Below are positions 1 through 33,720 of a DNA stretch of 33,720 nt, one piece after another; position 1 is the first letter of the stretch; every line of letters starts with the position of its first letter. The notes beneath the pieces are model-generated. The model saw only the letters and a list, made by a program, of their open reading frames with translations, was not told the DNA's origin and made no database searches. Made by a program: the position numbers and the translations under genes. Source of the stretch: a virus; the IMG/VR virus record IMGVR_UViG_3300007351_000040, positions 1 to 33,720 of that record. One strand, given 5' to 3'.

Positions 1-10
1 CTTCCGATCT
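1..10 (+). other. Probable residual sequencing-adapter end
   Basis: The first ten bases, CTTCCGATCT, are identical to the 3' end of the standard Illumina adapter (which ends in GCTCTTCCGATCT). A ten-base match exactly at position 1 is very unlikely by chance. It suggests that this is an untrimmed contig end and that these bases are not biological. The reading frame of the partial gene that follows continues through them, so coincidence is not fully excluded. Confidence 0.7.
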
Positions 11-80
11 TGCAAAAGCGCTTGGCGTTGCTGAATCCGACTTGTTTCCGGCAACCCGGAAGAATGGTCGGGCGTCCTAG
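3..80 (+). CDS. C-terminal fragment of an XRE/Cro-CI-type regulator (partial)
   Basis: An open frame enters from the left edge and stops at TAG 78-80. The 25 visible residues include LAKALGV followed by ESDLF. This resembles the last helix of XRE-family DNA-binding domains, where a line such as 'LAKALGVSESDLF' commonly ends the domain. It lies directly upstream of the recombination genes, where a phage regulator would be expected. The first two or three residues may be encoded by adapter sequence. The start and most of the protein are missing, so the assignment rests on a short motif. Confidence 0.45.
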   Translation, partial: SDLAKALGVAESDLFPATRKNGRAS

Positions 81-160
81 AATTTGATTCTGGCATTACG
101 CGCACCGCTTGCGCCCGTCAAGGGCGCCAGGCATTCGTGCGCCTTTTTGAAGGATTGTTT

Positions 161-433
161 GTGGAAGTGAAAAATAAACATGATTTAGTGGCCCCCATCG
201 CCCCCCCAAATATCGTGGAGCTTCCTTTTGAACCCTTGAGCGTGAAGTCGCTTTGGCAGGCGACACTCGTGGGCCTTGGCATTCGGCCGGCGTTTCAAGG
301 GTTAGCCATTATCCAAACTCTTCAACATAGGTTCTTGGCCGAGACTTGCGCTGAGATTCTCCTTGAGGCCCGTGGCAACCCCCAAGCTGAAGAGCTGATT
401 TTGAAATTCTATAAAGCCTGTATCAAGGAGTAA
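161..433 (+). CDS. Hypothetical protein upstream of RecT
   Basis: A 90-residue protein of unknown function. I chose GTG at 161 rather than the upstream in-frame GTG at 137 because AAGGA lies at 150-154, six bases before it. The N-terminus is proline-rich (APIAPPNIVELPFEP) and the rest looks helical with no membrane segment. The stop at 431-433 is followed three bases later by the recT start, so the two genes are very likely co-transcribed and translationally coupled. Small accessory proteins are common beside phage RecT genes, but I see no motif that gives this one a role. Confidence 0.6.
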   Translation: MEVKNKHDLVAPIAPPNIVELPFEPLSVKSLWQATLVGLGIRPAFQGLAIIQTLQHRFLAETCAEILLEARGNPQAEELILKFYKACIKE

Positions 434-436
434 TGA

Positions 437-1435
437 GTGAGTAATCAGGAGCGCAAGGCTAACTTGCCTGCAATCTTAAAGACATGTGAACCGACCTTTA
501 CGCAGCTGGCCCGTCGGCACCAGGTGCCGGACTTTACCTTCGAACGCGAGTGCGCTTTTGCGCTTCAGATTCTTAAAGATCCCTCGAATGATTATCTGGC
601 CCAAGTGGCCGCGGGGAATCCCGACTCTCTCAAAGAGGCGATTATCAACGTGGCCGCAGTCGGGTTGAGCCTAAGTCCCGTGTTCAAGTTCGCGTATCTC
701 GTGCCCCGAAAGAAGAGGGTGTGCCTCGACGTTTCCTATCAAGGGTATGTGGAGCTCGCCACTTCCCGCGGAGTCGTCCGCTCGGTGAAGGCTGTTATCG
801 TCCACGACAACGATAAGTTTGAATTTCAAGGCATCAATAAGGAGCCGGTCTTTAGCTGCAATCCGTTCGCCCCCCCAAAAGAGCGCGGCGCCGTTGTCGG
901 CGGCTTTGTTGTGGCAGAAACTCCGGATGGACACCTGCTCGTCGACTTCATGGCCATCCATGAGATCTATGCCATCAGAGATAGGTCAGAGGGTTGGAAG
1001 GCTCACAAAGAGAGAGGGATAAACTCGCCCTGGCTTACTGATGAGCCTGAGATGATCAAGAAGACCCTTATCAGGCGCGCACAAAAGTCGTGGCCCAAAT
1101 CCGCGGTCAAAGGTGTGCTCGAGCAGGCCGCAGCCGTCGCTGATGATGCTGACGGGATCGACTTCAAAGCTGAGCAGCTGGCGCCTCCGCCACCGGACCC
1201 TCATCGTGAGGAAGGCCTCGAGATTATCCGTGAGATGCTGGCCGCCCTCGAGCGTGAGGAGGCGGCTTTTGTCGCTCATCTTGGCCGCATGAACAATCGG
1301 AAGATCGAGAGCTTAACTGACCTGACTGATCTTGAAGTTAACCAGGCCGTAACATTCCTTGAGGGTGTGCTCGAGCAACAGAAAGCTCGAATCGCTAAGC
1401 TCGAGGCCGCCAAAAAACAGCCGAAGGAGGCGTAA
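437..1435 (+). CDS. recT: RecT-family single-strand annealing protein
   Basis: A 332-residue recombinase of the RecT family, which coats single-stranded DNA made by a partner exonuclease and anneals it to a complementary strand. Family-typical features are the N-terminal helical part, the central block NVAAVGLSLSP followed by YLVPRKK and LDVSYQGYVEL (roughly residues 75-110), and the later PEMIKKTLIRRAQKSWP stretch. The C-terminal 90 residues are charged and probably a flexible or coiled tail. GTG at 437 is supported by AAGGAG at 425-430; the ATG at 433 runs into a stop after three codons. The stop overlaps the start of the exonuclease gene (TAATG), giving the usual RecT-exonuclease pair. Confidence 0.93.
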   Translation: MSNQERKANLPAILKTCEPTFTQLARRHQVPDFTFERECAFALQILKDPSNDYLAQVAAGNPDSLKEAIINVAAVGLSLSPVFKFAYLVPRKKRVCLDVSYQGYVELATSRGVVRSVKAVIVHDNDKFEFQGINKEPVFSCNPFAPPKERGAVVGGFVVAETPDGHLLVDFMAIHEIYAIRDRSEGWKAHKERGINSPWLTDEPEMIKKTLIRRAQKSWPKSAVKGVLEQAAAVADDADGIDFKAEQLAPPPPDPHREEGLEIIREMLAALEREEAAFVAHLGRMNNRKIESLTDLTDLEVNQAVTFLEGVLEQQKARIAKLEAAKKQPKEA

Positions 1436-2169
1436 TGAAAACCCTAGCAGATATCGACAATAACCTTCAGAAGTTCGAAAAGAAATTCGGACTTACCGTT
1501 CGCGGAGCTCCGCAAACTTCAGAGGCCTGGTTTCGCATGAAGCTCGGCGTTTTATCGGCGAGCAACGCCTCAAAGATCGTGGCCAAGAAGGGTACCGACA
1601 CCCGCGCAACCTACATGGCAAGTCTCGTGGCCCAGGTGTGCACGGGAGTGATCGAGGAATTCAGCACTAAGGAAATGGATTGGGGCCGCGAGCACGAGGA
1701 CGGCGCCCGTTCGTCTTACGAGTTTTCGACTGGGCTTAAGGTCACGCCTCTGACCTTCGTGTTTAAAGACGATAAGTTTCGAGTCGGTTGTTCCCCTGAC
1801 GGAATCGTGTCCGATGAGAAGGGCGTTGAGTACAAGTGCCCATTCAATTCCGCGAACTACGTGAAATTCTTGATTGGCGAAGGCCTTAAGTCCGAATGGG
1901 AATGGCAGAATAATATGACTATGTGGGTGATGGGCGCGAAGCTCTGGGACGTGTCCATGGTCGACCCGCGCATGAAGGTTAAGCCGTTTCACTACATCAC
2001 GGTCGAGGCGGACGCTGCAAAGCAGAAGACACTCGACGAGGCCATTCCCGAATTCATCAGCGACATGGACAAGATCTTGGCCCAAATCGGCGTGACGTTC
2101 GGCTCTCACTGGGCCCGCATTGCCGAGCAGGAGCGGCGCGAACAGCAGGTTACGGAGGCTACAGCATGA
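1435..2169 (+). CDS. YqaJ/lambda-type 5'-3' exonuclease
   Basis: A 244-residue nuclease of the YqaJ viral recombinase family (PD-(D/E)XK fold), expected to resect double-stranded ends so that RecT can load. Visible motifs are the entry segment AWFRMKLGVLSASNASKI (residues 31-48), WGREHEDGAR with Glu86 (83-92), the catalytic SPDG with Asp122, and the E-x-K pair Glu132/Lys134 in VEYKCP. Length is normal for the family. ATG 1435 overlaps the recT stop and is preceded by AAGGAGG within recT. A product of this type plus RecT makes a complete recombination module that may also help form concatemers for packaging. Confidence 0.93.
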   Translation: MKTLADIDNNLQKFEKKFGLTVRGAPQTSEAWFRMKLGVLSASNASKIVAKKGTDTRATYMASLVAQVCTGVIEEFSTKEMDWGREHEDGARSSYEFSTGLKVTPLTFVFKDDKFRVGCSPDGIVSDEKGVEYKCPFNSANYVKFLIGEGLKSEWEWQNNMTMWVMGAKLWDVSMVDPRMKVKPFHYITVEADAAKQKTLDEAIPEFISDMDKILAQIGVTFGSHWARIAEQERREQQVTEATA

Positions 2170-2411
2170 GCCTAATTTCAATAGACCTGTCTACCCCTAT
2201 GCAGCTTTTGTTCGATGACCGTTTTCAAGTCACGGGCTTTGAAGTGGACGAGAAGCTTAACGTCCTGATCTCGGTTGAGAACTGGAACGGTATCGGCATC
2301 GATTGGGATTTCGCAAGTTTGACCGGCGAGGAGCAGCGCTGGCTGATTTCCGAAGTTCGCGCGCGCGACCCTGAGCTTGCCTCGAAACTTGCAGAGGAGT
2401 GGTTGGTATGA
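2166..2411 (+). CDS. Hypothetical protein
   Basis: An 81-residue acidic protein with no recognised domain. ATG 2166 overlaps the exonuclease stop by four bases (ATGA), implying translational coupling. The sequence is mixed beta/alpha, with a tryptophan-containing middle (ENWNGIGIDWDF) and a helical, charged C-terminus ending EEWLV. It contains no cysteine, no membrane segment and no DNA-binding motif that I can see. It belongs to the recombination operon by position only. Confidence 0.7.
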   Translation: MSLISIDLSTPMQLLFDDRFQVTGFEVDEKLNVLISVENWNGIGIDWDFASLTGEEQRWLISEVRARDPELASKLAEEWLV

Positions 2412-2734
2412 TCATGCACACGCCGTGGACATACAAAAAAGAAATTGAGAAGAAATTCGACTCCAGAACCGGAGAGCCCTACACATGGACCTATCATTGG
2501 GTTATCGATTCGAGCGGCGCGCGCATCGCCAATTCTCTGGAGTGTGGGCTTTTCAACAAAGCTGATGAGTTCTCAAAAGTTGCACAGCTTATCTCTGCCG
2601 CACCTGACCTGCTGCACGCATGTGAGCTGGCTGTCGCGCGACTAAAGGAGCTGGACAAGTATCGTGAGGTCGATTCCAGCGCCACCTATGGGCTTATTGA
2701 GCGAGCAATTGCCAAGGCGAAGGGCGTGGAATGA
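2408..2734 (+). CDS. Hypothetical phage protein with an AAPDLL motif
   Basis: A 108-residue protein. ATG 2408 overlaps the upstream stop (ATGA) and has GAGGAG shortly upstream; a GTG nine bases earlier is the alternative start. The stretch VAQLISAAPDLLHACELAVARLKEL matches a motif common in small phage proteins of unknown function ('...LIAAAPDLLEACE...'), usually found in early operons. The N-terminal half is aromatic and probably beta-rich, the C-terminal half helical. Family membership by this motif is fairly safe; the function is unknown. Confidence 0.72.
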   Translation: MIMHTPWTYKKEIEKKFDSRTGEPYTWTYHWVIDSSGARIANSLECGLFNKADEFSKVAQLISAAPDLLHACELAVARLKELDKYREVDSSATYGLIERAIAKAKGVE

Positions 2735-3006
2735 CCGAGTACTCCTTTTGGTATGATGACCACACGCTGTTGATTGGTGACGCGGAACTTGTGAACCGTG
2801 AGGCGCTTTGGCCCTCGAGACCTGCGCAGCCGGCCATTTCAGTGAGTAACCTTTCAATCGTCGTGTACATCGGTGGCACGGACTACGACCTGACTTCTGG
2901 ATTTAAACTCGAGCACCGCGATTACTTTGAAGAGTGGTTCAAGGAAAAGGTGCGCGAGAAGCATTGGGACGATTTGATATCAAATAATTGTGAGGAGGGG
3001 GCATGA
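2731..3006 (+). CDS. Hypothetical protein
   Basis: A 91-residue protein, start ATG 2731 overlapping the upstream stop. The N-terminal half looks beta-rich (YSFWYDDHTLLIGD...SIVVYIGGTDYDL). The C-terminal half is helical and charged (FEEWFKEKVREKHWDD). No family is recognised. It ends with GAGGGG just before the next start, which doubles as the ribosome binding site of the following gene. Confidence 0.65.
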   Translation: MTEYSFWYDDHTLLIGDAELVNREALWPSRPAQPAISVSNLSIVVYIGGTDYDLTSGFKLEHRDYFEEWFKEKVREKHWDDLISNNCEEGA

Positions 3007-3212
3007 AGCCATATTCTCGAGTCATTCAATTGCTCCCTGAGAATTCGAGCAAATTCGAAGATGAAAAGACCTTTACTCTCGGGTTCTACTTAGCTCTCTG
3101 CGAAGATGGCTCAATTTGGACTTACCAGCCGGGACTGGCTGAGACCAATCCTTGGCATCTTTTATCTGAGATGGACAATGGATCTTACGCCACTTTTAGA
3201 GAGCGCAAATGA
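3003..3212 (+). CDS. Hypothetical protein
   Basis: A 69-residue protein starting at ATG 3003, which overlaps the upstream stop and follows GAGGGG at 2995-3000. The segment LALCEDGSIWTY resembles the 'a-L-x-x-D-G-t-i-W' beta strand pair seen in many small phage proteins of unknown role. No cysteine motif or membrane segment is present. It is part of the coupled chain between the exonuclease and the integrase. Confidence 0.65.
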   Translation: MKPYSRVIQLLPENSSKFEDEKTFTLGFYLALCEDGSIWTYQPGLAETNPWHLLSEMDNGSYATFRERK

Positions 3213-3298
3213 AAAGACCGAAAGATTGGTTCATCCGAATCGCCCGCCGCAAAGATGTCCGCTTCTGCAAGTGCAGGGGAAAGTTGGTGCATAAGTGA
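3209..3298 (+). CDS. Micro-protein, basic, 29 residues
   Basis: A very short frame beginning with ATG 3209, overlapping the preceding stop (ATGA), and ending at TGA 3296-3298. The product is strongly basic, with many Arg/Lys residues and a CKC pair near the C-terminus (FCKCRGK). The start and stop overlaps with both neighbours argue that it is translated. A nucleic-acid-binding role would suit its charge, but this is inference only. Confidence 0.5.
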   Translation: MKRPKDWFIRIARRKDVRFCKCRGKLVHK

Positions 3299-3390
3299 AC
3301 CGCGATTTCGGCTCATTCGTCTTAACCTTAATTCTCATTCTCTCATCCGTGGGGGCCATGGCCGCAATCTGGCTGATAGCTTTTAGATGA
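3295..3390 (+). CDS. Micro-protein with one membrane segment, 31 residues
   Basis: GTG 3295 overlaps the stop of the micro-gene before it (GTGA), and its TGA 3388-3390 overlaps the ATG of the next gene. After a short polar start (NRDFGS) the product is almost entirely hydrophobic (FVLTLILILSSVGAMAAIWLIAF). It therefore looks like a single-span inner-membrane peptide. Small early membrane peptides of phages can act in exclusion or in signalling to host proteins, but nothing here shows which. Confidence 0.5.
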   Translation: MNRDFGSFVLTLILILSSVGAMAAIWLIAFR

Positions 3391-3638
3391 ATCAATCGGG
3401 GGATCTTTTGAAACGAATCGAATTTGATTTCTACGAGCTAAACCTCGGCGTGCTTGGCGTTCGAGATGTTCGCATTGTCGGCCAGGCTGATCGCATGATG
3501 GACGGCAAGATTGAGGTCATGATCACCAACGTGTTCTGCAATGGCGTCGACATCTTTCAACTTATCCCCCTCGATCAGTATGAGAACATGAAGGCGCGGC
3601 TCGCGATTAGCTACATCGATCCTAGGGTGGGGGCGTGA
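3387..3638 (+). CDS. Hypothetical protein
   Basis: An 83-residue protein with ATG 3387 overlapping the previous stop. The sequence alternates hydrophobic and polar residues (RIEFDFYELNLGVLGVRDVRIVG), suggesting a beta-rich fold, followed by a short helical end. A TTG at 3408 could be an alternative start after GGGGATC. No family is recognised. The stop is immediately followed by the next start at 3639. Confidence 0.6.
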   Translation: MNQSGDLLKRIEFDFYELNLGVLGVRDVRIVGQADRMMDGKIEVMITNVFCNGVDIFQLIPLDQYENMKARLAISYIDPRVGA

Positions 3639-4268
3639 ATGGAAATTGGTGTTACTCAGACACTAAAAGGCCTTCTAAAGCGCTCGCCCGATAAACTCAG
3701 CGAAGTTTCTGCGGCGATTAAGCATTATGTCAGCGAGTATAAACGGGCGATGAGAACCGTAGATGGTAAATCTGCAGCCCACTCTTTTCATGCGGTCGTT
3801 GACGGCCTGGTGAGCGAGACTCGAAAAGCAACCGGATCTAACCAACCGTCTTGCAGGCGGGGTTGCCACTTTTGTTGTTATATCCAGGTCGATGTATCTC
3901 CTGACGAGGCCGAGCTGTTGTTCAGCTATTTGAAGTGGAAGAGCCTGGAGTTGGATTGGGATCATCTCAAGCGCCAGGCGGCCGCGAAGAATTGGGGAAT
4001 GCTTTCCTTTGAGGACCGTAGGTGTGTCTTCTTGAGTGAAAATGGAGAATGTAAGGTCTACGAGCATCGTCCGATGTCGTGTCGAAAGTATTTTGTGAGT
4101 GGCGAACCGCAAATGTGCAATTCAAAAAAATATCCCAAAGGCGACGTTTTGGTCTACTCAGTTAACTATGCTGAAGTCGTTGCGAGTGCGGTCTACAGCT
4201 TGAGGGGCGCTAAGACATTAGCAAATGGGCTCATTGAGCAGCGATCTAAAAATGAAGTTTCAACGTGA
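3639..4268 (+). CDS. YkgJ-type cysteine-cluster protein
   Basis: A 209-residue protein with the zinc- or iron-chelating cysteine pattern of the YkgJ (CxxCxxCC) family. Cys72, Cys76, Cys79 and Cys80 lie in CRRGCHFCC; Cys129 and Cys138 lie in the middle; RPMSCR contains Cys148, with a further Cys160. The order C-x3-C-x2-CC ... C ... C ... RPxxCR is the family signature. Members are widespread and mostly uncharacterised, so the metal and reaction are unknown. It is unusual in a phage early operon and may have been captured from a host. ATG 3639 follows the preceding stop directly and is preceded by GGTGGGGG. Confidence 0.82.
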   Translation: MEIGVTQTLKGLLKRSPDKLSEVSAAIKHYVSEYKRAMRTVDGKSAAHSFHAVVDGLVSETRKATGSNQPSCRRGCHFCCYIQVDVSPDEAELLFSYLKWKSLELDWDHLKRQAAAKNWGMLSFEDRRCVFLSENGECKVYEHRPMSCRKYFVSGEPQMCNSKKYPKGDVLVYSVNYAEVVASAVYSLRGAKTLANGLIEQRSKNEVST

Positions 4269-4297
4269 ATTCAGTGAATGGGTTCAAGGAGAATAGT

Positions 4298-4480
4298 ATG
4301 GCAGAGAGAAAGCATCGTGAGTTGTGGACAATAAAGGAAGTCATCGAATACCTGAGGCTCCCGAAGTCCACGGTTAACCTCTATGTAGCGCAAGGAAAAA
4401 TTCCCTCCTTCAAGGTCGGCCGCCACCGCCGCTTCATTCCTGAGGAAGTTGAAAAGGCTGTGAGGAAAATGCCCGCATGA
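4298..4480 (+). CDS. Excisionase-like winged HTH protein
   Basis: A 60-residue protein with a MerR/excisionase-type DNA-binding fold (HTH_17). The order is WTIKEVIEYLRLPKSTVNLYVAQGKIPSFKVGRHRRF, that is, recognition helix, wing and the GRHRRF end typical of this family. ATG 4298 is chosen because AAGGAG lies at 4287-4292; the frame is open back to GTG 4265, but that start has no ribosome binding site. It overlaps the integrase start by four bases. The position directly before int suggests a recombination directionality factor (Xis); transcriptional regulation is the alternative. Confidence 0.82.
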   Translation: MAERKHRELWTIKEVIEYLRLPKSTVNLYVAQGKIPSFKVGRHRRFIPEEVEKAVRKMPA

Positions 4481-5565
4481 ACGCTGAGAAGTCGAAAGAC
4501 TGGGTTCCAACGAAAGATCCGCGCATCAAAAAGCGCGGTGAGTTCTATTGGGCTCGGTTTCAAAAGCGAAATGTGAAGGTCGAGGAGTCCCTCGGCACGC
4601 GGTCTTTTGAGATCGCCAAGCGCGCGGTCGAGGAAATCGAGTCTAACATCATCCTCGGCGTGAACTGGCAGAAAGAGCGCGAACTCGTCGAAACGGCATG
4701 GCCCGAGTTTTTGGCAGATAAGGCGTCCGGAAATAAGACGAAGATCGCCCGAGAGAAAACGCTCCGCGAGTATATTGGCTTCGGTGAGCGCTGGATCCTG
4801 CCTCACCTGGGCGGCGAGCGCCTAACCGACGTGACCGACGAGGCTTGGGAAAAGCTCGTTGAGAAGATTCGGGCTGATCGACCGGACATGCTGTTCTTTA
4901 ACCTTCGCAAGTACTTGATGGGATTTCTGTCATGGGCCAAGCGCAAAGGTAAGATCCGCGAGATGCCGTATCTGTTTGATCCGGACACAAAGACCCGTGC
5001 CGCGCGCGAAGAGGCCGGGCCCGGGATTGCTTACACGATCGAAGAGCTCGCCGCGATCCGAAAGGCGGCCGAACCCTATCCCGACTTCTACCTGTTCGTC
5101 TGCATCGCCCAATACATGGGCATGCGGCCTGGCGAAATCAACCAACTGAAGTTGGATCGGATTGATACAGAGTCGGGCATTATTGCGCTCAGGAAGGCCG
5201 ACACCAAGACCCACGGGGCCCGGCTGGTTCCAATTCACCCCCTGGTTATGTCGGCTCTCAAAGCGCGCATCCAGAAGTCGGTCGAAATCGGGTCACCTTA
5301 CCTGTTCCCAAACCGGGTAGATAAGGAGCGCCCGATGGATCGCACCGGTTTCAAAAAGACGTGGTACGAAGTGATTCAGACCTCCGGCCTAAATGGTCGG
5401 ATGTACGACTTCCGCCATTCCTTCATAACCCATGCGCTCACGGCCAAGATGAACCCGGTTGTTGTGGCGGAGATGACCGGCACCAGCCTAAAGGTCATCC
5501 AGAAGCATTACCTTCATCTGCAGCCCAAAGATCTCATTACCGAAGTCGGGATGCTGTCGTTATGA
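4477..5565 (+). CDS. int: Tyrosine-family phage integrase
   Basis: A 362-residue site-specific recombinase that joins phage attP and host attB. The N-terminal part (to about residue 75) is arm-binding-like, 80-165 is the SAM-like core-binding domain (REYIGFGERWILPHLG...), and 185-350 the catalytic domain. Catalytic residues are Arg217 in MRPGE, Lys244, Arg313 in YDFRHSF and nucleophile Tyr345 in KHYLHL. The usual His of H-x-x-R is Tyr310 and the usual GH is Gly335-Thr336; both substitutions occur in active relatives. The gene is translationally coupled to the Xis-like gene and ends 73 bases before the tRNA-like core, the normal int-attP arrangement. Confidence 0.96.
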   Translation: MNAEKSKDWVPTKDPRIKKRGEFYWARFQKRNVKVEESLGTRSFEIAKRAVEEIESNIILGVNWQKERELVETAWPEFLADKASGNKTKIAREKTLREYIGFGERWILPHLGGERLTDVTDEAWEKLVEKIRADRPDMLFFNLRKYLMGFLSWAKRKGKIREMPYLFDPDTKTRAAREEAGPGIAYTIEELAAIRKAAEPYPDFYLFVCIAQYMGMRPGEINQLKLDRIDTESGIIALRKADTKTHGARLVPIHPLVMSALKARIQKSVEIGSPYLFPNRVDKERPMDRTGFKKTWYEVIQTSGLNGRMYDFRHSFITHALTAKMNPVVVAEMTGTSLKVIQKHYLHLQPKDLITEVGMLSL

Positions 5566-5638
5566 ACCTAGCTGGTCAAAACCTGGACATTGGCTCTTTT
5601 GAAGGTTTTCCCAAAGTGGGACAAGTGTTTGATTTTGT

Positions 5639-5684
5639 TGGCGATGCCGCGAGGACTCGAACCTCGGACCTGCTGCTTAGAAGG
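5639..5684 (-). other. attP: Candidate attP core: 3' half of tRNA-Arg(UCU)
   Basis: Read on the minus strand, this segment is the 3' half of a tRNA: an anticodon loop CTTCTAA (anticodon UCU, arginine), 3' anticodon stem GCAGC, a five-base variable loop, a T arm CGAGG-TTCGAGT-CCTCG, acceptor strand CGGCATC, discriminator G and encoded CCA at 5639-5641. The 5' half does not follow: the 5' anticodon stem already fails to pair (GAGTC against GCAGC), and no D arm is present. This is therefore not a tRNA gene. Phages that integrate into tRNA genes carry such a 3' half so that the target gene is restored, and the integrase ends only 73 bases upstream. Confidence 0.85.
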
Positions 5685-5799
5685 ACTCGGCCCGAAAAAA
5701 GGGCGAATGAAAAATCGCAATCAAATCGCCGCATTATCAATTTCTCCAAGTACTTAGTTCACGACGTTAGAACAGTTATATCCAGTAAAGACCAGCACA

Positions 5800-5831
5800 T
5801 GTCCGAACCATGTTGGACACCATCTGGACAC
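5800..5831 (+). repeat. TGGACA repeats near attP, candidate integrase arm or operator sites
   Basis: TGTCC at 5800-5804 and GGACA at 5815-5819 form an inverted repeat with a ten-base gap. TGGACAC occurs twice as a direct repeat at 5814-5820 and 5825-5831, eleven bases apart, about one helical turn. A further TGGACA lies on the other side of the core at 5584-5589. Short repeats on both flanks of the crossover region are the pattern of arm-type sites bound by the integrase N-terminus. They could also be operators for the downstream replication genes. Only the repeats themselves are seen. Confidence 0.4.
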
Positions 5832-5937
5832 TCAATCAATTCACATTTCGAGATTTATCGCCGCATGAACCGCGGCATTGAAACTAAATTCTACCGCAAA
5901 TTTTCGGCAACGCAAGAGGGCATCTTTAGGGGGCAAC

Positions 5938-6741
5938 ATGAGGCAGAACATCGACGAGAAGTGGAAGACCGATCCGCGCCGGACGGCGCTGGAAAAGCGT
6001 CTCGGATCGGGCCGCCTGGCCGATGGGATGAGGGTCGAAATCAATTGGCTTGTGCTGGCTCACAAAGGGCGGCCGATCCCGCTTAAGGAATTCAAGTTCG
6101 TTGAAAACTATCAAGACTGGATCGATTGCGAGCTGGCCGAGGTGCGCGGCGGGCTTGTGCACATCGCGGGCGCTGACGCCTATCAGGCCTTCTTTTCGAA
6201 GCAGGTAAAGAATGGCGGGAAGGGCGGGCGGCCGAAAACCCAAAAGAACCCAAAGCAAACCCAAACAAAGCCAGAAAAGCCCTCTTCCTCTATCTCTTCC
6301 TCTTCCTCTGGCTCTTTCTCTCCCTCTTTCTCCGACTCAACCTCTGACTCTGGCTCTAAAGAGGTTCCCGCGGCGCCGGCGGCGGCCGCTCCCCCGCCGG
6401 ACAAAGTTCTCCAGGTTTCAATCTGGGACAGCTATTCGCGGGCTTACTTCAGCCGCTACAAAACCGAACCCGTACGTAACGCCAAAGTAAACGCGCAGAT
6501 CAAGCAGCTGGCGAAGCGGCTAGGCAAGGAGGCGATCGATGTCGTCGAGTTCTACGTCCGGCATCCAAAAGCCTTCTATGTAGCCAAATGCCATGACATT
6601 GGGCTTTGCGTGTCGGACGCGGAAGCACTTCGAACCCAGTGGGCGCGAGGATCAGCGATAACCGGCACCGAAGCCCGCCACTCAGACACAGCCGGAGCAA
6701 TCCGGTCTCAACTTGAACGAATCGATAGGGGTGAACTATGA
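5938..6741 (+). CDS. Phage replication initiator-like protein (lambda O role)
   Basis: A 267-residue protein in three parts. Residues 1-100 are a basic N-terminal domain that may bind DNA (with GRPIPLKEFKF and GGKGGRP). Residues 100-150 are a low-complexity Gln/Lys/Pro then Ser-rich and Ala/Pro-rich linker. The remainder is a helical C-terminal domain (YFSRYKTEPVRNAKVNAQIKQLAKRLG...VEFYVRHPKAFYV). This layout and the position before a loader-like gene resemble lambda O-type initiators, in which the origin lies within the gene. ATG 5938 has AGGGGG just upstream; an upstream TTG at 5878 is less likely. The assignment is from architecture and context, not a strong family motif. Confidence 0.6.
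   Translation: MRQNIDEKWKTDPRRTALEKRLGSGRLADGMRVEINWLVLAHKGRPIPLKEFKFVENYQDWIDCELAEVRGGLVHIAGADAYQAFFSKQVKNGGKGGRPKTQKNPKQTQTKPEKPSSSISSSSSGSFSPSFSDSTSDSGSKEVPAAPAAAAPPPDKVLQVSIWDSYSRAYFSRYKTEPVRNAKVNAQIKQLAKRLGKEAIDVVEFYVRHPKAFYVAKCHDIGLCVSDAEALRTQWARGSAITGTEARHSDTAGAIRSQLERIDRGEL
6237..6333 (+). repeat. Candidate replication origin: phased repeats plus pyrimidine tract
   Basis: Inside the initiator-like gene, AACCCAAA occurs three times as a direct repeat (6237-6244, 6247-6254, 6258-6265), spaced 10 and 11 bases, one helical turn. It is followed by a nearly pure pyrimidine tract from 6280 to 6333, broken only at 6292 and 6310-6311. Lambda and relatives place iterons and an unwinding tract in the linker region of gene O, which is the same relative place. 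The same bases encode a flexible linker, so a purely coding explanation is possible. Confidence 0.4.
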
Positions 6742-7301
6742 GCCATGAACTGAAGAAAGCCATCGTCCTGACTCTCGGCTATTACGGCAGATCTGCAATG
6801 GACGAAGTGATCCAGATGTACGTCGACGACCTGGCCGACCTGGATCCGCGAAAATGCATCGCAGCCTATTCCCGGTGGAGATCTAACCCAGCCAATCGCA
6901 CCTTCCCGCTTCCAGCGGACATTCGAGTACTCGTGAATCCGGAAGAATACGTTGCGCCCGAAGCGCAAGCCAGGGAGATCGCTGGCCGGGTAGTAGGCTC
7001 GGTGGCCAAATTCGGCTACACCAACCCAAAAGAGGCCCAAGTCTACATCGGGCCCGTTGGCTGGTCGATTGTGCAACGGTACGGCGGCTGGCTCTACATC
7101 TGTGAAAACCTTGGCTGCAACTTCGATGTAACCACATTCCAGGCTCAGTTCCGCGATCAAGCTGAGGCGCTCCTTCGCTACGGCACTGAGGCTATGGATA
7201 GAGCCATCAACACCATGCCGGGAGCAGCCAGGAAAAGTGAGTTAACCGCCACGGGAAGCGTTTTAGAGCTTATGTCAAAACGAGACGAGCCAAAGCCATG
7301 A
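6738..7301 (+). CDS. Helicase-loader-like phage replication protein
   Basis: A 187-residue protein. Residues 1-65 fit the pattern of phage helicase loader/inhibitor proteins such as SPP1 G39P and related replisome organisers: two helices, then 'DLDPRKCIAAYSRWRSNPANRTFPLPADIRVLV', in which a conserved tryptophan/arginine helix is followed by FPxPADI. The rest is less conserved, with a Trp/Tyr-rich patch (GPVGWSIVQRYGGWLYI) and a helical tail. ATG 6738 overlaps the initiator stop (ATGA). Initiator plus loader adjacent to each other, with no helicase or primase in the window, suggests recruitment of host DnaB. It could also be a DnaT- or lambda P-like protein of other origin. Confidence 0.55.
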   Translation: MSHELKKAIVLTLGYYGRSAMDEVIQMYVDDLADLDPRKCIAAYSRWRSNPANRTFPLPADIRVLVNPEEYVAPEAQAREIAGRVVGSVAKFGYTNPKEAQVYIGPVGWSIVQRYGGWLYICENLGCNFDVTTFQAQFRDQAEALLRYGTEAMDRAINTMPGAARKSELTATGSVLELMSKRDEPKP

Positions 7302-7519
7302 ACGCAGTAAGGCCTTTTTTGACCACACCGAAGGACCTCCCAAAAGTTTCAGGTCAGCCGCAACCAGAAGAGCCAATCGTTTTTACCGTTTACCTCATGA
7401 ATGGAAAGATGCGCGCGCGCTGCCACCTGGCCGGTGATTTCACCAAGGGCTTTTACGATGCCGAGATCATTAACCCTGAAAACTTCGCAGGCATTGTCGA
7501 GACCTGGAGGAAGAAATGA
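7298..7519 (+). CDS. Hypothetical protein
   Basis: A 73-residue protein whose ATG 7298 overlaps the loader stop. It begins with a proline-rich segment (PFLTTPKDLPKVSGQPQPEEP) followed by a beta-rich part (IVFTVYLMNGKMRARCHLAG) and a short C-terminal helix. No family is recognised. It is co-transcribed with the replication pair by position. Confidence 0.65.
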   Translation: MNAVRPFLTTPKDLPKVSGQPQPEEPIVFTVYLMNGKMRARCHLAGDFTKGFYDAEIINPENFAGIVETWRKK

Positions 7520-7668
7520 AAACCCACGTCTTAACCGCAATCGGGATCGGGATCGCGTGGATCTTGGGCGCGCTAGTTCACGAGGATTCAATCGTCAGGG
7601 CTTTGCGACAAACGAGTCATGTACAGCTTTTCAACGGAGTTCACCTGAAATGCGAGATCAAGGAATAA
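7516..7668 (+). CDS. Small membrane-anchored protein, 50 residues
   Basis: ATG 7516 overlaps the preceding stop, and the stop at 7666-7668 overlaps the next ATG (TAATG). Residues 5-22 are hydrophobic (VLTAIGIGIAWILGALV), consistent with an uncleaved N-terminal anchor, followed by a polar tail of about 28 residues with one cysteine near the end. AAGGA within its last codons serves the next gene. Function unknown; a frame this short is supported mainly by the tight overlaps on both sides. Confidence 0.55.
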   Translation: MKTHVLTAIGIGIAWILGALVHEDSIVRALRQTSHVQLFNGVHLKCEIKE

Positions 7669-7898
7669 TGGAAATGCGGCTTACCATTTCGAGCATTGAG
7701 ATCATTCAATCGCTGATGATTTGTGGTCTTGATTCGGAAGAAATCCGCGAGTGGCTCCTGATGAAGAATAAAGCCTTTGAGGGGCGCTCGCCCCTTTACT
7801 TAATCAACCGCGGACGAGCTGAAAGAGTTCTGCAGTTCACACTTGAGGCGGAGGAGAACCCAAGCCTCGTTAAGGAGTTTGAAGATGACGACACTTGA
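7668..7898 (+). CDS. Solitary MbcA/ParS/Xre-type antitoxin domain protein (DUF2384-like)
   Basis: A 76-residue protein. After a short beta/helical start, residues 22-60 read DSEEIREWLLMKNKAFEGRSPLYLINRGRAERVLQFTLE. This matches the toxin-binding domain of Xre/MbcA/ParS antitoxins, whose core is a helix ending in WL, then 'n-x-a-l-x-G-x-s-P-l-x-l-i', a glycine and a final helix. Antitoxins of this class pair with RES-domain NAD-degrading toxins. No RES gene is visible next to it, and the usual N-terminal HTH is missing. ATG 7668 overlaps the preceding stop; ATG 7674 is an alternative with better spacing to AAGGA at 7660-7664. Confidence 0.55.
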   Translation: MEMRLTISSIEIIQSLMICGLDSEEIREWLLMKNKAFEGRSPLYLINRGRAERVLQFTLEAEENPSLVKEFEDDDT

Positions 7899-8091
7899 TT
7901 TCGTGTGGCTCTCGTCGCTGATGTTGGCATTCCTGTTTGGATTTATGCTTGGCATGAGGGACCGGAATTACTTCTGGAAGAAACACTCAGAAGATCTCGG
8001 CCAACAGATCGAGAGAATGAAGCAGGCGGGATTAGTCGAGAAGGCAGTTTCCAATGTGCAATTTAACCAAACAGATGGAGGTGGTACGTGA
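7885..8091 (+). CDS. Small inner-membrane protein with cytoplasmic coil
   Basis: A 68-residue protein. Residues 3-24 are hydrophobic (TLDFVWLSSLMLAFLFGFMLGM), followed by RDRNYFWKK and a charged helical segment (EDLGQQIERMKQAGLVEKAV), suggesting a single-span anchor with a coiled cytoplasmic part. ATG 7885 is chosen for AAGGAG at 7872-7877; it overlaps the previous gene by 14 bases. No function is evident. Confidence 0.65.
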   Translation: MTTLDFVWLSSLMLAFLFGFMLGMRDRNYFWKKHSEDLGQQIERMKQAGLVEKAVSNVQFNQTDGGGT

Positions 8092-8447
8092 TCGATGCAG
8101 AGCAATTGTCTACGAAAGAGGCGGCCAGAGAGCTTGGTTTAACCGAGTCGGGCGTCAATCAGATGATCTACAAAGAGCTGATCCCGAGCGACAAAATTGG
8201 GCGAAGGCGGTACGTCGCAAGAAGTATCGTTGAGGCCGTCGTGGATCTTAAGAACCAGTATGGCAAGCGCTGGCCAAAGCATGCGCCATGGAACGGTGGA
8301 GACTGGACGGCGCCTGAAGAAAAGCCCGATGTTCCGTCTGGCCTGAATCAAGAACTCCTGAAGTTGTCGCGTAAGTTTAGATCTGCGGGTCACGCGGATA
8401 TTGCGCTGAAGATTCAGGACATTTTACTCGATCAATATGAGTTCTAA
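8088..8447 (+). CDS. HTH regulator, MerR/excisionase-like
   Basis: A 119-residue protein with an N-terminal HTH. The region STKEAARELGLTESGVNQMIYKELIPSDKIGRRRYVARSIVEA (residues 8-51) is the HTH_17/excisionase pattern, with the 'K-x-G-R-R-x-x-v' wing. The C-terminal half is a linker (WPKHAPWNGGDWTAPEEKP) and two amphipathic helices that may dimerise. GTG 8088 overlaps the preceding stop and follows GGAGGTGG, a strong ribosome binding site. It closes the replication operon, so it may regulate that operon or the genes after 8648. A second excisionase is less likely because the protein before int already fits that role. Confidence 0.75.
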   Translation: MIDAEQLSTKEAARELGLTESGVNQMIYKELIPSDKIGRRRYVARSIVEAVVDLKNQYGKRWPKHAPWNGGDWTAPEEKPDVPSGLNQELLKLSRKFRSAGHADIALKIQDILLDQYEF

Positions 8448-8536
8448 AGTAATTCTTCCGCGAGTCGTTTGGCGGCGTGGGAAGCTGGAGTAGGTGTGGT
8501 CTTAAGGCCGCCGAAACTAGAGACACGCAGACGCAA

Positions 8537-8570
8537 TCCTAGGTTAGTCGAGTGGGCATGGTCCTAGGTT
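8537..8570 (+). repeat. TCCTAGGTT direct repeat upstream of the Acb2-like gene
   Basis: TCCTAGGTT occurs at 8537-8545 and again at 8562-8570, 25 bases apart, in the 200-base non-coding stretch 8448-8647. An inverted pair GGCGGC (8471-8476) and GCCGCC (8507-8512) lies just upstream. The stretch separates the replication operon from the accessory genes and probably carries a promoter and operator. I could not assign clear -35/-10 boxes. Confidence 0.35.
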
Positions 8571-8647
8571 TTACCATTCAGTCGGAGTCGCGTCCGGCCC
8601 AGGCGGCTCGCGGATTTTTAAACAGCCGAAAGGCAAAGGAGAGAAAT

Positions 8648-8899
8648 ATGGAACTAGGTATCAGCGAACAAAAGTACAAGGAAATCGTTTCGCGCTTCAC
8701 GAATCACGTCCCGGATAAAGCGACCGTCGATAAGATGGCGGGCATTCGGCGCAAGGTTCGTGAACTGGCGTTCTTGATCGAAAAAGAATGTCCTGAGTCG
8801 CGCGAGAAAGCGACGGCGCTCACGCAATTAAGTTTCGTCATGATGTCGGCGAATTCTGCGATTGTGCAAGTGTGCCCGGTTAACGAGAGCGAGCTTTAA
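8648..8899 (+). CDS. acb2: Acb2/Tad1-like cyclic-nucleotide sponge (anti-CBASS/anti-Thoeris candidate)
   Basis: An 83-residue protein resembling the Acb2/Tad1 hairpin family, small phage proteins that sequester cyclic oligonucleotide signals made by CBASS or Thoeris and so block abortive defence. Family-like features in order are FTNH (residues 17-20, where I recall many members having FxYH), IRRKVRELAFLIEKECPESREKATALTQL (33-61) with the P-x-S-R-E-K core, and the C-terminal helix MMSANSAIV (65-73) matching 'MWANAAIAR'. Length is typical. ATG 8648 follows AAAGGAGAG and has its own upstream region. The Asn at position 19 where I recall Tyr, and the missing Arg after AIV, may change ligand preference. 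I did no database search; the match is from memory of the family. Confidence 0.78.
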   Translation: MELGISEQKYKEIVSRFTNHVPDKATVDKMAGIRRKVRELAFLIEKECPESREKATALTQLSFVMMSANSAIVQVCPVNESEL

Positions 8900-9014
8900 A
8901 ATTTTGGTCAAGGCGCTGGCGTTGGCCCGGCGTAGATTGAGGACTGTCCACCTGGGCGAGTGGAGACTTCATACAGACCTCGAGCAGGCGCCGAGACCTT
9001 TAAGGAGTGAGAGA

Positions 9015-9227
9015 ATGAGAATCAGTGAATTGATAAATGCATTGAGCAAACTAAAAACCACGCTCGGCGACAATCAAGTTGTGTTTCGCAAGGCGCATCC
9101 AGGCGGTTATACATCCGACCACACGCTACAGCTTGGCGTATTTTATCCCGACGACACGGTTGCATTCATGGCTGGCGAGCAAGTGGACGATAAGTGCGAC
9201 GCCAAGGTATCGGAGATGAAGGAATGA
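9015..9227 (+). CDS. Hypothetical protein
   Basis: A 70-residue protein. ATG 9015 is supported by AAGGAG at 9002-9007; the longer frame from 8862 lacks a ribosome binding site and overlaps the sponge gene. The N-terminus MRISELINALSKLKTTLGDNQVVF resembles the start of a widespread group of small phage proteins ('MkvseLieaLsklpqDaeVvv'), followed by a short beta-rich part. Function unknown. The 115 bases before it hold no other gene. Confidence 0.68.
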   Translation: MRISELINALSKLKTTLGDNQVVFRKAHPGGYTSDHTLQLGVFYPDDTVAFMAGEQVDDKCDAKVSEMKE

Positions 9228-9718
9228 AAACAGTAATAGGCTGGGGTTATGTTTCAAGCATCGAGCATGCTGCTTTTCATGATGATTTACGAACTCTTTC
9301 TGAAAGGATGGCTGTGCAGATGACCTACCCCCGAATCAAAGAGCTTGGGCTTGAGGTACAGACCGGCTCAATGGCAAATTACATAAACGCAGAAGACCTA
9401 GAGCGCATTTTAGAGCAGGGCGTGAGGGTCTACATTGCACGGTCAAAAACTGATGGGGCTATTTTAAATACTACAACCATTGATGGTTATCGAAACGACT
9501 ATTATCAAACGCAAGCATTAATGATTGGCGAAAAACCGATTCAGCGAGATACGGCTGAGAGTTTGCTTAGTGAGTACATCAAAACGCTAAAGGAATATTC
9601 ATACACTCCGAAATCAGGTGAACAATATAAGCAAAGCGGTGGTCACTTAAATATTCCGGCTGAGGTATTGATTGAGCTAGAAAATCGCGCACGCAAACTT
9701 CTGGAGCAGTCCAAATGA
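9224..9718 (+). CDS. Hypothetical protein
   Basis: A 164-residue protein starting at ATG 9224, which overlaps the preceding stop. No family is recognised. The middle is polar and tyrosine-rich (ATIDGYRNDYYQTQ-type composition), and the C-terminal 60 residues are helical and charged (AESLLSEYIKTLKEYSY...PAEVLIELENRARKLLEQSK). Base composition of the gene looks more AT-rich than its neighbours, which may mean a more recent arrival; this was not computed. No membrane segment or cysteine motif. Confidence 0.65.
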   Translation: MKTVIGWGYVSSIEHAAFHDDLRTLSERMAVQMTYPRIKELGLEVQTGSMANYINAEDLERILEQGVRVYIARSKTDGAILNTTTIDGYRNDYYQTQALMIGEKPIQRDTAESLLSEYIKTLKEYSYTPKSGEQYKQSGGHLNIPAEVLIELENRARKLLEQSK

Positions 9719-9984
9719 TAACCCGCGCTGAGTTGGATAAGGTGAGGGACGAGTTAGTTAAAGAACTAATGAAACACTCACAACTTTATGTTTATCAGCG
9801 CGGTCCGCAGGAGATGTTCGACGCCGCCGTCTCGCTGCTTTGGCCGGTGATTGAAGCGTGCGGGAACAAGTGGATAGTTACTTATGCTGAAAGAACTGGG
9901 CGGGGCGAAATCGGCGAGAGTGACAGAGAAGTTTTTAGAGCCATAGTTAAGTCCCTCTCTGAATTAAAGGAGCGTGTGAAGTGA
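9715..9984 (+). CDS. Hypothetical protein
   Basis: An 89-residue, mostly helical protein with ATG 9715 overlapping the preceding stop. The line QEMFDAAVSLLWPVIEACGNKW resembles small phage proteins of unknown role that contain 'fdaA...L.pviea'. The ends are charged. No catalytic motif is seen. It belongs to the coupled accessory chain 9015-12048. Confidence 0.65.
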   Translation: MITRAELDKVRDELVKELMKHSQLYVYQRGPQEMFDAAVSLLWPVIEACGNKWIVTYAERTGRGEIGESDREVFRAIVKSLSELKERVK

Positions 9985-10253
9985 AAACCCTAAACGAGTA
10001 CTTAGAGCAGGTGGAGAAGAGGGTGAGTGATGCGACTGAGTGTTACGACGGCGCGGGCGAAAATCGCGAAATTGCAATGGCGAATTACACGATGGGCGAT
10101 GAGTATGTCGCCGACGTGCCCACGCTTATCAAGATGCTGCGGCTTGCGATTGAGCAGAGGAACGATTACCGAGCATACGTAAAGCATTTCGGTGAGAATC
10201 TGAGCGAAGCCGCCGACGACGCCGAACTGCTGCGACTGGCGAAGGGGGAGTGA
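9981..10253 (+). CDS. Hypothetical phage protein
   Basis: A 90-residue acidic protein starting at GTG 9981, which overlaps the preceding stop; GGAGCG lies ten bases upstream. The segment VADVPTLIKMLRLAIEQRNDY matches a recurrent phage motif ('..DvptLlaml..a.e.rd.y') in short proteins of unknown function. It has no membrane segment. The C-terminal AKGE overlaps the ribosome binding site of the next gene. Confidence 0.66.
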   Translation: MKTLNEYLEQVEKRVSDATECYDGAGENREIAMANYTMGDEYVADVPTLIKMLRLAIEQRNDYRAYVKHFGENLSEAADDAELLRLAKGE

Positions 10254-10432
10254 TGGAAGTTTGGCTTTATGGTCCAGAGAGATGCGATTGGTTATGGCAA
10301 GTTATTTTGTTCGATGGCAGAAACACATACTGGACGGACGAGATGATTCCTTCATCGGGTTACAGCCGTCGCAGGTTGAAAAGTATGGGCCGTTTTGGTG
10401 TCGGGCGCTTTTACAAGATCGGTGACTTATGA
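10253..10432 (+). CDS. Hypothetical protein, 59 residues
   Basis: An aromatic-rich, basic protein (MEVWLYGPERCDWLWQVILF...YWTDEMIPSSGYSRRRLK). I chose ATG 10253 rather than GTG 10250 because AAGGGGGAG lies immediately upstream with better spacing. No family recognised. It overlaps the next gene by four bases (ATGA). Confidence 0.58.
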   Translation: MEVWLYGPERCDWLWQVILFDGRNTYWTDEMIPSSGYSRRRLKSMGRFGVGRFYKIGDL

Positions 10433-10743
10433 CCCTCAAAGAAAAAGTGCTAAAGGCTACGGAGTACGACGCATCTAAATTTGAAAAGGCGTTAGCCGTT
10501 GAAGATATGAATAGCGAGGACCGCGATTATTTAGAATTTTTGCGTGGTGAATGGAATGAAAACGCCCGCCTTCGCCCGCTCCTTGAGGCGCTGGCTGAGC
10601 GTGAATCTGAGATTACTGAATGCCTGAAGGAAATCATTAGGGATAGCCCCGACATCATATCCAAAAAGCTTTGCTCTGAGGTTCTACACAATGGAGAAGC
10701 ACTCGCTAAACTCGAGGCGCTGCTCGGTAAGGAGGGGACGTGA
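10429..10743 (+). CDS. Hypothetical helical protein
   Basis: A 104-residue protein, highly charged and predominantly helical, with coiled-coil-like spacing in the middle (NENARLRPLLEALAERESEITECLKEIIRD). ATG 10429 overlaps the preceding stop. Its last codons contain AAGGAGGGG, the ribosome binding site for the next gene. No known family. Confidence 0.65.
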   Translation: MTLKEKVLKATEYDASKFEKALAVEDMNSEDRDYLEFLRGEWNENARLRPLLEALAERESEITECLKEIIRDSPDIISKKLCSEVLHNGEALAKLEALLGKEGT

Positions 10744-10931
10744 TGGGTAAAAAACCAATAACGAACGGTCAGGGAAATATGACGTACACAAACGACGAGG
10801 TCGGGCACGACTGGAGATCACTCGCAATTGGCTCTCAAAAAATTCAATCCTGTAAACGATGCGGAATCGTTCGACGTGCCGACGACAAAAACAAACCGTG
10901 CAAAGGAACAGTACGTGTCAAAACACGATGA
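10743..10931 (+). CDS. Small probable zinc-binding protein
   Basis: A 62-residue basic protein. The sequence CKRCGIVRRADDKNKPCKG, preceded by HDW about 15 residues earlier, gives a His-x-x ... C-x-x-C ... C set that could bind one zinc ion. This layout is seen in many tiny phage proteins of unknown role. ATG 10743 is preferred over GTG 10740 for spacing to AAGGAGGGG. It overlaps the next gene by 17 bases in another frame. Confidence 0.6.
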   Translation: MGKKPITNGQGNMTYTNDEVGHDWRSLAIGSQKIQSCKRCGIVRRADDKNKPCKGTVRVKTR

Positions 10932-11403
10932 GACCGACCCTAAGCGCGAGCCGAAGGTGAGGGAGTGGACGCTCTGTTCAAATTACAGCACAGATCACGA
11001 TGCGATGAAATGGTTTGTGTCACGCGACTCTGAGATAACTCCGGAGGTGGAAAAGCCCGAACGCGTCCACGTCATCGAACACTCAGCCTTCGAGCAAATG
11101 AAGCGCGAGAGGGATGAGCTTAAGGTCGAAGTCGAGCGGCTGAAAAGTGAAAGCCTCGAAATGTTAAGTATTGCCGGTCAAGAGCACATCACGCGAACAC
11201 TGGTGCAAGCCGAAAAGCGGATACTTTGCGCCGAACGCGACCGCGCACTGGCCATGCTCGAGAAAATGGCCGTGGCGCTGGAGAAAGTAAAGCCAGCGCT
11301 GCAAGTCGCGCTCGACGACACTGGCGACCTTTATTACGCAAACGTATCGGGCGACATTGATGAAGCCCTCACCCCAGAGAGGCGGAAGAGGTATTTAGAA
11401 TGA
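10915..11403 (+). CDS. Coiled-coil hypothetical protein
   Basis: A 162-residue protein. I chose GTG 10915 because AAGGA lies at 10903-10907; the frame is open further back to 10828, but there it is buried in the preceding gene. After a polar N-terminus, residues of about 55-130 form a long charged heptad-like helix (FEQMKRERDELKVEVERLKSE...ERDRALAMLEKMAVALEKV), so the protein is probably a coiled-coil dimer. Phage proteins with this 'ereRdelkaevErLr' block are common in accessory regions and lack a known role. Confidence 0.68.
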   Translation: MSKHDETDPKREPKVREWTLCSNYSTDHDAMKWFVSRDSEITPEVEKPERVHVIEHSAFEQMKRERDELKVEVERLKSESLEMLSIAGQEHITRTLVQAEKRILCAERDRALAMLEKMAVALEKVKPALQVALDDTGDLYYANVSGDIDEALTPERRKRYLE

Positions 11404-11600
11404 ATGAAATGGATAAGTGGCGATTACACGTTTTAAAAGCTGTCGAGGCCCAGGCCGAAGACGAAACACTATGGTGCACGGACGTCACCGTTGCCGAAGC
11501 TTACATGCAGCAGTCTTTAAGGTGGCTCCATGCTCTGATCGAGGAGAACGACATGGAAGCCTTTAGAAAAATCGTGTCGCAGTCCAAAGGAGACATATGA
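11400..11600 (+). CDS. Hypothetical protein
   Basis: A 66-residue acidic helical protein, ATG 11400 overlapping the preceding stop. It is rich in Trp and Met (DKWRLHVLKAVEAQ...LWCTDVTVAEAYMQQSLRWLHALIEEND). No motif recognised. The short size, overlaps and codon use consistent with neighbours support it as a gene. Confidence 0.6.
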   Translation: MNEMDKWRLHVLKAVEAQAEDETLWCTDVTVAEAYMQQSLRWLHALIEENDMEAFRKIVSQSKGDI

Positions 11601-11752
11601 ATTTAAGCCAATCCGCGTGCGCCGTTCTTCTGATCCTGCTCCTAACTTACATCAGCGTGTCGGCGAAGCGGGCCGATCAAATAGAACATCTGAGAAACGA
11701 GCTGACCGTCCTTAAAGAGGAATGCATTGGTGTGCCGGGGGTGAAGTTATGA
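11597..11752 (+). CDS. Small membrane-anchored protein, 51 residues
   Basis: ATG 11597 overlaps the preceding stop and follows AAAGGAGA. Residues 7-22 are strongly hydrophobic (ACAVLLILLLTYISVS), followed by a charged helix (KRADQIEHLRNELTVLKEE). A signal-anchor plus coil resembles the N-terminus of i-spanins, but the protein is far too short for a spanin and lies in an early region. Its stop overlaps the next start. Confidence 0.55.
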   Translation: MNLSQSACAVLLILLLTYISVSAKRADQIEHLRNELTVLKEECIGVPGVKL

Positions 11753-12048
11753 CCGTACGTGAAGCACTAACACAAGCCTTGGACCGCGATGGCAGCGAGG
11801 TGCTTTTACCAAAATCCTTAATCGCGAAAGTTCTAGAATTGCTTGGCCCTGAGCCCGACATCGAAGGCCACCAGCATGCGCCGATTAGGAGTATCGCTGA
11901 CTTCCATAAGCGCTACGGCTGCCTTGATCTGTGGCATGTGCCAAATAGCGTCTCATATCACGTCTACCTTCAATGCCCGAGCTGCAGCCAAACTCATCCT
12001 GAACCATGGAAACTACAGAAGATCCCGGGCGACGGAACCGGGTGCTGA
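11749..12048 (+). CDS. Hypothetical protein with CPSC motif
   Basis: A 99-residue protein starting at ATG 11749, overlapping the preceding stop (ATGA). The N-terminal half is helical (VREALTQALDRDGSEVLLPKSLIAKVLELLG); the C-terminal half contains HQHAP, HKRYG, HVYLQCPSCSQTHPEPW and further histidines. C-x-x-C plus several histidines could bind zinc, but the full site is not defined. It is the last gene of the accessory chain before the hicAB promoter. Confidence 0.62.
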   Translation: MTVREALTQALDRDGSEVLLPKSLIAKVLELLGPEPDIEGHQHAPIRSIADFHKRYGCLDLWHVPNSVSYHVYLQCPSCSQTHPEPWKLQKIPGDGTGC

Positions 12049-12062
12049 TATCACTTTTGATA

Positions 12063-12091
12063 TTGACATGTGATGTCACAACTGATATCTT
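12063..12091 (+). promoter_or_regulatory. hicAB promoter with overlapping operator
   Basis: TTGACA at 12063-12068 and TATCTT at 12086-12091 are separated by exactly 17 bases, a good sigma-70 arrangement. A perfect inverted repeat TGACAT-GTG-ATGTCA (12064-12078) overlaps the -35 box and is the likely HicB operator, placed to block polymerase. TGATAT also repeats at 12046, 12058 and 12083. Transcription would begin about seven bases after the -10 box, that is, at or next to the hicA ATG at 12098. Confidence 0.7.
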
Positions 12092-12097
12092 CTATAT

Positions 12098-12325
12098 ATG
12101 GCAAGCACTGAGAAATTAATCGCTAAACTAAAGAATGGCTCGATAAACGCGAAGGAATTGCGAACGCTCTTAAAGCAGGTTGGCGCCGAACATGTTCGAA
12201 CTAAGGGTTCTCATGAAATTTATCACCTGCCCGGTCGTGTCTTCGTGCTAGCAACCCATTCAAAGGATTTGAAACGATATATGATAAAAGAGGCAATGGA
12301 GTTCATAGGAGTGGAAAATGAGTAA
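12098..12325 (+). CDS. hicA: HicA-family mRNA interferase toxin
   Basis: A 75-residue toxin of the HicA family (dsRBD-like fold) that cleaves mRNA unless bound by HicB. Signature features are the N-terminal helix, VGAEHVRTKGSHEIYHLP with the catalytic His39 in KGSH (residues 36-39), and the C-terminal hydrophobic segment MIKEAMEFIGV. Length is normal and the catalytic residue is intact, so it is probably active. No ribosome binding site precedes ATG 12098, and the predicted transcript starts at that ATG, suggesting leaderless and probably low translation. It overlaps hicB by eight bases. Confidence 0.92.
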   Translation: MASTEKLIAKLKNGSINAKELRTLLKQVGAEHVRTKGSHEIYHLPGRVFVLATHSKDLKRYMIKEAMEFIGVENE

Positions 12326-12755
12326 CAATAAAGAGTATTTGGTTAAGCGTTATACCAGAATCCTGAGCTGGTCGGATGAGGATCAGGTTTATATTATTCG
12401 CGTGCTCGAACTTCCAGGCTGCGTAACTCACGGAGATACGATTAAGGAGGCCTGGGCTAATTCTGATGAGGCGGTTTTGGGAGTTTTGGAAACTCTTGAG
12501 GCAAAGAGAGAGCCATTGCCTACGCCCGCGGCCTCAGCCAATAAGCAAGCGCAGTTTCCTTTGCGCCTTTCCGAGAAAGTGCATCACGTAGTTAAGGCGA
12601 TCTCTGATGTCAGAGGGATTAGTATGAATGACTTGATTTTGGATGCGATCGATTCCGTGTGCCATGTTTTGCCTGGCCAAGAGAAGCCCGTGCACAAGTC
12701 CATTGAGGTTGTTCGACCTAAAGCCGCCAAGAAGACCGCTAGGAAGCGGGCGTAA
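12318..12755 (+). CDS. hicB: HicB-family antitoxin
   Basis: A 145-residue antitoxin. Residues 1-65 are the partially degraded RNase H-like HicB fold (WSDEDQVYIIRVLELPGCVTHGDTIKEAWANSDEAVLGVLE). A linker leads to a ribbon-helix-helix-type DNA-binding end (FPLRLSEKVHHVVKAISDVRGISMNDLILDAID, about 92-125) and a basic Lys/Arg-rich tail. It neutralises HicA and should repress the promoter at 12063-12091. ATG 12318 has AGGAG at an ordinary distance, unlike hicA, so antitoxin would be made more efficiently. The toxin-first gene order is usual for hicAB. It ends two bases from a convergent gene with no terminator between them. Confidence 0.92.
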   Translation: MSNNKEYLVKRYTRILSWSDEDQVYIIRVLELPGCVTHGDTIKEAWANSDEAVLGVLETLEAKREPLPTPAASANKQAQFPLRLSEKVHHVVKAISDVRGISMNDLILDAIDSVCHVLPGQEKPVHKSIEVVRPKAAKKTARKRA

Positions 12756-12757
12756 CG

Positions 12758-12976
12758 CTATCGCCGACGTAATCCATTAGAAGGCGCCTTCGACTTCTCT
12801 TTGCATTGGCCTTTGTCGATGAGTCCAACGGTGATGCCTGCGCATTCCATTCCTTTGGTGGCACAAATGGCGTCGCACTTTTCAAGGGCGTATTTGTGGC
12901 AGCCGGGCTTCACGAGCATGGTCATGAATAAGAGCCAGACCGCAAAGAAAGTCCATGGGCTTGAGAGTCTTCTCAT
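12758..12976 (-). CDS. Small secreted or membrane-anchored cysteine-rich protein
   Basis: A 72-residue leftward protein. Residues 8-22 are hydrophobic after a basic start (MRRLSSPWTFFAVWLLFMTMLVKPG), followed by six cysteines in about 40 residues (GCHKYALEKCDAICATKGMEC...GQCK). It is probably exported or anchored facing the periplasm, with disulphides. A Cys near the end of the hydrophobic part could be a lipidation site, but the lipobox is poor. It overlaps its upstream neighbour by four bases. Candidate roles are envelope modification, exclusion or lysis accessory; none is shown. Confidence 0.65.
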   Translation of the reverse strand: MRRLSSPWTFFAVWLLFMTMLVKPGCHKYALEKCDAICATKGMECAGITVGLIDKGQCKEKSKAPSNGLRRR

Positions 12977-13350
12977 TTCTTTAAATTCCTATGAAGAAGA
13001 AGCTCAACCGTGTCGTAAATCTCTTTTCTGATGTCTGATTTGTGGGCCATCGTAGCCTTGACCACTTCGATGTCTTTGATAAGGGTGTTTAAGTTCTCTG
13101 TCATCTTATTGATTTGAGCAGCAGAGGCGCTTTGATTTCGCTCTCTTGTGCTCCACCAAACATTGAATAAGATCGCGGCCACGTTGCCTATTGCGATCCA
13201 GAAGAGTGATTGTTGAACGAGTTCGGTAATGACCGCCGTCAGTTGGCCGCCGGCCACGGGCACTTTCGGGCCCACAATAGCATTGGCCCACGCCTTAGTG
13301 GCGTACGTCGATATCGCAATAAACGATAGAAGCCCAAGAATCCTTTTCAT
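12973..13350 (-). CDS. Membrane protein with signal-like N-terminus and coiled coil
   Basis: A 125-residue leftward protein. I chose the ATG at 13350 (MKRILGLLSFIAISTYATKAWA), a classic signal sequence ending AWA, instead of the longer frame from 13434. A second membrane span follows (LVQQSLFWIAIGNVAAILFNVWW, about residues 45-67), then a charged coiled coil (SASAAQINKMTENLNTLIKDIEVVKATMAHKSD). The span-plus-coil part resembles DUF2730-type phage membrane proteins found near lysis and head genes. A lysis accessory or holin-like role is possible but unproven. It overlaps the upstream gene by 56 bases. Confidence 0.65.
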   Translation of the reverse strand: MKRILGLLSFIAISTYATKAWANAIVGPKVPVAGGQLTAVITELVQQSLFWIAIGNVAAILFNVWWSTRERNQSASAAQINKMTENLNTLIKDIEVVKATMAHKSDIRKEIYDTVELLLHRNLKK

Positions 13351-13492
13351 CCTCGATCGCCTTTTGAACGACTTCCTTTGCGATCCGAGTGGCAAGGCGC
13401 AAGATTTCGCCTTCGAACTCCCTGATCGCCTCATCGTTCAAATTCTCCTCTAAAATCGCTACGATTTTTTCTTCCCAATCCTTTAATTGCAT
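13295..13492 (-). CDS. Small acidic helical protein
   Basis: A 65-residue leftward protein, mostly helical and charged (WEEKIVAILEENLNDEAIREFEGEILRLATRIAKEVVQKAIEDEKD). Its last 56 bases overlap the membrane-protein gene in another frame, an unusually long overlap if both starts are right. The ribosome binding site is weak, so the start is uncertain. The composition suggests a cytoplasmic dimer. No family recognised. Confidence 0.5.
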   Translation of the reverse strand: MQLKDWEEKIVAILEENLNDEAIREFEGEILRLATRIAKEVVQKAIEDEKDSWASIVYCDIDVRH

Positions 13493-13578
13493 CGGTGCTC
13501 GAGGACGAGATCAATTGGCCCCCAGAAGCCTCTCGTCCGTGATCAGCCCCAGGGAAAAGATTTCTAATACAGTTTATC

Positions 13579-13593
13579 ACACGACATACGTGT
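13579..13593 (-). promoter_or_regulatory. Inverted repeat upstream of the leftward genes
   Basis: ACACG (13579-13583) and CGTGT (13589-13593) form a short inverted repeat with a five-base centre in the 131-base gap before the gene at 13492. Reading leftward, an AT-rich run containing TATTAG follows it and could be a -10 element, but no good -35 is present. It is recorded as a possible operator only. Confidence 0.3.
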
Positions 13594-13623
13594 CGGCGGG
13601 ACTAGGGAGTGGTCTGTAGAGCC

Positions 13624-13842
13624 TTAAGCCGAGATTTCACCGCTATCAAGCATACGCTCGATTTTGTTCATCGCCTTTTCAAGACCGACGCGCGCCTCTT
13701 CATTTAAGATTTTCTTGTGCGGCTTGCTCATCGCCTCAAGTCGGCCTGCGATTCTTTGGTAGCGCGCCTTCTGGGACTTCGTGCAAGTGACCGGAATGTG
13801 GTCGATAATGGGCTCTCGCACTTCGATTTTCGCTCTTGCCAT
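13624..13842 (-). CDS. Small basic protein, possible DNA-binding regulator
   Basis: A 72-residue leftward protein beginning at ATG 13842 with an excellent ribosome binding site (GGAAGGAGA on the minus strand). The order is a short beta-like start (IEVREPIIDHIPVTCTKSQKARYQRIAGRLEAM) followed by helices. The 'h-x-V-x-x-T-x-x-q' strand followed by helices recalls ribbon-helix-helix proteins, suggesting a repressor or nucleoid-type role. It is first in the leftward group and diverges from the sugar genes across a 147-base AT-rich gap. Confidence 0.62.
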   Translation of the reverse strand: MARAKIEVREPIIDHIPVTCTKSQKARYQRIAGRLEAMSKPHKKILNEEARVGLEKAMNKIERMLDSGEISA

Positions 13843-13889
13843 ACGCGAATTCTCCTTCCTTGGATGCGTTCAAATCAAAAGTTTAATTG

Positions 13890-13909
13890 AATTAGAATAA
13901 AATTAGAAT
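13890..13909 (+). repeat. Direct repeat AATTAGAAT in the divergent promoter region
   Basis: AATTAGAAT occurs at 13890-13898 and 13901-13909, an 11-base period, in the AT-rich gap between the leftward gene at 13842 and the epimerase at 13990. Same-face spacing suggests a regulator site controlling one or both divergent units. The repeats contain TAGAAT, which also resembles a -10 box, so either could be part of a promoter. Confidence 0.4.
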
Positions 13910-13950
13910 TGGAAATCCCTGTGCTTAAGCTTTTAGCATTGTCTTTGAAG

Positions 13951-13968
13951 ACCTCAATCAGATGAGGT
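13951..13968 (+). promoter_or_regulatory. Hairpin just upstream of the epimerase ribosome binding site
   Basis: ACCTCA (13951-13956) pairs with TGAGGT (13963-13968) around a six-base loop. It ends three bases before GAAGGGGG, the ribosome binding site of the gene at 13990. It has no following T run, so it is not a terminator for rightward transcription. It may be an operator palindrome or a leader structure. Confidence 0.35.
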
Positions 13969-13989
13969 TTCGAAGGGGGCCATACGGAC

Positions 13990-15006
13990 GTGGCGAGAAA
14001 GTGTCTGGTTACCGGCTTTGCTGGCTTTATCGGTTCACACCTTTCCGATCGACTCCTTGAAGAAGGTTACACTGTCGTCGGCGTCGACAACTTCTCGACC
14101 GGCACCATCGAAAATGTGCAGCGCCTTAACAAAAAACACGCAAATCTCCCCGCTGGCCGCATTCACTTCGTCAGAGGCGACCTTTTCGATCGCGACGTCA
14201 TCTTCGAAATTTTTCGTGTTCACCCCGATATCGAGTGGGTGTTTCATCAGGCCGCCTTGGGAAGTATTCCAAGAAGCCTTAGGAATCCGCAAAACACATT
14301 CGAGTCAAATGTCGTGGCGTTTAACAACGTACTCGGCGCGGTCCTTCAGCACCGACAAAACGTAAAGCGGTTCGTCTTTGCGAGCTCAAGCTCCATCTAC
14401 GGTAAGTGTGCCGACGGCGCGCGCGTTGAAACGATGGATCCGGTTGGTTGGCAAAAGAATCCCTATGGCGCATCTAAGTACATGAACGAGGTGCAGGCCC
14501 TCGCTTGGGCTGCGGCCTTTGGGTTAGAGGTCATAGGCCTAAGGTACTTCAATGTCTTTGGGCCCTTTCAGCGGGCTGATTCTGAATACGCGGCCGTCAT
14601 TCCAAAATGGATTCGGGCTGTCAGATCTGGCGAGCCTATGGTCATTCAAGGGACTGGAAAACAAAAGCGCGACTTCACTTATGTGGATAACGTGGTTGAT
14701 GCGAACATGCTTGCAGCCCATGCACCGAGTAGTGCCGCGAACAGCTGTTACAATATCGGTTGTGGCCAGAGCGTCTCCCTCCTCGATCTTCAGCGTGAAA
14801 TTACGGTTCATGCGGCGGTCAGAGGGATAAAGAGCCCATGGGTTGAGATGGTTCGCGCGCGTGAGAATGATATCGCTGACGCCTATGCGGACATCAACCT
14901 TGCAAGAACCTATTTGAATTACGAGCCAAAAGTAGATTGGAAGAGGGGCATTAAGCACACATGCGAATTGCTGTTGTCGGAAACGGAATTGTTGGCGGAG
15001 CCTTAA
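13990..15006 (+). CDS. NAD-dependent nucleotide-sugar 4-epimerase (WbpP/TviC type)
   Basis: A 338-residue extended short-chain dehydrogenase/reductase. Visible features are the NAD-binding GFAGFIG (residues 9-15), Asp-rich VDNFSTG (32-38), HQAALGSIPRSLRNP (86-100), SSSSIYG (132-138) and catalytic Tyr159/Lys163 in YGASK. The AALGSIPRS block is characteristic of UDP-N-acetylglucosamine 4-epimerases of the WbpP/TviC group rather than GalE, so the probable reaction is UDP-GlcNAc to UDP-GalNAc (or the uronic acid forms). Length is full. GTG 13990 follows GAAGGGGG at a rather wide spacing. It overlaps the dehydrogenase gene by 46 bases, suggesting a two-step pathway for a surface or virion sugar. 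Confidence 0.9.
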   Translation: MARKCLVTGFAGFIGSHLSDRLLEEGYTVVGVDNFSTGTIENVQRLNKKHANLPAGRIHFVRGDLFDRDVIFEIFRVHPDIEWVFHQAALGSIPRSLRNPQNTFESNVVAFNNVLGAVLQHRQNVKRFVFASSSSIYGKCADGARVETMDPVGWQKNPYGASKYMNEVQALAWAAAFGLEVIGLRYFNVFGPFQRADSEYAAVIPKWIRAVRSGEPMVIQGTGKQKRDFTYVDNVVDANMLAAHAPSSAANSCYNIGCGQSVSLLDLQREITVHAAVRGIKSPWVEMVRARENDIADAYADINLARTYLNYEPKVDWKRGIKHTCELLLSETELLAEP

Positions 15007-15809
15007 GGCTTTGGTTTGAAACCCATTTGCCCGAAGTCTCAATCGGCATATGGGATCCGCCTCAAGGGAAAAAAGATCCAATCGACGAGTCGGTTGAGGT
15101 CGCCTTCATTTCAGTTCCCGTTCCAACAAAAGGCTTTAAGCAGGACTTAACAATCCTCCACTCCGCCATTCAGGCCTCAATGCTCGCGAAATACATTGTA
15201 ATCAGATCAAGCGTCGTACCTGGCACCTGCGACACGCTCTCTAGTATTTACGGCCGAGCCATCATCGCCATGCCTGAGTTTTTGACCGAGCGAACCGCCT
15301 TCCAAGACTTCTGCAATCAAGACGTGATCATTGGTTATCCCGATCAGTTTAAAGTGGACGCGAATTGGTGGGTTCCGTTCGTATCCATATTCGGAAATCT
15401 AAAGCGCATTCGCTGGGCATCGGCCATGGAGTGTGAGCTTGCGAAATACGCCCATAACTCCTTTGGGGCGTTCAAGGTCACGTACTTCAATATGGTCTAT
15501 CACTTATGCACTGAGCACGGTCTTCAGTTCGAGCGCGTGAGAGAAATGGTGCTGGCCTCTGGCTACATCAATGAAACCCACACCCATGTGCCGGGCCCGG
15601 ACGGCCGCCTCGGTTATGGCGGCAAATGCTTTCCAAAGGATCTCTCGGCCTTTATTGGTTTTGTAAACGACAACCCGGCACATGTCCTTTTAAAGGATGT
15701 GCTATGCCTGAATCGCCTTTATAGAGGCCCTGATCCTGAGATTGAATTGAAAAATACCCCCACACGAGAACCAAATTTAACCAATCAGGAGGTTTCAGGT
15801 GGAGGATAA
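14961..15809 (+). CDS. UDP-sugar 6-dehydrogenase-like protein, C-terminally short
   Basis: A 282-residue member of the UDP-glucose/GDP-mannose dehydrogenase family. It shows the Rossmann start MRIAVVGNGIVGG, AFISVPVPT (49-56), RSSVVPGT (82-89), MPEFLTERTAF (104-114), AKYAHNSFGAFK (161-172) and the catalytic GYGGKCFPKD with Cys223. Typical enzymes have 400 or more residues and a C-terminal UDP-binding domain, which is absent here, so the protein stops soon after the catalytic site. It may work as a minimal dehydrogenase, use a different substrate, or be impaired. ATG 14961 lies inside the epimerase gene. The pair suggests UDP-HexNAc to uronic acid chemistry, as in Vi-type antigens. Confidence 0.85.
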   Translation: MRIAVVGNGIVGGALRLWFETHLPEVSIGIWDPPQGKKDPIDESVEVAFISVPVPTKGFKQDLTILHSAIQASMLAKYIVIRSSVVPGTCDTLSSIYGRAIIAMPEFLTERTAFQDFCNQDVIIGYPDQFKVDANWWVPFVSIFGNLKRIRWASAMECELAKYAHNSFGAFKVTYFNMVYHLCTEHGLQFERVREMVLASGYINETHTHVPGPDGRLGYGGKCFPKDLSAFIGFVNDNPAHVLLKDVLCLNRLYRGPDPEIELKNTPTREPNLTNQEVSGGG

Positions 15810-16122
15810 GGCCATTGAATTCACGGTCACGGATCAGCCGACATTAAAAGAGCTCGAGCGCCGCTATTTTGTTGCGGTCATGAAGGTGGTTGATCACGAC
15901 ATCGCCAAAGCCGCTCAGATCCTAGGTCTCACGCGTTCAGGTGTTTACTCTAAGATTCGAACGCATAAGATCGAGCACAATTTTAAGCGCCCGCAGATGG
16001 TTGCGAAGTATCGAAATGGTACAGCCACTGAAATAGGCAGCGATTCACGCCGATACAGTTCCCCTGAAGGGGTTCCAAGTGCCGGCGTTCAAACGAAACA
16101 GGGACCGGAAAAGTCCGTCTAA
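15799..16122 (+). CDS. Stand-alone Fis/NtrC-type HTH protein
   Basis: A 107-residue protein. Residues 14-57 (TLKELERRYFVAVMKVVDHDIAKAAQILGLTRSGVYSKIRTH) closely follow the Fis-type HTH at the end of NtrC-family activators ('LkelEkryil.vL...ggn...AA..LGisrstLyrKl'). The activator's ATPase and receiver domains are absent, so this is a free DNA-binding module. The tail after residue 65 is polar and probably disordered. GTG 15799 is preceded by AGGAGG and overlaps the dehydrogenase stop. Located directly before the terminase genes, it could be a late-gene regulator or a packaging-site binder. Confidence 0.8.
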   Translation: MEDKAIEFTVTDQPTLKELERRYFVAVMKVVDHDIAKAAQILGLTRSGVYSKIRTHKIEHNFKRPQMVAKYRNGTATEIGSDSRRYSSPEGVPSAGVQTKQGPEKSV

Positions 16123-16531
16123 AATCTCCCGAGAAATCGTGGAGAAGATCTGCGATGCTCTAAGGCGCGGTTGGTATATTGAAACGGCCGCGGCCTACGC
16201 TGACATATCAAAAGTCACCCTCTATGAGTGGATGAAGAAGGGCAATAAGGAAAAAGACGGCCCCTTCGCCGAATTCCTTCAAGCCATTGAAATCGCGGCT
16301 GAGCAGGGCGAGGGGAAGATTTTTGAGCACGTGGAGAATGCGGCTGAGAGCGATTGGCGGGCCGCCGCCTGGATACTTGAGCGAAAGAACGCAAAACGTT
16401 GGGGTAAGAAAGAGACGATAAAGCTCGAAGATCAGCACACCAAGGAATCGAACTTCGATATCGGAACGGTCAACCAAATTATAGCTACGGAGCTTGATCA
16501 GCTTGAAGACAAAGACCGCTGGGAAGACTGA
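16079..16531 (+). CDS. terS: Terminase small subunit
   Basis: A 150-residue protein that recognises phage DNA for packaging. The HTH region ISREIVEKICDALRRGWYIETAAAYADISKVTLYEWMKKG (residues 16-55) is followed by KEKDGPFAEFLQAIEIAAEQGE and SDWRAAAWILERKNAKRWG. Together these are the hallmark of a widespread small-terminase group. GTG 16079 overlaps the Fis-like gene by 44 bases and follows GAAGGGG. The stop overlaps the large-subunit start (TGATGG), so the subunits are coupled. Confidence 0.9.
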   Translation: MPAFKRNRDRKSPSKISREIVEKICDALRRGWYIETAAAYADISKVTLYEWMKKGNKEKDGPFAEFLQAIEIAAEQGEGKIFEHVENAAESDWRAAAWILERKNAKRWGKKETIKLEDQHTKESNFDIGTVNQIIATELDQLEDKDRWED

Positions 16532-18003
16532 TGGATCCCAGGCTCAAGGACTGGCGCTGGCGCTGCAATAACCTCTATCGCATCGTCGATAAGAACGGAA
16601 AACTCGTCAGGTTTGAAGAGAACTGGATTCAAAAGCGGATCAACGAGAATCGTTCGCGCCGGAAGATGATCCTTAAGTACCGCCAGGGCGGGGTGACGAC
16701 TGGCGAGGCGAAAAAGCAGCTCGATTTCGTAAGCTTTGGGAGAAACCGCACGGCCTGTATCATGGCCGATTGTGAAGACAACTTAGGGAAGGTCTTCGGC
16801 AAGGTAAAGCAGCTTTACCAGTTCATGCATCCGACCTTTAAGCCGCGCCTTGACCGCGGTGGTGGCTCGTCCACAGAACTCAGGTTCCCCGATATCAACG
16901 GCAAATTCTACTGTGCGCTCCAAGTGCGGGGTGACACGGTCCATTGGCTCCACATCTCAGAGGCGGCGTTTTGTAAGCCCGATCGAGTGCGCGCAGCCCT
17001 TGAGACGGTTCCACCAAAAGGCATCGTGACCTTTGAATCAACTCCCAACGGCCTTGGTAATCACTTCTATAAGCGCTGGATTGCGAAGTCCGACGAGCTC
17101 GCGAAACTCTTCTTCCCTTGGTTCTTTAACCCCGAGTACGTGAAGGACGGAAACCGGATTAAAGAGCTGAGCCTTGAGGAGAAGAAATTCATGCAAACGG
17201 TAAAGGCTAAATACGGTATTTCGATCACGAAGGATCAGATCGCCTTTCGAAGATCGAAACAAGAAGACCAACAAGAGCTCTTTCTTCAAGAATACCCAGA
17301 GGACGACATCACGTGCTTTGTTTCATCTGGCGGCTCAGCCCTTGATCTTGACCGGGTTAAACGGATGCTCGACCGAGCGCCGGAGCCAATCGAGGACACC
17401 GGTGAGCTTAAGGTTTGGAAGACCTATGATAGCTCGCGCGTCTACGCATGCGGGGCGGATACCGCCGAAGGTGTTGGCCGCGATTATTCAGTCGGCACGA
17501 TGTTCGATGTGGAAACCATGGAAGAGGTTGCGCAAGTGAGGTCCAACAAGTGGCGCCCCCGGGAATTTGCGCACAAACTAAACGAACTGTGCGCCCGGTA
17601 TACAAAAACCGGAAGACTATGGCCGCTCCTTGGCGTCGAGCGCAACAATCATGGGCATGCTGTTCTCCTCGAGCTTGAGGAACATCTCGACTATCCAAAT
17701 CTCTATTATTTCAAGGAGAATGAAGGCGATAAGCTCGCCGGCTGGAAAACCGACTCGATCACCCGTCCCATCATGGTTGACGCATTTATAGACGGTATCG
17801 AGAATGAAACCGCCACAATCAACTCGAGAGAGACTTTGGCCGAATGTTTAACCCTGATCGACAATAACGGTAAGATTGAAGCCGAGGAGGGTGAGAATGA
17901 CGACTGCGTTATCAGTTCGGCCATTGGCATCCAAATGTGCATCAAGGCCAAAGGTACAGTCGGCCTTTATGACGACCTCCACAACAAAATTCTTCTTGGG
18001 TGA
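16531..18003 (+). CDS. terL: Terminase large subunit (ATPase-nuclease)
   Basis: A 490-residue packaging motor. The ATPase half has a Walker A-like KYRQGGVTTG (residues 49-58) and Walker B with catalytic Glu144 in HISEAAF. The RNase H-like nuclease half has Asp310 in CGADTAEG, Glu370 in GVERNNHG and the Asp457/458 pair in NDDCV. All catalytic positions are present and the length is normal. ATG 16531 overlaps the small-subunit stop. The enzyme docks on the portal encoded two genes downstream, pumps DNA into the prohead and cuts concatemers. Confidence 0.96.
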   Translation: MDPRLKDWRWRCNNLYRIVDKNGKLVRFEENWIQKRINENRSRRKMILKYRQGGVTTGEAKKQLDFVSFGRNRTACIMADCEDNLGKVFGKVKQLYQFMHPTFKPRLDRGGGSSTELRFPDINGKFYCALQVRGDTVHWLHISEAAFCKPDRVRAALETVPPKGIVTFESTPNGLGNHFYKRWIAKSDELAKLFFPWFFNPEYVKDGNRIKELSLEEKKFMQTVKAKYGISITKDQIAFRRSKQEDQQELFLQEYPEDDITCFVSSGGSALDLDRVKRMLDRAPEPIEDTGELKVWKTYDSSRVYACGADTAEGVGRDYSVGTMFDVETMEEVAQVRSNKWRPREFAHKLNELCARYTKTGRLWPLLGVERNNHGHAVLLELEEHLDYPNLYYFKENEGDKLAGWKTDSITRPIMVDAFIDGIENETATINSRETLAECLTLIDNNGKIEAEEGENDDCVISSAIGIQMCIKAKGTVGLYDDLHNKILLG

Positions 18004-18008
18004 GCAAG

Positions 18009-18176
18009 GTGTCTGAGCAAAACCGACCAAAGAAAAAGAACACGCGCCAGGATCTGTTCCGCGGAGCGCCCCTAAAAAACCCGGTCTTCAGTGAATCCTT
18101 GGCGCGTGAATTCTGGAAGAATCAGATCCATATCGCAAACTCAGACGAAAAGAAAAAGGGTGGATCAAATGGCTGA
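18009..18176 (+). CDS. Small hypothetical protein between terminase and portal
   Basis: A 55-residue, basic protein starting at GTG 18009, six bases after the terminase stop, and overlapping the portal start by eight bases. Polar, rich in Lys/Asn/Ser, with RQDLFRGAPLKNP and a short helix (SLAREFWKNQI). Small proteins at this place occur in several Mu-like head clusters. The ribosome binding site is weak (AAGG directly at the start), so translation may depend on coupling. Confidence 0.5.
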   Translation: MSEQNRPKKKNTRQDLFRGAPLKNPVFSESLAREFWKNQIHIANSDEKKKGGSNG

Positions 18177-20358
18177 CGAAGAAGTAGGGCCCGAAGCAAG
18201 GCCCGAATCTGAAACAAGTGCTAACCCGATTAGGGATCTTTACTTCGGAACCGCCGAACGCTCGCTGACCGATTCGCCTTACGTTCCGCAAACCCAGATG
18301 AAGCCCTATAACGCCGATGACCTTTATCGCAAAACGGGTGACTACCGGATCTATGAGGAGATGACAAACGATGACCAGGCGTCCGTTTGTATGCAGCTTA
18401 AAAAAGACCTAGTCGTTGGCTGCGGCTGGACACTGGTCACTGAAAAGGGCGGCGAGAAGTCGATCGCCGATGACGTCTACCAGCGGCTTGAAGAGGACCC
18501 CGAGAACACAATCGACGACATGCTTGAGGAGATGATCGATAACTCCTACTCCTATGGCTTTGCGCTATCTGAAAAGATCTTTAAGTTTCGAGACGATAAT
18601 TCGCTCACTTTCCGTGCGCTTAAAACCCGTCACCCCAATAGCTGGCTCATTCATACGGATAAGCACGGAAACGTTAAGCGTTTTGAACAGCGGGGCTATA
18701 AAGAAACCCTAAGCGTTCCGCCCAAGTCGCTAATCCATTACATCAATAATCCTAAGTGGCAAAACCCCTACGGGATGAGTGATTTAAGAAAGGCCTATGA
18801 GGCCTGGATGGTGAAACGCCACCTGATTCGCTACTTCTCGATCTTCGCCGAAAAGTACGCCTCCCCTGTACCGGTTGCGAAGTACGACAAAAACACACCC
18901 CGGGATAAGGTCACTGAGATCTTTGCCATTATTAAGAAGTTCATGCAAAAGACCGCCCTCGTTTTGCCAAAGGATATTGAGGTCGAATTCTTAGAGGCCA
19001 AGTCAAACGGCGAAGCCTTTATCCGCGGCGTGAACCTGATGAATATGTTCATTGGCCGATCACTCGTGATTCCAGATCTACTTGGGTTCTCGGGGTCGGA
19101 GTCTCAAACCGGCGGCAGCCAGGCGCTCGGCCGCGAGCAGATGAATGTTTTCATGCAGCACATCAAGCGGCGAAGGCGAACTCTCGAGCGGGTTGTGAAC
19201 AAGCATATCGTTCAACCGCTCGTGGTTTGGAACTATGGGAATGTTAAAATGTTCCCGAAATTTCAGCTCCTTCCGATTTCAAATGATGAGGCTGAGAACT
19301 ACGCGCGCCTCTTCCTCGAGGCCGTAAAAGGCCGGGCCTATAAGCCCACACCTGATGAGATCAATCATTTTCGTTCCATTATTAAGTTTCCTGAGGGTAC
19401 AGTGGAGTTTCACGAGGACCCAGTTTACGTCGATCCATCCGGCGAAGGCGGGTTCGAGAAGAGAAGCAAAAAACCCAATGGAGGCCAAAATGGCAACGAC
19501 GAAGAAAATGATCCGGAAGAAGAAGAAGCCGACAAGCAAGACTACTCAGCGTACCAAAGGCCGCAAATCGACTACGGCCAGAAAGTCGACTTCAAAGCGC
19601 TAGAAGAGCAGCTTTTAAGCGTTGAGAAACGGACAGTCGATGAAGCCCGTCCAATCGTGGACGAAATCTTTGTCGACTTGTCCGACCAGATTGAAAAGAA
19701 AAAGATCTTAGACGGACACCCTGAGCGAATCGATTCCATAAAGCTCGGCCGCCTTAAAAATCTCCAGCAGCATTTCAAATCCGCTTTCACTAAATTCTAT
19801 AAAGACGCCCGCATCACGGCGCGAAAAGAGATCTTCACGCTGAAGTTTAAAACTCCACTCGCCTCTGACAAGTTCCTCGAGTTCGTCGAGAACGAGACTT
19901 TCGATTACGTTGGCGACTGGGAATACAAAGTGAACCAGGCAACTAGAATCATGCTCCAAAACGCCATCAAGGACGGGCGCCCCCTTGCGTGGGCGCTTGA
20001 GCAGGCCGAGGGCGAAATCAAAGAGCTCTCCATGCAGTCGATTGAGCGCTACTCGCGCACGAAGACGACAGAGGTAATGAACCGCGCACGCGTTGAAGAA
20101 TTCACGGAAAGCGGAGCGGTTGCGGGATTTCAGTATTCCGCCATCCTTGATGACCGGACATCTGATATATGCGCCGGTCTTCACGGGACAACGTTCAAGA
20201 TCGGCAAGGAGCCAATCCCGCCGATGCACTTCAACTGCAGATCCGTGCTCATTCCGATTACGATTTTCGAGACTTTTGAACCGACCGCTAACGTAAACGG
20301 TCAATCGATCGATGAATTCATCGACGAAAATAAAGGCAAGGGTTTCTCAACCCGATAG
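18169..20358 (+). CDS. Portal protein (DUF935/Mu gp29-like) fused to MuF-type minor head protein
   Basis: A 729-residue protein. Residues of about 40-420 match Mu gp29-type portals, including ALSEKIFKF, HPNSWLIHTDKHGNV, GMSDLRKAYEAWMVKRHLIRYF and LGFSGSESQTGGSQALGREQ. An acidic linker (NDEENDPEEEEAD, about 460-475) follows. Residues 560-700 form an F/SPP1 gp7-type domain ending in DDRTSDICAGLHGTTF ... PPMHFNCRSVLIP. In Mu these are two proteins; here they are one reading frame. The portal forms the DNA entry ring and the MuF part sits inside the head. ATG 18169 is chosen for AAAGGGTGG upstream. Confidence 0.92.
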   Translation: MADEEVGPEARPESETSANPIRDLYFGTAERSLTDSPYVPQTQMKPYNADDLYRKTGDYRIYEEMTNDDQASVCMQLKKDLVVGCGWTLVTEKGGEKSIADDVYQRLEEDPENTIDDMLEEMIDNSYSYGFALSEKIFKFRDDNSLTFRALKTRHPNSWLIHTDKHGNVKRFEQRGYKETLSVPPKSLIHYINNPKWQNPYGMSDLRKAYEAWMVKRHLIRYFSIFAEKYASPVPVAKYDKNTPRDKVTEIFAIIKKFMQKTALVLPKDIEVEFLEAKSNGEAFIRGVNLMNMFIGRSLVIPDLLGFSGSESQTGGSQALGREQMNVFMQHIKRRRRTLERVVNKHIVQPLVVWNYGNVKMFPKFQLLPISNDEAENYARLFLEAVKGRAYKPTPDEINHFRSIIKFPEGTVEFHEDPVYVDPSGEGGFEKRSKKPNGGQNGNDEENDPEEEEADKQDYSAYQRPQIDYGQKVDFKALEEQLLSVEKRTVDEARPIVDEIFVDLSDQIEKKKILDGHPERIDSIKLGRLKNLQQHFKSAFTKFYKDARITARKEIFTLKFKTPLASDKFLEFVENETFDYVGDWEYKVNQATRIMLQNAIKDGRPLAWALEQAEGEIKELSMQSIERYSRTKTTEVMNRARVEEFTESGAVAGFQYSAILDDRTSDICAGLHGTTFKIGKEPIPPMHFNCRSVLIPITIFETFEPTANVNGQSIDEFIDENKGKGFSTR

Positions 20359-20366
20359 GGGCCACG

Positions 20367-21437
20367 ATGAAGTTGATGGAAAAAAAGCGTGTCGAGATCT
20401 TTTCAACCGGGACCTGGAATGGGCAGAGTTTCGATGTCGCTGATCTCGACGAACATGTCAGAGCGTTTGAGGAAACCAAAGAGACCCTTCCTCCATATCT
20501 AAAGCTCGGCCACGACAACGAACAAAAGTTCATTCAAAGTGAGGGGCTGCCGGCCGCAGGCTGGATTGCGAACATGTACCGAGAGGGCGAGAAGCTTTTC
20601 GCGGACATCACACACATTCCAGAAAAGATCCACTCTCTTCTTGAGCGGAAAGCCTACCGGAAGGTTTCAATCGAGCAGTGGCGCAATGTAAAGATCAAGG
20701 ACAAAACCTACAAGTACATGATCACGGGCCTTGCTCTTTTGGGTGCTGAAACTCCAGGGGTGATGAACCTCAACGATTTCATGGCCCTTTATGGACTAAA
20801 GGATATTGCCGATCAAAGGGCGCAGATTGAGAATAAGGACGAGGCAACTACCAGCCACTACTCCTTTTTAAATCGAGAATTCAAAGAAAGGGAATCGATG
20901 AAAACCGAAGCCGAATTGAAACTGGAACTCGAGCTCAAGGCCGCAAAAGAGCGCGAAGAGGCGCAAGCCGCGGAGCTTAAGAAGTTCAAGGCCGACGCCG
21001 ACGCCGCAAAAGCCGAAGCTGAACAAGCCCAAAAAGAAAAGGCCGAGGCCGAGAAGAAGGTCTTCGCAGCTGAGCAAAAGGAAAAGCAAACTCAAATCGA
21101 TCGCGAAATCGATTTGCTGATCTCCGAAAAACACATCACCAAGGGTATGAGACCCTATGTTGCGGCCCTCTTCGGTCAAGAGACCGAGGCCCACACCTTC
21201 TCCGTTAAGCTCGAGAAAGAAGAGAAGGATTTGAGCAAAATTGAAATCGTCAAGGAACTTGCCAAACTGTTCGCCGCCAAGTCTTCCGTTAATTTCGATG
21301 AAAATTCGGAAGAGGGTGAAAAGGGCAGCAAGGGCTTGACCAATCAAGACGTCGAAAAATACGCCGCCGAACACAAGATCTCCTTCAGGTCCGCTTACAC
21401 GGCACTGATGAAGACTATCGGCGCCAACAAAACCTAA
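20367..21437 (+). CDS. Prohead protease with C-terminal scaffold (Mu gpI-like)
   Basis: A 356-residue protein. The N-terminal 150 residues fit phage maturation proteases of the Mu gpI type: YLKLGHDNEQ (catalytic His candidate), GLPAAGWIANMY, and KAYRKVSIEQW (Ser candidate, about residues 95-105). From about 178 the protein becomes a Lys/Glu/Ala-rich coiled coil (EAELKLELELKAAKEREEAQAAELKKFKADADAAK), then a globular end, typical for scaffolding. The protease would cleave scaffold and itself during head maturation. ATG 20367 is eight bases after the portal stop. Confidence 0.88.
   Translation: MKLMEKKRVEIFSTGTWNGQSFDVADLDEHVRAFEETKETLPPYLKLGHDNEQKFIQSEGLPAAGWIANMYREGEKLFADITHIPEKIHSLLERKAYRKVSIEQWRNVKIKDKTYKYMITGLALLGAETPGVMNLNDFMALYGLKDIADQRAQIENKDEATTSHYSFLNREFKERESMKTEAELKLELELKAAKEREEAQAAELKKFKADADAAKAEAEQAQKEKAEAEKKVFAAEQKEKQTQIDREIDLLISEKHITKGMRPYVAALFGQETEAHTFSVKLEKEEKDLSKIEIVKELAKLFAAKSSVNFDENSEEGEKGSKGLTNQDVEKYAAEHKISFRSAYTALMKTIGANKT
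20898..21437 (+). CDS. Nested in-frame scaffold protein
   Basis: An internal start at codon 178 of the protease gene. AAAGGGA at 20887-20893 lies four bases before ATG 20898, exactly where the protease domain ends and the coiled coil begins. Mu (I/Z) and lambda (C/Nu3) make scaffold from such internal starts. The 179-residue product would be the coiled-coil segment plus the C-terminal domain. Based on the ribosome binding site and domain boundary only. Confidence 0.6.
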   Translation: MKTEAELKLELELKAAKEREEAQAAELKKFKADADAAKAEAEQAQKEKAEAEKKVFAAEQKEKQTQIDREIDLLISEKHITKGMRPYVAALFGQETEAHTFSVKLEKEEKDLSKIEIVKELAKLFAAKSSVNFDENSEEGEKGSKGLTNQDVEKYAAEHKISFRSAYTALMKTIGANKT

Positions 21438-21446
21438 GGAGCAATC

Positions 21447-21830
21447 GTGAAACAAAGTTTCAAGGTCCTGGCCACTTTGGCCGCTCAAAGGTTTGTCTCG
21501 TGTGTCTCGAGCACAGCCAACACGGTGGAATATCCGCCGACGTCGGACGTGCTTCCGATCGGTATCACCCGCGATACCGTCAAGGACATCAACCAAGCAA
21601 TCTCTGTGGCCGGCCCCGGTGAAATAGCTGAACTCTATTTCAACGACACCGTCACCTCGGGAAAGCTGGTCGCGTCGGACTCGTCCGGCCGAGGCATTCC
21701 TTTCACCCTGGCCCAAACCACAACCTCCCTCACATTGCCGAGCGCATATGGTGGTGTACTGCTTGGAGCAACCGTTGCTCTGACTGGTACCGTCGCCAAC
21801 GTTTTGGTCATGCCTGGGTTCATCAAGTAG
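21447..21830 (+). CDS. Head decoration (cement)-like protein
   Basis: A 127-residue beta-rich protein (VLPIGITRDTVKDINQAISVAGPGEIAELYFNDTVTSGKLVASDSSGRGIPFTLAQTT). The layout, with a central 'G.lV..d..G.g...' and a Gly/Ala/Val-rich end, is that of small capsid-stabilising proteins of the DUF2190 type encoded directly before the major capsid gene. GTG 21447 follows AAGGAG. The gene position (protease, decoration, capsid) supports the call more than any single residue. Confidence 0.75.
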   Translation: MKQSFKVLATLAAQRFVSCVSSTANTVEYPPTSDVLPIGITRDTVKDINQAISVAGPGEIAELYFNDTVTSGKLVASDSSGRGIPFTLAQTTTSLTLPSAYGGVLLGATVALTGTVANVLVMPGFIK

Positions 21831-21838
21831 GTGCATGA

Positions 21839-22747
21839 ATGGATAATTCAGCATTAGTCCATGTTGACCAGCTGCTCTCGGGCATTTCGATCAAGTATCG
21901 AAACACGAACTTCGTCGCTATGGAGGTTTTCCCGGAGCTGCAGGTTGCAAAGGATTCGGACAAATACCGGATCTATGACCGAAATTTCCGCTTGCCGGAA
22001 ACCGCCCGCGCGAACAAGGCCGAGGCCCGCGAACACAGCTTCGCAGTCTCGACCGGTACATATACGCTCGAAGAGCATGCGCTCGTCGACTATATTACTG
22101 ATCGCGATAAGTCGAACTATGACTTATCGGATCTTCGCGCCGACACCACTGAGGAGCTGACTGACAAGATCCTCCAGCGGATGGAAAAGAGCGTGGCCGA
22201 TTTGTTCACCTCGACTTCGTGGTCGCAAAACGTGTCTCTGAGCGCTGCCCAGCAGTGGTCGAGCGACACCACGACTTCTAACCCGATCCCGCAAATGGAT
22301 ACCGCGGGCACCGTGGTTATGGAGAACAGCGGCTATGAGAAGAACATCGGGATCATTCCTCACCGCGCGATGATTGCGGCGAAGAACCACACCTCGATTA
22401 TCGACCGGATCAAGTACACGTCGGTGGACATCACCCCGGCGATGCTTGCTGGTCTCTTCGATCTGCCAAAATTGCTCGTTCCAAAAGCTGTGATCGATAC
22501 GGCCGCCGAAGGCGTGGCTTCCTCGATCTCTCCGCTTTGGGGCGATAACGTCTTTGTGGGTTACCGCGCCGAGCGCGCCGGCCCCTTAAAGCCGTCGGCG
22601 GGCTATGTGTTCCGCAGCAACAAAGCGCTCGTTAAGAGCTGGCGCGAAGAGAAGCGCTCGGCCGATGCGATCGAAGTCGGCATGCTTTATCAGGCAAAAG
22701 TCGTGGCCTCCCTGGCCGGCTACCTGATCAAAGACACGCTCGCCTAA
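21839..22747 (+). CDS. Major capsid protein
   Basis: A 302-residue shell protein. The order is an N-terminal arm (SGISIKYRNTNFVAMEVFPELQVAKDSDKYRIYD), a middle HALVDYITDRDKSNYDLSDLR with the long spine-helix-like ADTTEELTDKILQRMEKSVADL, and a C-terminal WGDNVFVGYRAERAG...GYVFRSNKALVKSWREEKRSADAIEVGMLYQAKVVA. This pattern is typical of HK97-fold capsid proteins in many proteobacterial phages. It is followed by a hairpin, consistent with high expression of the capsid transcript. No N-terminal delta domain is present because scaffold is encoded in the protease gene. Confidence 0.9.
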   Translation: MDNSALVHVDQLLSGISIKYRNTNFVAMEVFPELQVAKDSDKYRIYDRNFRLPETARANKAEAREHSFAVSTGTYTLEEHALVDYITDRDKSNYDLSDLRADTTEELTDKILQRMEKSVADLFTSTSWSQNVSLSAAQQWSSDTTTSNPIPQMDTAGTVVMENSGYEKNIGIIPHRAMIAAKNHTSIIDRIKYTSVDITPAMLAGLFDLPKLLVPKAVIDTAAEGVASSISPLWGDNVFVGYRAERAGPLKPSAGYVFRSNKALVKSWREEKRSADAIEVGMLYQAKVVASLAGYLIKDTLA

Positions 22748-22764
22748 TTATTCTTGAAACTGAT

Positions 22765-22794
22765 AATCCTGGGGGAGTAACGGCCCCCGGGATT
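22765..22794 (+). terminator. Strong hairpin after the capsid gene
   Basis: AATCCTGGGGG (22765-22775) pairs with CCCCCGGGATT (22784-22794): eleven pairs, one of them G-T, with an eight-base loop. There is no T run after it (CCTAAAAAC), so it may not stop transcription alone. It may instead reduce read-through to downstream genes or protect the 3' end of the abundant capsid mRNA. It lies in the 82-base gap before the next gene. Confidence 0.55.
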
Positions 22795-22829
22795 CCTAAA
22801 AACAAAACCTTTCATACCGGAGAAGAAAC

Positions 22830-23348
22830 ATGTCTGCTAACGACGCCGGAGGAGCCGACAACAAGGGCGCCATCCACGAGGCCAGCAAGGCCGCGATCAT
22901 CAACCCCGAAAACATCGAGAACCTGCCGCCAGAGCGCAAGGATCAATACCTTGAGCGCCTCAAGAAAGAGGACGCCGAAGGTAAGAAGTCCCTAGTCAAA
23001 GTGGACGAGTGGCTCGAGATCCATGGCAAGAAAGTCCTGATCCGCAAGAAGAACAAGGCTGGAAGCGTTTACTCCCAGTACTTTTTCAGCGGCAAGCGCC
23101 ACAAGGAGCAGTTCGAGAAGATCAAGCGTGACGGCCAGTTCACATTTTTCGACGAAGCCGGTGCGCCGGTTAAGACCTTGAAGCTGAGCGGCCACCATGG
23201 AGTGTCGCCGGCCAAGGATGCGAAGGAGGCCTTAGGTGGCGATAATTCAGCTCTCGGATCTGCAAGCGATAATGCCGGACAGCAGTCTGTCGGGGGCGAG
23301 CACAACGACGGACCTCGCCAACGCGGCAATCGCGGACGCAGAGGCTAA
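22830..23348 (+). CDS. Hypothetical head-region protein
   Basis: A 172-residue hydrophilic, basic/acidic protein. Residues 50-110 contain EWLEIHGKKVLIRKKNKAGSVYSQYFFSGKRHKEQFEKIKRDGQFTFFD, which looks structured. The ends are low-complexity and probably disordered (DNSALGSASDNAGQQSVGGEH...RQRGNRGRRG). ATG 22830 has CCGGAGAAG upstream. Its last 113 bases overlap the gp36-like gene in another frame. The position corresponds to small Mu-like head accessory genes, but no family is recognised. Confidence 0.72.
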   Translation: MSANDAGGADNKGAIHEASKAAIINPENIENLPPERKDQYLERLKKEDAEGKKSLVKVDEWLEIHGKKVLIRKKNKAGSVYSQYFFSGKRHKEQFEKIKRDGQFTFFDEAGAPVKTLKLSGHHGVSPAKDAKEALGGDNSALGSASDNAGQQSVGGEHNDGPRQRGNRGRRG

Positions 23349-23727
23349 AGTAAAAGAAATGCTCGCGCAGCGCTACGATGTTAGCGCTGCCGAGTTCAAC
23401 ACCACCACATCTGTGGCGCCGGCCCTTGTTCCCATCACAAGATGGCTTGCGGCATCTTATTACTATCTCCATACGAGCCGCGGCGGCAAAGAGATCGTGA
23501 ACCGATCAAAGACCTATAAAGAAATGGCCATGGAGAATCTCGAAAAACTCATTAAGCGCGAAGTTGACCTAGTCGACCAAAGTGGCGATGTGATCGATGA
23601 GAGGTCGGATGCCTACCAGGTCTTGTCGAATACCAAAGACTACGTCGACACCTTTGCCGAAGATGATCCACTCCATTGGGGCACGGATCCAGATAAGCTC
23701 GACGATATCGAGGATGAGCGGGAGTAA
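23236..23727 (+). CDS. Mu gp36-like (DUF1320) head-tail connector
   Basis: A 163-residue protein resembling Mu gp36-type proteins. It has LSDLQAIMPDSSLSG near the start, an AIADAEAKVKEMLAQRYDV helix, PALVPITRWLAASYYYLH, and SKTYKEMAMENLEKLIKREVDL. The order 'A..da.a.Id.yL..RY.vPl....P..l...a.diA.y.L' is the family pattern. GTG 23236 is supported by AAGGAGG at 23222-23228 with ideal spacing, even though it lies 113 bases inside the upstream gene. It is expected to form part of the ring joining portal and tail. Confidence 0.85.
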   Translation: MAIIQLSDLQAIMPDSSLSGASTTTDLANAAIADAEAKVKEMLAQRYDVSAAEFNTTTSVAPALVPITRWLAASYYYLHTSRGGKEIVNRSKTYKEMAMENLEKLIKREVDLVDQSGDVIDERSDAYQVLSNTKDYVDTFAEDDPLHWGTDPDKLDDIEDERE

Positions 23728-24209
23728 TGGCTGAGGCTACGATTGAGTTTGACTCAGCCGCGGTAAGGGCCTTTTTCGAGCGCATCCAAAAAAACCTCAA
23801 AGACATCGAGCAGCGCGATAAGGTGTTCGTCACCTCAATTTCCGCAATTGTCTACCGCGACGTCATTAGCCACTTTGAAGAACAAAAAGGATCAAAGGGC
23901 AAATGGAAGGCGTGGTCGCGCGTTTACCAAGAGCGAATGCGCCGAATTGGCCGGGAGAACAATAAGATTCTTCAGTTTGATGGATCCCTGAGGCAAGCCT
24001 TTAGGCCGACCAATTGGCGGTCAAAGCGTGATGGCATCGAGTGGTTTAACCCGGCGAAAACGAAATCGGGTTTTCCATATGCGCTCGCGCACGACGAAGG
24101 CGGGCCCAAACTTCCCAAGCGCGATTTTATGTGGCTGAGCAACGATGCGTTTGAGAGGATTGCAGAAATCACGGCGAGCTATATGATTAGTGGTAGGAGC
24201 AAAAAGTAG
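23727..24209 (+). CDS. Mu gpG-like virion morphogenesis (tail completion) protein
   Basis: A 160-residue basic protein. Visible family features are VRAFFERIQKNLKDIEQRDKVF, HFEEQKGSKGKWKAWSRVYQERMRR, ILQFDGSLRQAF and the RDFMWLSNDAFERI end ('R.flgls..d...i'). These correspond to Mu gpG-type phage virion morphogenesis proteins, which complete the head-tail joint. ATG 23727 overlaps the preceding stop. Gene order gp36-gpG matches Mu-like head clusters. Confidence 0.87.
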   Translation: MAEATIEFDSAAVRAFFERIQKNLKDIEQRDKVFVTSISAIVYRDVISHFEEQKGSKGKWKAWSRVYQERMRRIGRENNKILQFDGSLRQAFRPTNWRSKRDGIEWFNPAKTKSGFPYALAHDEGGPKLPKRDFMWLSNDAFERIAEITASYMISGRSKK

Positions 24210-24212
24210 CCC

Positions 24213-24716
24213 GTGAGTGTAATCGACATTGCGACATTAAAGAGCGCGATTAAAGCGCAGCTGGACGATAACAACACGTCAACGGGCGCGCCGATCAGGG
24301 ATCTATCCTCAAACATGTCAAAGCGCGTGGTCCGCGTCGCTCTCATGAATCCGATCGATTACCAGATTGTCACGACCGAGATGCCGGCGGTCTGCATTTA
24401 TACCGACACGAAAATTCCAAAGAACACATCAGTCGGCGCGGTCAATCAAACAAAGCGCGAGGGCATGCTTAGGCTTACGGTGTGCGCGCTCAATTACAAT
24501 CCGAACATGGCTGGTGCAAACGTCTACAATGATGTGGCCTCGCAGGATCTTGAATACCTGATGGAGAACATCGAGGAGATTTTACGGCAAAGCCCTGAGA
24601 TCTCAGGTGCGAAGTGGCTTCAGATGGGTGAAATCACCTTTCACAATTCGCCGGCTGACGAAGACACTTATTTCAAACTCGCATTTACCGACCTGACTTA
24701 TAAATATTTCTATTGA
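24213..24716 (+). CDS. Tail terminator-like / Mu gp37-like protein
   Basis: A 167-residue protein with mixed alpha/beta sequence (MPAVCIYTDTKIPKNTSVGAVNQTKREGMLRLTVCAL, NDVASQDLEYLMENIEEILRQSP, TYFKLAFTDLTYKYFY). The alternation of a beta hairpin, a central helix pair and a final 'L.f.v.Y' strand suits tail terminator proteins, which cap the tail tube at the head side. Its location between gpG and the tail tube is the standard one. GTG 24213 is three bases after the preceding stop. Confidence 0.7.
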   Translation: MSVIDIATLKSAIKAQLDDNNTSTGAPIRDLSSNMSKRVVRVALMNPIDYQIVTTEMPAVCIYTDTKIPKNTSVGAVNQTKREGMLRLTVCALNYNPNMAGANVYNDVASQDLEYLMENIEEILRQSPEISGAKWLQMGEITFHNSPADEDTYFKLAFTDLTYKYFY

Positions 24717-24731
24717 TCGCTGGAGGGTTCA

Positions 24732-25727
24732 TTGAAGGTCGACGCAAATTCCACGGTAGCGCAGTCGAAGAACGCTTACGCTCAGTGGGCCGATGTGTGG
24801 CGAAAGCATTCAAAGATTCACGCGCGGTTTGCTCCACATAAACCACTCCTCGACTTTATGAACTATGGCGTAGGCCGCGCGTGCCTTATCGTCGCCAACG
24901 GCTACTCCTTTGAAGAACACATTGATGTGATCAGGGAGCACCAAGATAAGGTCGACATTCTTGCGATCGATAAAACCCTCGGGCACTTACTTGATCACGG
25001 CATTAAGCCGACCTTCTGCCTCGTGGCCGATGCCAATGTGAACTACGAGCGATACATGGAGAAGTGGAAGGGCCAGCTCCATGAGACAACCCTTTTTATG
25101 AACGTTTGCGGGAATATCAAATGGAGCATGAACGGCAATTGGAAAGACCGGTACTTTTTCGTAAATCACGACGTGATCAAGTCGGAGATAGAATTCTCGG
25201 GCCTATCGGGTTGCCAGAATCTTATTCCGGCCGGCACCAACGTTTCAAACGCGGCCGTCGTGTTTCTCACTCAAAGCGACAATACTGGACGAAGGAACTA
25301 TTTCGGCTATGACAAGATCCTCTTGATTGGCTTTGATTACTCGTGGCGGCTTGGCGGCAAGTACTATGCCTTCGATGTCGACGGCGACGGCAAAGCGAAT
25401 TACATGCGTCATGTCTACTGCGCCACCCGGGCCGGGAGCCATGCCTATTCGAGTTCGAACCTTCTTTACTCGGCAAAGTGGCTTGAAAAGTACGTGAACA
25501 ACTTCCATTTGCCGGTCGTTCAGTGCAGCCAAGAGACGCTGCTCGGAATTAAGCATTACGGGAATCTGGCCGAACAAATGCAATATGGCTTTAGGCCCGA
25601 GGATCGCGACTTGATTAGATCCGAGCTTGGCCGACGTGATAAGCTTCTAAGGGAAGCTCACGATATTGAAAAGCGTGTTTTGAAAATCGGGACCGAGCAC
25701 TACTATCAAATGATGGCCACGGTCTAG
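24732..25727 (+). CDS. DUF115/MAF-type glycosyltransferase-like protein
   Basis: A 331-residue protein with the DUF115 (MptE-like/MAF flagellin glycosyltransferase) pattern. Visible are GRACLIVANGYSFEEHI (48-64, nucleotide-binding glycine-turn region), ILAIDKTLGHLLDHGIKPTFCLVAD (77-100), IPAGTNVSNAAVVFL (165-179) and GYDKILLIGFDYSW (192-205). In MAF proteins this domain transfers nonulosonic-acid-type sugars. Its place inside the tail operon is odd and suggests glycosylation of a virion protein or of the host surface. TTG 24732 is used because GGAGGG at 24722-24727 fits and no better start exists. The short C-terminal helix is unassigned. Confidence 0.82.
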   Translation: MKVDANSTVAQSKNAYAQWADVWRKHSKIHARFAPHKPLLDFMNYGVGRACLIVANGYSFEEHIDVIREHQDKVDILAIDKTLGHLLDHGIKPTFCLVADANVNYERYMEKWKGQLHETTLFMNVCGNIKWSMNGNWKDRYFFVNHDVIKSEIEFSGLSGCQNLIPAGTNVSNAAVVFLTQSDNTGRRNYFGYDKILLIGFDYSWRLGGKYYAFDVDGDGKANYMRHVYCATRAGSHAYSSSNLLYSAKWLEKYVNNFHLPVVQCSQETLLGIKHYGNLAEQMQYGFRPEDRDLIRSELGRRDKLLREAHDIEKRVLKIGTEHYYQMMATV

Positions 25728-25737
25728 GGGAGAAGGA

Positions 25738-26781
25738 ATGCCCGGAACAGGTAGTTTAATCGGCGGACTCGGTTATCTCGCGGTGGGTCCGGAGACGACC
25801 TTCAAAACGTACAGCACTTGCACGGCTGGCCTTCCCTTTCTCTCTTGCTCACTAAAAACCACACAAGAGCATAAGATCATCGAGCAGATCGATCGGAGTC
25901 GGACGTACTCGGCAAAGACTACGACAACGAGAAGGGTTGAGGGCGAGTTCGAGTTTCACCCATGTGTAGAGTCGACGGCACTCGTCTACCTTCTTCAAAA
26001 TGCCTTTGGTGGCACGATCTCGTCGGCTACGGCAACCGGTGACACCGCCGGCGCATCTTCCTTCGAGCACACACTAGATATCGGGAACTTCGATCAGGCG
26101 CGACCTTCGGTCTGCTTGAATCAGCGAAAGGGCGATTCCCTGACTGGAAAGGTTTTCGAATACAACGGCGTTCGCGTGAACGAGTTTATGTTCTCAGCCG
26201 AACTTGATGAGGCTTTGCGCGCGACGGTGGGCGTGATTGGGGTCGACTCAACCGTGACCTCCAACGACGTGGCCAGCGCACTGACCACAAGCTCCTTTGA
26301 GCCTTTAAGTTTCGTCGCCGGCCGAGTGAGTATAGAGAACTCCCTTGCCTCTTTGACGTCTAGCTCCTTCTGGCACGTCCAGAGTGTTGAGCTCGGCTTA
26401 AGCAATTCGCTCAAGAACGATGAAGTCGCCGGCCGCATCGGCTCCGAAGTCCTCGATGTTCTTCCGCCCGGAATGGTTGCCTTCACGTTCAACATGACCA
26501 TGAGATATGACACGCAAACGGCTTTCGACGCTATGAAAGCGGGAACTCTACTTGCTGGCCAGTTCGAGTTCTTGGGTTCCACGATGTCGGGTTCTTCGTT
26601 GCGAAAGAGCCTTAAGCTCACGATGCCAAGGATCTTTATTGTGGACGCCGGCGATCCTGAGATCGGCGGGCCAGACGAAGTTCTCACCTCTCAGGTGACC
26701 GCTCAGATTCTTCTCGATAACAGCTCCGCCACGGGTTACGCAATGCGCGCTGTGATCCGAAATCAGGTGGCAAGTTATTAA
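25738..26781 (+). CDS. Tail tube protein
   Basis: A 347-residue beta-rich protein. It opens with a loop-like IGGLGYLAVGPETTFKTY, then TTRRVEGEFEFHPCVES, FNMTMRYDTQTAFDAMKAGTLLAGQFEF and repeated Ser/Thr-rich strands. This is typical of siphovirus tube proteins that stack as hexamers around the tape measure. Residues EFMFSAELDEALRATVGVIG and the second, similar half suggest two tube-fold domains. ATG 25738 follows GGGGAGAAGG. It directly precedes the tail assembly chaperone genes. Confidence 0.82.
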   Translation: MPGTGSLIGGLGYLAVGPETTFKTYSTCTAGLPFLSCSLKTTQEHKIIEQIDRSRTYSAKTTTTRRVEGEFEFHPCVESTALVYLLQNAFGGTISSATATGDTAGASSFEHTLDIGNFDQARPSVCLNQRKGDSLTGKVFEYNGVRVNEFMFSAELDEALRATVGVIGVDSTVTSNDVASALTTSSFEPLSFVAGRVSIENSLASLTSSSFWHVQSVELGLSNSLKNDEVAGRIGSEVLDVLPPGMVAFTFNMTMRYDTQTAFDAMKAGTLLAGQFEFLGSTMSGSSLRKSLKLTMPRIFIVDAGDPEIGGPDEVLTSQVTAQILLDNSSATGYAMRAVIRNQVASY

Positions 26782-27215
26782 TGGGATGGCTCAGGCGTTT
26801 GTTCGGTTCTCGTAACCTTAACGACGTCCTATCTGAGACGAAGACCGTGCGAATTCAAGGCGTAAGGTTCGTGATTCGAAAAATCGACCCACTCGCGCAC
26901 ATGATGGGATCGAAGGTCATGCAGGCCAACTTCGAAGAGTACAAGAACAAAAAGGCAATGACGGCGCCGGCGCCGATGGATGCCGAGCGACTCAAGGCCA
27001 CACGCGAGCACTTTCGCGACATGTTCTTGGCTGCCGTCGTTCATCCGAAGATTTGCCGGAACAAAGAAGATGCCAACGACGACGTCATTCCCGTCGACAA
27101 TCTTCTGACCGACTGGGCTTTGGCCAATGAGATCTACGCGGAAATCGTGCTTTTCACATACGGAAAAAAAAAGTTGAGCCGCAGTTCCTCTCTAGACCGA
27201 ACCTTCGAGAGCTAG
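26781..27215 (+). CDS. Tail assembly chaperone, unshifted form (gpG analogue)
   Basis: A 144-residue protein read without frameshift. The body (MGWLRRLFGS...VRIQGVRFVIRKIDPLAHMMGSKVMQANFEEYKN...) fits tail chaperones that bind the tape measure. ATG 26781 overlaps the tube gene stop. The final residues after KKK are specific to the zero frame. Lambda gpG is the functional model; sequence identity to lambda is not claimed. Confidence 0.82.
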   Translation: MGWLRRLFGSRNLNDVLSETKTVRIQGVRFVIRKIDPLAHMMGSKVMQANFEEYKNKKAMTAPAPMDAERLKATREHFRDMFLAAVVHPKICRNKEDANDDVIPVDNLLTDWALANEIYAEIVLFTYGKKKLSRSSSLDRTFES

Positions 27216-27391
27216 ATCGCATAGCACAGCGCTATGGTAAACTGCCCTCTGAGGTCATAGAGCGGCCAATCGAGAAATACCAATTGGACATTCTGGTGGC
27301 TCGCATTGGAGCCGAAGAGGATCTGAAGGCGCAAGAGCGGGCGAATAAAGAAGCTGAAGCAAGGCGCAAACGAGCAAGGAGGCTCCGTTAA
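26781..27391 (+). CDS. Tail assembly chaperone, -1 frameshift product (gpGT analogue)
   Basis: If ribosomes slip back one base at 27167-27173, the frame continues to TAA 27389-27391, giving about 203 residues. The added 72 residues start VEPQFLSRPNLREL and include AQRYGKLPSEVIERP and YQLDILVARIGAEEDL, then a Lys/Arg/Glu-rich end. The extension is one open frame with protein-like composition and no start of its own. It ends directly at the tape-measure start, exactly the lambda G/GT arrangement. Confidence 0.82.
27167..27173 (+). other. Programmed -1 frameshift slippery site A AAA AAG
   Basis: Within a run of nine A (27164-27172) followed by G, the heptamer A-AAA-AAG is in the correct phase of the chaperone frame (codons AAA 27168-27170, AAG 27171-27173). 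This is among the most efficient -1 slippery sequences in bacteria. The ratio of shifted to unshifted product controls tail assembly in related phages. No stimulatory downstream structure was confirmed by eye. Confidence 0.82.
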
Positions 27392-29080
27392 GTGGCTCAG
27401 CAGGAAGCAACACTACTCCTCAAGATAAAGCAGGCCGGCCAGGAAGTCCTTGACCGTTTTGTAATCACACTCGGTGATGTCGTAAACATTGCTAAGTCTG
27501 TGGCCTCAGCTCTCTATTCAACAGTTGAAGCGTACCGCGAAGAGCAGAAGGCAATTAACCAACTCACCCAAGCTATGATTCAGCAGGGTGTCTTCACGAG
27601 CGACCTTAGAACCAAGTACCTTGAACAGGCTTCAGCCCTTCAAGATCTGACCGGTGTTGCGGACGATCAAATCATTGCGGCTCAAAAAACTCTCCAGTCC
27701 ATGGTTGGAACGCAAGAGGTAACGGAGGCTCTCACAAAGGCCACTCTAGATTTTGCGGCGGCCAAAGGTATTGATCTTTCGGCGGCAGCCGAGTTAGTCG
27801 GCAAGGCGATAGCGTCCGAGACCAACGCTCTTGCCCGATACGGTATTCAAATCGAACAGTCCTCAAGTGAGAGTCAAAAGCTCGCCAACGTCGTCGAGGC
27901 GCTCAATAAGAAATTCCAAGGGCAAGCCGAAGCCGGCGCAAGGGATCTTGGAATAATAGAAAGACTTGGCGCTGCTTGGGGTGATTTCCTTGAGAGCGTG
28001 GGCGCTTTGCTTGCACCGTTTACGATAGCTCTCGCGGGTGCTGCAACCGCGGCTCTAAAGTTCTTTACGGCAATGATGCCGTCGAACTTAGACAAATCAA
28101 AGGCTTCCATTCGCGATGTAGACGTGGAGGTCACAAGACTTAGAAAGAGCATTGCTTCACTCGAAGAGATTTATAGAACTGGCCCGGGTGGGGCCATGGA
28201 GGAAACTGCTCGGGCGCGAATTGCGGCCATGGAAGCCGAGATTGAGCAGCTGACCCTTCATAAAGCTAAGCTTCTCGAAATGGAGAAGCAGGCGGCCGAC
28301 CAAGCGGTAGAGATACAGAGACAAAAGCAATCTGAAATCTCAAAGCTTGAACAAGAAAAAGCCGTCTTAGATCAAGACCGGCGAGTTCAAGAGCAAGAAA
28401 TGATGTGGATGACGAATGAGGAGCAGCTCCAAGCTCAAGTTCGACTTCTAGATCAAATGATTGCGAATGAGCAAAGCGCCTCAGCGAGAAAAAAGCTTGT
28501 CAAAGATCGAGAGCGAACAACGGAAGCCTTGGCCCAAGAAGTCGCATGGAAGCGGGCCAATCAACTCCATGCCTACTTTCTCCAACAGGACGCCGAGCTC
28601 GTGGGCGCCTTCTCTCAGCTCGCGACCGCGATTATGGACTCTGAGAGCAAAGCACTGTTCCTCGTTCAGCAAGGCGCGGCTCTCGCCACAACTTGGATGC
28701 TAACCCAAGTCGCGGCCATGCAGGCCCTAGCATCCATTCCTTATCCGGCGAACTTGGCGGCTGCGGCTAACATCGAAACGATTGGTTACATCAAGATGGC
28801 TGCTATCGGTGCGACCACGCTTAAGGGTCTCGCTGAGGGCGGGGTCGTAAAGGCTCAGCCAGGCGGAGCTCCGTTTATCATTGGTGAAGGCGGCCGCGAT
28901 GAGGCCGTGATCCCGCTTGAAGACGGTATGGTGCCTGGAATGGGTGGGAATACTTATGTGTTCAACGGCCCGGTCATGGGAGACGCGCAGCAGGCGAGAG
29001 AGTTTGCTGTGATGATCGACCGAGAGCTTTTAAAGCTCAGGCGCCGCAATGAGAGCGTTTCATTTGAGGATGTGTCCTGA
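27392..29080 (+). CDS. Tail tape measure protein
   Basis: A 562-residue protein. The N-terminal helical part (LLLKIKQAGQEVLDRFVITLGDVVNIAKSVASAL, then LQDLTGVADDQIIAAQKTLQSMVG) resembles tape measures. A hydrophobic stretch lies at about 203-230, a long coiled coil at about 235-390, and a second hydrophobic, Ala-rich region at about 420-470. The end contains GLAEGGVVKAQPGGAPFIIGEGGRDEAVIPLEDG, a recurrent tape-measure C-terminal signature. By the lambda relation (about 0.15 nm per residue) the tail would be roughly 80-85 nm. GTG 27392 follows AAGGAGG. Confidence 0.93.
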   Translation: MAQQEATLLLKIKQAGQEVLDRFVITLGDVVNIAKSVASALYSTVEAYREEQKAINQLTQAMIQQGVFTSDLRTKYLEQASALQDLTGVADDQIIAAQKTLQSMVGTQEVTEALTKATLDFAAAKGIDLSAAAELVGKAIASETNALARYGIQIEQSSSESQKLANVVEALNKKFQGQAEAGARDLGIIERLGAAWGDFLESVGALLAPFTIALAGAATAALKFFTAMMPSNLDKSKASIRDVDVEVTRLRKSIASLEEIYRTGPGGAMEETARARIAAMEAEIEQLTLHKAKLLEMEKQAADQAVEIQRQKQSEISKLEQEKAVLDQDRRVQEQEMMWMTNEEQLQAQVRLLDQMIANEQSASARKKLVKDRERTTEALAQEVAWKRANQLHAYFLQQDAELVGAFSQLATAIMDSESKALFLVQQGAALATTWMLTQVAAMQALASIPYPANLAAAANIETIGYIKMAAIGATTLKGLAEGGVVKAQPGGAPFIIGEGGRDEAVIPLEDGMVPGMGGNTYVFNGPVMGDAQQAREFAVMIDRELLKLRRRNESVSFEDVS

Positions 29081-29871
29081 TGGAATTTCTTTATAAGAAC
29101 TACCTTCAGACATCAACTCAGATCACGGTCCCGAGCAATGACGAGATCAAAGAATACGTCATGCTTCGAGATCCGACGAGGCAGTGGTTTTCTGAAAGCG
29201 CGGCAAACGATTCGATCACCGCCTCAATGACGATAACGTTTGATGAGACGACGGCCATATCAAGAATAGGCCTTGCGGGAATGAACTTAAAAGGCTTTCG
29301 AATATTCTATAATGGTTCAACGGCAAATACCTTTGATCTAACAAATGGCGGAGCGGCGGTTGGACCAGGTACGACGACGGCCCACTTCTCAAATAACTCT
29401 GAGACCGCTATGGTTCTCACGACCGCCCAGGTGCAATGCACGTCGATTACGATCGATATGTATTCCACTCAAGAAGCCAATTCTGAAAAGGCGCTTGGCT
29501 ATTTACTCTTGTCCGACGTCCTTCTCGACTTCGCCCGTATACCGGCCTCATCCGGATATAAGCCCCGGATTAATTCGGAAGAGATCGTGCACCGTATGTC
29601 TGATGGTGGCACCAAGATCAATGTGAAAGACCGAAAGCGCGATACCGACATCAAGCTTAAGTACATCTCAGAGACGTTCAGAGATCAGCTGAAAGATCTT
29701 TACGACGAAGATACCGATTTTGTCTTTGTGGCTTTTCCAACAACGACAGGCTTTGACGAGGGCATGTTCCCTTGCGTTTGGGAAGGCGATTTCGATTTCT
29801 ATCAGATGTCGGACAACAACCCGAGTGCAGGATTTGAGGGGACGATAAGACTTCGGGAGACGCCGACATGA
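29080..29871 (+). CDS. Distal tail protein-like tail component
   Basis: A 263-residue protein, start ATG 29080 overlapping the tape-measure stop. The first 160 residues are a beta-sandwich of F5/8-type or carbohydrate-binding look (TASMTITFDETTAISRIGLAGMNLKGFRIFYNG...SITIDMYSTQEANSEKALGYLLLSDVL). The rest (INVKDRKRDTDIKLKYISETFRDQLKDLYDE...FPCVWEGDFDFYQM) resembles phage tail-tip proteins. It probably forms the ring joining tube and tip. The sugar-binding-like fold suggests a possible contact with surface glycans. Confidence 0.7.
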   Translation: MEFLYKNYLQTSTQITVPSNDEIKEYVMLRDPTRQWFSESAANDSITASMTITFDETTAISRIGLAGMNLKGFRIFYNGSTANTFDLTNGGAAVGPGTTTAHFSNNSETAMVLTTAQVQCTSITIDMYSTQEANSEKALGYLLLSDVLLDFARIPASSGYKPRINSEEIVHRMSDGGTKINVKDRKRDTDIKLKYISETFRDQLKDLYDEDTDFVFVAFPTTTGFDEGMFPCVWEGDFDFYQMSDNNPSAGFEGTIRLRETPT

Positions 29872-31271
29872 GCATGACCGAGGCGCTCAAGGCTGAGATT
29901 AGAAAGCACAAAAATAGAGCGTTTCGCCGCGCATTTATAAAGCGCATGCAGACTAACGGTGTGTTCGAAAGCGACTGGGTTGAAATCACAAGCGATGTAA
30001 AGAAGTTCGGAAAAATCTCTCAGTCGGTCGACACCGATCAATACGCAAGGATCGCATTCAAGTCGAATACGGTTGTGCTTAACAATGCAGAGGGCCGCTT
30101 CACCGATGAGAACGACAATCGGTCCTTGTGGTTTGGCTACGCCTCACAACAAAGAACTCTCGTAAAGATTGAGGCTGGGCTTGAGACCCCAACTCGTGGC
30201 TCTGATGGAATCTGGCGAAGAGGAGAGGCCCCAGGCGCTTTTTGGGATCTCTCTCTTTGGGATTCGACTGACCTATACGATCAACGCTCCGTTGTCTTTA
30301 CGGGCATAATCAGCGGCGACGTCATGCTCTCGTCTCAATATGAAGTTCCGATTACCGTTATGCCACTTCTTGAGGTGTTTAGAACATTTCCAGCAAGTCA
30401 GCTGAATGGCTTTACCTCTTCTGGAATCACGGCTTCGCAGTTCTGCGAAATTCTTAGGGATCAGACTGACGGAGCTGGTAGCTATGTCTTTAGGCCATTT
30501 TTCAATAACACGACGGCATCGTGGAATATCCAGACCACGACGAGCGTTTATGCGGACTTTAACACGTCGACGTCAAAGTTTCTCCTTAATGAAAACTGCT
30601 GGGACGTTCTGCAAAAGCTCGCAGAGGCCGAGGACTTTATCGCCTATATATCGGGCGATGGTTTTTTCTACTTCAAAGACCGGGTCTCCAACACGACAAC
30701 CGCAGCTTTCGAGTTCTACGGACTTGGTGTTCCTAATCGGGAATTTGGACATACGATCAAAAAGATCAGCTCTTTTGGGCGGAAGTATTCGAAGTACTAC
30801 TCGCGCGTGAGCGTGCAGTTCAAAGAAGACAACACGACCACTTCTTACCACATAGAGGAGTCGACTCTTACTGTGAGCGGCACGAATTTGCCTTGGATCT
30901 ATGGGCACAAAACTCTGGAGATTACGAATTTTTTGATTGCGACGTCGACCGTTGCCGAAACAATCGCCGAGCGCGTTTTTGATAACGTCTCAGCCTTAAA
31001 GCGCGAGATAGAATTCACAACGCCATTTATCCCGGGATTGAACGTCTTAGACCTAGTAAAGCTCAATTACGATCCGGCGAAGGCACTACCGGAGTCTCTT
31101 TGGGACCTGAACAATTGGGGTGACACGGGCTCGGCGTCTGAAACTGGGGCTTTGATCTGGGATGCTTCGCGTGGCGACTCTTTTTATTTGAACAGCGAAG
31201 AAATGAACCTTATCGGGATCGAAATGGACCTCGACAAACTCGAGAACAAGTTCACGGCGAGGGAGACTTAA
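29868..31271 (+). CDS. Tail-tip / baseplate hub-like protein
   Basis: A 467-residue protein, ATG 29868 overlapping the preceding stop. After a basic helix it is beta-rich, with repeated short strands (SVVFTGIISGDVMLSSQYEVPITVMPLLEVFRTFP) and a central SKFLLNENCWDVLQKLAEAEDFIAYISGDGFFYFKDR. That stretch is like the hub region of siphovirus tail proteins that process a 'w..l..la.a....~~d..G.~~f' module. No lysozyme or peptidase motif is visible. Position after the distal tail gene supports a tip or hub role. Confidence 0.65.
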   Translation: MSMTEALKAEIRKHKNRAFRRAFIKRMQTNGVFESDWVEITSDVKKFGKISQSVDTDQYARIAFKSNTVVLNNAEGRFTDENDNRSLWFGYASQQRTLVKIEAGLETPTRGSDGIWRRGEAPGAFWDLSLWDSTDLYDQRSVVFTGIISGDVMLSSQYEVPITVMPLLEVFRTFPASQLNGFTSSGITASQFCEILRDQTDGAGSYVFRPFFNNTTASWNIQTTTSVYADFNTSTSKFLLNENCWDVLQKLAEAEDFIAYISGDGFFYFKDRVSNTTTAAFEFYGLGVPNREFGHTIKKISSFGRKYSKYYSRVSVQFKEDNTTTSYHIEESTLTVSGTNLPWIYGHKTLEITNFLIATSTVAETIAERVFDNVSALKREIEFTTPFIPGLNVLDLVKLNYDPAKALPESLWDLNNWGDTGSASETGALIWDASRGDSFYLNSEEMNLIGIEMDLDKLENKFTARET

Positions 31272-31274
31272 AAG

Positions 31275-31979
31275 ATGCCGGCGACAAATACAATCACCGC
31301 GTTTAATCAGTTCACGGCATTGACCGTAATTGAGAGCGCCAAAGTAAACGCGAACTTCGCCTTGTTTAGGGGAAACCTGCTCCCGGTTGATCCAACAATC
31401 TCAGCCGCGGCCGATCACTCTTATAACCTCGGATCATCGGATTACAGGTGGAGCAATGTCTACCTGGCACAAAGCTCGATTTTCTCCAGTCAGACCACAA
31501 CGGCTATTTCGATTCCCGCATCTGGTGTTGCGCTCTTTAACAACAACGGCACGATGTCGACGAAGGACTCCTCGGGCGTGGTTAGACCACTTGGGGGTGC
31601 AACCTGGAAGTCATACCTTTTGTCGATCGGAGCTCTTTCGTTCGCAGGTCTTACGAGTTCTGGCACGCTGTTTAATGCAGACCCAAAGGAAATTATCCAC
31701 GGATATTTTATTAAGCACTCGACGGCCTTCGCCGGCACATCGATCACCGCTTTAACTTTGAAGGTCGGACTTTCGGCAGAACGGGACAAGTACATTCCAG
31801 ACTTCGACATCGTCCAAGGTGTGACCTCGACCGCGTACTATCTTGCGAACGATTTTGACATGCCAAGTTTTGATGCAACGACAGCGGTCGTTTGGACTGC
31901 TGAGGCTACCGGTGGGAATTTGGACAATTTATCTGCAGGTCAGGTCACGATCAACGTGCTGACCTCGTTTATGCCGTGA
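31275..31979 (+). CDS. Tail fibre-type protein
   Basis: A 234-residue protein. Residues of about 35-60 read SAAADHSYNLGSSDYRWSNVYLAQSSIF, the common fibre motif 'i..~.d..y.LGs...rW.~vyl'. The remainder is Ser/Thr/Ala-rich and beta-type (SFAGLTSSGTLFNADPKEIIHGYFIKHSTAF, then LTLKVGLSAERDKYIPDF). It is probably a short trimeric fibre or adhesin at the tail tip. ATG 31275 lies four bases after the preceding stop. Confidence 0.72.
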   Translation: MPATNTITAFNQFTALTVIESAKVNANFALFRGNLLPVDPTISAAADHSYNLGSSDYRWSNVYLAQSSIFSSQTTTAISIPASGVALFNNNGTMSTKDSSGVVRPLGGATWKSYLLSIGALSFAGLTSSGTLFNADPKEIIHGYFIKHSTAFAGTSITALTLKVGLSAERDKYIPDFDIVQGVTSTAYYLANDFDMPSFDATTAVVWTAEATGGNLDNLSAGQVTINVLTSFMP

Positions 31980-31987
31980 GGTGAGAT

Positions 31988-33720
31988 GTGAATAATTTAA
32001 AGAAGAACTATTTCTTTTGGATATTGATGGTCCTAGTCTTGGCTGGCGCCGTCTCCGGACGAACAATCGACTTTTTGAGGTTTAGACCAACCACGCTTCC
32101 ATCTACCGGGAAAGCCGGAGAAGTCAGGCTTGAATCGAGTTCCCAGACAATAAAGAAATGGAATTCAAGTTCGTCCAGCTGGGATGCGATCGCTGGAATC
32201 AGCGGCGTTGTCGGGATCGCAAACGGCGGCACAAATAACGGATCCCTTGGTGTTACCGCTGGTGGAGTGATTTACACCGACGGATCAAAGCTTATGAACG
32301 TTGGTGTTGGCACCAACGGATATGTGCTTATGAGTCAGGGCTCGAGTGTTCCCGTGTGGACGTCTCAGAATGTAACCGCACCGGGCATCAACATCCTTAA
32401 GGACTACAACTATAACGCTGAGACGGGTGACACCGGAAGTTGGTCTGAGTCGGGCGGCGGGACCTTAGCAAGTACGAGTACGGGAGCGAACGTCGGGAAC
32501 GGCTTTTACGCCATCTCATACGATGCCTCGGCCAATGCCGACTATCTCGCAACGGGTCTTGCTCCGATACCGGCTGGCCTTTACGGCGCGAACTGTCTCG
32601 CTGAGTTTTTGTATAAGGGCTTTGACTCGAACATCACAGCACAGGTGCACGACAACACGAACGTCATCGCAAGCCAGGCGCTCTCGGCCTCAACTGGGTA
32701 TACTAAGACGCAGATCAACTTCCCATGCCCGTCATCGGGAAGCCTTCAGGTTAGATGGCTCGCCTCGGCTGATGCGGCAATTGGTTATATCGATGAGGTG
32801 CACTTAGGATCGGCGACGAATCTTTTCGACTATAGCGGCGCGATTGACTACGGGACTGAGACTTGGACGGATAACTGGACGAATACCACGACTTCAGTCG
32901 AAATTACTCGAATCGGGGACATGGTCTTTCTCGCTGGCACGGCCACAATAACAGGAACACCTGTCGTTACAGGCACTGGCTATGAAGTAACGATTCCAGC
33001 ACAATATGCCCCCGCTGACACGGCGGCTGTTCAAACGCAAAACACGGCTAAAATTGTAAGCGCCGGAGGCACGTTTACGGGAGCGGCGGGCGTTGAATCA
33101 TCGACGATAATAGAAGTGCGGGCTCTTAATATTCCGACGACGTACTTACTTCCGACAGCACTTTCGGCGACGGTTCCCGGCAGCTTTACAACGGGCGATT
33201 CAATAAAATGGTGGACACAGTATAAAGTTTCGGGCTGGACCACCACACCCGCTGCGGCGCTCAGCAACAGTGCACCAGGCGCATGGTCAGGTTATCACGA
33301 CAACACTTGTTCTTGGGCAAGGACGAACACTTCTTATGGCGACCCCGCGACCGATGCCTCATGCGCCTTAACTGAACGCACGAACATGAATTTCGGCACG
33401 GTTTCCGATTCGGGAGATTTACCCAATATTTTATTCACTCCAAATAGTACTGGCAGGTATTACGTTTGCGCTCATGTATCTGTGACAATAGCGACTGATA
33501 CAGCGGGCGGTGAGCTACGCCTTTGGGATGGGACGACGACAATAGCTGAAAGTGGTACTTGGGCTTCGTCTACCAACTCAGGACACAGGATATCTCTGTG
33601 TGGGGTATATGTTGCTACGTCGGCTTCATCTAAAACATTGAGCGTTCAGTCGAAGGCATCAAGCGGTGCGATAACCATAAACGGGAGTGCTAGTGCGGGA
33701 GGGACCGCAATTGAGTGGAG
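31988..33720 (+). CDS. Tail fibre-type protein with signal-like N-terminus (partial, runs off window)
   Basis: An open frame from GTG 31988 (GAGGTGA at 31978-31984) to the window end, 577 residues without a stop. Residues 1-25 look like a secretion signal or anchor: MNNLKKN, hydrophobic FFWILMVLVLAGAVSG, then R. Next comes a fibre-type motif (VVGIANGGTNNGSLGVTAGG, YVLMSQGSSVPVWTS), a jelly-roll-like domain (about 130-270, with YKGFDSNITAQVHDNT and GYIDEVHLGS), and near the end a C1q/TNF-like strand set (STGRYYVCAHVSV). It is probably the receptor-binding fibre. A hydrophobic start is unusual for a virion protein. Confidence 0.75.
   Translation, partial: MNNLKKNYFFWILMVLVLAGAVSGRTIDFLRFRPTTLPSTGKAGEVRLESSSQTIKKWNSSSSSWDAIAGISGVVGIANGGTNNGSLGVTAGGVIYTDGSKLMNVGVGTNGYVLMSQGSSVPVWTSQNVTAPGINILKDYNYNAETGDTGSWSESGGGTLASTSTGANVGNGFYAISYDASANADYLATGLAPIPAGLYGANCLAEFLYKGFDSNITAQVHDNTNVIASQALSASTGYTKTQINFPCPSSGSLQVRWLASADAAIGYIDEVHLGSATNLFDYSGAIDYGTETWTDNWTNTTTSVEITRIGDMVFLAGTATITGTPVVTGTGYEVTIPAQYAPADTAAVQTQNTAKIVSAGGTFTGAAGVESSTIIEVRALNIPTTYLLPTALSATVPGSFTTGDSIKWWTQYKVSGWTTTPAAALSNSAPGAWSGYHDNTCSWARTNTSYGDPATDASCALTERTNMNFGTVSDSGDLPNILFTPNSTGRYYVCAHVSVTIATDTAGGELRLWDGTTTIAESGTWASSTNSGHRISLCGVYVATSASSKTLSVQSKASSGAITINGSASAGGTAIEW

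Follow-up and report, generated by a model that had tools for sequence, protein, structure and literature searches.

A short gene in an uncultured phage contig raises the question of whether it encodes an immune sponge of the Acb2/Tad1 hairpin family and, if so, which signal nucleotide this sponge would hold. The window analyzed here comprises 33,720 nucleotides, corresponding to positions 1 to 33,720 of IMG/VR record IMGVR_UViG_3300007351_000040. The gene was read on the plus strand from 8648 to 8899; 83 codons occupy positions 8648-8896, followed by a stop codon at 8897-8899, and the encoded protein is MELGISEQKYKEIVSRFTNHVPDKATVDKMAGIRRKVRELAFLIEKECPESREKATALTQLSFVMMSANSAIVQVCPVNESEL. An earlier note, made from the sequence alone, had described an 83-residue protein containing CPESREKATALTQL, FTNH and SANSAI at this place, and all of these features were found in the open reading frame.

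The gene and its phage

A ribosome-binding site, AAAGGAGAG, is located at 8635-8643 on the plus strand, 4 bases 5' of the ATG at 8648, and suits this start codon well. A longer reading frame starting with GTG at 8552 was considered less likely, ATG 8648 being favored for its ribosome-binding site. Comparison with the two related genes L002 and L003 revealed 30, 22, and 55 differences at codon positions 1, 2, and 3 for L002 and 25, 20, and 47 for L003; since the differences fall mostly at third positions, the gene is under purifying selection. Furthermore, the block CPESREKATALTQLSFVMMSANSAIVQ is identical in all three proteins. The gene is genuine and, given also the profile matches described below, more than a chance reading frame. 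A scan for promoters and terminators gave no signal above chance level, and a search for tRNAs and Rfam RNAs found none.

The gene content of the contig points to a temperate tailed phage, with genes encoding RecT (437), a YqaJ nuclease (1435), a tyrosine integrase (4477), terminase (16079-18003), portal (18091), capsid (21839), and tape measure protein (27392). A nucleotide search with the first 25 kb against 50,697 phage records returned no match, and the terminase and capsid matches, none above about 30% identity, pointed to many different hosts. A CxxCxxCC putative zinc- or iron-chelating protein is encoded at 3639-4268, adjoining the integrase gene and an excisionase-like helix-turn-helix gene, and an MptE-like (6-hydroxymethylpterin diphosphokinase-like) protein at 24732-25727 amid head and tail genes. 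Genes for an NAD-dependent sugar epimerase and a UDP-glucose/GDP-mannose dehydrogenase lie at 13990-15809, directly before the terminase genes, and perhaps serve surface sugar changes.

The hairpin gene itself lies among small unknown genes. An anti-defense island around it was considered and discarded; the neighbors at 7298-11400 have no PHROG matches, and PADLOC reported only a weak match to a helix-turn-helix protein (mad1, 8088-8444) and a marginal one to a cyclase (9981-10250). A HicA toxin and HicB-like antitoxin pair is found at 12098-12755; the Paenibacillus phages Bob and Lily have HicA- or HicB-like genes as well, located beside their hairpin gene.

Family membership and predicted fold

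The Pfam profile PF24729 (Acb2/Tad1 hairpin) matched the protein with an E-value of 6.2e-12 and 46 bits as compared to a curated cut-off of 27, aligning residues 20-74 with profile positions 3-58 of 58; nothing else in Pfam matched. PHROG 1454 was matched with an E-value of 4.5e-18. T4 Vs.4, which is T4 Acb2, also scores on PF24729, and NCBIfam holds no model for either protein. This profile search is decisive: judged by its sequence, the protein belongs to the Acb2/Tad1 hairpin family, as had been proposed. The protein adds a member to a known family and does not amount to a new kind of system.

Close relatives were obtained from IMG/VR only. L002, L003, L100, and L101 share 55-65% identity with the window protein and form one group with it in the tree (support 100/100, long stem), and all five match PF24729. 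Members of this divergent subclade were found solely in IMG/VR contigs in these searches, and the genome contigs searched yielded no close relative. All five carry NSAIVQ and a P-[VL]-[DN] tail, both absent from the rest of the sampled family. A neighborhood shared within the clade was not seen; a PDDEXK nuclease is encoded upstream of the L002 gene and a polysaccharide deacetylase upstream of the L003 gene.

Phages of Paenibacillus, Gordonia, and mycobacteria encode further members of the family, the PHROG 1454 or FxYH hairpin proteins. These resemble the window protein in FxxH, SREK, ALT, and AN (31-44% identity) and differ from it at position 19 (Tyr, Phe, or His), at position 67 (Trp), and at position 74, which is Arg in most cases. 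Several Paenibacillus phage records label such proteins 'putative phosphomannomutase', e.g., L013:298-513 (Halcyone); this looks like a propagated misannotation.

The monomer was modeled with AlphaFold2 using 41 locus sequences as the input alignment. The model reached a pLDDT of 93.6 and consists of helices 7-16, 24-47, and 52-73. In an Acb2 protomer, a short helix accompanies two long helices that run antiparallel to each other (PMC12043709, PMC10419184). The predicted layout, a short N-terminal helix followed by a two-helix hairpin, is the same, and supports the hairpin expected from the earlier note. A Foldseek search of 350,542 PDB chains placed T4 Vs.4 chains with cGAMP at ranks 1, 2, and 5 with weak E-values, the best being 0.59 (7uq2), and the VIA Z values of 7.2 (7uq2) and 6.7 (8h2x) lie inside the helical-hairpin background. 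Weak E-values are not surprising for a protein this small and helical. The fold search agrees with Acb2 and is no proof of it.

Apart from being the best Foldseek match, T4 Acb2 (Vs.4, PDB 7uq2) shares with the window protein the Pfam family, the helix layout, a basic residue at position 34, Thr59 (Thr68 in T4), and Gln74 (Gln83 in T4). It differs in two pocket positions, Tyr8 being replaced by Asn19 and Phe82 by Val73, in overall sequence (about 19% identity), and in its hairpin loop, which is shorter in the window protein. The Acb2 of PaP2-type Pseudomonas phages (PDB 8h2j, 8h2x; chain p26) agrees with the window protein in helix layout and in the basic residue, the Thr, and the Gln at the end, again at about 19% identity; its Tyr11 is Asn in the window protein. 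The closest solved sequence by profile is Acb2 homolog 43 (PDB 9ptq; E-value 2e-9). This protein also lacks the aromatic residue (FDTH), but carries Thr where the window protein has Asn.

Asn19 and the other pocket positions

Asn19 is encoded by AAT at 8702-8704. In a MAFFT alignment it coincides with Tyr8 of T4 Acb2 and Tyr11 of PaP2 Acb2, for T4 also by Pfam register (profile position 2), confirming the remark in the earlier note that the usual Tyr is Asn here. The aromatic pocket residue of the T4 type is therefore missing. Replacement of Tyr8 by Ala disrupts cyclic-dinucleotide binding of T4 Acb2 (PMC12657218, PMC12657230), and Y8A served as the binding-deficient control in PMC12657230. 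Since the aligned Tyr8 is needed for cyclic-dinucleotide binding, Asn19 is probably of functional relevance.

The other four clade members have Phe at position 19, encoded by TTC or TTT. At least two base changes separate these codons from AAT, making a single misread base at 8702-8704 an unlikely explanation; AAT is one base change away from an ancestral Tyr codon TAT. Among 138 distinct relatives, position 19 was Tyr in 95, Phe in 22, His in 19, and Asn and Pro in one each, the single Pro (L019) having been Phe in an earlier alignment. Asn was found in 3 of 173 sampled family cores and is therefore rare, although these counts derive from samples selected by similarity and pattern and are not unbiased frequencies. 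A degenerate pattern combining FxNH with the downstream motifs retrieved two contigs only from all of IMG/VR, as compared to at least 120 for the Tyr version. Both contigs, L184 and L185, encode genuine family members. The three Asn proteins stand apart on the tree, in which well-supported branches force at least two independent changes, from Tyr or Phe backgrounds; the tree is based on a short alignment and leaves many forks unresolved. His, Phe, and a few Asn, Ser, or Thr also occur at this position. On these sequences, the family as a whole is not defined by an aromatic residue at position 19.

Both Asn proteins retrieved by pattern are longer than a plain hairpin. The L185 protein (6236-6715, minus strand; FNNH) has an N-terminal extension of about 90 residues without a Pfam match and may represent a fused sponge or one resembling Tad1. 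The L184 protein (3583-4083, minus strand; FTNH) has a C-terminal extension of about 80 residues.

The other conserved positions, Arg34, Arg52, and Thr59, are retained. Arg34 (8747-8749) is invariant in the 138 relatives and aligns with a Lys in T4 and PaP2 Acb2; Arg52 (8801-8803) of the SREK motif is kept in 136 of them. Lys26 and Arg67 of PaMx33/PaP2 Acb2 presumably contact the ligand and, if positions are counted without gaps from Tyr11 and Thr74, would correspond to Arg34 and Arg52. Thr59 (8822-8824), kept in 134 of the 138 relatives, aligns with Thr68 of T4 Acb2, where the exchange T68M lowers binding (PMC12657230). Phe82 of T4 Acb2 stacks on the bound base (PMC12657218); Val73 stands at this site, and most family members have Ala there, so this difference from T4 is ordinary. 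At position 74 (8867-8869), most hairpin relatives carry Arg and all five clade members Gln. The lack of this Arg after the terminal helix had been taken as an oddity hinting at a changed ligand. This argument fails, because the best-characterized proteins, T4 Vs.4 and PaP2 Acb2, have Gln there too.

Proposed function and ligand

We consider it likely that the protein is an Acb2-type sponge with altered ligand preference. Folded as the predicted short helix and two-helix hairpin, it would probably assemble into a hexamer, as the solved Acb2 proteins suggest, and, as its family suggests, would sequester cyclic oligonucleotides made upon infection by a CBASS-like system of the host, so that the cell-killing effector stays off. 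The phage would thereby counter a cyclic-nucleotide defense of its host, as the earlier note inferred. Binding of cyclic dinucleotides would probably be weakened or changed in specificity, since Asn replaces the pocket Tyr and the charged and polar residues at the remaining conserved sites are retained. The dinucleotide and trinucleotide pockets of Acb2 are independent (PMC12043709); loss of the Tyr should therefore weaken the binding of dinucleotides and leave that of trinucleotides intact, and cyclic trinucleotides, held in the separate pocket, would be the likelier ligand.

It is possible, though doubtful, that the protein is instead a broad sponge still binding cyclic dinucleotides well, with Asn19 or another residue replacing Tyr at little loss. 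The tolerance for other residues at position 19 within the family, including Thr in the solved homolog 43, speaks for this reading, but it conflicts with the effect of Y8A in T4, and the window protein has no aromatic residue at the Phe82 site either, though Ala is usual there in the family.

We propose only tentatively that the protein is a natural variant which has given up dinucleotide binding through Asn, has kept the trinucleotide pocket, and would not set off Panoptes-like guards that use dinucleotide decoys. Dinucleotide-binding Acb2 triggers Panoptes and the Y8A and F82C alleles do not (PMC12657218), T68M is present in a naturally resistant phage (PMC12657230), and Asn arose repeatedly. 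That Asn19 is an adaptive escape from such a guard, dinucleotides being dropped and trinucleotides still sponged, is nevertheless unlikely: nothing indicates Panoptes in the host, and the trinucleotide activity is only putative. The relevance of Asn19 for Panoptes is speculation.

Replacement of a key pocket residue could also mean that the hairpin fold was kept and nucleotide binding lost, the gene having another role or decaying. This is quite improbable in view of the open frame with its ribosome-binding site, the purifying selection, and the block shared with L002 and L003. A Tad1-type sponge for the Thoeris signal gcADPR is highly improbable: PF24729 includes the hairpins of Tad1 as well as those of Acb2, and weak profile matches to Tad1 chains were obtained, but the N-terminal antiparallel beta-sheet of Tad1 and the loops building its gcADPR pocket (PMC12043709) are absent from the window protein, whose approximately 20 residues before the hairpin are predicted as one short helix. 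Of the ligands named in the earlier note, gcADPR is therefore the least likely.

The annotation as an Acb2-family member is correct and useful, and the pocket change is real at the level of sequence. The finding extends Acb2-type counter-defense to an uncultured phage group for which the search of sequenced isolates gave no relatives at the nucleotide level. With its gripping residue replaced, the sponge may catch a different signal molecule. Acb2 sponges block CBASS yet trigger Panoptes, a sensor of cyclic-dinucleotide loss. A natural variant at the residue controlling dinucleotide binding raises the question of whether phages tune their sponges to block one defense and not trigger the other.
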